From Nitrospirota bacterium (GTDB taxonomy: Bacteria > Nitrospirota > Thermodesulfovibrionia > Thermodesulfovibrionales > JdFR-88): a DNA stretch of 49,044 nt. Location: the NCBI GenBank assembly GCA_021813765.1, contig JAKAJM010000013.1:1-49044 (forward strand). The letters run 5' to 3'. Position 1 is the stretch's first letter; each line of letters begins with the position of its first letter. Positions 1 to 49,044 of this stretch are shown here, one piece after another. A program made the position numbers and the translations under genes. Below the pieces are notes generated by a model. It made no database searches. It was not told where the DNA came from and saw nothing but the letters and a program-made list of their open reading frames with translations.

Positions 1-75
1 GGGAAGAAATTCATCAACGAAATAGTGGAGTGCATAAGGATAAGGACCGGGGAAAGGGGAGAGGGGGCTTTATAA
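1..75 (+). CDS. glnB: PII nitrogen regulatory protein, C-terminal fragment
   Basis: The first 24 codons of the window read GKKFINEIVECIRIRTGERG followed by EGAL and a TAA stop. This is the characteristic C-terminus of PII signal proteins (GlnB/GlnK), including the conserved IRTGERG segment. The start and the T-loop are outside the window, so GlnB cannot be told from GlnK. The stop lies 1 nt before the amtB start codon. PII genes directly coupled to amtB usually encode GlnK-type proteins that plug the transporter when nitrogen is plentiful, so a GlnK role is likely here. Confidence 0.88.
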   Translation, partial: GKKFINEIVECIRIRTGERGEGAL

Positions 76-76
76 A

Positions 77-1300
77 ATGATAAATACGGGTGACACCGCC
101 TGGATGCTTGTGTCCACGGCGCTTGTTATGCTGATGACGCCGGGCCTGGCCCTTTTCTATGGCGGAATGGTGCGCAGGAAAAACGTGCTAAGCATCCTGA
201 TGCACAGCTTTTCCGCCATCGCGATAGTGAGCATACAGTGGATGCTTTTCGGATATTCGCTGGCGTTCGGCCCTGATGTGAAGGGCATCATCGGGAACCT
301 GGACTGGGCATTCCTGAGAAACGTCGGGCTGGCGCCAAACCCGGCATATGCGGCCGGCATTCCGCACCTGGCCTTCATGATCTACCAGGCCATGTTCGCG
401 GTCATAACGCCCGCCCTTATAAGCGGGGCCTTTGCTGAGCGGATGAAGTTTTCGGCTTACGTCATTTTCGTGGTCCTGTGGTCCACCCTGGTCTACGACC
501 CCGTGGCGCACTGGATATGGGGGCAGGGAGGCTGGATGAAGCAGCTTGGCGTGCTTGATTTTGCGGGCGGAATTGTCGTGCACGCGACCAGCGGTTTTTC
601 CGCGCTGGCCGCCGCCCTCCTTATAGGCAAAAGAAAGGGCCTTTCGAAGGAGCCCATGCCGCCCCATAACATGCCGATGACGGTTATAGGCGCGGGGCTG
701 CTGTGGTTTGGCTGGTTTGGCTTCAATGCCGGAAGCGCGCTCTCTTCAGGGCAGCTTAGCACCCTGGCCTTTGTTACCACGCACGCCTCGGCGGTCACCG
801 CCGCTGCCACCTGGATAGCCATCGAATGGCTGCACAGGGGGAAACCCACGGTATTTGGCGCTGTAACAGGGGCCGTTGCGGGGCTTGCCACGATAACGCC
901 CGCCGCGGGCTTTGTGGGCCCTGATGCCGCGCTCTTGATAGGGATACTGGCGGGCGGCATGTGCTATGCGGCCCTGAACCTGAAGCCGGTGCTGGGTTAT
1001 GACGACTCGCTTGATGCCTTCGGTGTCCACGGCGTGGGCGGGGTGACCGGCACACTGTGCGTGGGGCTTTTCGCATCGCTGGCCTTCAATCCCGCCGGAG
1101 CCAACGGCCTTTTCCTGGGCAATGCGCACCAGTTCTTTGTCCAGTTGGGAGCGGTCGCGCTGGTTGCGGTGTATTCGTTCGTGGCAAGCCTTGTTCTTCT
1201 CAAGGTTGTGGATGCCGTTACGGGGCTTCGCGTGAGCGAGCGCGTTGAGGACAACGGCCTGGACATAAGCCTGCATGGCGAGGAAGGCTATTATCTATAA
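77..1300 (+). CDS. amtB: ammonium transporter AmtB
   Basis: Inner-membrane ammonium channel of the Amt/Mep/Rh family, 407 residues with about eleven hydrophobic segments. The conserved pore residues are visible: Asp161 and His169 in DFAGGIVVH and His318 in GVHGVGG, matching the twin-His site of E. coli AmtB. There is no clear cleavable signal peptide; the protein begins MINTGDTAW, so the short periplasmic N-terminus seems to be retained as in many Amt proteins. The ATG is 1 nt after the PII stop, and a purine-rich GGGGAGAGGGGG tract inside the PII 3' end acts as ribosome binding site. This indicates a PII-amtB operon, typically induced by nitrogen limitation. A strong hairpin terminator follows. 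Confidence 0.97.
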   Translation: MINTGDTAWMLVSTALVMLMTPGLALFYGGMVRRKNVLSILMHSFSAIAIVSIQWMLFGYSLAFGPDVKGIIGNLDWAFLRNVGLAPNPAYAAGIPHLAFMIYQAMFAVITPALISGAFAERMKFSAYVIFVVLWSTLVYDPVAHWIWGQGGWMKQLGVLDFAGGIVVHATSGFSALAAALLIGKRKGLSKEPMPPHNMPMTVIGAGLLWFGWFGFNAGSALSSGQLSTLAFVTTHASAVTAAATWIAIEWLHRGKPTVFGAVTGAVAGLATITPAAGFVGPDAALLIGILAGGMCYAALNLKPVLGYDDSLDAFGVHGVGGVTGTLCVGLFASLAFNPAGANGLFLGNAHQFFVQLGAVALVAVYSFVASLVLLKVVDAVTGLRVSERVEDNGLDISLHGEEGYYL

Positions 1301-1331
1301 AAAATAGATATTTGAAATCTTTGATCAAGAC

Positions 1332-1373
1332 GGGCGGGGCCTTTAAAAAAATTTAATAGGCCCCGCCCTTTTT
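1332..1373. terminator. intrinsic terminator between convergent genes
   Basis: An 11-bp GC-rich stem (1332-1342 GGGCGGGGCCT pairing with 1358-1368) encloses an A/T loop and is followed by TTTTT on the plus strand. It ends the PII-amtB operon. The complementary A-rich loop could also help terminate the opposing SDR gene. Confidence 0.85.
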
Positions 1374-1381
1374 GTTTCACC

Positions 1382-2092
1382 TCACCAGGGTATTTCCTCG
1401 CCCCTGAAAGTGATGAACTTGCCGCTGTCTTCCAGGCCAAGCTCATCCAGCCGGGCCCTGATGCCAGAGACGCTTTCCTCCGGGCTTACCGGCGCCGCGG
1501 GGCCGCCCATCCGCGTCCTTACCCAGCCCGGGTGGAGGCAGACCACCTTGACCCCTGCGTGCCTCAAGTCCATTGCAAGGCTCCTCATCACCATGTTGAG
1601 CGCGGCCTTCGTGGAGCGGTATATATAAGAGCCTCCGTTTGATGAGGCGATGCTTCCCATGATGCTGCTTATCGAGGCGATAGTCCGGCCGCGGCCCTTC
1701 AGGATGTTCTCAAGAAAAGCCTCGGCCATCTTCAGGGGCGCAACCGTATTCACCCTGAAGGCCTCAAGCCATGCCGCCTCATCTGTATGCCCGAACGCCT
1801 GGCCCTTTGGCTCGCCAACTCCGGCATTGTTTAAAAGTATGTCCAGCGCTTCGCCCCTGAGCTTGTCCGAAAGGGCCGCTATCTCTTTTGGGTCGCTCAC
1901 GTTTAGCCGGTGGACCAGTACGGCACCCCCCTGCCCGGAGGAAATCTGCCTGGAGGAAAGCGCACCCAGCTCCGCGGCCCCGCCGGGGTCCCGGCAGCAG
2001 GCGTGGACCGTCCATCCGGCATCGGCATACTGCCTTGCCAGCTCAAGCCCGATGCCCCTGTTTGCCCCCGTTACAAGAATTTTTTGCGCCAT
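1382..2092 (-). CDS. short-chain dehydrogenase/reductase (C-factor-like SDR)
   Basis: A 236-residue classical SDR. It has the N-terminal NAD(P)-binding motif TGANRGIG at about residues 8-15, the NNAG motif, and a YxxxK catalytic pair in YRSTKAALN preceded by the Ser-rich SISSIMGS strand. Length and the HPGWVRTRMGG segment resemble the CsgA/C-factor subgroup. The substrate is unknown, and that subgroup is not reliably tied to one reaction. The ATG follows a good AGGAGG about 12 nt upstream (plus-strand 2104-2110). It is a single gene, convergent with amtB and divergent from the molybdenum hydroxylase gene. The divergence over about 200 bp leaves room for a shared control region, but no operator stands out. 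Confidence 0.9.
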   Translation of the reverse strand: MAQKILVTGANRGIGLELARQYADAGWTVHACCRDPGGAAELGALSSRQISSGQGGAVLVHRLNVSDPKEIAALSDKLRGEALDILLNNAGVGEPKGQAFGHTDEAAWLEAFRVNTVAPLKMAEAFLENILKGRGRTIASISSIMGSIASSNGGSYIYRSTKAALNMVMRSLAMDLRHAGVKVVCLHPGWVRTRMGGPAAPVSPEESVSGIRARLDELGLEDSGKFITFRGEEIPW

Positions 2093-2302
2093 GAAAAATA
2101 GAGTCCTCCTAAAAAAGAAAAAAACTCTGCCCCCCGTTAAATCTTAGTAAAAATCCGGCTCCTGGTAAAAACAAAAAAAAGCGGGCGGGTGTGAACAATG
2201 GAGGCCGCTCCTTCATGCTGATATAATTTCAGAAAAGAGGAAAAAAACTTTTCCTGAAAAAACTTCCAGATTTTTCCGCAATCGAAAAATGAAGGTCCGT
2301 AA

Positions 2303-4528
2303 TTGAAAATGAAGGAAGAAATAAAGAAGAAAAAAACAAAAACCGCACCGGGGCCCGCCCTGACAATAGCATTCCTGGTGTCACCCGAAAAGGTTGTGGA
2401 GCAGAAGGCATCTGTGGAGCAGGATGGCAGGGAAGAGCAACTGACCATGTCCAGCTTCCGCCTGGTCACCTTGAAAGAGATGCAGGAAACGGGCATCTCC
2501 GCGGACATATGCCTGCGCATCACGCCCGATGGAACCGTTACCGTATATGCCGGCAAATCTGAGATGGGGCAGGGCGTGTTTACCGGCCTTGCCATGATAG
2601 TTGCGGGTGAGCTTGACGCGGACTGGGCCAAAATGCGCTGCGAAGTCTCCTTTGCCGGGCTGGAGTTCAAAGACCCCGTATGGCAAAGCCAGACAACCGG
2701 CGGCAGCACAAGCGTAAGGCATATGGCCCTGCCGCTCAGGCTGGCCGGGGCCGCCGCGCGCCAGATGCTCGTAAAGGCCGCCTCCAACCTCTGGGGAGCG
2801 CCAGAGAAGGAATGCATAACGGAAAAGGGAAGGGTCCTTCACCCCGGAAGCGGCAGACAGCTTGGTTATGGACGGCTTTGCGGGGCCGCATCCGGATTGA
2901 AGATACCCAAAAAGCTGAAGCTCAGGGATAAAAATGAATCAAAATTGGGCCAGTGGGAAAAACAAAAACCCCTGCCGCCGCTGGATACGGCGGCCAAGGC
3001 AAGCGGGAAAGCAATCTTCGGGACAGATGTTTTTGTTTTTTCAGAAGAAAAAAATATGCTCCTTGCCGCGGTGGAGCGCTCGCCGGCCTATGGCGCACGG
3101 CCCGTCTCCTTTAATGGCGGGGAGGCGCTGAAGGTGCCCGGCGTGCGGGACGTCTTTCCTGTCTCAAGCGGGGTTGCGATATGCGCCGATACGATATGGG
3201 CGCTCCTTGAAGGAAGAAAGGCGCTTAAAATAGACTGGTCCCCCGGCACTCATCCGGGGCTTGACCAGCGCTCGCTTGAGGCGCTTTTTCTTGAGCGCCT
3301 GGACGCAAAAGGCGTGCGTACGGCGGTCAGGGGAAACGCCGCCTCCGCGCTTGAGCGTGCGGCAAAAAAGATTGCCGCCACCTACTTTCTTCCCTATCTT
3401 GCCCATGCGCCTCTGGAGCCCATGTGCTGCGCCGCAAGGCTTCAGGAAAAAGAAAAGAGATGCGACATCTGGACGTCCACCCAGAACCAGTCCGCGGTCA
3501 TAGAGGCTGCAAGCGGAGTCACGGGCCTCGGGCCGGAGCGGATATTCGTGCACACGACCTTCCTTGGCGGAGGTTTTGGACGCCGCCTTGAGGCCGATTA
3601 CGCCAGGGAGGCGGTTGAGATAGCAAAGAAAACCGGAAGGCCGGTAAAGCTCTTCTGGACCAGGACGGACGACCTGCGAAACGATTTTTACCGTCCCGGA
3701 AGCGTCTCAAAGATAGAGGGCGCGCTTGACGGGGAGGGCCGCCTGACGGCCTGGGCGCACAAAATAGCTGTGCCCTCCGTGCTTGGCTATAAAAGTGGCA
3801 CAGACCCGCTTGCTGTCGAGGGCGTTGTGGACATGGACTACGAGGTACCCAACCTGCTGGTAGATTTTTCGCGGGTGGACACCCCCATCCCCGTTGGCTT
3901 TTGGCGGTCGGTGGGTCATTCCCATAACGCTTTTGCCGTCGAGTGCTTTATTGATGAGCTTGCGCACGCGGCGGGCGCGGACCCTCTGGAGTTCCGCCTT
4001 GGGCTCCTTGAAAGGCACCCAAGGACGGCAAATGTCCTGCGGGTGGCCGCGGAGAAGGCCGGGTGGGGCAAAAAAAGAAAAGGGAAAAAGGGAAGCGGCA
4101 TGGGCATCGCGCAGCATTTCTCATTTGGCTCTTATGTGGCGATGGTCGCGGAGGTGTCGGCAGGCAAGGGCAAAGAAACTTTTGCCGTGCAGAAGATAGT
4201 GTGCGCGGTGGACTGCGGACAGGCGGTCAGCCGCGCGCTGATAGAGGCCCAGATAACCGGGGGTGCGCTTTTTGGCCTGAGCGCCGCCCTGAAAGAGGAG
4301 GTCGTGTTTGCCCATGGCGGCGTGAAGGCTGCCGGCTTCAGGGACTATCCGATATTGCGGATGAGCGAGTCTCCGGAGGTGGAGGTGCACGTGATGGAAA
4401 GCGGAGAGGCATCTGGAGGGATAGGAGAGGTCGCCGTGCCCCCTGTGGCACCGGCGGTGGCAAACGCCCTTTTTAACGCCACAGGCCGAAGGGTGCGCCG
4501 CCTGCCGTTGCGGGCTATTTCCCCGTGA
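2303..4528 (+). CDS. molybdopterin-binding hydroxylase large subunit (isoquinoline 1-oxidoreductase beta-like)
   Basis: A 741-residue member of the xanthine oxidase/aldehyde oxidoreductase family, closest by pattern to the IorB/CoxL-like beta subunits. Visible signs are GKSEMGQG near the N-terminus, the DTAAKASGKAIFGTDV segment that opens the second aldehyde-oxidase domain, TFLGGGFGRRLEADYA, and the C-terminal GIGEVAVPPVAPA with the putative catalytic glutamate near residue 709. Such proteins normally work with a small 2Fe-2S alpha subunit, and none is adjacent. IorB proteins often carry a Tat signal. Here the N-terminus is Lys/Glu-rich without a twin-Arg motif, so export is not supported. 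The start could be TTG 2303 or ATG 2309, both just after GAAGG. The 3' end overlaps the opposing HD gene by 14 bp. Confidence 0.88.
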   Translation: MKMKEEIKKKKTKTAPGPALTIAFLVSPEKVVEQKASVEQDGREEQLTMSSFRLVTLKEMQETGISADICLRITPDGTVTVYAGKSEMGQGVFTGLAMIVAGELDADWAKMRCEVSFAGLEFKDPVWQSQTTGGSTSVRHMALPLRLAGAAARQMLVKAASNLWGAPEKECITEKGRVLHPGSGRQLGYGRLCGAASGLKIPKKLKLRDKNESKLGQWEKQKPLPPLDTAAKASGKAIFGTDVFVFSEEKNMLLAAVERSPAYGARPVSFNGGEALKVPGVRDVFPVSSGVAICADTIWALLEGRKALKIDWSPGTHPGLDQRSLEALFLERLDAKGVRTAVRGNAASALERAAKKIAATYFLPYLAHAPLEPMCCAARLQEKEKRCDIWTSTQNQSAVIEAASGVTGLGPERIFVHTTFLGGGFGRRLEADYAREAVEIAKKTGRPVKLFWTRTDDLRNDFYRPGSVSKIEGALDGEGRLTAWAHKIAVPSVLGYKSGTDPLAVEGVVDMDYEVPNLLVDFSRVDTPIPVGFWRSVGHSHNAFAVECFIDELAHAAGADPLEFRLGLLERHPRTANVLRVAAEKAGWGKKRKGKKGSGMGIAQHFSFGSYVAMVAEVSAGKGKETFAVQKIVCAVDCGQAVSRALIEAQITGGALFGLSAALKEEVVFAHGGVKAAGFRDYPILRMSESPEVEVHVMESGEASGGIGEVAVPPVAPAVANALFNATGRRVRRLPLRAISP

Positions 4529-5117
4529 CCCACCAGTCGCTCTTGTCTGAAAACCACCAGAGCGAGGAGTCCGTCTCCAGGATCCTTGCGGCCAGCTCTT
4601 TTGCGGTCCCGGTCTTAAGCCTTCTCAGCGCGAAGGCCAGCCATTCGTCCGCATACCTGGAGCCCGTGTCCTTGCATTCCTTCAGGGCCAGGATGAGCTC
4701 AAGCTGGTCGGCATCCCTGGCCAGCAGGGCCTCTTTTGTCTTGCCCTCGGCAAATTCCACCAGCAGCGCCTCTATCTCCGGACCAAACGGGATGCCGTTT
4801 GCAAGCTCGCTTCTGGCCCTGGACTCATCCACCTTCACGTATTTTTTGTTGACGTAATTGAGGTCCCCGGTCCTGGCCTCAAGCAGGTCGTGGAAAAGGC
4901 CCATCCTCAAAAGCCTGTCCTTGTCTATCTTCTGCCCGGAGGCCTTTTCCTCCATGCTTCCAAGCACATAAGTGATGCAGGCGGTGCGGAAGGAATGCTC
5001 CGCAACGGACTCGCCGCCTGAACCCAGGAACTGAAACCCGCTCCGGGGGGTCCTTTTGAGCATCCCTGCCTCAAAAAGAAAGTTTGCTATGCCTGTGAGT
5101 ATGTCCGGTTCCGTCAC
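4515..5117 (-). CDS. HD-domain phosphohydrolase (YfbR/HDDC2-like)
   Basis: A 200-residue HD-superfamily protein. Putative metal ligands are His41 (in VAEHSFRT), His76-Asp77 (LFHDLLEARTGD) and Asp137 (DADQLE), the arrangement of YfbR/HDDC2 5'-deoxynucleotidases. A nucleotide-monophosphatase role in the cytoplasm is likely but not proven; the C-terminal Trp-rich tail SSLWWFSDKSDWW is typical of the broader HD_3 family. The start is GTG at 5117, overlapping the TGA of the upstream small gene by 4 nt (GTGA), which suggests translational coupling. The 3' end overlaps the opposing molybdenum hydroxylase gene by 14 bp. Confidence 0.85.
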   Translation of the reverse strand: MTEPDILTGIANFLFEAGMLKRTPRSGFQFLGSGGESVAEHSFRTACITYVLGSMEEKASGQKIDKDRLLRMGLFHDLLEARTGDLNYVNKKYVKVDESRARSELANGIPFGPEIEALLVEFAEGKTKEALLARDADQLELILALKECKDTGSRYADEWLAFALRRLKTGTAKELAARILETDSSLWWFSDKSDWWVTGK

Positions 5118-5305
5118 ACCTGCTTCTTTCCGCCGCTTTTTCCGCCCAGCGATTTTTCAGCGGCCACTATCCTGTTTTTTTTCATGAGAATACTCTCAAT
5201 AAGCTCCGCCCTGCTCTTTATTACCGGAAGCTCAAGCTCCAGCGCGAGTTTTTTAAGCTCGAGCTCTTCCATCTTCTCAAGCTCTTTTCTCTCTCTTCTG
5301 GTCAT
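5114..5305 (-). CDS. small basic protein with SAP/Rho-N-like helix-extended-helix segment
   Basis: A 63-residue protein that is charged and Lys-rich. Residues about 16-42 (LKKLALELELPVIKSRAEL and following) resemble the short helix-extended-helix fold of SAP or Rho N-terminal domains, which bind nucleic acid. The flanks are highly charged, and the Lys/Gly-rich tail could contact RNA or DNA. A longer reading frame extends upstream into polA. The ATG at 5305 is chosen because AAGGAGG lies 5 nt before it (plus-strand 5309-5317). The stop overlaps the start of the HD gene. It sits 19 nt after polA on the same strand, so polA, this gene and the HD gene may form one transcript. The function is unknown; DNA or RNA binding is an inference. 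Confidence 0.6.
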   Translation of the reverse strand: MTRRERKELEKMEELELKKLALELELPVIKSRAELIESILMKKNRIVAAEKSLGGKSGGKKQV

Positions 5306-5324
5306 CTTTACCTCCTTAGCCGCT

Positions 5325-7994
5325 TTAATGGGCTTCCGCCCAGTTGCGGCCATATCCGGCCTCCACAAGGACGGGCACGCTCAGGCCCGCGGCCCGGCTC
5401 ATCTCTTCCTTAATTATATCAGTCATGCGGGGCGAATCGCTCTGCGGGGACTCAAAGACAAGCTCGTCATGCACCTGGAGGATAAGCCTTGTGCGGCTGA
5501 ACTCCGCTGTCTTCCCGGCCCTCCACAGGTTTATCATCGCCTTTTTTATGATGTCTGCCGCGCTGCCCTGTATCGGGGAGTTCATGGCGAACCTCTCGCC
5601 AAGCGCGCGCACCCTCCGGTCGCGGCTACGGAGCTCGGGTATCGGCCTTTTCCTTCCTGAGATGGTCCTCACATAACCGTTCCTTTCCGCCTCCTCTATC
5701 GCCCTTTTCATATAAGCGGCAACCCCGGCGTGCCTCTCGAAGTACCTGGCTATGTACCTGGCGGCCTCCCCGGTTGTCTTTCCCGTGGCCTGGCTGAGCC
5801 CGAAGGGCGTTATTCCGTAGATGATCCCGAAGTTCACGACCTTGGCCACCCTCCTGTGCTCCGGGCCGACCTGCGAAGGGTCCAGCCCGAAGATCTCGGC
5901 CGCCGTCATCGTGTGCACGTCCGCCCCCTGCTTGAACTGGCCTATGAGCGCCTCGTCCCCGGAGATATGCGCCAGCACCCTCAGCTCTATCTGGGAATAA
6001 TCGGCCGATATGATGTAAAACCCTTCCTCGGGGATGAACGCCTCCCGTATCTTCCTGCCCCACTCGCCCCGCACCGGGATGTTTTGCAGGTTGGGGTCCG
6101 TGCTCGAAAGCCTGCCGGTCGCCGTGACCGCCTGGTTGAACGTGGCGTGTATCCTTCCAGTGCGCGGGTTTACAAGCGTTGGCAGCACGTCCACGTATGT
6201 TGTCTTTAGCTTGAAGAGCGCCCGCCAGTCGAGCACCTCCCTTGGCAGCTCGTGCTCCCCGGCCAGCTCCTCAAGGACGCCCACCTCGGTGGAGTAGCCG
6301 GTCTTCTTCTTTTTCCCGGGCGTCAGCTTAAGGACGTCAAAGAGCACGTGCCCGAGCTGCCTTGGCGAGTTAATGTTAAACTCACACCCGGCAAGGAAAA
6401 ATATCCTCTTTTTTATTCCCTCAAGCTGCCCGCCAAGTTCCGCTGACAACTCCGCAAGCCTCCCGGCGTCCACCTTTACCCCGGTCTCCTCCATCCCGGC
6501 AAGCACGCTTACAAGCGGGATCTCGTAGTCTGAATAACAGCCCCCCAGCTCTTCCTGCCCAAGCCTCTCGAAAAGTACCGGTTTTACGGTGCGGACAAGC
6601 TCCGCCTCGTAGCAGGCAAAACCCGCCGCCTCCTCAAGCGGCACCGAGCTGTACCGTCCGCCCTTCCCGGCAAGCTCCCCCTGCGTCTTTTTCTTTATGG
6701 ACAGGTATTCCAGCGCAATGGCCTCCAGGCTGTGGTCCTCCCGCAAGGGGTTTATAAGGTGCGAGGCTATCATGACGTCATAAAGCTCTCTGCCCTTAAG
6801 CTCCACTCCCAGGGCTTTAAGAAGGACCATATCCCGCTTCAGGTTGTGCCCGGCCTTGGGAACCGATTCGTCTTCAAAAAGTGGTTTTAATACTTCCCCC
6901 AAAGCCTCCTTTGCGTCCATCTGCCCAGGGGCGCCCTCGTATTCATGGGCAAACGGAAGATAAAAACCAAGATCTCCCTCCGCGGTAAAAAATGAGGCGC
7001 CCGCCAATGTTTCCTCTCCCGGTGCGGAGGCCTGCGGCCTTTCGGCAAAAAGCCTCATGGAAAAACCGGCCTTTAGCGCAGGCAGAAGGGCCTTCAGCCT
7101 TTCCGCCTGGAGCACCACCTCATATTTCCTTTGCGGGGCCGTCTCTCCGGGGACGTACTTCATGAGAGAGGTGAACTCGAACTCCTTGAAGAGCGCCGCC
7201 AGGGCGTGCCAGTCCGGCTCCCGCATGCCGAACGAGAGGTCTTCCGTTTCAAGCTCAAGCGGCACGTCCCGGTCTATCACCGCAAGCTGCCTTGAGAGCT
7301 TTATGACTTCCGTGTTCTCCTCGATCAGCTTTCTTATCCTGGGCTTTTTGATCCTCTCCGTGTGGGCCAGGAGCTCATCCAGGTCCCTGAACCCGGCAAA
7401 AAGCTCCTTTGCAGTCTTCTCTCCTATGCCCTTCACCCCGGGTATGTTGTCCACCGCATCGCCCACCAGCGCCATGAACTCAGGCACCCTCCCGGGAGGC
7501 ACCCCGAAGCGCTCGATAACGTGCTCCGGCCCCAGCAACTGGTTTTTCATCGGGTCGTAGACGCGCACCCCGTCTCCTATGAGCTGGAGCATGTCCTTGT
7601 CCGCCGTAACGATATATACGCTGTGGCCCGCCTTCGACGCGCGCGCGGCAAGCGTGGCTATCACGTCGTCCGCCTCGTAGCCCGGCACCTCGAAGAGCTT
7701 CACCCTGAAGGCGTCTATTATTTTTCTGATGTAAGGGAGCTGCTCTATCATCTCGTCCGGGGCCCCGGGCCTGTGGGCCTTGTAAGCCTCGTACAGCCTG
7801 TGCCTTTCGGTCTTGTGGGGGGTGTCGAAGGAGATGATCAGGCCGCCCGGGCGCAGGTCCCTGATTATCTTCAGCAGCATGTTCGTAAAGCCGAATATGG
7901 CGTTTGTGGGGCGGCCCCTGGAGTCCCTCAGGCCGCGTATGGCGTAGTAGGCCCTGTAGACATAGGAGTTGCCGTCAATGAGGTAAATGTCCAT
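5325..7994 (-). CDS. polA: DNA polymerase I
   Basis: Family A replication and repair polymerase, 889 residues. The 5'-nuclease domain (about 1-290) keeps its acidic residues, for example EADD 107-110, TADKD 130-134 and GDAVDN 178-183. The polymerase domain (about 500-889) has motif A ADYSQIELR with Asp665, motif B RRVAKVVNFGIIYG and motif C VHDE with Asp843. The middle 3'-5' exonuclease-like domain is present but degraded. The DxE of motif I is missing near 311-320, Asp388 of motif II is kept, and motif III has Phe459 and Glu463 where E. coli has Tyr and Asp. Proofreading is therefore probably lost, as in several other bacterial Pol I enzymes. The ATG at 7994 gives the usual MDIYLIDGNSYVYRAYYAI start. 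Confidence 0.97.
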   Translation of the reverse strand: MDIYLIDGNSYVYRAYYAIRGLRDSRGRPTNAIFGFTNMLLKIIRDLRPGGLIISFDTPHKTERHRLYEAYKAHRPGAPDEMIEQLPYIRKIIDAFRVKLFEVPGYEADDVIATLAARASKAGHSVYIVTADKDMLQLIGDGVRVYDPMKNQLLGPEHVIERFGVPPGRVPEFMALVGDAVDNIPGVKGIGEKTAKELFAGFRDLDELLAHTERIKKPRIRKLIEENTEVIKLSRQLAVIDRDVPLELETEDLSFGMREPDWHALAALFKEFEFTSLMKYVPGETAPQRKYEVVLQAERLKALLPALKAGFSMRLFAERPQASAPGEETLAGASFFTAEGDLGFYLPFAHEYEGAPGQMDAKEALGEVLKPLFEDESVPKAGHNLKRDMVLLKALGVELKGRELYDVMIASHLINPLREDHSLEAIALEYLSIKKKTQGELAGKGGRYSSVPLEEAAGFACYEAELVRTVKPVLFERLGQEELGGCYSDYEIPLVSVLAGMEETGVKVDAGRLAELSAELGGQLEGIKKRIFFLAGCEFNINSPRQLGHVLFDVLKLTPGKKKKTGYSTEVGVLEELAGEHELPREVLDWRALFKLKTTYVDVLPTLVNPRTGRIHATFNQAVTATGRLSSTDPNLQNIPVRGEWGRKIREAFIPEEGFYIISADYSQIELRVLAHISGDEALIGQFKQGADVHTMTAAEIFGLDPSQVGPEHRRVAKVVNFGIIYGITPFGLSQATGKTTGEAARYIARYFERHAGVAAYMKRAIEEAERNGYVRTISGRKRPIPELRSRDRRVRALGERFAMNSPIQGSAADIIKKAMINLWRAGKTAEFSRTRLILQVHDELVFESPQSDSPRMTDIIKEEMSRAAGLSVPVLVEAGYGRNWAEAH

Positions 7995-8016
7995 CAGTGC
8001 ATTTTAACATTTTGCC

Positions 8017-8048
8017 GGCAGGGAGCCGGAAAAGAACGGCCCCCTGCC
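8017..8048. other. GC-rich stem-loop between transglutaminase-like gene and polA
   Basis: Arms 8017-8028 (GGCAGGGAGCCG) and 8037-8048 pair over 12 positions with one mismatch around an A-rich loop. It lies in the 69-bp gap between two minus-strand genes. There is no clean U-tract on the minus strand, so it may attenuate rather than fully terminate read-through into polA. Confidence 0.4.
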
Positions 8049-8063
8049 GCTCTCATTTTCCTT

Positions 8064-9119
8064 TTAAAGCTCCTTGAAACTTATTTTATACCCAAGATCA
8101 AAACCGAAGAGGTCCACGCTCAGCGGCTTTCCGTCCGCCTCGGCATAAGGGTACATGAAGTAGTCGAGCCTGCCGCCTCTCTGCCTGGGGTTGAGAAGGA
8201 CGTCCCTGCCTGTGTAATAGACGATGCGGTTGTCGTCCACCGCGCCAAAGAAGTATTTGACAAGGCCCTCTACGTCGTTCAGGTTGCCCGTCTTTTTCTG
8301 GAGCATCGCCTTTCTTACGTCGGCGGGATCCACCGGCACCCAGCCGTAGCCGGGGCAGTGGAATTCCGCCCAGCAGTGCTGGCTTTCCGTCATGTCGCCC
8401 GTTTTGCCGGCTGGCATACGGATGCTGAAAATCTCCCTGGCCGGCACCCCGGCGCTTCTGGCAAGCGCGACAAATACGGAGGAGATGTCCGCGCATTTTC
8501 CGCCGCGGATGGTTATGAGCCGCTCCACCTTGCCGTATCCGCAGCCCTTTACCGCCTCGTCACGGTACATGTTGGCCACTATCCAGTTGTAGATGGCCCT
8601 TGCCTTTCCTACCGCGCTGCTTTGGCCTTTGGTTATCTCAAGCGCAAGCGCCTTTACCTTTCCGCTTGTGGGCCCCAGGCTGGTTGCCCTCAGGTACCGG
8701 GCAAACTCTTTTTTTGAAAAAGGCATCTCCTTCTTTGGGAAATCCTTCATGACGAAATCCCTGCGGCTGACCTTGTAGCTGTACGTAAGCAGCCTTTTTT
8801 TGAACTGCCCCTTCCACTCGGCAAAAAGGGCAATGTTTCCGTGCTCGCCCTCCCTGTAGATGCCCTCCCTGGTGAAGTTGCCGGTTATGCGTACGTCATA
8901 TATCCTCTGGTAGCGGCCGGAGACGGGGTACGGTATCCAGAGCCTCACGTCCTTCGCGCCCGCAGGCACGTTCATGTTGAGCCGCAAAGTTACCTCGCCC
9001 TTCCTTTCCTTCGCGTAAGCCCGCCCTGAATATGAAGCAAGCGCAAAGGAAAAAACGAAACCAAGACAGAAAGAAACGCAAAGAAACGCAAAAAGAGACT
9101 TTTTCTCTTTCCTCTTCAT
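8064..9119 (-). CDS. secreted transglutaminase-like cysteine protease-fold protein
   Basis: A 351-residue exported protein. Residues 1-36 form a signal peptide (basic MKRKEKK, long hydrophobic stretch, cleavage near RAYA). The C-terminal half holds a transglutaminase-like core with the full triad: Cys209 in GGKCADISSVF, His248 in SQHCWAEF and Asp264 in PVDPAD. The N-terminal part (about 40-150) resembles the beta-sandwich found before this core in related bacterial proteins. Members cleave or crosslink peptides, but the substrate is not predictable here. ATG 9119 is favoured because GGAGG lies about 8 nt upstream and the signal peptide begins there; in-frame ATGs farther upstream lack these. 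It lies just upstream of polA on the same strand and is separated from it by a stem-loop. Confidence 0.85.
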   Translation of the reverse strand: MKRKEKKSLFAFLCVSFCLGFVFSFALASYSGRAYAKERKGEVTLRLNMNVPAGAKDVRLWIPYPVSGRYQRIYDVRITGNFTREGIYREGEHGNIALFAEWKGQFKKRLLTYSYKVSRRDFVMKDFPKKEMPFSKKEFARYLRATSLGPTSGKVKALALEITKGQSSAVGKARAIYNWIVANMYRDEAVKGCGYGKVERLITIRGGKCADISSVFVALARSAGVPAREIFSIRMPAGKTGDMTESQHCWAEFHCPGYGWVPVDPADVRKAMLQKKTGNLNDVEGLVKYFFGAVDDNRIVYYTGRDVLLNPRQRGGRLDYFMYPYAEADGKPLSVDLFGFDLGYKISFKEL

Positions 9120-9570
9120 AAGATATGCCTCCATAAAGAAGTTTTGGTTTTTAAAAAATTTCCGGTTTTTTGGATCGGTAAATACTGCAGCGGCATCCGG
9201 GGACGCCACAAAAAAATTTACCTCAGGAGTTTCCGGTGGAGTTTTAGTGCAAAAGAAAAGAACTCTTTTTTGCGGGGTCTTGTCCTATTTAAAGGCTGCT
9301 GAAGGAGGGCTCCCAGGGAGGGACTTTCCTCTTATCGAGCGGTCCGCAAAAGCAGAGGGTCTCCGAGCCGGAAAGCAAAAAACCTTGACCAGGCCCTTTT
9401 CCGATGGGCCTCAGCCAAAAGCCGTCTTGAAAAGTCCGGGCACGAAGAAAAACCGCACGGCCGCTCACCTCCTTCTGGATTATTTTTTTATTTTTATTTT
9501 TATTTGTAAAAGATTATAAGAAAGACGCCGGCGCCTGTCAAACAGGTACCGCCTGCCGGTTACATCGCTC
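9120..9570. other. intergenic region without supported gene
   Basis: About 450 bp between divergent genes. A GTG-started frame of 90 codons (9247-9519) exists but has a proline/lysine-rich sequence ending in a Phe/Ile stretch made by a T-rich run (9483-9508), so it is not credible. The T-rich run itself is repeated TTTTTA units. Nothing else is recognised. Confidence 0.5.
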
Positions 9571-9577
9571 CTACGCT

Positions 9578-9607
9578 TTGACATGGAAGCGGCGAAAACC
9601 GCATAAT
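9578..9607 (+). promoter_or_regulatory. sigma-70-type promoter for the DEAD-box helicase gene
   Basis: TTGACA at 9578-9583 and CATAAT at 9602-9607 are separated by 18 nt; a second A/T hexamer TATAAT at 9608-9613 would need a 24-nt spacer. The predicted leader is about 60-65 nt, plausible for a cold-shock type helicase mRNA. Confidence 0.5.
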
Positions 9608-9678
9608 TATAATGGACTCAGATAACTTTCTTACGGATTTTCAAAGGAAAATCAACGCACCTAAAGGAGACAAATTTA

Positions 9679-11271
9679 GTGTATACCAGTTTTCATGATT
9701 TTGGCATCTCGGACAAGGTTATAATGTCCCTCTCCGAGATGGGCTTTGAGGCGCCGACCCCCATACAGACGGCTGCCATACCGCAGGCGCTCAAGGGGAA
9801 GGACATCATAGGGCAGGCCCAGACCGGCACAGGCAAGACCGCCGCTTTCGGCATCCCCCTGCTTGAGCAAAGGCCGGATGTCTCGATGAAAAGCAGATAC
9901 CCCTATGCCCTTGTGCTCACCCCCACGCGCGAGCTGGCCGTGCAGGTGTGCGAGGAGCTTGGCAAGATGGGCGCCAGGGCGGGTGTGGCCTGCCTGCCGG
10001 TCTACGGCGGCCAGTCCATAGAGCTTCAGATAAAAAACCTGAAGCGGGGTGTGGACATCGTTGTGGGCACGCCCGGGCGGCTCCTGGATCACATCCAGAG
10101 AAAGACCCTCATTCTCAAAGAAATAAGGACCATCGTCCTTGACGAGGCCGACGAGATGCTCAACATGGGGTTCATAGAGGACATAAAGAAGATCCTTGGC
10201 GAGACCCCCGAGGGGCGGCAGACGATGCTCTTTTCCGCAACGATGCCGTCAGAGATCCTGGGCATAGCCAAAAACCACATGAAAAAACCGGCCCATGTGA
10301 GCGTGGACGCGGGCCAGATGGTGGTTGCCAAGATAAAGCAGGTCTTTTACGAGGTGAGGGAGGAAGACAAGATAAAGGCGCTCACCCGTCTTATAGACGT
10401 GGAGGGGCCCGCTCTCACGCTGGTCTTCTGCCATACGAAAAAAGAGGTGGATGACGTCTCCGGAAAACTTCAGCAGATGGGCTACCCGGCCGGAGCCCTC
10501 CATGGGGATTTTACCCAGAGCCACCGGGACGAGATGATGCGCAAATTCAAAAACGGCGACCTGGACATACTTGTGGCAACCGACGTGGCCGCCCGCGGGC
10601 TGGACGTCCCCGACGTCTCCCACGTCATAAACTTCAGCATCCCCCAGGACCCGGAGGGATATATCCACCGCATAGGCAGGACTGGAAGGGCCGGGAAACC
10701 CGGCATGGCCATTACCCTTGTCACCCCAAGGCAGTACCGCCAGCTAAGGCTCATAGAGCAGTCGGCAAAGACCCGCATCATGAAGGAAAAGCTGCCCACC
10801 GGGGCTGAGGTCAAAAAGGCCAGGGAGGACGACCTTGCGGCCGGGCTGGAGGAGATGATAGCCGAGGGGAAGCACGCTGCCCTGTATCACCTGGCCGACA
10901 GACTGCTGGAGAAATACTCTCCCAGGGACCTTGCGGCCGCCGCCATGCACATGATGCTTGGCGAGGCGGAGGTGGAGGAGATAGAGGAGGTCCGCGGCGG
11001 CTCTTACGAGGGCGGAAAGAAAGGCTTTGCCCGGCTCTTCATGACCGTGGGCAGGAAGGACAAGATAAGGGTGGAGGACATAGTGCGGTCAATTGCCGCC
11101 GAGGCGAACATCCCCGCCAGAAGGATAGGCAATATCGCCCTTTTCGATACGTTCAGCTTCGTGGAGGTACCCTCCGACCTGGCCGACCGTGTGATCGGGG
11201 CGGTAAACGACAGCATCATCAAGGGCAGAAAGGTAAAGATAGGGCACGCAAGAAAGAGAAAACAGGGCTAA
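9679..11271 (+). CDS. deaD: ATP-dependent DEAD-box RNA helicase (DeaD/CsdA-like)
   Basis: A 530-residue RNA helicase. It shows the Q motif (FxxxGF...PTPIQ, about 8-30), Walker A AQTGTGKT at 47-54, PTREL, TPGR, DEAD at 155-158, SAT in LFSATMP, and HRIGRTGR in the second RecA domain. After a linker the C-terminus (about 450-525) carries a DbpA-type RNA-binding domain (ARLFMTVGRKDKIRVEDIV), as in DeaD/CsdA helicases. Likely roles are ribosome assembly and RNA remodelling at low temperature. The start is GTG 9679 with AAAGGAGA 8-9 nt upstream; no better ATG is available. The gene is monocistronic, with a promoter about 70 nt upstream and a strong terminator 8 nt after the stop. Confidence 0.95.
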   Translation: MYTSFHDFGISDKVIMSLSEMGFEAPTPIQTAAIPQALKGKDIIGQAQTGTGKTAAFGIPLLEQRPDVSMKSRYPYALVLTPTRELAVQVCEELGKMGARAGVACLPVYGGQSIELQIKNLKRGVDIVVGTPGRLLDHIQRKTLILKEIRTIVLDEADEMLNMGFIEDIKKILGETPEGRQTMLFSATMPSEILGIAKNHMKKPAHVSVDAGQMVVAKIKQVFYEVREEDKIKALTRLIDVEGPALTLVFCHTKKEVDDVSGKLQQMGYPAGALHGDFTQSHRDEMMRKFKNGDLDILVATDVAARGLDVPDVSHVINFSIPQDPEGYIHRIGRTGRAGKPGMAITLVTPRQYRQLRLIEQSAKTRIMKEKLPTGAEVKKAREDDLAAGLEEMIAEGKHAALYHLADRLLEKYSPRDLAAAAMHMMLGEAEVEEIEEVRGGSYEGGKKGFARLFMTVGRKDKIRVEDIVRSIAAEANIPARRIGNIALFDTFSFVEVPSDLADRVIGAVNDSIIKGRKVKIGHARKRKQG

Positions 11272-11278
11272 AGGCAAA

Positions 11279-11309
11279 GGGCCCCTCACCCCTTGAGGGG
11301 CCCTTCCGG
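11279..11309 (+). terminator. intrinsic terminator of the helicase gene
   Basis: A perfect 10-bp stem GGGCCCCTCA (11279-11288) pairs with TGAGGGGCCC (11294-11303) around a 5-nt loop, followed by TTCCGGTTTTTT. It lies between convergent genes and could act in both directions. Confidence 0.85.
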
Positions 11310-11331
11310 TTTTTTCCCGCCTTTTTCTTTT

Positions 11332-11790
11332 CTATTTCATTCGCCACCCCGCCCACTCCGGAACGCCGGCCTTGTTCCTGAGGACCAGGGTGCCGCCGTC
11401 TTTTTTGATCTCCTGGGCTATGATGGCCGGCTTGCCGTCAAAAGTCAGGCTGGAGCCGGTCACCTGGACCTTGTCCCCTTTCGAGAACTTGATGTCCTGC
11501 CTTTCGACATACCACTCGGGGCCCAGATGCACGGATATGGTCCCCCTGGCTGTCTTCAGCATCAGATGGATGCCGTAATGCATCCCTTTCATCGGCCTGA
11601 ATTTTTCCACTGACTGGACAGTGCCGGAGACCGTCTCCACGGTGGCCGGGTCATACATCCGCTGATAGGCCGAGCCCGCCCCCCATCCGCCGCTCCCCCT
11701 CCAGCCCCGCCAGGCCTGGGCAAAAGATGCTGAGAATACAACGAGCGCAAAAACGGCAACCGATGTCCAGATGACCTTTTTCCTGCCCAT
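11332..11790 (-). CDS. small exported protein of unknown function, beta-barrel/OB-like
   Basis: A 152-residue protein with a signal peptide (MGRKKVIWTSVAVFALVVFS, cleavage near AQAW) and a Gly/Trp/Arg-rich linker. A C-terminal domain of about 95 residues follows, starting at VETVSGTVQSV and running through the LGPEWYVE and FSKGDKVQVTGSS segments. The GTVxSV...GDKVxVTG pattern is typical of small exported OB-like domains in anaerobes. It is not assigned to a reaction. ATG 11790 has AAGGAGG 7 nt upstream; the longer in-frame upstream extension is not preferred. The gene stands alone. A periplasmic location is inferred from the signal peptide. Confidence 0.7.
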   Translation of the reverse strand: MGRKKVIWTSVAVFALVVFSASFAQAWRGWRGSGGWGAGSAYQRMYDPATVETVSGTVQSVEKFRPMKGMHYGIHLMLKTARGTISVHLGPEWYVERQDIKFSKGDKVQVTGSSLTFDGKPAIIAQEIKKDGGTLVLRNKAGVPEWAGWRMK

Positions 11791-12017
11791 GTGGATGCCT
11801 CCTTTTCCGGCAATGGTTTTTCCTCTTTTTGCTTCTTCGGACTTTTTTTCAAAAAAATGGCAACGGCCTGTAAAAACGGGGTGTTTATTTATCACTCTTC
11901 ATTCATATGCGCATAGAATCTGTCACAAAATCGATTCTACACTCATTTTCACACATATGCCGGGAAAGTCAAGTCAGGAGGTTTTTGTTTTTTTCAGAGT
12001 CTTTGTTTTTTCTTGTC

Positions 12018-13142
12018 TTACTCGCAGATTACGTACGGCCTGGCTTTTTCGAGCCTTTTGCCTTTGAGGCCCAGGGCTTCAAGCCGCCTTACCGGCCCTT
12101 CCCTCCGCAGGCTGATTATCCGCGCGGCAGTCTGCGGTCCGAAGCCCGGCACCTTCAGCAGGTCCTCCCTGCAGGCCGAGTTTAATCTTACCGGGTAGAA
12201 CTCCGGGTGCATAGAGGCCCAGAGCTCCTTGGGGTCCTTCTCCAGGCTCAGGTTTCCGTCTGCGCCAAGGGGGATGTCCGCCTTGCCAAAACCGTACCGG
12301 CGCATCAGGAAATCCGCCTGATAGAGCCTGTGCTCGCGGGCAAACACGCTGTCCGGGCCTGAAACGCGCGCCTGCTCGCCGGGGATGGAAGGGCGGCCAA
12401 GGCCCCTCTGGTAGGCGGAAAAATACACGCGGTTGAACCGGAGCTTGTTATATATCCCGGACATGTACTCAATTATCTCGGAGTCCGTCTCGCCGGAGGC
12501 CCCAACGATGAACTGCGTTGTGCATTTCACCTTCCCTGCCCGGCCTCCCCGCGCCCGGAGCCCGGACATGAATTTCATCGGGCCTATGATGTCTTTCATG
12601 TAGTCTTTCCGGCCGGAAAGCAGGTCGAAACGCTTTTTGCCCGGGGCCTCTATGTTCAGGGAGACGGCGCTGGCAAGGGAAAAGGAATCCTCTATCGCCG
12701 CCTCCGAAGCCCCCGGGATCACCTTCAGGTGTATATAGCCCCTGAACTGGTGCTTGTGCCTGAGTATGCGCGCAACGGCGTTTATCCGGTCCATCGTGTT
12801 GTCCGGACTGCCTATGACCCCGGAGCTCAGGAAAAGACCGAACACCTTTCTGCGGCCCAGGTATTCCATGAAAACGCGGGCCACCTCATCCGGCTGAAGG
12901 GTGCAGCGCCTTATGTCCGTGTCCGAGCGCAGCGGGCAATACCCGCAGTCGTTCCGGCAGGCATTTGAAAGGAGGGTCTTAAGGAGCACCGAGTAGCCGC
13001 CCTGCGGCAGGGCGACCGGATAAAGCCACTTCCCCTCGAGTCCCCTTTTCCTGTGGTCTTCTTTTGCGGTGCCGCAGGAGCACGCGAGGTCGTACCTGGA
13101 ATCCTCAGACAGGACCCCAAGCTTTTGAAGCGTGTCCATCAT
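12018..13142 (-). CDS. radical SAM DNA modification/repair protein with helix-hairpin-helix (rSAM_link_UDG type)
   Basis: A 374-residue radical SAM protein. The cluster motif is CRNDCGYC (Cys62, Cys66, Cys69), and an extra CSC at residues 21-23 lies near the N-terminus. The C-terminal 60 residues form a helix-hairpin-helix DNA-binding segment (LLKVPGFGPQTAARIISLRR). This architecture matches the family called putative DNA modification/repair radical SAM protein, usually encoded near a uracil-DNA-glycosylase-like gene. No such partner is seen next to it here. The chemistry is not established. The start ATG overlaps the stop of the upstream SIMPL gene by ATGA, so the two are translationally coupled. 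The 3' side is followed by a T-rich tract with no gene before 11895. Confidence 0.85.
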   Translation of the reverse strand: MMDTLQKLGVLSEDSRYDLACSCGTAKEDHRKRGLEGKWLYPVALPQGGYSVLLKTLLSNACRNDCGYCPLRSDTDIRRCTLQPDEVARVFMEYLGRRKVFGLFLSSGVIGSPDNTMDRINAVARILRHKHQFRGYIHLKVIPGASEAAIEDSFSLASAVSLNIEAPGKKRFDLLSGRKDYMKDIIGPMKFMSGLRARGGRAGKVKCTTQFIVGASGETDSEIIEYMSGIYNKLRFNRVYFSAYQRGLGRPSIPGEQARVSGPDSVFAREHRLYQADFLMRRYGFGKADIPLGADGNLSLEKDPKELWASMHPEFYPVRLNSACREDLLKVPGFGPQTAARIISLRREGPVRRLEALGLKGKRLEKARPYVICE

Positions 13143-13861
13143 TTGATACGGAAGACCACATTCACCGTGGCCTTGAGCTCTATCTGCCCCGCCTCTACAG
13201 GCGTCTTTGCCGGCGTCTGGGACCGCATTATGGCAAACTCTCCCGTGCCCGTCCTGGGGACAGGCCCGCAGGCAGGGGAGGCGCTTTTAATGTTGCCCAG
13301 CCTCACGCCAAGCGCCGAGGCCAGGGACTGCGCCTGCTGTTTTGCGTTCATCGCCGCCTTTTCGATAAGCTGCCCGCAGTAGGCGGTTTCCTTCATGAGA
13401 GTGAAGTCCAGAGACTCCATCCTGTTTGCTCCAGCCGCGACCGCCTTGTCTATGATGCTGCCCACGGCTTCGGTATTGTGCGTCTTCACCAGCACCTCGT
13501 TTGTCACCCTGTAGCCGGTAAGGACGTTTTTCTTCTGCTTTTCGTTCCATTCATATACCGGCTGGACCGCGTATTTCGAGGTCTTTATGGAGTCCCCGGC
13601 GCTCCCGTTTATCAGGCCCTCAAGCGCGCCCACAAGGGTCTGCGCCCTTTGCGCGTTTTCCTGCGCCGCAAGCACCACGGATTTCTGCGTGGTCTCAACC
13701 GCAAGGGCAAGCTCCGCGGTGTCCGGCTCAAAGAAGCCTTTCTCCGACGCGGAAATGGAGATGGCGCCTCCAGACAGGCTCTCCTTTTTCTCCTGGGCGA
13801 AGGCGTTTGCCGACGCCAGAAGGAAAACTATGGCAAAAAAAGCGATCATGCCCGATCTCAT
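13139..13861 (-). CDS. SIMPL-domain (DUF541) periplasmic protein
   Basis: A 240-residue protein with an N-terminal signal peptide (MRSGMIAFFAIVFLLASANA, cleavage near AFA-QE) and a SIMPL/DUF541 domain. The domain is supported by the early ISASEKGFFEPDTAELALAV strand, the repeated alternating pattern, GYRVTNEVLVKT, and a C-terminal IELKATVNVVFRI. SIMPL proteins (BP26/OMP28-like) are periplasmic or outer-membrane associated and form ring-like oligomers; their role is unclear. ATG 13861 is chosen because it begins the signal peptide, with GGAGG about 12 nt upstream. It is the first gene of a two-gene unit with the radical SAM protein. Confidence 0.85.
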   Translation of the reverse strand: MRSGMIAFFAIVFLLASANAFAQEKKESLSGGAISISASEKGFFEPDTAELALAVETTQKSVVLAAQENAQRAQTLVGALEGLINGSAGDSIKTSKYAVQPVYEWNEKQKKNVLTGYRVTNEVLVKTHNTEAVGSIIDKAVAAGANRMESLDFTLMKETAYCGQLIEKAAMNAKQQAQSLASALGVRLGNIKSASPACGPVPRTGTGEFAIMRSQTPAKTPVEAGQIELKATVNVVFRIK

Positions 13862-14072
13862 GTTTGTTGATGTCCTCCGGGGTCTATGCGGATTTTTTAT
13901 ATGATAGAACAAAAAAACGGATTTGGGGAAGGGACGGGATCACCGTCATTTTTTATGTTTCGACCTCAAGTCCGCGCCACCGGCCAGTTCAACCATCTGG
14001 CAATTTCCAGAAGATTTTTACCTTCAAACAATTCAATATGGATGCCCACGGAATTCAGCATAGCACGCCTTG

Positions 14073-14801
14073 TCAGGCCTCCTTTACCGCCCCGAATGCT
14101 GCAAAACAGGAATTTTTATGCAAAAGCTCGGCATGCCTGAATCCTGCCTTTCGCAAAAGGTCCAACTGATAAGTCACCGGCCTTGGGGAATCTTCCTTAT
14201 CAATATAGGCGAAGACTTTATCTCTGTAGGATTCCCCACCCAGGGAACAAAGGTATTCACCGTACCTTTTCCACATGAGAGATTGAACAGGACCGGTTTC
14301 ATGGGACACCAGATCCGTGATCCAGATACTTCCTCCTGGGGCGGTCAGCCTGTAGATATTGCCAAAGGCCGTCTCCCAATCCCGGTCATCCCGCAAATGA
14401 TGCAAAACAGCCGCGGCAAGGGTGACATTATATCCTTCATCCGGCAGATCGATCTTTCGGAAATCACCCTGAAAAATCCTGATATCCCCGGCGTTGACCT
14501 CGGATATCCTCTGGCGCGCCCTCTCCAGCATGGGCAAGCTGAGGTCGACGAGACCGGAATCAAAAGGGGAAACATACTGTGACAGTTTTATAGTGTTGTT
14601 GCCGGCCCCGCAGCCTATATCTAGGACCCTCCGGATGTTTGGGGTCGACTTAAATGCCGCCTGCGCGATCAACTCCATTGCCAATGGAGCGTCAATAGTC
14701 GCGGTCTGGCCGGTTTCCAGATTTGAGAACCGGTCCACATCACAATCGAAGCGGTCTTTTATTTCCTTTACCGATGATTTCTTTTCAAGTGGCGTGGTCA
14801 T
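14073..14801 (-). CDS. class I SAM-dependent methyltransferase
   Basis: A 242-residue Rossmann-fold methyltransferase. Motif I is VLDIGCGAGNNT (about 59-70), the acidic loop LVDLSLPMLERA follows, and AAAVLHHLRDD marks the post-motif region. The N-terminal KDRFD/RFSNLETGQ segment recalls CmoA-like and other small-molecule or tRNA methyltransferases, but no substrate can be assigned. Its base composition looks lower in GC than the surrounding repair genes, so it may have arrived later. It is a single gene with no obvious operon partner. The region 13913-14072 downstream has no gene. Confidence 0.8.
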   Translation of the reverse strand: MTTPLEKKSSVKEIKDRFDCDVDRFSNLETGQTATIDAPLAMELIAQAAFKSTPNIRRVLDIGCGAGNNTIKLSQYVSPFDSGLVDLSLPMLERARQRISEVNAGDIRIFQGDFRKIDLPDEGYNVTLAAAVLHHLRDDRDWETAFGNIYRLTAPGGSIWITDLVSHETGPVQSLMWKRYGEYLCSLGGESYRDKVFAYIDKEDSPRPVTYQLDLLRKAGFRHAELLHKNSCFAAFGAVKEA

Positions 14802-15100
14802 AAATTTTTCTCCGCTTGCTAAGCAGTAAAAGGGAACTTTTGTTCATGCCCGATGGAGAATCAAGAGGTTTGAATATTTTTCTTCTTTAAATTTAAGAAT
14901 CGATTCTTTAACACCACCGACACATGCCCTCCTATCCCCATAATCAGCATTACCGTTGTACTCCGCAAAATTATAACAACTTAAAAAAATGCGAAGAAAA
15001 CCTTGGGGACATTTGTTCGAATGGCCTCTTCGCCCCTCGCCCCTCTCTCTTTTCGTGATATGCTTTAAACAGGCATCACAAAAATCAAAAAATCCTATCC
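14802..15100. other. AT-rich intergenic region with a palindrome
   Basis: This space between divergent genes holds a perfect 14-bp palindrome, AAGAATCGATTCTT, at 14895-14908 in an A/T-rich setting, a possible operator for the methyltransferase gene. A 221-codon minus-strand frame starting at 15509 extends through here but is antisense to the selenoprotein gene and has no protein-like features. Confidence 0.35.
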
Positions 15101-15114
15101 CGGAGGTGTGAGAG

Positions 15115-15708
15115 ATGGCCCAGGTGAAAACTGCCATAAAATGGGAAAGCGATCTGGCCGCCGCCATGGAGCGGGCGAAAAAGGAAGGCAAACCCATCTT
15201 CCATGATTTCTGGTTCGACGGCTGAATGGGCTGCGCTGCCATGAATGCGGGTCCGTATTCAGAGGAAAAAGTGCAGAGGTTCATCGGGGAGGAGTTCGTG
15301 CCCATAAAAAGCCAGTGCTTCTGGAAGGAGCGCACGGAGCTTATGAAACGCTTTGACGTCATCTGGACGCCCACCTTCCTCTTCCAGGACGCGGAGGGCA
15401 AGGTGCACAGAAAACTCTCCGGGTTCCTGCCCACCGGCGACTTCCTTGCCCAACTCAAGCTTGGCAAGGGCATGGTGCTTCTTGAGAAGGAGCGAAACGA
15501 AGAGGCCATAAAATGGCTCGAAAGGGCCGCAAAGGAGCATCCCGATTCGGGGGCGGCGCCTGAGGCCGTTTACTTTTTGGGGGTGGCCAGATACAAAAGC
15601 ACCCATGAGGCGGGCGCACTGAGAAACATATACGATACGCTTTTGATAAAGTACCCCGAAAGCGAGTGGACGCGCCGGGCCCAGCCATATTCGCAGATCC
15701 CCGGGTGA
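15115..15708 (+). CDS. selenocysteine-containing thioredoxin-fold protein with TPR-like C-terminus (UGA read-through at 15223-15225)
   Basis: ATG 15115 has GGAGG 8 nt upstream. The frame runs 36 codons (MAQVKTAIKWESDLAAAMER then KKEGKPIFHDFWFDG), meets TGA at 15223, and continues in frame for 160 codons to a normal TGA. The residue at 37 falls exactly where thioredoxins have the first Cys: DFWFDG-U37-M-G-C40, a UxxC form of CxxC. Further thioredoxin signs are the segment IWTPTFLFQ with the cis-Pro and the strand VHRKLSGFLP. Residues about 121-197 look like TPR helices (EEAIKWLERAAKEHPDS). A SECIS-like hairpin follows the UGA, and selB is in the same window. Likely a cytoplasmic redox enzyme. 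If the UGA were a sequencing error for TGC/TGT it would be an ordinary CxxC protein. Standard callers would start it wrongly at 15226. Confidence 0.88.
15243..15260 (+). promoter_or_regulatory. bacterial SECIS element
   Basis: Seven-base arms GAATGCG (15243-15249) and CGTATTC (15254-15260) pair fully, counting one G-U, around a GGTC tetraloop that starts with G-G/U. The stem begins 17 nt after the UGA. Bacterial SECIS elements bound by SelB have this geometry: a short stem about 16-37 nt downstream, inside the coding region, with a G near the 5' side of the apical loop. A weaker hairpin (15226-15242) lies between UGA and stem. Confidence 0.8.
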
Positions 15709-15735
15709 TAAGGCGCAAAGAACTGATTTTTTTGC

Positions 15736-15990
15736 AAGTCATACCGGCAAGTCTTTGGCCGCCCCTATTTTATCCGTTAAAGAATAAAAACGGGCACCTC
15801 CGGAATGACAGGCAAAGCTTTTGCAAAGGTTAATGATACACAGTATGGCGTTTCAAAAGTTTTTAACATTGATTTGTTGTCATTCCCGCAAACGAAGCGC
15901 GCCGGGAATCCAGTCTTTTAAGGATGATTCGGCCAGAATTTATTCTTAAATGACAGGACTTTTAATAGTTATTTCCGGAACGGCCACACC
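15736..15990 (+). repeat. composite interspersed repeat, copy 1
   Basis: This gene-free stretch matches 29325-29603 in parts: GTCATACCGGC, CACCTCCGGAATGACA, then AGTATGGCGTTTCAAAA and TTGTCATTCCCGCAA followed by GCGCGCCGGGAATC. The inner unit (15841-15979) corresponds to the second element of the 29-kb array. It has lost clean ends, so it is an older copy. It carries no reading frame and fills the space between the selenoprotein gene and recO. Confidence 0.7.
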
Positions 15991-16009
15991 GGACCTGCCT
16001 CAAAATTGA

Positions 16010-16738
16010 TCAGGTTCTACTATGGAATTTTGCAGAGCGGAGGTGGACGTTCACGCCCTCGCTGAAATGAAGCTCCACGAACCTCTCAAGCTCTGTCAGA
16101 AGTGCCCCTGAGGGTTTTATCCGTGAGAGTTTTTCTAGCGGGAAAGAGCTCAGGCTCCTGTGCATGGCGATGAGCGCGGCGGAAAGCCCCAGCGCGGGGC
16201 CCTCTTTTTTGCAGCCGCCGCAAAGCAGCGCCCCATCGCGCGGATAGAACACCTCCGCCTGGCTGCCGCAGCGGGCGCATCCGTTTAAGGCTGGCGCATA
16301 CCCGGCAAGCTCAAGCAGGCGCAGTTTGAATGTGACAGGGACGAATGCCGAGGCTGGCTCCTTCTCAAGCCCGTCCAGCCCCCAGAGCATGAGCGCGAAG
16401 GCATCCGGGCTCCTGCCCTCCGGGGGAAGAAGCTTAAGCACCATCTCCGCGAACTGGCAGGCCTTCACGAAGGCGGCGGTGTTTTCCCTGAGCGGGTGGA
16501 AGCTCCTTAGTATGTCGGACTGGGTGAGCCTTGGCAGGCTTGCGTCTTCCCTGCCGGTAAGCGCAACGCGGGCGTGTGTGAAGGGCTCCAGGCTGCCGCC
16601 AAAGCGGCTTTTTATCTTTCTCGGGCTTTTGGCAAAGGCGCTCCTGGTGCCAAAGTCCTTCGTGAGGTATTCGATTATGAGGTCGGCCTCGCCAAGGGTG
16701 CGGCTCCTTAAAACGATGCCCTCGGTGCGCGCCGTCAT
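16010..16738 (-). CDS. recO: DNA repair protein RecO
   Basis: RecO, 242 residues, acts in the RecFOR pathway by loading RecA onto SSB-coated single-stranded DNA. The N-terminal OB fold shows EGIVLRSRTLGEADLIIEYL and FGTRSAFAKSPRKIKSRF. A C-terminal zinc finger is given by CARCG and CGGCK, typical of the family, and the length is usual. The ATG 16738 directly follows the end of a short repeat element (16741-16997), which therefore supplies the sequence where its ribosome binding site would be (only a weak AGG). The last codons and stop lie beside another copy of the same repeat end at 15991-16010. Confidence 0.93.
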   Translation of the reverse strand: MTARTEGIVLRSRTLGEADLIIEYLTKDFGTRSAFAKSPRKIKSRFGGSLEPFTHARVALTGREDASLPRLTQSDILRSFHPLRENTAAFVKACQFAEMVLKLLPPEGRSPDAFALMLWGLDGLEKEPASAFVPVTFKLRLLELAGYAPALNGCARCGSQAEVFYPRDGALLCGGCKKEGPALGLSAALIAMHRSLSSFPLEKLSRIKPSGALLTELERFVELHFSEGVNVHLRSAKFHSRT

Positions 16739-16740
16739 TC

Positions 16741-16997
16741 TGGAGCCTATCTCAAAATCGCTTCAGGCTGCAAGAGGCTGAAATGAGCAGCGAGCGGCCA
16801 GCGAACGCACCTTGATAAATCTGAAATTCCAAACATTCGATGCCTGCGGGGCATAAAATCAAGGCATACGGCGTCATCAAGGGAAAATCGTCCTCAACGC
16901 AGCTCTGCTGCGCCTCCGGGCGCTTACCCCTCTTTCCTTGTCTGCCACGATTTCCTCTCTCTTTCGCTTCAAAATCAATTTTGAGACAGGTTCTACT
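16741..16997. repeat. MITE-like element with terminal inverted repeats upstream of recO
   Basis: The left end GGAGCCTATCTCAAAATCG (16742-16760) and the reverse complement of the right end, AGAACCTGTCTCAAAATTG (16996-16977), differ at only a few positions, giving about 19-bp inverted repeats around roughly 220 bp of non-coding DNA. A third copy of the end, GGACCTGCCTCAAAATTG, sits at 15991-16008 next to the recO stop. A 106-codon frame (16752-17072) across the element is not protein-like. No transposase is present. Confidence 0.65.
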
Positions 16998-17072
16998 TAT
17001 TGCCCCGGTTTTTTGTTCTTTTATTTTGATGGTGCGCCCCGCGGATGTGGGGCGTGCGGTTGAGAGACCCAC

Positions 17073-17525
17073 CTACATTATGTTGCCAAAATCCTCCGGC
17101 TTCAGGTTCTTGAGCCACTCCTCCAGCTCGTCTGAATTCTTCAGCTCCAGAATGCTGTCCTCGACGAAAATGGGAGCGTTCATCCTGAGCGCCACGGCAA
17201 CAGCGTCCGAAGGCCTGGAGTCCACCGGGGTCTCCCTCTTTCCGTCGGTAAGATGGATGAGCGCGTAGTACGTATTTTCCTGGAGGTCCGTGACGATTAT
17301 CCTGCTTACCTTCAGCTTGAGGTCGTCTATGATGTTCCTGATGAGGTCGTGGGTAAGGGGCCTGGGCGTGGTGACCTTCCCAAGCGCAAGCGCGATGGAG
17401 TCCGCCTCTGGTTTCCCTATCCAGATGGGAAGCGTGGAGGTGCCTTCCGTTTCCCGGAGGAGCAGAATATACATGTTGCTCCTGGGGTCAAACAGCAGAC
17501 CTTCCACCTTCATTTCTATGAGCAT
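17073..17525 (-). CDS. bifunctional nuclease family protein (DUF151)
   Basis: A 150-residue BFN/DUF151 protein. The family marks are LPIWIGKPEADSIALAL, TPRPLTHDLI, VIVTDLQENTYYA-type strand (here IIVTDLQENTYYALIHL) and VDSRPSDAVAVALRMNAPIFV. Plant BFN proteins have nuclease activity, but in bacteria the role is not settled. ATG 17525 is preferred because longer upstream starts would run into era. A second ATG lies 4 codons later. It is separated from era by 47 nt on the same strand, and the stop is TAG at 17073. Confidence 0.85.
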   Translation of the reverse strand: MLIEMKVEGLLFDPRSNMYILLLRETEGTSTLPIWIGKPEADSIALALGKVTTPRPLTHDLIRNIIDDLKLKVSRIIVTDLQENTYYALIHLTDGKRETPVDSRPSDAVAVALRMNAPIFVEDSILELKNSDELEEWLKNLKPEDFGNIM

Positions 17526-17572
17526 GCCTGGTTTAAACCGCCTTTTTCCGTCTTTTTTCTGCCTTGTATAGA

Positions 17573-18544
17573 TCAGAATCCGAGCTCGGATATGGACTTC
17601 GTGTCCGAACGCCAGTCCTTCCTCAGCTTCACCCAAAGCTCCAGAAAGACCCTGGCGTTGAGGAGCTTCTCGGCTTCAAGCCTTGCCGCCTGCCCGATAT
17701 CCTTCAGCATGCGGCCGCCTTTTCCTATTATAATACCTTTCTGACTGTCTCTTTCCACCCAGATGTCCGCGCTGATGCGGACCAGCCCGCGCGCGGGCCC
17801 GCCTTCTCCCTGAGGCTCCTCCCACCGGGTCACTTCCACGGCCACGGCATGGGGGACCTCCTCGAAAGTGGCCTCCATGACTTTCTCCCTTATTATCTCA
17901 GAAACCATGAATCTTTCAAGCTGGTCGGTGACGAGGTCCTCCGGGTAATACATGGGCCCCTCCGGCAGGTAACCCGGGAGCCTTTCAAGCAGCAGGTCCA
18001 CCCCGTCGCCGGTAAGGGCGGAGATGGGGATGACCTCATCGAAGCCGTAAAGCTCCGAATAAGCCTGTATGACGGGCAGAAGCTTCGATTTCCGCACGGA
18101 GTCCACCTTGTTTATAAGCAGGAACAAAACTGCCTTTCTGTTTTTGCCCGCCTTGCCTTTTTTGCCGCCAATGATGAGGTCCAGGATGTCCTTTTCCGCC
18201 GCGCCGGGGAGTTTTGGCTCTACCATGAAGAGCACAACGTCCACCTCCCGCATCGCGTCCCGCGCCTCGCGCATCATGGCCTCGTCCAGCTTAGTATGGA
18301 GCTTTTTATGTATTCCTGGGGTGTCCATGAAGACGATCTGGGCGTCTTTCAGGGTCTTTATCCCTATGATGCGGTTGCGCGTGGTCTGAGGCTTTTTGGT
18401 GACTATGGAGACCTTTTGCCCCAGGATGGTGTTAAGCAGGGTGGATTTGCCCGCGTTGGGCCTGCCGATTATGGATACATACCCGGAGCGGAACGCCCGG
18501 GCTTTGCTGTTCTCGTTTTTTCCTTTTTCTTTTTCTTCCTTCAC
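17573..18544 (-). CDS. era: GTPase Era
   Basis: Ribosome-assembly GTPase, 323 residues. G1 is GRPNAGKS (about 27-34), G2 lies in KPQTTRN, G3 is DTPG, G4 is NKVD, and the C-terminal KH domain carries GIIIGKGGRMLKDIG. Era binds 16S rRNA near its 3' end and is essential in many bacteria. The protein begins with about 18 charged residues before the G domain and starts at a GTG. No good Shine-Dalgarno precedes it, so the exact start is uncertain. Downstream genes on the same strand are the DUF151 protein and recO; era-recO proximity is common in bacteria. Confidence 0.96.
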   Translation of the reverse strand: MKEEKEKGKNENSKARAFRSGYVSIIGRPNAGKSTLLNTILGQKVSIVTKKPQTTRNRIIGIKTLKDAQIVFMDTPGIHKKLHTKLDEAMMREARDAMREVDVVLFMVEPKLPGAAEKDILDLIIGGKKGKAGKNRKAVLFLLINKVDSVRKSKLLPVIQAYSELYGFDEVIPISALTGDGVDLLLERLPGYLPEGPMYYPEDLVTDQLERFMVSEIIREKVMEATFEEVPHAVAVEVTRWEEPQGEGGPARGLVRISADIWVERDSQKGIIIGKGGRMLKDIGQAARLEAEKLLNARVFLELWVKLRKDWRSDTKSISELGF

Positions 18545-18593
18545 CTATTAAGTGTAAGGCGGCGGGCTTGCTTATTGCAAGGGGAGGTTTGTG

Positions 18594-18794
18594 ATGCGTA
18601 AAAACCTGGCTGTTGCTGTTGCCTCCACTTTCCATATGGTAGCTTTTAACATCATCCGATTTCCGGAAGAAGAAGTCCGGGCTGGCATGGCGGCGGTTTC
18701 CTTGCCTAAGCCGGGACGGCCTCTGAGAATGAGCAAACCATGTTATCCCTGCCTTCTCCCCGAAAACGCTATCCCCACGGCCTTCCCCTTATGA
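18594..18794 (+). CDS. possible 66-residue protein of unknown function
   Basis: An open frame begins at ATG 18594 with AGGGGAGG 6 nt upstream, a strong ribosome binding site. The product starts MRKNLAVAVASTFHMVAFNI, mildly hydrophobic, and contains one CYPC pair near residue 50. There is no recognisable domain. The 322-bp gap between era and the aminotransferase holds nothing else except the aminotransferase terminator. It could be a chance frame. Confidence 0.22.
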   Translation: MRKNLAVAVASTFHMVAFNIIRFPEEEVRAGMAAVSLPKPGRPLRMSKPCYPCLLPENAIPTAFPL

Positions 18795-18815
18795 AACAAC
18801 AAGATTGTGAGGCCG

Positions 18816-18849
18816 AAAAAAAGAAAGCCGCCATCACCTGGCGGCTTTC
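18816..18849 (-). terminator. intrinsic terminator of the aminotransferase gene
   Basis: On the minus strand an 11-bp stem GAAAGCCGCCA (arms 18839-18849 and 18823-18833) with a 5-nt loop is followed by a run of seven U. It lies 18 nt after the aminotransferase stop. Confidence 0.88.
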
Positions 18850-18866
18850 AGATATTTTCCCAGTTC

Positions 18867-20045
18867 CTAAAACGCCGCGAGGGTCTTCTTTATCCTCTCA
18901 AGACCCTTTTCTATCTCCCCGATGCCCGTCGCATAGGAGAGCCTTATGAAATCGTCGTCCCCGAAGGCGTCCCCCGGCACCACCGCCACATTGGCCTTCT
19001 CAAGCAGATACATGGCAAGCTTCGAGGAGGAGGATATCTCCGGAGACCTGCCATAAAGCGCGCTTGTGTTCGGGAAGGCATAAAACGCGCCCGTGGGCGG
19101 GATGCACTTTATCCCCGGTATGGCGTTCAGGCCCTCGACAATGAACTTTCTTCTTTTGTCGAACTCCGCGGCCATGGCCTTCACCGAGTCCTGCGGCCCC
19201 GTAAGGGCCTCGATGGCCGCCGCCTGTGAGATGGAGGCCGGGTTTGATGTGGACTGGCTTTGCATGGAGGTCATGGCCTTTATCAGCGGGGCCGGCCCCG
19301 CGGCATAGCCTATCCTCCAGCCGGTCATGGAATACGCCTTTGAGACCCCGTTTATGACGACAGTCCTTTTCTTGATCTCCTCGCCAAGCGAGGCGATGCT
19401 TACGTGCCTGGCCCCATCGTAGAGGAGCTTTTCGTATATCTCGTCCGATATAACGTAGATGTCCCTCTCCACCGCTATCTGCGCGATCCTGGCCAGGGCC
19501 TCCCTCCCATATGAAAAGCCCGTGGGGTTTGAAGGGGAATTGAGTATGAGGGCCTTTGTCTTTTTGGTTATCGCCTGCTCAAAGGCGGCGGGGTGCAGAA
19601 GGAACCTGTCTGCCTCAAGCGTCTTTATGAATACCGGCTTTGCCCCGGCAAGGGTGGCCTGCTCCGGGTAACTCACCCAGTAGGGGGCGGGTATTATCAC
19701 CTCATCTGCCGGGTCCAGGAGCGCCTGCATGGCGTTAAACAGGCTGTGCTTTGCGCCGCAGGAGACAACTATTTCCGCGCGCTCGTACTTAAGCCCGTTG
19801 TCCCTTTCGAGTTTGCCGATTATGGCGTCCTTGAGCTTGTCCGTGCCGCCCACCGGAGTGTACTTGGTAAACCCGTCCTTTATCGCCTTTATGGCCGCCT
19901 CTTTGATGTTTTCCGGGGTGTCGAAATCCGGCTCTCCGACGCCGAAACTTATTACGTCAATACCCTGGGCCTTCATCGCCTTGGCCCTGGAATCTATGGC
20001 TAGAGTGGGTGAAGGTTTTATGTCCTTGGCGCGCATTGAAAGCAT
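18867..20045 (-). CDS. aspC: PLP-dependent aspartate/aromatic aminotransferase (class I)
   Basis: A 392-residue fold-type I aminotransferase of the prokaryotic aspartate aminotransferase subgroup (Thermus/Bacillus type). Visible are FGVGEPDFDTP, YTPVGG, NSPSNPTG, the SDEIYEKLLYDG segment, and the PLP lysine in NGVSKAYSMTGWRIGY, followed by IRLSYATG with the C-terminal substrate-binding Arg. Expected reaction: aspartate + 2-oxoglutarate to oxaloacetate + glutamate, cytoplasmic; side activity on other amino acids is possible. ATG 20045 has AGGGGAG about 12 nt upstream; the next ATG is three codons on. It is monocistronic with a strong terminator. Confidence 0.93.
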   Translation of the reverse strand: MLSMRAKDIKPSPTLAIDSRAKAMKAQGIDVISFGVGEPDFDTPENIKEAAIKAIKDGFTKYTPVGGTDKLKDAIIGKLERDNGLKYERAEIVVSCGAKHSLFNAMQALLDPADEVIIPAPYWVSYPEQATLAGAKPVFIKTLEADRFLLHPAAFEQAITKKTKALILNSPSNPTGFSYGREALARIAQIAVERDIYVISDEIYEKLLYDGARHVSIASLGEEIKKRTVVINGVSKAYSMTGWRIGYAAGPAPLIKAMTSMQSQSTSNPASISQAAAIEALTGPQDSVKAMAAEFDKRRKFIVEGLNAIPGIKCIPPTGAFYAFPNTSALYGRSPEISSSSKLAMYLLEKANVAVVPGDAFGDDDFIRLSYATGIGEIEKGLERIKKTLAAF

Positions 20046-20206
20046 TTTTTATTTTTCTCCCCTGGTGTACGGAATTTTTATTTTCAATTGAATTTGAATT
20101 TTACCACACCGGCAAAAAATGATAAAATAAGGAAGTTATTAAAGAAAAGTGTTTATAAAATAAGAGGGCTTCAAAAACAAAACCAACAGAAGGAGCTGAA
20201 AAAACA

Positions 20207-20392
20207 ATGAAGAAACCCGTTATCGATTTTGACACCTGCGTAGGATGCGGTTCATGTGTAGAGCTTTGCCCTTCGGTGTTCGAGCTTAAGGACGACAAGG
20301 CCTATGTCGTCAATGCAGAGGGCTGCTCCAGTTGCGACTGCGAGGCCGCCGCAGGTATTTGCCCGGTTGAGGCCATAACGCTGGAAGACTGA
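20207..20392 (+). CDS. 4Fe-4S ferredoxin
   Basis: A 61-residue low-potential electron carrier. The first motif is CVGCGSCVELCP (Cys11, 14, 17, 21). The second half has Cys40, 43, 45 and CP at 52-53, but not a full second CxxCxxC. This is the pattern of single-cluster ferredoxins such as Desulfovibrio or Thermotoga types, where Cys11, 14, 17 and 52 bind one 4Fe-4S cluster and Cys21/Cys45 can form a disulfide. The two additional cysteines 40 and 43 are unusual. AAGGAG lies 12 nt before the ATG. It is monocistronic and ends at a long, strong terminator. Confidence 0.93.
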   Translation: MKKPVIDFDTCVGCGSCVELCPSVFELKDDKAYVVNAEGCSSCDCEAAAGICPVEAITLED

Positions 20393-20408
20393 GAAAAAGA
20401 CAGAATAT

Positions 20409-20450
20409 AAAAGGCAGAAAAGCCCGTTTTTACGGGCTTTTCTGCCTTTT
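20409..20450 (+). terminator. strong intrinsic terminator after the ferredoxin gene
   Basis: A 19-bp near-perfect stem (arms 20409-20427 and 20432-20450) with a TTTT loop; the 5' arm begins with A-rich sequence and the 3' arm ends in TTTT. The symmetry allows use from either strand. Confidence 0.9.
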
Positions 20451-20464
20451 GCCGGATTCATTCC

Positions 20465-20578
20465 AGTTGCGAAATAAAAACGGGCTGAATCTTTCCTGCC
20501 GTAAAAGGCGAAAGTGGCGGGAATGACGGCAAAAAATTTCTGAACCAGATGTAAAGAAGTGTTAGGGACAGGACGCTA
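20465..20578 (-). repeat. interspersed repeat, TAG(T/C)GTCCTGTCCC family, truncated copy
   Basis: Read on the minus strand from 20578 it runs TAGCGTCCTGTCCC, TAACACTTCTTTACAT, GGTTCAGAAATTTTTTGCC and TTTTACGGCAGGAA. It closely matches 29601-29710 and 33568-33670. Only the left end is intact. No coding potential is seen. Confidence 0.75.
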
Positions 20579-20621
20579 GCGGCAATGACATGCGTAAACC
20601 GGACAAGCACATTTTGTTTTT

Positions 20622-21368
20622 TTATTTGTCTATGGGGTCCCTTTCCCCCGGCCCCTCCAGCCTAAGCCTTTCAAGCGCCTCTCGCGCGGCCAGGCTTTGG
20701 GCCTCTTTTTTTGTCCTTCCTTCGCCTCGCCCGTACGGTTGCCCGCCGATGTAGACCCCGGCCGTAAAGAGTTTCTCGTGCTCCTTGCCTTCTTCTTTCA
20801 ATAACTTGTAAACCGGCAGACTGCCCATGACCTTCTGGCAAAGCTCCTGGAGCTCCGTCTTCGGGTCCTGCGCCTCTCCGCTTTCGATCACCGCCTCCAG
20901 CTTTTCCCTGAAGATGCCAAGGACCGCCCTTTTGACCGCCTCGTAACCGCCATCCAGATAGATAGCGCCGATCAGGGCCTCGAACGCCCCCGCCAGGATG
21001 GACTGCTTCGTCCTGCCCCCCGTGCCAACCTCTCCCTTGCCAAGGAGCAGGTGAGGGCCGAGCCCGATGCCGTCTGCCGCCTTCGCAAGCTCCTGCCCCC
21101 GCACCATAATGCTCCTTATCCTGGACATCTGGGCCTCGTCCAGGCCGGTATGGTAAAGGTGCTCGGAAAAAACAAGCTCAAGGACGGCGTCTCCCAGGTA
21201 CTCAAGCCGCTCGTTATGGGATGGGGCGGCGCCTTTTTTTTCGCCGCAATAGGACCTGTGGGTCAGGGCCTGCCTGAGCAGCTCCCCGTCACTGAAGGCA
21301 TAGCCCAGTTTTTTTGCCGTGTCGAAATGGCCCTTTTCTTTATCTTTTTCCGGGCCGGATCCTGGCAA
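20622..21368 (-). CDS. rnc: ribonuclease III
   Basis: Double-strand-specific RNase III, about 248 residues. The catalytic signature is NERLEYLGDAVLELVF, with a second acidic segment FEALIGAIYLDGG. The C-terminal dsRNA-binding domain begins at DPKTELQELCQK and ends with KKEAQSLAAREALERL. No ATG suits the N-terminus. The frame opens far into fabF, and a TTG at 21368, one nt after the fabF stop, gives a normal length and would allow coupling; this start is a best guess. It is the last gene of the fabG-acpP-fabF-rnc group, a common order. Confidence 0.9.
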   Translation of the reverse strand: MPGSGPEKDKEKGHFDTAKKLGYAFSDGELLRQALTHRSYCGEKKGAAPSHNERLEYLGDAVLELVFSEHLYHTGLDEAQMSRIRSIMVRGQELAKAADGIGLGPHLLLGKGEVGTGGRTKQSILAGAFEALIGAIYLDGGYEAVKRAVLGIFREKLEAVIESGEAQDPKTELQELCQKVMGSLPVYKLLKEEGKEHEKLFTAGVYIGGQPYGRGEGRTKKEAQSLAAREALERLRLEGPGERDPIDK

Positions 21369-21369
21369 A

Positions 21370-22608
21370 TCAGGAAAGTCTCTTGAAAAGCAGGCAGGCG
21401 TTTGTCCCGCCAAACCCGAAGGAGTTAGAAAGCGCGCAGTCCACCCGCTGCTGCCTGGCCTTATGGGGGACATAATCCAAATCGCATTCAGGGTCCGGAT
21501 TGTGCAGGTTTATGGTAGGGGGGATGACGGAATTTGCTATGCTCAGGACAGCAACGGCCGCCTCCACACCGCCGGCCGCGCCAAGCAGGTGGCCCGTCAT
21601 GGACTTCGTGGAGCTTACGGCCAGCTTCCCCGCATGGCTGCCAAACACCTTCTTTATCGCCGCCGTCTCTATCTCGTCGCCCTGTTTGGTGGAGGTCCCG
21701 TGCGCATTCACATAGTCCACCTCCTGGGCAGGTATGCCCGCGTCCCTGAGCGCGTTTGCCATGCACCTGGCCGCGCCGTTTCCGTCCGGAGCGGGTGATG
21801 TTATATGGTAGGCGTCGGAGCTCATGCCAAAGCCCACAAGCTCGGCATAAATGCGCGCGCCCCGGCGGCGGGCGGACTCCAGTTCCTCAAGCACCAGGAC
21901 GCCGGCCCCTTCGCCCATCACAAAGCCGTCCCTTTCGGAATCGAAAGGCCGGGAGGCCCCGGCGGGGTCGTCGTTCCTTGTGGACAGGGCCTTCATCGCG
22001 TTAAAGCCGCCAATGGCCATCGGGGTTATAACGGACTCCGTGCCGCCAGCTATCATGGCGTCCGCATCCCCGTACTGTATCACCCGGAAGGCCTCGCCTA
22101 TGGAGTGGCTGCCCGTGGCGCAGGCGGTGACGGCGGCGGAGTTCGGCCCCTTGGCACCGAATTTTATCGAAACGCTGCCAGATGCCAGGTTTATTATCAG
22201 CATCGGTATGAAGAAAGGGGTTATGCGCCTGGGGCCTTTTTCCAGATATACCTGGTGATAGCGCTCTATCGTGCCCAGGCCCCCCATGCCGGCCCCTATC
22301 ATGACGCCCACGCGCTCCTCGTTGGATGCGTCTACCACCAGCCCCGAGTCCGCAACGGCAAATCCCGCGGCGGCCATCGCGAACTGGATGAAACGGTCCA
22401 TCTTCTTTACTTCCTTGGCCTCAACGAAATCCTCGGGGACAAAGCCTTCCACCTCCCCGGCTATCTGCGTGGGAAAAGCGGCCGCGTCGAACTGCGTTAT
22501 CTTACCGATTCCGGAGCGGCCCTCAACGAGCCCTTTCCACGTCGCCTCGGTCCCTATCCCAAGAGGGGAAACAAGACCCAGTCCTGTTACAACGACTCTC
22601 CGTTTCAT
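21370..22608 (-). CDS. fabF: beta-ketoacyl-ACP synthase II
   Basis: KAS II, 412 residues, condenses malonyl-ACP with acyl-ACP in fatty acid elongation. The thiolase-fold active site is complete: Cys in [14 protein letters not shown], His in [11 protein letters not shown] and His in [13 protein letters not shown]. The start [17 protein letters not shown] and the end [14 protein letters not shown] are typical. It lies 11 nt after acpP on the same strand, so the two are co-transcribed and share the ACP substrate. Confidence 0.97.
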
Positions 22609-22619
22609 CTGGCTGCTAC

Positions 22620-22853
22620 TTATTCACCTTTTTTCTTCTTTATGTAATCCACGGCGTCCTGCACCTTTACTATCTTCTCTGCGTCCTCGTCGGGTATCTC
22701 TATGTCGAACCCCTCTTCAAACGCCATCACAAGCTCCACCGTGTCAAGGGAGTCCGCCCCCAGGTCCTCCACAAAAGAGGCCTCCGGCTTTACCTCCGCG
22801 ATATCCACTCCCAACTGTTTGGCTATGATCTCCTTAACGCTCTGCTCTACCAT
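22620..22853 (-). CDS. acpP: acyl carrier protein
   Basis: A 77-residue acidic four-helix carrier. The phosphopantetheine attachment serine is in [16 protein letters not shown]. It carries the growing acyl chain to FabF and FabG, both encoded beside it. The ATG has AAGGAGG with an 8-nt spacer. The C-terminus is lysine-rich (IKKKKGE). Confidence 0.97.
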
Positions 22854-22912
22854 TAGGCGTTACCTCCTTGATAAATGCTATTTTATTTTTTTTGTTTCCG
22901 GGAACACGGCGG

Positions 22913-23653
22913 TCACATGTACATGCCGCCGTTTACATGTATGACCTGCCCTGTTATGTAACCGGTGTCAGGCGAACAGAAAAAAGATACCGCGCGGGCC
23001 ACGTCCTGAGGCGTTCCGAACTTGCCGGAGGGTATCGAGGCCAGCATCTGGTTTCTGACCTCTTCCGGCAGTTTTTCCGTCATGGCCGTAACTATGAAGC
23101 CCGGGGCCACGGCGTTGGCGGTTATGCCCCTGCCCGCATACTCCTTAGCTATGGTCTTCGTGAGCCCAACCATCCCCGCCTTCGAGGCGCTGTAGTTTGC
23201 CTGCCCGGGGTTTCCCATGAAGGCCACCACAGAGGAGATGCTCACGATCCTTCCGTACCTCTGGCGGGACATTATCTTTACCGCCTCCCTGCTGCATAAA
23301 AACATGCTGCGCAGGTTCACGTTGATGACCAGGTCCCAGTCCTCGGGCTTCATCCTCATGAGGAGCCCGTCCCTGGTGATGCCCGCATTATTTATAAGGA
23401 TGTCGAGCCTGCCCAGATCGTTTTTGACCGCCTCGAAGGTCTTCTCGACGTCCTGCTCCTTTGAGACATCAAGCCCGTAGGAGCAGGCATCAGCCCCCGT
23501 AGCCTTCATGGCATCGGCGGTGGCGGCGGCCTCCTGCGGGTTCAGGTCCCCCAGTGCCACTTTTGCGCCCCTTGCCGCAAGCTCTTCGGCGATGGCCCGC
23601 CCTATCCCCCTGGCCCCGCCGGTAACAAAAGCCACTTGTCCCTTCAGATCCAT
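22913..23653 (-). CDS. fabG: 3-oxoacyl-ACP reductase
   Basis: NADPH-dependent SDR of 246 residues, reduces beta-ketoacyl-ACP. It has TGGARGIG near residue 11, NNAG, the SISSVV strand, YSASKAG with the catalytic Tyr/Lys, and the C-terminal ITGQVIHVNGGMYM ending that is typical of FabG. AGGGGAGG precedes the ATG. It is the first gene of the fab group; 59 nt separate it from acpP. fabD and fabH are not in the window. Upstream 23684-23699 (CTGTAGATTTTAACAG) is an imperfect palindrome that could be an operator, with low confidence. Confidence 0.96.
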   Translation of the reverse strand: MDLKGQVAFVTGGARGIGRAIAEELAARGAKVALGDLNPQEAAATADAMKATGADACSYGLDVSKEQDVEKTFEAVKNDLGRLDILINNAGITRDGLLMRMKPEDWDLVINVNLRSMFLCSREAVKIMSRQRYGRIVSISSVVAFMGNPGQANYSASKAGMVGLTKTIAKEYAGRGITANAVAPGFIVTAMTEKLPEEVRNQMLASIPSGKFGTPQDVARAVSFFCSPDTGYITGQVIHVNGGMYM

Positions 23654-23850
23654 TAGACGAAAATTCCTCCCCTAAAAAATTAACTGTAGATTTTAACAGG
23701 AGAATGAAATATTTTTCCACAGTCCGCAAGCTTCAGGGCTTGACTTTTGGAATGATGCGCGATCAGGGAAGCGCCTGGCTCACGGGCATGAGAGTCATTC
23801 TGGCACGGAGAAAAATTGCTCAAGGGCTGCTTATAAAAAGATACGGAACG

Positions 23851-25740
23851 CTACTGAAGCCCTTTCAGCGGTTTTCGCGTGTCCCCGACGCGCATGGTAA
23901 ATTTATGGGAATCCAGATATTCAAGATAGGGCAGGGCGTATTTCCTTGTGGTGCCAAGGACGTCCCTGAACTCGGAGACAGCCATCTCCGGTTTTTTGGC
24001 GAAAAACCCCTTAAGCAGGGCGATCATCTTCTGGAAAACGGAGACGGGCAGATAAAGGGTCTCGTTTATTCTTACGATTGCGCCTTCCTTGTCCATGAGC
24101 CGGAGCACGTCCGTAAGCCTTTTTTCGTCCAGGGCCAGCTTTTTTGCCAGCTCGCTTTTCTCCGGAGGCTGAAACCCGGCGGCCTCAAGTTCCCTGATTA
24201 TCTTCCCCCTGAGCTGCTCGTCCTTGCCACTCAGGGCGGCCTGGAAAGAGGCCAGCCTCACGGAATCCTTCTCGGAGACAAGCTCGCGCACCAGGGGCAG
24301 CAGCCCGGAGAAGACCTTCTGGTCCGCCTTGAGCTCCGCCCTCAGCTCCTCTCTAGGTATGCCAGGCCGGAGCGGGTTTTTCCTGTGGAACTGACCGGCA
24401 ATGTCCATGGCTGCCTGTCTGAAGGCCAGAAAGGTGTTTGCATGAACGAAGGCGCCCTCGCCGGCAGGCAGTATCGCCTTTTCTTTCTGAAGCTCATCAA
24501 GCGCCCTGCCTACCTCCTTTACCTCCGCCCGTATCCACCCCTCAAGCTCCGCCCTGCTTATGGACTTGAGCGCGGAGCTCAGGATCTTCCTGGAGAGCTT
24601 TTCCTTCAGTGAGCCCTTTTCGTATATCTCCAGGTCTTCAAGCCCCATGCCTTTTTTTCTGCGGACGGGCCTGGGGTCAAGGACCGAGCCTCCGCCCATT
24701 GTCTCAAGCGGCGAGAGGCGGCGGATAACGAACCTGTCCATTCCCTGGGCCACAACCGGGCCGGTGAGCCTCACCTGGGCGTAAGAGGACTCCCCGCCCT
24801 TAAGCTCCTGCCTGTCGTAGAGGACAACCCTGGCCACCTTCTCCGAGGTGCCCAGATGGAAATGCACCCTGGCGCCGCTTTTTATGACAGGCGCGCCGGG
24901 CAAAAGCTCTATTTTCACATCCATGGCGGTGACAGGCTGGAACCTGCCCGGGCTTACCACCACATCCCCCCGCTCAAGCTCGTCCTTTTCAACCCCTTGA
25001 AGGTTGAGGGCCACCCTCTGCCCCGCAAACGCCTCTTTTACGGGCTTGCCGTGGCTTTGAATGCCCCTTATCCTGGTCTCGATCCCCTTGGGCAGTATCT
25101 GGACCTGCTCCTCGGCGCGCACCGTGCCTGAAAGGGCTGTGCCGGTGACTACCGTGCCAAACCCCTTCAGCGTAAAAACCCGGTCAACCGGAAGCCTGAA
25201 AAGCCCCCCGGTCTGCTTCTCCTTCACTTCAAGGGCTATCTCTTTTATCTTTTCCTTTAAAAGGTCTATGTTCAGCCCGGACCTGGCGGAAACCGGTATT
25301 ACCGGGGCCCCTTCAAGAAAGCTCCCCTTTACGAAATCCCTGGCCTCTCCGGCCACAAGCTCAAGCCAGTCCTTTTCAACCAGATCCGCCTTCGTAAGCG
25401 CCACCAGCCCCCTGCTTATCTTGAGGAGCTCGCAGATCTGCAGGTGCTCCCGGCTTTGGGGCATTATCCCCTCGTCCGCCGCGATCACTAGCAGCACGAT
25501 GTCTATCCCCCCGGCCCCGGCCAGCATGTTCCTGATGAGCCTTTCATGCCCGGGAACATCGACAATGCCCACCGTCAGGCCGGCCCCGGGATAGTCCAGG
25601 TTGGCAAAACCAAGGTCTATGGTTATGCCCCTTTCCTTCTCTTCCTTCAGCCTGTCGGGGTCCGTGCCGGTAAGCGCCTTCACAAGCGTGCTTTTGCCGT
25701 GGTCTATGTGCCCTGCTGTCCCTAAAACCACATAGCGCAT
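23851..25740 (-). CDS. selB: selenocysteine-specific elongation factor SelB
   Basis: A 629-residue translational GTPase that brings Sec-tRNA to in-frame UGA codons. The EF-Tu-like G domain starts [20 protein letters not shown] with G1 GHIDHGKS at 10-17, the switch [10 protein letters not shown] that is specific to SelB, DVPGHE and TKAD. Beta-barrel domains follow ([20 protein letters not shown]). The C-terminal third (about 380-629) is made of winged-helix domains that bind the SECIS hairpin, ending [18 protein letters not shown]. No selA, selD or selC was found in the window. It is encoded 197 bp upstream of fabG on the same strand. The presence of selB supports reading the UGA in the gene at 15115 as selenocysteine. 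Confidence 0.97.
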
Positions 25741-25941
25741 TTTCTTGGAGTAATTATAACCCGAAATACGGGGCCTTTTAGAAAAAGAGAGAAGATTTTA
25801 TTCCTCACGGGAACCGAATGTAAGGAAGAACTGATTTTCCGCGGTTCGCTCGCTGCCCTTGGGGACAGGCCCGCCGCCAATTTTTTGATATAATCTGAAT
25901 AGCTTAAAAAAACAGTAAAATCCAGCGCCAGGAGCCCCGCC

Positions 25942-26946
25942 ATGAAAAAAAAGGCCTCAAAAAAAGCAAAAGAAAAAATTCCTTTTTCTTTCCTGCTTCT
26001 CATACCGGTCCTGCTCATGCTCGCATCGTGCGTAAGCATCTCCATCTCCCCGGAAACAAAGCCCCTAGAGGAAACACTGGTCGAGGGGCGGGGGCGCCCC
26101 AAGATACTGCTTCTGGACCTGGACGGGGTCATCTCCTTCAGCGGCAAAAGGGGGGGCATAGGGACCATGCCCCAGCCTTCCCCGGTCGCCTACTTCAAGG
26201 AGGCGCTGGTGAAGGCCCAGGCTGACAAAAACATCGCAGGCCTCATAATAAGGATCAATTCCCCGGGCGGCGGGGTCACGGCAAGCGACGTCATCTATCA
26301 TGAGATAATGGCCTTCAAGAAAAAGAAGAAGGTGCCGGTGTACGCATATATAATGGATATCGGGGCGTCGGGGGGCTATTACGTGGCCCAGTCGGCCGAC
26401 CGGATAATCGCAAGCCCCACGGCGCTTACCGGAAGCATAGGCGTCATAGCGATGAAGTTCGATATCGAGGGGCTCATGTCAAAGGTGGGCGTCCGGGAGG
26501 AAACCTACAAATCCGGAGCGGAAAAGGATTTCTGGTCGCCTTTCCGCCCGAGCACCCCCAAGGAAAAGGCGATGCTCCAGGGTATCATAAACAACCTTTT
26601 TAGCCGGTTCATAGAGGTCGTAGGCAAAAACAGGAAGAAAAACACCGGCCTTACAAGGCAGCAGCTCCTGGCGCTTGCCGACGGGCGCATCTTCACCGCG
26701 GACCAGGCGCTGAAGGCAGGGCTCATAGACCGGGAGGCATACCTGGATGACGCCATAGCCGGCATGAAAAAGCGTCTTGGGATAAAGGAGGCGCGGGTGG
26801 TGACATACGCGCGCCCATCGCAATACAAGCCCACCGTTTACTCGGCCGCAGGCCTCGGAGCCGCGGACGGGGGCCTGCTTTCGCTCTACACAGGCTCCAT
26901 ATGGCCCAAACCCGGGGTCAGATTCATGTACATCTGGAACCCGTAA
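25942..26946 (+). CDS. sppA: signal peptide peptidase SppA, lipoprotein-type N-terminus
   Basis: A 334-residue serine protease of the S49 family. After a Lys-rich N-terminus and a hydrophobic segment there is a lipobox LASC with Cys30, so the protein is probably lipid-anchored. The catalytic dyad is Ser143 in MDIGASGGYYVA and Lys190 in ETYKSGAEKDFWSPF, as in Bacillus-type SppA. The segment INSPGGGVTASD forms the oxyanion region. It degrades leftover signal peptides in the membrane. The ATG is preceded by AGGAG. It is a single gene followed by a repeat hairpin. Confidence 0.92.
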   Translation: MKKKASKKAKEKIPFSFLLLIPVLLMLASCVSISISPETKPLEETLVEGRGRPKILLLDLDGVISFSGKRGGIGTMPQPSPVAYFKEALVKAQADKNIAGLIIRINSPGGGVTASDVIYHEIMAFKKKKKVPVYAYIMDIGASGGYYVAQSADRIIASPTALTGSIGVIAMKFDIEGLMSKVGVREETYKSGAEKDFWSPFRPSTPKEKAMLQGIINNLFSRFIEVVGKNRKKNTGLTRQQLLALADGRIFTADQALKAGLIDREAYLDDAIAGMKKRLGIKEARVVTYARPSQYKPTVYSAAGLGAADGGLLSLYTGSIWPKPGVRFMYIWNP

Positions 26947-26998
26947 GCCGCGCCCTGACCAGACTTACTAAACTTTGCGTTAACAAAGCCTCGCGGTT

Positions 26999-27096
26999 TG
27001 TCATTCCCGCATGTCTTAATCGGGAATCCAGCGGCTTTGCCTTTGATTTTAAAAACAAAAGTCCCTGGATTCCCGATTACTACCCCGGGAATGACA
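26999..27096. repeat. REP-like inverted repeat after sppA
   Basis: The left arm 26999-27031 (TGTCATTCCCG...CGGGAATCCAG) and right arm 27065-27096 (CTGGATTCCCG...CGGGAATGACA) form a long imperfect hairpin of about 30 bp. The TCATTCCCG...CGGGAATC units also occur at 15880, 29498 and 29650. It lies in the 380-bp gap between convergent genes and may aid termination or mRNA stability. The rest of the gap (27100-27326) is T-rich and gene-free. Confidence 0.7.
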
Positions 27097-27326
27097 GCCT
27101 TAAGACAACGGCATAACCCTTGAAAAGCGCTTCCGCAACAGAATCTAATCAAGGGGTTGAAAGACAAAGCGGGCTGAGCGGCCAACCTTTTGAATGCGGA
27201 TGCCCGAGTATTAATGTCACGGAGCTCTGCCGGTTTCGGATGGACCGGAGAGGAAAAAGGGGATTGGTCTTTTGATTTTTTTGTTTTTGTTTTTTGTTTT
27301 CTCCGGTTTTTCCGGCGTCTTCCTTT

Positions 27327-27749
27327 CTATCCTTTTGCGCTGGTGTAGGTCTCTTCAAGCTCCATGAACTGGTTCAGCTCGCCTTTCATGGCCTGGGCCA
27401 CGTCGGCCGAGGATATGACGCCCGCCAGCTTGCCGTTTTCAAGTACCGGGAGCCTCCTGACGTTAGCCCTGTTCATTATCCTCAGGGCGGAATCGAGGTC
27501 GGCGTCCGCATCAACGGTTATAGGGTCCTGCACCATTATGTCGCAGACACACGTGGAGCCTGCGTCTTTCCTGTCGGCCGCCACGGCAAGGGCTATGTCC
27601 CTGTCCGTCAGTATCCCTTTGATCTTCATGTTCTCCTCGATTATTATGGAGCCTATCTTTTTTTCCTGCATCTTCAGGGCGGCCTCCCGCAAGGTGGCCG
27701 AGGGCTGAAGCGAGACGATATGTTTGTTCATGAACTGTCTTACGGTCAT
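27327..27749 (-). CDS. CBS-domain pair protein
   Basis: A 140-residue cytoplasmic protein made of two CBS motifs: VRQFMNKHIVSLQPSATLREAALKM to GILTDRDIALAV, and CDIMVQDPITVDADADLDSAL to LAGVISSADVAQAM. Such stand-alone pairs bind adenine nucleotides and sense energy state or regulate partners. ATG 27749 has AAGGAGG 7 nt upstream; a longer frame upstream lacks support. It is divergent from the diguanylate cyclase gene across 350 bp. Confidence 0.88.
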   Translation of the reverse strand: MTVRQFMNKHIVSLQPSATLREAALKMQEKKIGSIIIEENMKIKGILTDRDIALAVAADRKDAGSTCVCDIMVQDPITVDADADLDSALRIMNRANVRRLPVLENGKLAGVISSADVAQAMKGELNQFMELEETYTSAKG

Positions 27750-28099
27750 GATTGTGACCTCCTTCTGACCGCCAATCCCCTTCGTTATCCATAAGCTATC
27801 AAACGGGCGGGCATAGTCAAGGGTCATTGCGTACAGGAGGGCTGCCAAGGCCGCGTTCAGATTTTTTGTGGGGCTGCCGCCTGCTCCTGGAGAGAAGCGA
27901 TGAGCGGGCAGCTGCCCGCTGTTGTATTCGGACTGCCAGTTTTTTATAATAACGCGTGGGAGTCGTGTGGGAGAAGGGTCTGAATGGACGGAAAGGCCAA
28001 AAAACCCTGCCGCGCTGCGCCCTTGCGGGCTTGTTACAGAGCTGGGGGTGTTTTGTTTTCGCGCCCTTTGCCTGAAACGGAAAGGCGGGACGGCGGCTG
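27750..28099. other. intergenic region with an 18-bp perfect palindrome
   Basis: This divergent control region contains AGCGGGCAGCTGCCCGCT at 27903-27920, a perfect palindrome without a following U-tract, so an operator or a cruciform is more likely than a terminator. No riboswitch pattern (including GEMM) and no reading frame could be supported. Confidence 0.45.
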
Positions 28100-29239
28100 A
28101 TGCCTGACAGAAAAAATCTCCTTGAAAAATTCAATTCCTCGAACCCCTGGAACCTGGTGTGGGGTTCCGTCCTGGCTGCCGAGATCGTTGCGGCCCTGCT
28201 GGATTCGGTCATAAGCCTTGTGGCGCTCGGGAGGCTGAGCGCCGGCCTGCTCATCGCCGGGGCGCTCGATGCCCTTGTCATCGCCTCCGTTATCTCGTCT
28301 GTTGTTGTGTACTTTGTGCTCAAGGAGCAGAAGCGCACGGAGGACGCACTGAGGAGGTCCACCGGTTTTCTGAACGATATCTTTGACAGCATACAGGACC
28401 CCTTCAGCATCTTCTCGAACGATTACCGGATGATAAAGGTAAACAGCGAATATGCGGCGCTTAAAAACCGCTCCGTGGAGGAGCTGACCGGTTCCGGCAG
28501 ATGTTACGAGATCGAGGGCAAGACCGGCGTTTGTGAGGACTGCGTGGTCCAGAAGACAATGCTTTCCGCCAATCCCTGCGCGAAAGAAAAACTCCTGCTC
28601 CTTCCGGACGGAGCCACCCGCTGGGTGGAGATATACACCTATCCTCTGCTGGACGCCAACTCGCAGGTCTCCCATGTGATAGAGTACATGCGCGACGTAA
28701 CGGACAGGAAGGTGGCCGAGGAGGAAAGACACCAGCTGATAGAAAAGCTCGAGCGCCTTTCGAAGACCGACGAGCTTACCATGGTGCTCAACAAGAGGGC
28801 CATCATGGAGAGGCTTGACTACGAACTGGACAGGGCCAGGAGATACAACATCCAGCTTTCCCTTATAATATGCGACCTCGATCGCTTCAAGCAGATCAAC
28901 GACACATTCGGGCATGCCGCGGGCGACAAGGTGCTGCGCATCATGGCGCAGGCGCTTGCAGGCTCACTTAGAAAGACGGACATCATGGGCCGTTTCGGGG
29001 GGGACGAGTTCCTGCTCATCCTGCCCCAGACGCCGCTTGAGGGCGCCTCCGAATTCGCCGAAAGGCTGCGCCAGCGGGTGCAGGAGATAAAATACCCCGA
29101 AGAGATCACCCTTAAAACCACCCTGAGCCTGGGGATAGCGGCCTATGAGGGCAGCTCCGACGCAAACGACATGGTCAGGCGGGCGGACATGGCCCTCTAT
29201 AACGCCAAAAAATCCGGCAGGAACAAGGCCGCTTTCTAG
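28100..29239 (+). CDS. membrane PAS-GGDEF diguanylate cyclase
   Basis: A 379-residue c-di-GMP synthase. Two membrane helices lie at about 20-45 and 48-75, then a PAS domain (about 85-205), a short coiled linker and a GGDEF domain (about 215-379). The active site GGDEF at 300-304 is intact, and an allosteric I-site RxxD (Arg291-Asp294) precedes it, so product inhibition is likely. The PAS domain has Cys135, Cys145 and Cys148 in a C-x9-CxxC pattern, which may bind a metal or respond to redox. ATG 28100 is weakly supported by AAAGGCGGG upstream. The stop TAG at 29237-29239 is also the first three bases of a mobile repeat, which suggests that the element trimmed or fixed the C-terminus. Confidence 0.9.
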   Translation: MPDRKNLLEKFNSSNPWNLVWGSVLAAEIVAALLDSVISLVALGRLSAGLLIAGALDALVIASVISSVVVYFVLKEQKRTEDALRRSTGFLNDIFDSIQDPFSIFSNDYRMIKVNSEYAALKNRSVEELTGSGRCYEIEGKTGVCEDCVVQKTMLSANPCAKEKLLLLPDGATRWVEIYTYPLLDANSQVSHVIEYMRDVTDRKVAEEERHQLIEKLERLSKTDELTMVLNKRAIMERLDYELDRARRYNIQLSLIICDLDRFKQINDTFGHAAGDKVLRIMAQALAGSLRKTDIMGRFGGDEFLLILPQTPLEGASEFAERLRQRVQEIKYPEEITLKTTLSLGIAAYEGSSDANDMVRRADMALYNAKKSGRNKAAF

Positions 29240-29458
29240 TGTACTGGGTCCAACGCTTCTTTACATTTGGTTCAGGAGTGTTTTTGGGTCATTGTCCCGG
29301 AAATGCGAGCGTTGTACTGCAGTTTTTCGTCATACCGGCCTGTCTTTAGCCGCTCCCTGGACAGCGGCTTTGCCGTAAAGGGCTTAACGTAACTGGATTC
29401 CGGATTACAACCTCCGGAATGACCTTTTATGCAAGGGAATTTATGACTCACTACACTA
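29237..29458 (+). repeat. MITE-like element 1 of a tandem array
   Basis: 222 bp with termini TAGTGTACTGGGTC and, inverted, TAGTGTAGTGAGTC (2 mismatches in 14). It is bounded by TA, as expected for IS630/Tc1-mariner-type elements. No reading frame is seen. Its left TIR supplies the stop codon of the diguanylate cyclase. Confidence 0.7.
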
Positions 29459-29460
29459 GC

Positions 29461-29602
29461 TAGTATGGCGTTTCAAAAATTTTTAGCATTAATTTGTTGT
29501 CATTCCCGCAAGCGGAGCGCGCCGGGAATCAATCTTTAAAGGACGATTCCGGACAAGCCGGAATGACAGACTTATGACGGTTATTTCTGACTCACCACAC
29601 TA
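29461..29602 (+). repeat. MITE-like element 2 of a tandem array
   Basis: 142 bp from TAGTATGGCGTTTCAAAAAT to an end whose inverse reads TAGTGTGGTGAGTCAGAAAT, with imperfect TIRs of about 20 bp. The core matches 15841-15979 closely. It shares its final TA with the next element. Confidence 0.7.
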
Positions 29603-29837
29603 GTGTCCTGTCCCTAACACTCCTTTACATTTGGCTCAGAAATTTTTTGCCGGTCATTCCCGCAACGACGGGCATCCTTCTTCGCCTTTTACGGCAGGAA
29701 GGATTACGCCCGTTTTTATTTTTATTTGCAAACAGAATAAATCAGGCCGGAATGACGACTCAAATGAACGCAGCATTGCGATTTTTCCAAAGCTGCTCGA
29801 AGCTGTTATGTAAAGGAATTTGCGAGACCCCGCACTA
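29601..29837 (+). repeat. MITE-like element 3 of a tandem array
   Basis: 237 bp beginning TAGTGTCCTGTCCC. The inverse of its right end begins TAGTGCGGGGTCTC, and both ends later contain CCTTTACAT, so the TIR extends to about 30 bp imperfectly. The left half recurs at 20465-20578 and 33568-33670. The remaining bases to 29985 hold no gene. Confidence 0.7.
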
Positions 29838-29985
29838 ACGCCGGGGATGCGCCCTGCCCGCCTCTGACCCGGTCTCCTCTGATATAATTTAAAAGGCTTT
29901 TTTCCGGTCAGATCTTCTTGTAATCCGGCCGGAGCAGGAGTTATCATGGGGGTCAATTAAAAATCTGGCGCATTCGGGGTCCGCG

Positions 29986-31044
29986 GTGGCTGAAAATATC
30001 CTGAAATATAAACTGGCCGGCAATGCCGTTTCTGGTTACGTGGCAAGTCTTGCCGTTATCATTGGCGGATTTCTCATATTGTGGATATTCAGGCACGTTT
30101 TTCTGAACCGGCTCAAGGCCTGGGCAAAAAAGGCCAAAGCTGAAATAGACTACCTTGTCGTGGCCGGGATCGAAAAAGCGGTGATGCCCATAGCCTATCT
30201 GGGCGTCTTCTATGTGTCCGTCACCCGCCTGAGTCTTTCCAGGCGCTTCTTAAGGGGCTTTAATATCGCGGCAGCTGTCCTTCTTACCCTGCTTGCAATC
30301 AGGTTTTTCATAGCTGTCATCAGGCACAGCGCGGGCTTCTACTGGAAGAAGAAAGAGGACGAGACAAAACAGAAGATATTCGAAAAACTTTTCCCCGTAA
30401 TACAGGTGGCCGTCTGGGCCCTTGGGGTCATTTTCCTGCTTGAAAACCTGGGTTTCCACATCTCAACGCTCGTTGCCAGCCTCGGGCTTGGCGGCGTCGC
30501 TATCGCCCTTGCCGCCCAGGGCGTCCTGAAGGACGTATTCAGCTATTTTGTTATCCTTTTTGACAGGCCCTTCGAGCTTAATGATTTTATCACCATAAGC
30601 AGCGACCTGATGGGCACGGTGGAACACGTGGGGATAAAGACGACCCGCATAAGGAGCCTGAGCGGCGAGCTCCTCGTATTCGCAAACAGCGACCTGACCT
30701 CCTCCCGCCTCAGGAACTATAAGTCCCTGCGGGACCGGCGCATCCAGTTCAATATCGGGGTAACCTACGACACCGGCCTCAAAGACCTCAAGGACATACC
30801 GCAGATCATCGAGGCCGCGATAAAAGGCGCCGGGGACACGGTTTTCGAGCGGGCACATTTCTTCTCTTTGGACGCGTCAAGCCTCACCTTCCAGGCGGTC
30901 TATCACGTCATGAGCAGCGACTACAACAAATACATGGACATACAGCAGGAAATAAATTTTTCCATCATGGAGGAGTTCGCAAAGCGGGGCATAGCTTTCG
31001 CGTTCCCCACCCAGACCATTTACCTGGCCAAAGACAAGGAATAG
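29986..31044 (+). CDS. mscS: MscS-family mechanosensitive channel
   Basis: A 352-residue small-conductance channel protein. Four hydrophobic segments precede the pore helix VASLGLGGVAIALAAQGVLKDVFSYFVILFDRPF, with the Gly/Ala pattern of MscS TM3. A beta domain (FITISSDLMGTVEHVGIKTTRIRSLSGELLVFANS) and a C-terminal alpha/beta domain follow. It releases solutes during hypo-osmotic shock. The start is a GTG with only a weak ribosome binding site, so a few residues may be uncertain. The 3' end overlaps the opposing patatin gene by 25 bp. Confidence 0.92.
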   Translation: MAENILKYKLAGNAVSGYVASLAVIIGGFLILWIFRHVFLNRLKAWAKKAKAEIDYLVVAGIEKAVMPIAYLGVFYVSVTRLSLSRRFLRGFNIAAAVLLTLLAIRFFIAVIRHSAGFYWKKKEDETKQKIFEKLFPVIQVAVWALGVIFLLENLGFHISTLVASLGLGGVAIALAAQGVLKDVFSYFVILFDRPFELNDFITISSDLMGTVEHVGIKTTRIRSLSGELLVFANSDLTSSRLRNYKSLRDRRIQFNIGVTYDTGLKDLKDIPQIIEAAIKGAGDTVFERAHFFSLDASSLTFQAVYHVMSSDYNKYMDIQQEINFSIMEEFAKRGIAFAFPTQTIYLAKDKE

Positions 31045-31952
31045 CCGGCTGGCCTTCCTTCCGCTTTAAGCGCGTTCAGCTTCCTCATTATTTCCGGCAT
31101 CGCCTTCCATGCCGCTTTTTCGCCTTCCATGATGGCCAGGTCCCTTTTTGAAAAATCTCCCGAACCGATCATGCCCACCCTGGGCCTGATAAGGACGTCC
31201 GCCTTCGAGGCGTCTTCCTTCTCAAGCTCCGCATACATGACGTCCACGGTCTTGAAGAGGATGCCCATTATGCCGTCCGGCCGGCTGGTATCCATGTCTG
31301 ACGATATATCAACCGCTATGACAAGGTCTGCCCCGTACCTCCTGGCCTCCTCAACCGGCAGCGGGCAGGTGACCCCTCCGTCAACGTACATCTGGCCGCC
31401 GATATCCACAGGCTGGAATATACCCGGTATGGAGCAGCTTGCCCTTACGGCCATCCCCGTGTCTCCCTTGCCGAAGACCACCTCTTTACCGGTGTTTATG
31501 TCCGTGGAAACGGCATAGAACGGGATCTTAAGCTTCTGCATGGGCGTGTACCTGACTGCACGGTCCACGAAGTCCTGGAGCTTCTGCCCCTTTATGAATC
31601 CGCCGTCAGGCAGCGCAAAGTCGGCCAGGTCGCTTTTTTTGATAGAAATTGCCATCTTCTGAAGCTGATAGGGGCTGTAGCCGTAGGCAAACAGGCTGCC
31701 CACCAGGCTGCCCGCGCTGGTGCCAAAGACCATGTTTATGGGGACGTGGTTTTCTTCGAGCACCTTTATGACCCCTATATGGGCAAACCCCCTGGCCGCC
31801 CCGGCCCCAAGGACAAGCGCTACCTTCACGGGCCTTGGCGCTGGCTGGCGCACCGGCAAAGCGGGGGTCGCGGCAGGGGCGCAGGAGACGATGAGGACCG
31901 CTAATGCGGACAAGACCAGTAAAAGCGCCGCGGAAACAAGGCTGCCTCGCAT
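31020..31952 (-). CDS. patatin-like phospholipase, lipoprotein (RssA/NTE type)
   Basis: A 310-residue patatin-like hydrolase. The N-terminus is a lipoprotein signal with LIVSC (Cys24) and a Pro/Ala-rich linker. The catalytic elements are GAGAARGFAHIGV (oxyanion hole), GTSAG with Ser79, and DGG with Asp191, so an active serine lipase dyad is expected. Bacterial members act on membrane lipids; the precise substrate is unknown. It follows the DUF488 gene by 17 nt, has no clear ribosome binding site of its own, and probably depends on coupling. Its end overlaps mscS by 25 bp. Confidence 0.9.
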   Translation of the reverse strand: MRGSLVSAALLLVLSALAVLIVSCAPAATPALPVRQPAPRPVKVALVLGAGAARGFAHIGVIKVLEENHVPINMVFGTSAGSLVGSLFAYGYSPYQLQKMAISIKKSDLADFALPDGGFIKGQKLQDFVDRAVRYTPMQKLKIPFYAVSTDINTGKEVVFGKGDTGMAVRASCSIPGIFQPVDIGGQMYVDGGVTCPLPVEEARRYGADLVIAVDISSDMDTSRPDGIMGILFKTVDVMYAELEKEDASKADVLIRPRVGMIGSGDFSKRDLAIMEGEKAAWKAMPEIMRKLNALKAEGRPAGYSLSLAR

Positions 31953-31969
31953 GAACTAGTATATACCAC

Positions 31970-32557
31970 TTATCCGCCTTTTTTCCCTTTCACGGTCCTG
32001 CCCGCTATTGCCTCTCCGGGGCCCGCCATTTCCCCACCAGGATAGGTTATTTTCGTCCCTTCCGCCTTTAAAAAGGGGGTAAGCTCATGGGCCTGCAACC
32101 CCTTCACCCCCATTATATGCTCCACCTTTACCCCGCGCACGGTAAGGGCGTCCGATATCAGGAGCCTGTGGCAGCGCCAGGGGACCGCCTCCGCGCACAT
32201 TATGGCCACCTTCTTCTGGGAGGCTGTCTTCAGGAGCTCCTCGATGTTTTGCTCGAACTCCGGCGTCTGCATATAATCGGCAAAACCCCGGAAGGAGGCG
32301 TTGTTCCAGCCGGTATTTACCGAGTCCTTTTCAGGTTTCCTGAGCCCGCCCAGACCTTTCATATATATGTATTCTATGCCCTCCTTTGAAAGCTCCCCCG
32401 GGAAAATATCACTGTTAAATTGAGGGTTGAAGGCGGACCTGGGCACCGAGCGCACATCAATTACCGCTTTGATGCCTTCTTTTTTAAGCAAATTGATCAC
32501 ATCCCTGCCGGACCGAGTGGAATGGCCGATGGTGTATACGGTTATGCCTGAGCTCAC
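31970..32557 (-). CDS. DUF488 family protein
   Basis: A 195-residue DUF488 protein. The family core is TVYTIGHSTRSGRDVINLL, VIDVRSVPRSAFNPQFN, IEYIYMKGLGG and the Cys motif CAEAVPWRCHR near residue 120. The function is not established; the family often sits beside DNA-repair genes, as it does here next to AlkA. GTG 32557 overlaps the TGA of alkA (GTGA), so the two are translationally coupled. A Gly/Lys-rich tail ends the protein. Confidence 0.9.
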   Translation of the reverse strand: MSSGITVYTIGHSTRSGRDVINLLKKEGIKAVIDVRSVPRSAFNPQFNSDIFPGELSKEGIEYIYMKGLGGLRKPEKDSVNTGWNNASFRGFADYMQTPEFEQNIEELLKTASQKKVAIMCAEAVPWRCHRLLISDALTVRGVKVEHIMGVKGLQAHELTPFLKAEGTKITYPGGEMAGPGEAIAGRTVKGKKGG

Positions 32558-33510
32558 ACAGAAACCTCCTCCCTTTCAATTGGCAAAAAGCCCTTTGCCC
32601 TGAGACTTTTAAGAAGCAGATGGAAATATATCAAGCCGCCGTATGGATGCCACCGGGCGGCGATGCGCCTGACGCCTTCGTAGTCAAGCGGGATCTTTAT
32701 CCCCAGCCATTCCGCAAGCCTTGCCCGTGCGCCCACGTCGTCCCCGGGAAAAACCCCAAGCCTGCCCATCCCGCGCAGAAGTACGTATTGCGCGCTCCAC
32801 CGCCCTACTCCCTTGAGCGATAAAAGCGCCGCCGCCGCCTCCTCGTCAGGCAGCGCCTCCAGCTCCTCAAGCCCGGATTGAGAGCCGTCGCCCCGCTCCA
32901 GGGCGAAACGGGAGATGCTTATGATGTACTGTGCCTTCCTGCTGCTGAAGCCGAGGGCGCGCAGGGCCTGCGCGCCGGCCTGCGCCAGCCCTGCCGGGGA
33001 CGGGAACGCATATGCCGCGGGTGGGCCCGCAAAGACCTTGCCGCAGGCCTGGGCAAGCCTGTTTAAAAGCCTTATGCCGACCAGGAGAGACATCTGCTGG
33101 CAGGCCACCGCGTTTATCAGGGCCTCAAAGACGCTTCCAAAACGGGGAGGCTTTACTCCGTAAAATTCCTCGACCAGGGGGGCCAGGCGGCGGTCTTTAG
33201 CCGCCAGGGCATAAAAATCCGTCAGGCCGGCCCCAAGGCCAAGCATCCTGGTGAGCCTGTCCCCTATTTTTTTTATGTCCGCCCCGGATATCCTTTTCCC
33301 TTCCACTTTCACCTCCAGCAGGGGGTGCCAGGCGTCCCCCGGTTGGACCACCGAAACGGAAAAGACCTCCCCGTCAAAACTTAACACCCTTATGTATCGC
33401 CCGCCTTCCCAGCGGTCAACGATGTTGTCCGGTCTCCTTCTGAGTGCCCATGCCGTATAGTCCAACCTGAAGGGCGCAACCGGCTTGAGGCTGAAAGAAA
33501 CCAGCTTCAT
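32554..33510 (-). CDS. alkA: DNA-3-methyladenine glycosylase II-like (AlkA)
   Basis: A 318-residue HhH-GPD base-excision glycosylase. The N-terminal domain (about 1-105) resembles the AlkA TBP-like fold. The helix-hairpin-helix is LLSLKGVGRWSAQYVLLRG, followed by GVFPGDDVGARARL with the catalytic Asp, equivalent to LPDD in E. coli AlkA. It removes alkylated purines. It leads a three-gene minus-strand unit, alkA-DUF488-patatin. No Ada regulator is seen. Confidence 0.87.
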   Translation of the reverse strand: MKLVSFSLKPVAPFRLDYTAWALRRRPDNIVDRWEGGRYIRVLSFDGEVFSVSVVQPGDAWHPLLEVKVEGKRISGADIKKIGDRLTRMLGLGAGLTDFYALAAKDRRLAPLVEEFYGVKPPRFGSVFEALINAVACQQMSLLVGIRLLNRLAQACGKVFAGPPAAYAFPSPAGLAQAGAQALRALGFSSRKAQYIISISRFALERGDGSQSGLEELEALPDEEAAAALLSLKGVGRWSAQYVLLRGMGRLGVFPGDDVGARARLAEWLGIKIPLDYEGVRRIAARWHPYGGLIYFHLLLKSLRAKGFLPIEREEVSV

Positions 33511-33567
33511 AGCACAAGTTTATCACGGTTTTCCACGGGTGTTTTTTTAAAAGTAAATTCTTTTTTC

Positions 33568-33670
33568 CAGTGTCCTGTCCCTAACACTTCTTTACATTTG
33601 GTTCAGAAATTTCCCGCCGCCGTTCCCGCCACGACGGGAATCTTTCTTCGCCTTTTACCGGAAGAACTAA
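33568..33670 (+). repeat. interspersed repeat, AGTGTCCTGTCCC family, left-end copy
   Basis: AGTGTCCTGTCCCTAACACT begins the match to element 3 of the 29-kb array, then TTCTTTACATTTGGTTCAGAAATTT and TTCGCCTTTTACC. The right end is missing. It lies upstream of the HD-GYP gene promoter. Confidence 0.72.
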
Positions 33671-33689
33671 AACAAAAATGCCCGTGGCA

Positions 33690-33719
33690 TTGAAAGTTTT
33701 TTCAGCCCTTTTGTATACT
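33690..33719 (+). promoter_or_regulatory. sigma-70-type promoter for the REC-HD-GYP gene
   Basis: TTGAAA at 33690-33695 and TATACT at 33714-33719 are separated by 18 nt. The leader to ATG 33769 is about 45 nt. Confidence 0.5.
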
Positions 33720-33768
33720 TTCAAATATCTTTTATAAATAAAACAAAACCACCTTTTGGAAAGGGCCG

Positions 33769-34872
33769 ATGAACGGGCAGGGGGAAAAAAGCGAAAGCGC
33801 CATCCTTGTGGTAGATGACGAGCCTTTCATCCTGGATGCGCTTTCATGTCTGCTGAAAGACCAGGGCTACCCGGTGATCGCATGTTGCGGGGCGCAGGAC
33901 GCGGCAAAGACACTTGAATCCCTCCGGGTGAACGTTGTGCTTGCCGACATCAAGATGCCCGTCGTCTCCGGCCTGGACCTGCTTGAGGAGATACGCCGCC
34001 GCCATCCCGAGATACCCGTTATACTCATGACCGGCCATGCCGACATGAACGTTGCCATAACCGCGGTAAAGAAAGGCGCCTTCGATTTCATTGTAAAGCC
34101 CTATCAGTCCGTGCATGTGCTGCACTCCATTGAGAGGGCGGTCGAGTACAACAGGCTCATCCGCATGGAAACGGACTACAAGAGGATGCTAGAGGAGACC
34201 GTCAATGAAAGGACGAAGGAGCTTGCCGAGGCGCTCTCGATGGTCAGAGGCCTGAACAATGAGATGGCCCGGTGCCTTACGACCGTTGCGGAGTACAAGG
34301 ACAACGAGACCGGGGCGCACAATATCCGCATAGGGCTTTATTCAAGCATTATGGCCCAGGCGCTGGACATGCCTGCGAATTTCGTGGAGGCCATCTCCTT
34401 TGCCTCTCCTCTTCACGATATAGGGAAAATAGGGATACCGGACAACATCCTGCTTAAAAGGGGCTCCCTGTCAGCCGGGGAATTCGAGATCATCAAGACC
34501 CATACCATCATGGGTGAAAATATACTAAAGGGCTCCCGGCATCCCAAGATGCAGATGGCGGCGCTCATCGCCCTGAACCATCATGAGAGATGGGACGGAA
34601 CGGGATACCCCAGGGGCCTGAAGGGCGAGGATATCCCCATAGAAGGCAGGATAGTGATGATATGCGACCAGTACGACGCCCTGGTCAGCAGACGGCCATA
34701 CAAGCCCCCGATGAGCCACAGGGAAGCGGTGCGTGTGATACTTGAAGGCGATGGCCGTACCCTGCCCGGACATTTCGACCCAAGGGTGGTGGAGGCGTTT
34801 TCCGTCGCCGCTCCTTCCTTTGAGCGCATATACCGCTCCTCTAACCCCGAGGGCCCGGCGCCGTTCCTCTAA
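33769..34872 (+). CDS. response regulator with HD-GYP c-di-GMP phosphodiesterase domain
   Basis: A 367-residue two-domain protein. The receiver (about 10-130) has the acidic pair VVDDE and phospho-acceptor Asp60 in VVLADIKMP, with Lys in FIVKPYQ. A coiled linker (about 135-165) leads to an HD-GYP domain with [16 protein letters not shown] and [16 protein letters not shown], both typical for hydrolysis of c-di-GMP. It is convergent with the six-TM hybrid kinase, 81 bp away, which may be its phosphodonor; that is an inference. The protein is cytoplasmic. Confidence 0.92.
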
Positions 34873-34953
34873 AGCCCCTCTTTTTCAGTCTCTACAGATT
34901 TCGTGTGCAGGCGGCCAGTATTCGCTCCCACAGGATTCACTGAAGAACCTATT

Positions 34954-37158
34954 TTATTTGTTCTGGCTGTCCAGGGTTTCCCTTACCGCCTGCAGGAGCC
35001 TGGAGCCTGTGAACGGCTTTTTTATGAGGGCGTCTATGTTCCGGTCGTCCCCGTTTGCATTGTACCCCGTTATGGCTATTATCCTTGCCTGGGGGTTGAT
35101 GCTCCTGATGCTCCATGCAAGCTGGCCTCCGTCCATCGAGGGCATGACCATATCGGTTATAACCAGGTCTATGACGTCCTTTTTTTCCCTGTAAAGGTCC
35201 AGGGCTTCAAGGGGGCTGCCCATTGTGATGACGTTAAAGCCCTTGCCCGAGAGGGTTTCCTTTAAGAAATCAAGCACCGGGGCCTCGTCGTCCACGGCAA
35301 GAATGGTTTTTCCCCCGCCGCATTCGGCGGCAGGCGGCCCGCCGCTGGAGACGGCCCTGGCCGAGATGACCGTCTGACTGTTTTCCCCCCGGCTTTTTTT
35401 CTGGTACAGCGGCAGGTAGACATTAAAATCGGACCCATGGCCCTGCCTGCTTTTAACCGTTATATACCCCTGGTGCTCCTTCACTATGCCGTAGACCATG
35501 GCAAGCCCAAGGCCCGTTCCCTTGCCCTTCTCCTTGGTGGTGAAAAAAGGCTCGAATATGTGATGGATATCTGCCTCCCGGATCCCTGTCCCGGTGTCCC
35601 TTACGAGTATGCTCACATACTCTCCCGGCTCCACATCGGCGCCGATGTCCAGATCGCCCGCCGCAAGGGCGGTCACGGAAGTCTCCACGGTGAGCGTGCC
35701 GCCCCCCGGCATCGCGTCCCTTGCGTTTATGACCAGGTTCATGACCACCTGGTCCATCATGTTTATGTCTCCCTTAACCACGGCAAGCGGCGCCTGGAGC
35801 CGCTTTGCAAGGGTCACGTTCTCAGGTATGAGCCTTGCGATCATGTCCAGGGTGTCGCTTACAGCCTTGTCGGCGCTGAAAGGCACGGCCTCGAAATATC
35901 CCCTCCTTGCGAAACTAAGCAGCTTGGAGACCATCTGGGCCGCCTGCCTCGAGACCTTGTCTATCGTCCTTACCTTGCCGGAAATCTCCTCGTCAAGGTC
36001 CTCTTTCAGAAGGATAAGCTCCGTAAAGCCAAGGATCGAGGTAAGTATGTTGTTGAAGTCATGGGCGATGCCTCCCGCAAGCTGCCCTATGGAGTCCATC
36101 TTCTGGGAGTGGACCAGCTGGGCCTGCATCTTCTTTTTTTCCGTTACGTCCCGGTAATAGGACTGTATGAGCTTGCGGCCGTCGACCTCTATTACCTTGG
36201 AGCTGACCTCGAGGGATATCTTGGTGCCGTCCTTGCGGTAGTGGCGCGTCTCGTAAAGCAGCGCCTCCCCGTTTAATATCCTTTCCATGCGCTCCCTGAA
36301 AAAGGTCTCGTTCTCCTCGGTCTCGAGCAGAACGATGTTGGCGCCGGTAAGCGCGCTCTGGTCAAAGCCGTGGATATCGCAGAGCGCCTTGTTCACATCC
36401 AGTATCTTTCCTTTCCGGTCCATGATAAGGATGCCGTCCTGGGCGTTCTGGAAAAGGGAGCGGAACATGAGCTCGGATTTGTTGAGCTCCCTGGTTCGCT
36501 CCTCCACCAGGCGCTCAAGCTGGGTGGAATAGGTCTCCAGCTGCTTTTTCTCCTGATCCAAATCGTATTGGAGCCCAAGTGTCTCAATATTTTTTTTCTG
36601 GTTAAGTAGGCGCCATGCGAGGCCAAGCATTATAGTTGACACAAGAAAAGTATTGTTATTGATGAACATGGGCACATCAGGTATTCCATCCTTCATAATG
36701 AGTGGGACTATATAAATAAGATAAACCAATCCTGCACTGGCCACAGACAAGGTAAAGTTCAGTGGAAGGAATCCGAGGACACTTATGATAACAAGTATAA
36801 GACCCGCGTAATAGGAAGAGCTTGAACCGCCCAACCTGAGAACCATTATTTCTATTGAACCTGCGGTGATAGCGGTCGTTAACAGAATTAAAAAAAAGAG
36901 AATTCCTTTCTTGACCTTTTTTCTGTTTACGGCAAAAGTGATGCCGGATATGGTAAACAAGCTTATGGCAACCAAGCACCTTAGCAGAAAGAAAAATATG
37001 AAATTGGCAGGCGACATGAAATAATCAACAATTGCAAAAACGAGAAAAAGAAAAGCCCCGATAATACACATGAGGCTCATCCAGTAACAAGCTGAACGAA
37101 GTATGTTTTCGTTTATATAAATTTCTTTTTGAGACGGGTGGATATCAGTGATTGCCAT
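34954..37158 (-). CDS. six-TM hybrid sensor histidine kinase (PAS-HisKA-HATPase-REC)
   Basis: About 734 residues from ATG 37158, which overlaps the end of the upstream methyltransferase gene by 14 bp; an alternative ATG at 37212 is possible. Six hydrophobic segments fill about residues 25-175, including a GGSSSSYYAGL motif before TM4. A coiled coil, a PAS domain (SLFQNAQDGILIMDRKGK), HisKA with the phospho-acceptor in GGIAHDFNNIL, HATPase (NLVINARDAMPGGG, TGTGLGLAMVYGIV) and a C-terminal receiver (LVITDMVMPSMDGG) follow. The six-TM design resembles quorum-sensing kinases such as PhcS, LqsS or CqsS. The sensor part (36580-37140) is much lower in GC than the kinase part. The ligand is unknown. 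Confidence 0.9.
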   Translation of the reverse strand: MAITDIHPSQKEIYINENILRSACYWMSLMCIIGAFLFLVFAIVDYFMSPANFIFFFLLRCLVAISLFTISGITFAVNRKKVKKGILFFLILLTTAITAGSIEIMVLRLGGSSSSYYAGLILVIISVLGFLPLNFTLSVASAGLVYLIYIVPLIMKDGIPDVPMFINNNTFLVSTIMLGLAWRLLNQKKNIETLGLQYDLDQEKKQLETYSTQLERLVEERTRELNKSELMFRSLFQNAQDGILIMDRKGKILDVNKALCDIHGFDQSALTGANIVLLETEENETFFRERMERILNGEALLYETRHYRKDGTKISLEVSSKVIEVDGRKLIQSYYRDVTEKKKMQAQLVHSQKMDSIGQLAGGIAHDFNNILTSILGFTELILLKEDLDEEISGKVRTIDKVSRQAAQMVSKLLSFARRGYFEAVPFSADKAVSDTLDMIARLIPENVTLAKRLQAPLAVVKGDINMMDQVVMNLVINARDAMPGGGTLTVETSVTALAAGDLDIGADVEPGEYVSILVRDTGTGIREADIHHIFEPFFTTKEKGKGTGLGLAMVYGIVKEHQGYITVKSRQGHGSDFNVYLPLYQKKSRGENSQTVISARAVSSGGPPAAECGGGKTILAVDDEAPVLDFLKETLSGKGFNVITMGSPLEALDLYREKKDVIDLVITDMVMPSMDGGQLAWSIRSINPQARIIAITGYNANGDDRNIDALIKKPFTGSRLLQAVRETLDSQNK

Positions 37159-38551
37159 TCTTCTCAAGCATGCAGAACATGATAACTCCTGTTTCGTCCC
37201 GTTCGATAGCAATCCCAGGGAAGCCGGCAGTTTTGAAAAGCGCCCGGCAGTCCGCTTCAGTGCGCTGCAAAAACGAATCCCAGTTCACCAGCCAATGCAC
37301 TTCTTGAGGCCTGTATTCCATGGCATCCTCAAATGCAATCACCATTTTGCCGCCAGAATCCAGCATTTCATAAAGCGCGCCTATCAGATTTAAGATCAGA
37401 TTATCCGGCAGGTAATTGAAAACTCCAGCGCTGTAAATGACATCCTGTTTCCCGAATTCTCTGAGATTTCTATCGCGGTTTATCATCCGGGCAACGTTAT
37501 ATTTCCTGATGTGCAGATGATTGCCAAGCCCTGCGTACGTAAGACGATCCATTGTGAAAGCCAGAGCATCCTCATCAATGTCTATACAGGTAACCTGAAC
37601 ATCTGAGGCATTTATATTTTGTGCCATCTCAAAAAGATCCCGGCTGGACCCGCATCCTATATCAAAAAAACGCTTCCCTTTTGTTTTTCGGAATTCACCA
37701 CCAAGAATCTCGACAGCTTTTTTGAGCCTTCCCCTGACAGCCCTTGAAAGAGAATATGAAGTAAAATAACAATCGATAAAATAGCCGATTCCAGTCGAAA
37801 GTGGGATGTTTCTGTAAATGTTATCGAGCATCTTGTAGTCGCCCTGATAGCCCTGGGGCCATATGCGCGCATGATTCATAAACCAGCTTTTGCAAAGCAT
37901 ATAAGCGGTTTTACTTTTGAATTCTTCTTTTTTTTTGGCTATCAACTCTCTATCACGGACTTTTTGCTCGAATTTGGCGCAAAAGCCCATCATTTCGTCA
38001 ATTGCTTCATGGGTTTTTTTCAAAACTCTGTCATGCTCATATTCATCCCCGAGAAGTTCGGCCTCCAGCTTATCCATTGTGCCCAGAAACCGGTCCGTTT
38101 CCAAATCCAGCATAGTGCACCAGTAAGAGACATGTTCATCGTAATATTTGCCCCCGTACGCAGGCTGGGCCAAATCCGTCTTCATCCCGCAGTTTGCGCA
38201 CCTTGCGCCATCCTCCTGCAAAGCCGCGCCGCAGAAGGGACAGGAGGTCTTTTCCATGTTTTCCCTGATGTATTCCCAGAGGGCGGACTTCTCCTGCTCT
38301 CCGACCTCAAGGAATTTGACCGCCACGCCGTCTTGCTCCTGCCTTAAAACCCTCCCCTCCACCTCCAGTTCCCCCTTTGGCAGGGGCGCGCGGAGCCTTA
38401 CAGGGGTATTTTCGGGCAGGGACGTGGAGGAATTTATGAAAGCGCCGCCAAGACCCAGGTTGGAGGTTACCGACTGCAGATTTCCGTCGTGCCCTTTCAC
38501 TATGATCACTACAGGTATGCGGGCCTTGCATCTTGCGCTAAGTCTTGCCAT
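37145..38551 (-). CDS. PilZ-zinc ribbon-SAM methyltransferase fusion (PhcB-like candidate)
   Basis: A 468-residue multidomain protein. Residues 1-98 are a PilZ domain with RxxxR (Arg7-Arg11) and a degenerate second motif NLGLGG in place of DxSxxG, so c-di-GMP binding is plausible but unsure. A zinc ribbon follows (Cys104, 107, 118, 121). Then come a helical region (about 140-290) with MNHARIWPQGYQGDY and YRNIPLSTGIGYFID, and a Rossmann methyltransferase with motif I FFDIGCGSSRDL at about 295-306. The central pattern resembles PhcB, which makes the 3-hydroxy fatty acid methyl ester signal in Ralstonia. The next gene is a six-TM kinase, as phcS follows phcB. PilZ and zinc-ribbon DNA is GC-rich, while the methyltransferase DNA is not. 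Confidence 0.82.
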   Translation of the reverse strand: MARLSARCKARIPVVIIVKGHDGNLQSVTSNLGLGGAFINSSTSLPENTPVRLRAPLPKGELEVEGRVLRQEQDGVAVKFLEVGEQEKSALWEYIRENMEKTSCPFCGAALQEDGARCANCGMKTDLAQPAYGGKYYDEHVSYWCTMLDLETDRFLGTMDKLEAELLGDEYEHDRVLKKTHEAIDEMMGFCAKFEQKVRDRELIAKKKEEFKSKTAYMLCKSWFMNHARIWPQGYQGDYKMLDNIYRNIPLSTGIGYFIDCYFTSYSLSRAVRGRLKKAVEILGGEFRKTKGKRFFDIGCGSSRDLFEMAQNINASDVQVTCIDIDEDALAFTMDRLTYAGLGNHLHIRKYNVARMINRDRNLREFGKQDVIYSAGVFNYLPDNLILNLIGALYEMLDSGGKMVIAFEDAMEYRPQEVHWLVNWDSFLQRTEADCRALFKTAGFPGIAIERDETGVIMFCMLEKNGNH

Positions 38552-38781
38552 TCCTGAACCCTCCCTCTCATTGAAAAACTGTTCCCAAAAGTAGACTACC
38601 GGCGAATATTAATACAAAAGAATACATTTTTACAATAGGTTACGTGCGGATACGAATGAAATCTCCGGGAATTCCCGCGCAGCGTGCTTTTTATTTCAAA
38701 TGCAACCGGAGAGGCGCCAAAACGGGCAGAGTCCGGGGAACAAAGTGTGATCTTCTTGGAAGGGTTTTTTTGTTTTCTTTT

Positions 38782-40329
38782 TTATCTCACGGCGGCCAGG
38801 TCTATGCGGTATTTCTTTATCCTGTAGGCAAGCTTCCTTGGAGTAATGCCAAGCGCGAAAGCCGTTTTCTGCTGGATGAAGTTGTTTTCCCTTAGCGCCT
38901 TTATTATCCTCTGCCGTTCCAGGTTCTTTACCTCGGCGCCCAGGGATGTGTCGGAATCAAATATGTGCCCCTGGGGCATGACGGAGCCTTCGGCAACCAG
39001 ATTATAAGGCAGGTCCCCGGGCTCAAGCACGTCCTTTTCGGCCATTATCACGAGCCGTTCGATAGTGTTTGCCAGCTCGCGGACATTGCCCGGCCATGGA
39101 TATTTGGACATGCTTTCCATTGCAGTGGAGCCTGCCCTTACGTTTTTCCCGTAAGCCATGTTGAACTTCTTGAGATAAAAGTCCACCAGGAGGGGGACGT
39201 CCTTCTGTCTTTCGCGCAGCGGGGGCAACACTATGGAGACAACGTTAAGCCTCCAGTAGAGGTCCGCCCTGAAAGCGCCCTTCCGGGCCTCCTCCTCAAG
39301 GTTGCGGTTCGTCGCGGCGATGATCCTCACGTCCGCCTTCATGCTCCTCGAAGAGCCCACTCGCTCAAACGTCTTTTCCTCGAGCACCCTCAAAAGCTTG
39401 GCCTGGAGCACGAGCGGGAGCTCGCCTATCTCATCAAGAAAGATGGTCCCGCCGTTTGCCGCTTCGAACCTGCCCGTTCTCCTCCGGTCAGCTCCGGTGA
39501 AGGCCCCTTTTTCCTGGCCAAAAAGCTCCACTTCAAGCAGATTTTCAGGCAGCGCGGCGCAGTTTACCGCAACGAAAGGCCCTTTTGCCCTCGGGCTCTG
39601 GTAATGCGTGGTGCGCGCGATCAGCTCTTTTCCGGTGCCGGACTCCCCAAGCAGCAGTACGGTGGTGTCCGTGCCGGCCACCTTCATTATGGCCTTAAGC
39701 ACGCTCTGGAACTTTTCCGATTCCCCTATGATGTTGGGCAGGCTGTAGCGCTCAGCCAGTTCCCGCCTGAGGACCCGGCTTTCCTCTTCAACCTTCTTGT
39801 AGTTTCCCCAGAGCTTCACGAACTGCGCTATCAGGGAGGAGACTATCTGAAGGACCCTTATGTCGTCATCCACGCCGCCACTTGAGGCGGAATATATCCT
39901 GTCGGCGGTGATGACCCCCATTATCTCGTCCTTGAATTTTATAGGCTCGCAGATAAAAGATACGCCGTTTTTGTCAGGCCTGGAGCCCGTCTTGTTCAAG
40001 AACTTGGGCTCTTCCCCTATGTTCGGGATGAACATGGCCTTGCCGCTCTCCATGACCCTGCCCACTATCCCCTCTCCGATCTTGTACTTGCCCCTTAATA
40101 TCTCCTCGGACGAAAGGCCGTGGGCAGCGACGATGCGCACCTGCTCGGAGGAGGGGTCCTTAAGAAATACACACCCGCGCTGCATCTCAAGCAGGCTGCT
40201 TAACACCCGCATGACCGCCCCGAGGTTTTCCTCAAGGTCAAAAGACGCGGTAAGAACGCGGCTAATCTCCAGTATCGCCGCCAGTTCCCTGTCTTTTCTC
40301 TCCAGAAGGCCGGCAGGCCGGTCAGACAT
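38782..40329 (-). CDS. nifA: NifA-like sigma-54 activator (GAF-AAA-HTH)
   Basis: A 515-residue enhancer-binding protein. The GAF domain (about 15-178) contains [20 protein letters not shown] and [12 protein letters not shown], which match the NifA GAF domain well. The AAA+ core has Walker A GESGTGKE (228-235), GAFTGA (275-280) for sigma-54 contact, and LDEIGELP. The C-terminal Fis-type HTH is [22 protein letters not shown], again typical of NifA. The interdomain Cys motif of oxygen-sensitive NifA is absent, so NifL/PII-type or GAF-ligand control is more likely. No nif structural genes are in the window. A GAAGAGG lies before the ATG, and two palindromes lie upstream. Confidence 0.82.
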
Positions 40330-40380
40330 GAAAAAAACCTCTTCCCGTTTTGTCAGTATCGTTTATTTGCGCACCATCGT

Positions 40381-40414
40381 CGGCAAACGATTGCCGTCTA
40401 CATAATTGTAAACG
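40381..40414. promoter_or_regulatory. two adjacent palindromes upstream of the NifA-like gene
   Basis: CGGCA-N6-TGCCG (40381-40396) is perfect, and CGTCTAC-N6-GTAAACG (40395-40414) has one mismatch. They lie 52-85 bp upstream of the nifA-like start and overlap slightly, as expected for operators near a promoter. The regulator is unknown. Confidence 0.4.
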
Positions 40415-40533
40415 ACGCACGCCCGAATTATCAAGAAAGTCATGGAGAGGTGGCGAAGAAGCTGCCTGCCGCCAGGGGCAGAGGTCTAAAGCCGATGATA
40501 ATGTTAAAAAAATCCGCCTCTGAAAGGAATTGA

Positions 40534-40559
40534 AATGGGGAGGCAGATGCCTCCCCCAT
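40534..40559 (-). terminator. stem-loop after the small lipoprotein gene
   Basis: AATGGGGAGGC (40534-40544) pairs with GCCTCCCCCATT (40549-40560, one bulge). On the minus strand it lies about 57 nt after the lipoprotein stop and is followed by a mixed ATTTCAATT tract, so termination is likely but weak. Confidence 0.5.
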
Positions 40560-40616
40560 TCATTTTACGGATTGCGTCAACCGAATTTTTTAATACACCG
40601 GTGTTTTTAAAAAGAC

Positions 40617-40802
40617 TTACTTTGACGCAGGCGCGTTGGCTGCCGGAGCATTGGCTGCCGGAGCATTGGCTGCCGGAGCAGTTGCATTGGCCGCCGGAGC
40701 GTTGGTCTCCGCGGGCTGCTCCTGTTTCTTCTGGCATCCCGTTACGGACAGGAAAGAAATTGCAAGCAGCGCGCTCATTAACAGAAGTGCGAGTTTTTTC
40801 AT
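40617..40802 (-). CDS. 61-residue Ala/Pro/Asn-repeat lipoprotein
   Basis: A tiny exported lipoprotein. MKKLALLLMSALLAISFLSV is followed by TGC, a lipobox with Cys23, and then a Lys/Gln-rich stretch. The rest is a low-complexity tail of APAAN units (five or so) ending APASK. The repeats come from 15-18 bp direct DNA repeats (about 40626-40690), so the tail length may vary between strains by slippage. GGGGGAG precedes the ATG. It may be a surface or envelope spacer; no fold is expected. It lies between two sigma-54 activator genes and is not clearly part of either. Confidence 0.65.
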   Translation of the reverse strand: MKKLALLLMSALLAISFLSVTGCQKKQEQPAETNAPAANATAPAANAPAANAPAANAPASK

Positions 40803-40998
40803 TTCCGGTTTCTCCCCCCTTTCTTAAAAGGTATTTCAAGACCTAATTTGCATTTAATGCTCTTTTTCACATTGAAACGTACTTACAAAAACCATACCAC
40901 ACTGGCAATTATTCAAAAAATCTTTAAAAATGTCAATAAATATATTATTCGCGCGTTTTGTTTACTTTTGCAGGCGGCTGTTTTATAGTAGAAGGCCT

Positions 40999-41076
40999 GG
41001 CCAAAATGGCGTACATACCTACTTAAAAACATCTAACTTAGGCCAAAATGGCATGAAATGGGGCGGCCAGATGGCC
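40999..41076 (+). promoter_or_regulatory. three GGCCA-N2-TGGC palindromic sites upstream of the NtrC-family gene
   Basis: GGCCAAAATGGC occurs identically at 40999-41010 and 41041-41052, 42 bp apart (about four helical turns), and GGCCAGATGGCC at 41065-41076. All share GGCCA and TGGC arms. The last lies 18 bp before the preferred GTG start. They look like enhancer or operator sites, perhaps for autoregulation by the product of the next gene. Confidence 0.55.
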
Positions 41077-41093
41077 ATTCCGGGGAGGAAGCT

Positions 41094-42440
41094 GTGGAGC
41101 TGAGCATACTTGCGGTCGAGGGGGAGGAGAAAAAAGAATGGGAGAAACTGGGGACCTATCTTAAAAAGAAAGGGTTCGCAGTATACCAGGCGGAAACGGC
41201 AAGGGACGCCTACCGCATCCTGCGCACCGAACCCATCCACATTGTGCTGTCCGACTTCAAGCTGAGCGGACTAAACAGCATGAGCTTTTTAAGGAAGGTT
41301 AAGACCACCCGGCCGCAGATAGAGTTCATTTTCCTTTCAGGGAGGGTCCCGCTTTCGGGCGCTATAGAGGCCATGAAGGCCGGCGCCTATGATTTCCACG
41401 AGTTTCCGGTGAACCACAAGCTCCTTATGGCGGTGATCGAGAAGGCGCACGAAAAACAGTCCCTTTTCGTGGAGAAGGTGGAGCTTGAAAGGAAGGTCAG
41501 GGAGAGGTTCAATTTCGGCAATATCGTGGGCAGGAGCAAGCCCATGCAGCACGTTATAGAGATAGTGGGCTCCGTGGCCCCAAAGAACGTGAACATACTG
41601 CTTTCCGGGGAGACCGGCACCGGAAAGGAGATGATAGCAAACGCCATCCACTATAACAGCCCGCGCTCCTCAAAACCCTTCATAAAGGTAAACTGCGCGG
41701 CCTTCAACGAGGGGGTTCTGGAATCCGAGCTCTTCGGCCATGAAAAGGGCTCCTTCACCGGGGCCATATCCAAGAGGCTCGGACGGTTCGAGCTTGCAAA
41801 CGGGGGCACCATATTCCTTGACGAGGTAGGCGATGTGCCGCTTGCCACCCAGATAAAGCTGCTGCGCGTTCTGCAGGAAAAGGAGTTCGAGCGCGTGGGC
41901 GGCAACGAGACGATAAAGGTGGACGTAAGGGTGATTGCGGCCACGAACCGGGAGCTGAAGAAACTGATAGACAACGGGAGGTTCAGGGAAGACCTCTACT
42001 ACAGGCTTAACGTCGTGCGCATAGAACTGCCTCCCCTGAGGGAAAGAAAGGAAGACATCCCGCTGCTGGTGAGCTATTTCATCAGCAAGCTCGGCACGGA
42101 AAAAGGCTACGGCATAAAAGGCATTACCAGGGAGGCCATGCAGGTGCTCCTCACCTACCGGTGGCCAGGCAACGTCAGGGAGCTCGAAAACGCCCTGGAG
42201 TCCGCCATGGCGCTGGCTGAAAAGGACGTTATAGAGGCCAGGTACCTGCCAGCCTTCATGCTTCTGGGCCAGCCGCAGAACGGAGACCACTACCATATAC
42301 CTATCGACCTGCCCCTGGCGGAGATAGAGCGCGAGGTCATAAGACATACCCTGGCCAGGGCAAGGGGAAACAAGTCCCTGGCATCGAGGTTGCTAGGGAT
42401 TGGTCTCAGGACCCTTCAAAGAAAGGTCAAAGGGCTTTAG
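41094..42440 (+). CDS. NtrC-family sigma-54 activator with atypical receiver domain
   Basis: 448 residues from GTG 41094, which has GGAGG 6 nt upstream; an ATG 12 codons earlier overlaps a palindromic site and is less likely. The receiver (about 1-125) keeps the acceptor Asp54 in VLSDFKLSG, but the acidic pair is changed (VEGEE rather than VDDE) and the conserved Lys is replaced (FHEFPVN rather than FLxKP), so phosphorylation may not be its switch. The AAA+ core has GETGTGKE and GSFTGA at 219-224, a Ser variant of GAFTGA. The C-terminus is a Fis-type HTH (RARGNKSLASRLLGIGLRTLQ). It lies 59 bp before the hydrogenase-like operon and may control it. Confidence 0.88.
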   Translation: MELSILAVEGEEKKEWEKLGTYLKKKGFAVYQAETARDAYRILRTEPIHIVLSDFKLSGLNSMSFLRKVKTTRPQIEFIFLSGRVPLSGAIEAMKAGAYDFHEFPVNHKLLMAVIEKAHEKQSLFVEKVELERKVRERFNFGNIVGRSKPMQHVIEIVGSVAPKNVNILLSGETGTGKEMIANAIHYNSPRSSKPFIKVNCAAFNEGVLESELFGHEKGSFTGAISKRLGRFELANGGTIFLDEVGDVPLATQIKLLRVLQEKEFERVGGNETIKVDVRVIAATNRELKKLIDNGRFREDLYYRLNVVRIELPPLRERKEDIPLLVSYFISKLGTEKGYGIKGITREAMQVLLTYRWPGNVRELENALESAMALAEKDVIEARYLPAFMLLGQPQNGDHYHIPIDLPLAEIEREVIRHTLARARGNKSLASRLLGIGLRTLQRKVKGL

Positions 42441-42499
42441 AAAAAAACAACGGTTTTTGTTTTTTAAATTCTTAAGGGGAGGTTTCTGGCAGCGCAGCA

Positions 42500-44515
42500 G
42501 TGCTTTTGATCAGTCTTGCTTTTTTTATCTGCGGAGCGGTCTTTTTCGCCATAACACCCAAAAAGGGGCTCCTGCATTACCTTTACCTGCTTTATGCGGC
42601 TGGCGCGGGCCTGGCGGCCTTTTCTTTTGCCCGGGCGCTTTATGATCTTGGCAGCCCCGGCGCGGCGCCCACCCTTGCCTTTGCGCTGCACATATCCCCT
42701 GCCCTTGCGGTGAGCTTCAGGGGCGGCCCGCTTCAGGATTTCTTCGGGCTGCTGCTCTCCGTTGCCGCTTTCGCGGCCTCCGTTTATTCCTCCGGATACA
42801 TGAAGGATAACGCCGCGCCCCGTTTCCAGGGCATCTTTTACGGCCTTTTCATCCTGAGCATGGGCGCCGTTTTCCTTTCGGGCGATGCGCTTTCGTTCCT
42901 GATCTCGTGGGAGGCCATGTCGCTTGTCTCCTACTTCCTCGTAATCTCGGACACGGAGAGCGAAGCGGCGCAGAACGCCGGACTCACCTATGCCACAATG
43001 ACGCACATAGGGACGGCGTTCATCATCGGGGCGTTCATGCTGGCCTTTGCGGCCACGGGCAGCCTGGATTTCGCCGGCATGGCCGCGGGCCTGGCCGGAA
43101 AGTCCATGGCGCTCAAGTCCGCCATCTTCATCCTCTCGTTCATCGGGTTCGGGATGAAGGCGGGCATCGTCCCGCTGCATATATGGCTGCCAAAGGCCCA
43201 TCCTGCCGCACCCTCGAACGTATCGGCGCTGATGTCCGGCGTCATGATAAAAGCGGGCGTGTACGGGGTAATGCTCATGAGCCTCTACGTTCTGGGCGGC
43301 CCGGGCGCCCATTACGCCACGTGGTGGGGAATCGTCGTGCTTGCGACCGGGGCGGCGTCTTCCGTCCTGGGGGTCCTGTACGCCCTTATGGAGAAGGATT
43401 TAAAAAGGCTGCTTGCCTACAGCAGCGTGGAGAACGTAGGAATTATTTTTCTGGGCACCGGGGCAGCCCTCGTCTTTTATTCGTTCGGCCAGACGGCCCT
43501 TGCGGGGCTGGCCCTTGCCGCCGCCCTCTACCATGCAATGAACCATGCCATGTTCAAAGGCCTTCTCTTTCTTGGCTCAGGCTCGGTCATGCACGGGGTC
43601 CACTCCAAGAACCTGGAGGAGATGGGCGGGCTTTTAAAAAGGATGCCTTATACCGGCCTTTTCTTCCTCATGGGCTCGGTGTCCATATGCGCCCTGCCCC
43701 CATTTAACGGCTTTGTCAGCGAATGGCTTACGTTCCAGTCCCTGATACTTGGAAGCGTAACGCCGCCTGCCTATTCCAAGGTCGTAACACTTCTTGGAGG
43801 GGCCGCGCTTGCCCTTACCGGAGCGCTGGCCGCCGCCGCCTTCGTCAAGGCCTTCGGGGTTGCCTTCCTGGGGATGCCCAGGGGCCCCAAGGCGCGCGAG
43901 GCGCGGGAAGCGGGCTTTCCCATGACGGCCTCCCTTGGATTTCTTGCCGCCATGTGCCTGATTTTAGGGGTCGAGCCGGGCCTCCTGCTGCGCCTAATCA
44001 GCGCCATGCCGTTTGCCGGGCTCGCGCAGATGGGTTCTGCGGCCCCTTTCCATTCTCCCTTGACAGTGGCCGGAGGGTTTTCCGGGTTCTGGCCTGCCGC
44101 CATTTTTGCCTCGATGCTCACGGGCCTGCTGGCCATAATTGTGCTTGCAGGGGTGTTTGGCAGGAGAAGAAAGATAACCTATGCGGACTCCTGGGACTGC
44201 GGCATCAAGGCGCTCACCCCGCGCATGCAATACACGGCCACCGCATTCACAAAGCCCCTGCGCGTTATATTCAAGACCCTCTACATGCCCAGGAAAGAGG
44301 TCAGGATATCCTTTAAGCAGAAGCCGCTGTTTGTTTCGGGCATAACCTACCGTTCGGACATAACGCCTTTCATGGAAAATTATCTGTACAAGCCCCTCAC
44401 CGCCTTCGTCGGCAAGGTGGCATTGAAAATACGGCACCTGCAGTCCGGCAGTCTTCCGCTGTATCTCGGATACATAATGCTTACCCTGATAGGGCTGCTG
44501 CTGGTGTGGGCATGA
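42500..44515 (+). CDS. hyfB: HyfB-like antiporter-type membrane subunit of an energy-converting complex
   Basis: A 671-residue multi-pass membrane protein of the NuoL/MrpA/HyfB family. Conserved elements include SWEAMSLVSYFLV with the membrane Glu, FIGFGMKAGIVPLHIWLPKAH with the channel Lys, and MNHAMFKGLLFLGSGSV. Length is close to E. coli HyfB. It should translocate protons or sodium. The start GTG 42500 lies 17 nt after AGGGGAGG, so the true start may differ slightly. The gene begins a same-strand run B-C-E-F-G; no HyfA or HyfD homologue is present in the window. The end overlaps hyfC by ATGA. Confidence 0.9.
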   Translation: MLLISLAFFICGAVFFAITPKKGLLHYLYLLYAAGAGLAAFSFARALYDLGSPGAAPTLAFALHISPALAVSFRGGPLQDFFGLLLSVAAFAASVYSSGYMKDNAAPRFQGIFYGLFILSMGAVFLSGDALSFLISWEAMSLVSYFLVISDTESEAAQNAGLTYATMTHIGTAFIIGAFMLAFAATGSLDFAGMAAGLAGKSMALKSAIFILSFIGFGMKAGIVPLHIWLPKAHPAAPSNVSALMSGVMIKAGVYGVMLMSLYVLGGPGAHYATWWGIVVLATGAASSVLGVLYALMEKDLKRLLAYSSVENVGIIFLGTGAALVFYSFGQTALAGLALAAALYHAMNHAMFKGLLFLGSGSVMHGVHSKNLEEMGGLLKRMPYTGLFFLMGSVSICALPPFNGFVSEWLTFQSLILGSVTPPAYSKVVTLLGGAALALTGALAAAAFVKAFGVAFLGMPRGPKAREAREAGFPMTASLGFLAAMCLILGVEPGLLLRLISAMPFAGLAQMGSAAPFHSPLTVAGGFSGFWPAAIFASMLTGLLAIIVLAGVFGRRRKITYADSWDCGIKALTPRMQYTATAFTKPLRVIFKTLYMPRKEVRISFKQKPLFVSGITYRSDITPFMENYLYKPLTAFVGKVALKIRHLQSGSLPLYLGYIMLTLIGLLLVWA

Positions 44516-45414
44516 GCAACCTGCAGTTTCTGATAATTTTACTGCTTTCCCCCCTGCTTCAGGGCATCATCAGGAAGATGAAGGCCTATGCCCAGGGCAG
44601 GGTGGGACCGGGCGTGCTCCAGCCCTACCAGGACCTGGCCAGGCTTTTCAGAAAGGACATGGTTATATCGGAGACCGCCTCCTGGGTCTTCCATGCCACG
44701 CCCTTCATCGTCTTTCTCTCGGCATTGGCCGCGACCCTGATGGTGCCTGTCATAACCGCCAATGCGCCGGTGCTTGCCATCGGGGATATCATAGCGCTTT
44801 TGTATACTCTCGCCCTGGGCCGGTTTTTCCTGGTCCTGGCCGGTCTTGACGCCGGCACCGCATTTGGCGGGGAGGGGTCCAGCCGCGAGGCTACGGTGGC
44901 CATACTGGTGGAGCCGATGATGATGCTTGCCATTTTCACCGCGGCCGTGGCCGGAGGCTCGACAAAGCTGTCCGTCATCTCGAGATCGATGCACTTTTTT
45001 GACTCTCCGGCTCATGTGCTGGCTTTCGCCGCCTTTTTTGTGGCCCTCGTGGCGGACACCGGCAGGATACCGGTGGACAACCCGGACACCCACCTGGAGC
45101 TTACGATGATACATGAGGGCATGGTGCTCGAATATTCCGGCAGGTATCTTGCCCTCCTGGAGTGGGCGCATTATATGAAGCAGATGCTCCTTTTCACCAT
45201 AGCGGTGGACCTGTTCTTCCCCTTCGGGATAGCAGGCGGGGCGGCGCAGTCCGTCATCTTCTATGCCGTCAAGATGCTGGTGCTGGCCGCGGCAATGGCC
45301 TGGGTGGAGTCCTCACGGGCCAAGCTCCGGTTTTTCCAGCTACCCTCGCTTCTGGGGGGTGCCTTCGTGCTGTCGCTTCTGTCGCTCATAACGTTTGTGA
45401 TGCTGGGGAGATGA
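44512..45414 (+). CDS. hyfC: HyfC-like (NuoH-type) membrane subunit
   Basis: A 300-residue membrane protein homologous to HyfC/HycD and NuoH, which anchor the soluble arm and shape the quinone-like cavity. The N-terminal LIILLLSPLLQGIIRKMKAYAQGRVGPGVLQPYQDLARLF is diagnostic, and DTGRIPVDNPDTHLELTMIHEGMVLEYSGR is the charged loop. ATG 44512 overlaps the hyfB stop by 4 nt (ATGA), and 8 nt separate it from hyfE, so they are co-translated. Eight hydrophobic segments are expected. Confidence 0.93.
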   Translation: MSNLQFLIILLLSPLLQGIIRKMKAYAQGRVGPGVLQPYQDLARLFRKDMVISETASWVFHATPFIVFLSALAATLMVPVITANAPVLAIGDIIALLYTLALGRFFLVLAGLDAGTAFGGEGSSREATVAILVEPMMMLAIFTAAVAGGSTKLSVISRSMHFFDSPAHVLAFAAFFVALVADTGRIPVDNPDTHLELTMIHEGMVLEYSGRYLALLEWAHYMKQMLLFTIAVDLFFPFGIAGGAAQSVIFYAVKMLVLAAAMAWVESSRAKLRFFQLPSLLGGAFVLSLLSLITFVMLGR

Positions 45415-45422
45415 AATAAAAA

Positions 45423-46091
45423 ATGCCTCTGATTAAAAAATGGATCGAGATATTCGGGGTGATAGATTTCATCTCGATCGGCATGCTTTTAAGCGTGGTG
45501 GCCATGAGCTCCGCAAAACGCATAGAGAGCTGCCTCAAGGCTTATGTGATAAACTCCTGGCTCCTTGCGCTACTGATGGCGGCCTTCGCCGTCTACCTCT
45601 CGATACCGCACCTGTACATTGCGGCCTTTTTCACCATAGCGGGCAAGTGCATACTGATACCCTATTTCCTCAGAAAGGTGATCCGGGAGCTCAAGGTCAC
45701 CCGCGAAGTGGAGCCTTACCTGAGCATGCCGGTTTCGCTCATCATATCTTTCGCCCTGGTCGTGCTTGTCTACTCGTTCCTTGCAGAGGGGATATTCGTG
45801 GCCGGGGTGGCGAGGAACGTCCTCAAGATATCCGTCTCCATCATACTGATAAGCCTCTTCACCATGATGAACAGGAAGAAGGCCGTAACTCAGGTGATGG
45901 GGCTTCTTTTCATGGAAAACGGGCTTTTTCTGGCGGGCTTTTCGCTTACTTACGGGATGCCGACCATCATCGAACTGGGCGTGCTTTTTGACATGATGAT
46001 GGGGGTCATGATACTCGGGGTTTTCCTCACCCAGATAAAGAAGAGCTTTGTGAGCGTGGACCTGGACCAACTGACCAGCTTGAAGGGATAA
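45423..46091 (+). CDS. hyfE: HyfE-like membrane subunit
   Basis: A 222-residue hydrophobic protein of the HyfE/NuoK-like type, with about six membrane segments. VMGLLFMENGLFLAGFSLTYGMP carries the membrane glutamate typical of NuoK-type subunits, and GVLFDMMMGVMILGVF follows. Charge near the C-terminus suggests a short cytoplasmic tail. It lies 8 nt after hyfC. Confidence 0.9.
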   Translation: MPLIKKWIEIFGVIDFISIGMLLSVVAMSSAKRIESCLKAYVINSWLLALLMAAFAVYLSIPHLYIAAFFTIAGKCILIPYFLRKVIRELKVTREVEPYLSMPVSLIISFALVVLVYSFLAEGIFVAGVARNVLKISVSIILISLFTMMNRKKAVTQVMGLLFMENGLFLAGFSLTYGMPTIIELGVLFDMMMGVMILGVFLTQIKKSFVSVDLDQLTSLKG

Positions 46092-46190
46092 TGGGAAAAC
46101 CGGTTTTTGTTTTTGAGGCTGGTTTTTTTGGCCTCAGGGGAAATGGAAAAAGAAAAATATTACAGAAGGCAGGGGTAAACAGGTAAAAAA

Positions 46191-47711
46191 ATGCTTTTTT
46201 TTGTCGTTGTGCCGCTTGCGGCGGCCTTTGTGTGCCTGGCCGCAAAAAAAAGCCCGCGGATGAGCGAGTATGCCACCCTGGCAGGCTCAGTAATCGCGGC
46301 CGGGTGGGTGCTCCGGCTTGCCGCCGGCGCGGCGGGAGGCACCGTTTATTTCAGCCGGGGCTACACCCTATATTGCGACAGTCTTTCGGCCTACATACTG
46401 CTTATTATCTCGCTGCTTTCGGTTGCCGCTTCGGTCTATTCGGTTGAGTACATGCGGGGAGAGCTCAAGGCGGGCACGGTGAACGCCGACGGCCTGCGCT
46501 ATTATTATTTTCTTTTGAACCTCTTTGTATTCACGATGATGCTTGTCCCGCTGGCAAACAACCTGGCTGTGCTCTGGATGGCGGTAGAGGCCACGACCCT
46601 CTCCTCCGCCCTCCTTGTGGGCCTGTACAGGAAAAAACAGTCCATCGAGGCCGCGTGGAAATACATCATGCTCTGCACCATAGGCATTACGTTTGCCCTC
46701 CTTGGCACGTTCATCATGTATTACGCGGGCGCGGGTGTCGTCGGCGCGCATGGGGAAGCGGGCTCCCTGAACTGGACGGACCTGATGCGCTCGGCTCGTC
46801 TGCTCAACCCGGCCACCCTGCGGCTGGCCTTCATCTTCGTGGTAGTGGGCTACGGCACAAAGGCTGGGCTTGCGCCGGTCCACAACTGGCTGCCCGACGC
46901 GCACAGCGAGGCCCCCACGCCGGTAAGCGCGCTTCTTTCCGGCATTCTCCTTAATTGCGCCTTTTACGGGGTAATGCGTTTTGCGGCGATAGTGGGGGTG
47001 TCCTGCGGGCCGGCATTCGTCCAGGACATAATGATGGCCTTTGGTGTTGCCTCGGTGGTGATCGCCTCCCTGTTCATGCTCATACAGCTGAGCGCAAAGA
47101 GGCTTTTGGCATACAGCAGCATAGAGCACATGGGGATAATATCCCTTTCCTTCGGGCTTGGCGGCATTTACGGGCTTTACGCGGCCCTGCTCCATATACT
47201 GAACCACGCAATAGGCAAGCCGCTCATGTTCTTCGTGACCGGTCGCATCCATTCGGTCAGCCACGGGGCACGGCTGGACGGGATAAGGGGTTTTTTGAAG
47301 ATGTCCCCCCTGACCGGCGTCCTTGGGTTTGCGGGAATCGCGGCGCTGGCCGGTGTGCCGCCCTTCAACATCTTCTTAAGCGAGTTTCTCATGCTTAAGG
47401 GGCTGGCCGCGGGTGCGCACTGGTACATAATGGCGGTGTTCCTCATCGCAAGCGGCCTCGTGTTTTTCAGCCTGCTCAGAGGGTTCGGGGGAATGCTGCT
47501 TGGGAAAAAAGCAAAAAACCCTCTGCCTGGCGCAGAAGCGGAACTCCACCATGGACCATCTCATGAGGCGGTGCGCACCTGGTGGCCGGCAAGCGTGATG
47601 ATGGCCATCATGGGAGCGGGTCTTCTTTTCCTTGGGCTCAACATACCAGGAGGCATAGACCATCTGATAACCCGCTCCATGGGAATTTTCATGGGCAGGG
47701 GGTCTTTTTAA
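46191..47711 (+). CDS. hyfF: HyfF-like antiporter-type membrane subunit
   Basis: A 506-residue membrane protein of the NuoN/HyfF family. Key segments are MAVEATTLSSALLVG with Glu, FVVVGYGTKAGLAPVHNWLPDAHSEAPTPVSALLSG, and SSIEHMGIISLSFG. It is the second candidate ion channel of the complex, beside HyfB. The gap of 99 bp from hyfE contains a T-rich stretch and a small TGAGGC stem, with AGGT before the ATG. Length is near that of E. coli HyfF. Confidence 0.92.
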   Translation: MLFFVVVPLAAAFVCLAAKKSPRMSEYATLAGSVIAAGWVLRLAAGAAGGTVYFSRGYTLYCDSLSAYILLIISLLSVAASVYSVEYMRGELKAGTVNADGLRYYYFLLNLFVFTMMLVPLANNLAVLWMAVEATTLSSALLVGLYRKKQSIEAAWKYIMLCTIGITFALLGTFIMYYAGAGVVGAHGEAGSLNWTDLMRSARLLNPATLRLAFIFVVVGYGTKAGLAPVHNWLPDAHSEAPTPVSALLSGILLNCAFYGVMRFAAIVGVSCGPAFVQDIMMAFGVASVVIASLFMLIQLSAKRLLAYSSIEHMGIISLSFGLGGIYGLYAALLHILNHAIGKPLMFFVTGRIHSVSHGARLDGIRGFLKMSPLTGVLGFAGIAALAGVPPFNIFLSEFLMLKGLAAGAHWYIMAVFLIASGLVFFSLLRGFGGMLLGKKAKNPLPGAEAELHHGPSHEAVRTWWPASVMMAIMGAGLLFLGLNIPGGIDHLITRSMGIFMGRGSF

Positions 47712-47733
47712 AAAACCTCTTTTAACAAAAATC

Positions 47734-49044
47734 ATGAACGAAAACGAGATATACAGGGACATACCGGAATCGGATTTCCAGGCCGAGTGCTCAAGGCTCT
47801 TTAACGGCGGCAACGGCCGCCTGCGGCTGATGTTCGCCGCCGACCTGCGGGAAACAGGAGAGGGGTTTTGTGTCTACGCGGTCTTCTCCCGCGCCCAGGA
47901 AGACCGGTTCGAGGTCCTGAGGCTAAAAAATATCGGGGAAAAGGACGGGGTATATTCTTTCCCAAGCATCACTCCTGAAGTCCCCGCGGCGCACTGGTAC
48001 GAAAGAGAGATAGCCGACATGTTCGGGCTTGTGCCCTCCGGGCATCCAGACCCCCATCCGCTTGTTCTCCACGGGCTTTATCCCAGGGGTGTGCACCCGC
48101 TAAGGAGGGACATAACCCCGCAGGAGGTAGCCCGGCAGCTCTCCCTTGAAAATGAGGACCTTTCGCCTTTCATGGAGGTAAAGGGCGAGGGCATCTACGA
48201 GATACCCGTGGGGCCGGTGCATGCGGGCATCATAGAGCCTGGCCATTTCAGGTTCAGCGCCGTTGGGGAGACGATATACTACCTGGACGCAAGGCTCTTT
48301 TACACCCACAAAGGGGTGGAGAAGCATTTCGAGCAGATAGGCTTTAAGGAAGGGACAAAACTGGCCGAAAGGATCTCGGGCGTCTCCTCCTTTGCGCATT
48401 CGGCCGCCTACTGCATGGCGCTTGAGCGTATGAGCGGGGATTTTGTCCTCCCGGCAAGGGCGGCAGCGATACGCACGCTGCTTCTGGAGATGGAGAGGCT
48501 TTATAACCATATCGGGGACATTGGAAACATGTGTGCCGGCACCGGCTTTGCCGTGGGATACGCGCGGGGGGCGTCGCTTAAGGAAAGGATAATGGCCCTG
48601 AACGAACGGCTGACCGGAAGCAGGTATCTTAGAGGGGTGAACGTGCCGGGCGGGGTGCTGGTTGACGCCCTGCAGGACCCGGCCGAAACCATCAGGGAAG
48701 TGGAGGAAATAACGGAGGAATACAAGTCCTTCATCGATTTCCTTACAAGCTCGGTCTCCCATGTGGAGAGGCTTGAGAACGCGGGGGAGCTTTCAAGGGC
48801 AGTAGCGCTTGCACTTGGCGCGACAGGGGTGGCCGCCAGGGCCTCCGGCCTCAACGACGACCTGCGCACCGCCCATCCCAACCTTTACTACAGCCAGCTT
48901 GTCTTTGAAACCCACACCAGGTTGAAGGGGGACGTCTTTGCCAGGATGATGCTCCGGGCGGACGAGGTGGAGTGCTCAATCGCGATAATCAGGTCCATTC
49001 TTCACAAGGCGAAAGGGAAAAGGATCGAGGGGAAGATATCTTCC
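47734..49044 (+). CDS. hyfG: HyfG/HycE-like large subunit lacking the N-terminal NiFe cysteines, partial
   Basis: 437 codons from ATG 47734 to the window end without a stop. Residues about 1-140 are NuoC-like (HWYEREIADMFGL, LYPRGVHPLRRD). The rest is NuoD/hydrogenase large-subunit-like, with GPVHAGIIEPGHFRF, YYLDARLFYTHKGVEKHFE and LLLEMERLYNHIGDIGNM. In [NiFe] enzymes such as HycE the sequence after the acidic helix is RVCGICGFAHS; here it is RISGVSSFAHS, so the ligand cysteines are Ser215 and Ser218. A NiFe site is therefore unlikely, which points to an Ehr-type complex. The C-terminal cysteine pair is beyond the window. Confidence 0.9.
   Translation, partial: MNENEIYRDIPESDFQAECSRLFNGGNGRLRLMFAADLRETGEGFCVYAVFSRAQEDRFEVLRLKNIGEKDGVYSFPSITPEVPAAHWYEREIADMFGLVPSGHPDPHPLVLHGLYPRGVHPLRRDITPQEVARQLSLENEDLSPFMEVKGEGIYEIPVGPVHAGIIEPGHFRFSAVGETIYYLDARLFYTHKGVEKHFEQIGFKEGTKLAERISGVSSFAHSAAYCMALERMSGDFVLPARAAAIRTLLLEMERLYNHIGDIGNMCAGTGFAVGYARGASLKERIMALNERLTGSRYLRGVNVPGGVLVDALQDPAETIREVEEITEEYKSFIDFLTSSVSHVERLENAGELSRAVALALGATGVAARASGLNDDLRTAHPNLYYSQLVFETHTRLKGDVFARMMLRADEVECSIAIIRSILHKAKGKRIEGKISS

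Follow-up and report, generated by a model that had tools for sequence, protein, structure and literature searches.

A thioredoxin-like gene with a TPR-like tail from a Nitrospirota bacterium almost certainly encodes a UxxC selenoprotein

The DNA analysed here, referred to as the window, is a 49,044-nucleotide stretch of the Nitrospirota bacterium assembly GCA_021813765.1 (contig JAKAJM010000013.1, positions 1 to 49,044 of the forward strand), and the predicted selenoprotein gene lies on its plus strand at 15115-15708. If the in-frame UGA at codon 37 (15223-15225) is translated as selenocysteine, one open frame of 197 residues runs from 15115 to 15705 and the gene ends with the stop TGA, then TAA. 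The Shine-Dalgarno sequence GGAGGTG (15102-15108, plus strand) stands 6 nt 5' of ATG 15115. The predicted selenocysteine is the first residue of UMGC, within the motif DFWFDG-U-M-G-C-AAM, and the TGC at 15232-15234 supplies Cys40, the resolving cysteine of UxxC, which is invariant in alignments A1, A3 and A6. Re-reading the sequence bore out the original prediction on the frame, the UGA at codon 37, the UMGC motif and the ribosome-binding site. Under translation table 11, only a 160-aa ORF is called, from ATG 15226 immediately 3' of the UGA; a gene caller would therefore drop the N-terminus together with U37, which is the truncation and loss of the active site that had been anticipated.

The gene neighbours are a methyltransferase-like gene and recO on the opposite strand. 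The flanking genes are common only to close relatives and differ between families, and no conserved neighbour cluster was seen. Since the neighbours are not conserved, they do not indicate a pathway partner, and the gene seems to stand on its own as a cassette instead of belonging to a fixed operon. Elsewhere in the window, a radical SAM protein encoded on the minus strand at 12018-13139 is related to TIGR03916, a putative DNA modification/repair model, with a score below the cut-off.

A search of 199 relatives identified 21 further genomes whose full-length homologues, 30-80% identical, each have a TGA aligned to U37 within the frame; in shorter relatives that consist of the thioredoxin part only, a TGA occupies this position too. 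A class-wide search of 230 genomes, with E <= 1e-40 as the threshold for a full-length match, found such a match in 31 genomes including the window's own, and every one of these (31/31) has a single-TGA copy. The search of the phylum added further full-length homologues, one of them (G204) from another class. Altogether, with the window and G204, there are 32 full-length selenocysteine forms, each with one internal TGA in the same column. The recurrence of a single internal TGA at the same column in 31 other genomes is far beyond chance. Two loci returned by one genome search were discarded, one as a chance match to the TPR region and the other as a distant thioredoxin match, and plasmid records yielded nothing but distant thioredoxin-domain matches below 60% identity.

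The original prediction suggested looking for cysteine at the UGA position, and it was found in six full-length homologues, namely a second copy in the genome G084 (CPVC) and five proteins of the family f24 (CTGC), a lineage where selA and selB both went undetected, giving a selenocysteine to cysteine ratio of 32:6 among the full-length forms found. Cysteine also occupies this column in two stand-alone homologues (L028 and L032). Across selenocysteine and cysteine forms, W10, A17, F32, U/C37, C40, T85, P86 and G103 are invariant. The residue after the UGA varies among Met, Leu, Ala, Thr, Val, Ile and Gly, so the homologues do not all share a possible internal start at Met38. In pairwise comparisons, pN/pS-type ratios range over 0.0-0.31 upstream of the UGA, 0.07-0.27 downstream of it within the thioredoxin domain and 0.18-0.24 in the tail; all are well below 1, and coding constraint thus acts on both sides of the UGA. 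Thus the homologues read through the UGA instead of all ending before it, and the earlier proposal that coding and homology continue on both sides holds.

The family f16 has stand-alone thioredoxin-like proteins, about 110-130 aa in length (L025, L026, L027, L083 and L085), that also carry the in-frame TGA in this column, and three of them (L025-L027) have a hairpin where the fused forms have theirs. These stand-alone forms are probably of the known PF13098 UxxC selenoprotein kind. The cysteine paralogue in G084 (L059, 5111-5746) occurs in the same genome as a selenocysteine copy and has a very long branch.

Downstream of the UGA, a predicted bacterial SECIS hairpin, UGAAUGCG-GGUC-CGUAUUCA, spans 15242-15261 on the plus strand with a stem of 8 bp and its loop at 15250-15253. 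A SECIS-like hairpin had been proposed at 17 nt from the UGA; the hairpin is present, and its spacing is 16 nt, with the apical loop beginning 24 nt after the UGA. In the bSECIS model, 16-37 nt separate the UGA from the apical loop, there is a G in the first two loop positions, the stem has 4-16 bp and the energy is -7.5 kcal/mol or lower (PMC13188914). With its distance of 24 nt, its GGUC loop (RGKUNC) and its energy of -9.7 kcal/mol, the hairpin in the window fits this model. Shuffled versions of the single sequence fold almost as stably as its hairpin (z -1.05), several selenocysteine relatives miss the -7.5 kcal/mol limit and some cysteine homologues likewise give hairpins that pass the geometric test. 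Therefore, the geometric SECIS test alone is weak. No Rfam match reached gathering scores anywhere in the window.

The strong part of the case for the hairpin as a SECIS element is comparative. Among 13 close homologues, synonymous-codon identity at codons 44-50, which lie under the hairpin, is 0.87 against 0.37 expected, an excess of 0.50. When windows along the entire gene are ranked by this excess, each of the top ten overlaps codons 44-50, and outside codons 38-52 no window exceeds 0.19. In an alignment of 21 sequences, stand-alone forms included, the six-pair core of the stem is formed in 98.3% of cells and 10 cells show double changes at two of the pairs, A-U to G-C at one and U-A to A-U or G-U at the other. 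None of 500 shuffles scored as high on paired cells or on covariation, and all slid versions of the stem were far worse. In a deep clade (L021-L024), the hairpin is found in a shifted register, with a GGA-type loop lying 16-17 nt after the UGA rather than 24.

The gene for the selenocysteine-specific elongation factor, selB, is located in the window at 23854-25740 on the minus strand (TIGR00475, 360.7 bits against a cut-off of 242). Its distance from the selenoprotein gene, 8.1 kb, agrees with the 8 kb given in the original prediction. The window's genome also contains selA (600 bits), a tRNA-Sec (73 bits) and pieces of selD, so that selA, selC and selD are all represented. The pieces that match selD are spread over three contigs (C66, C59 and C8); two of them have an in-frame TGA, and at least one is cut by a contig end. 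The same genome encodes a formate dehydrogenase alpha subunit, FdhA (contig C89, 1621-3627), with one in-frame TGA; it belongs to a known kind of selenoprotein and is a further likely selenoprotein of this genome.

Beyond this genome, selA or selB scored above the cut-off in 24 of the 26 genomes with selenocysteine forms that were tested (selA in 21 and selB in three more). Neither gene reached the cut-off in the remaining two, G041 and G411, probably as a result of incomplete assemblies. Among the five genomes with f24 cysteine forms, selA and selB were above the cut-off in none. Since selA is also common in close relatives that do not have the selenoprotein gene, its presence alone says little, and the telling observation is its absence from f24.

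The N-terminal part of the protein, about residues 7-114 (15133-15456), is a thioredoxin_2/DsbD-gamma-like domain with UxxC at 37-40 and the cis-proline at 86. The single sequence matches Thioredoxin_2 (PF13098) in Pfam at 40.6 bits, above the cut-off of 27, and so do all 28 members of alignment A1. By profile comparison with the PDB, the closest solved structures are a putative disulfide isomerase and DsbD-gamma, the latter at an E-value of about 1e-15. About residues 115-197 (15457-15705) form a C-terminal helical, TPR-like region. For the single sequence the Pfam scores of this tail are below the cut-offs, whereas the family profile matches CpoB at 3e-12, designed and consensus TPR proteins in the PDB, and TPR_6 and TPR_16 in Pfam. 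The earlier assignment of a TPR-like C-terminus is thus upheld by profile matches that are weak for the single sequence and good for the family. AlphaFold2 run on the single sequence gave a pLDDT of 41 and no usable fold. The sequence shows no evident signal peptide, and from this we infer a cytoplasmic protein.

In an unrooted tree of 45 rows, selenocysteine forms dominate. A well supported branch sets the five f24 cysteine forms apart from the rest, and the cysteine copy of G084 sits on a long branch next to selenocysteine forms. The position of the hairpin is common to stand-alone and fused selenocysteine forms, which suggests a common origin of selenocysteine in both. The tree, being unrooted, is compatible with either the fusion or selenocysteine having come first.

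Taken together, the UGA at codon 37 almost certainly specifies the catalytic selenocysteine of a thioredoxin-like enzyme, and computation could hardly put the status of the gene as a selenoprotein gene on firmer ground. The 160-aa ORF called from ATG 15226 is what one would expect if the UGA were a real stop, a sequencing error or a pseudogene lesion and translation started internally. This explanation is very improbable: the same UGA occurs in 31 other genomes, Met38 is not conserved, the ratios are low on both sides, the SECIS region is conserved and homologues have cysteine at the same position. Pseudogene and sequencing error were rejected, because the comparison speaks strongly against them. 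That the UGA is read as tryptophan or another residue through a changed code or readthrough is scarcely credible; we found no point in its support. Homologues have cysteine and never tryptophan in the UGA column, the gene itself ends with TGA-TAA, FdhA has a single TGA and the selenocysteine machinery is present; an altered code was rejected on these grounds.

Two further explanations accept the selenoprotein and concern the role of its tail. TPR regions usually bind specific partners and many thioredoxin-like selenoproteins are dedicated electron donors. On this general background, the protein could be the redox helper of one specific partner, with the TPR-like tail docking, for instance, a peroxiredoxin or an enzyme that handles metal or sulfur; conserved neighbours do not identify such a partner, and we hold this possibility tentatively. 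It is more doubtful that the protein acts as a selenium-dependent chaperedoxin, in which the tail would hold oxidatively unfolded clients while the thioredoxin domain reduces or protects their cysteines before handover to GroEL or DnaK. The order of a thioredoxin domain followed by a TPR region, as in CnoX, and the cytoplasmic location suggested by the lack of an evident signal peptide are consistent with this role. Against it, an hhalign profile comparison shows little similarity to E. coli CnoX (probability 71, with 107 columns that comprise the thioredoxin core and a short stretch beyond it), the TPR part has about 80 residues whereas E. coli CnoX has 284 aa in all, the thioredoxin domain is nearer to DsbD-gamma and there is no conserved neighbour cluster. 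In an extended form of this reading, the chaperedoxin would have evolved separately from CnoX and would repair the thiols of oxidatively damaged clients as well as hold them; selenocysteine would be its usual residue, and most of the cysteine versions found come from a lineage where selA and selB were not detected. We consider this unlikely.

Our preferred reading, with a probability of about 0.85, is a cytoplasmic selenoprotein that acts as a UxxC thiol-disulfide oxidoreductase with a partner-docking TPR-like tail. The hairpin at 15242-15261 would direct SelB and selenocysteyl-tRNA to insert selenocysteine at the UGA (15223-15225), a reading with strong comparative support. As the fold suggests, the selenolate of U37 would then attack an oxidised partner, C40 would resolve the mixed selenenyl-sulfide and a thioredoxin-reductase-like system would recycle the oxidoreductase. 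The tail would bind a partner or an unfolded client and thereby give the oxidoreductase its specificity. A function as a cytoplasmic oxidoreductase whose tail docks partners or unfolded clients is likely, judging from the fold.

The protein brings to the bacterial selenoproteome a seemingly unlisted architecture, in a family where selenocysteine is commoner than cysteine among the full-length forms found. A model in the style of NCBIfam would rescue the genes whose N-terminus and attacking residue are lost in standard calling. The cysteine form in a family without detectable selenocysteine machinery offers a natural comparison of selenocysteine with cysteine, and the thioredoxin-TPR architecture makes a selenium-dependent chaperedoxin directly testable.

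The original prediction held that a thioredoxin-TPR protein with selenocysteine is not one of the common selenoprotein families. This agrees with the absence of any TPR-fused thioredoxin selenoprotein from the 119 entries of a 2026 selenoprotein catalogue and with NCBIfam release 20, in which no model reaches its cut-off. The NCBIfam thioredoxin-like selenoproteins TsoB, VPGUxxT and Trx7/PDZ share the thioredoxin-like domain at low score, and the protein in the window falls far below their cut-offs (38.9 of 805, 28.2 of 275 and 24.3 of 300, respectively). The best NCBIfam match is to DsbD (PRK00293, model positions 459-570), whose C-terminal (gamma) domain is also among the closest solved structures. 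However, the protein lacks the transmembrane and N-terminal DsbD domains as well as an evident signal peptide, and with 197 aa and a whole-protein score of 41.6 against a cut-off of 330 it does not have the three-domain membrane architecture. CnoX (YbbN), with a thioredoxin domain followed by a TPR domain and a redox-active form in Caulobacter (PMC6282202), shares the domain order. It differs in having a longer TPR part, a thioredoxin domain of another branch and cysteine or serine instead of selenocysteine at the first active-site position, and the alignment with it falls short of orthology over both domains. Because the thioredoxin domain is nearer to DsbD-gamma despite the CnoX-like architecture, we do not call the protein CnoX. 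The catalogue does list a generic family, "Thiol:disulfide interchange protein, PF13098, UxxC", with the representative WP_011366075.1; members have been described in Geobacter and Syntrophus, and a marine survey names the family Trx-like 2 (cd02953). Compared by catalogue description only, this family shares with the protein in the window a PF13098 domain above the cut-off and UxxC with selenocysteine first, and differs in that its entry has no TPR tail; the stand-alone UxxC relatives of about 110-130 aa look like that kind. The family described here and the catalogued PF13098 UxxC family may be the same or sister families.
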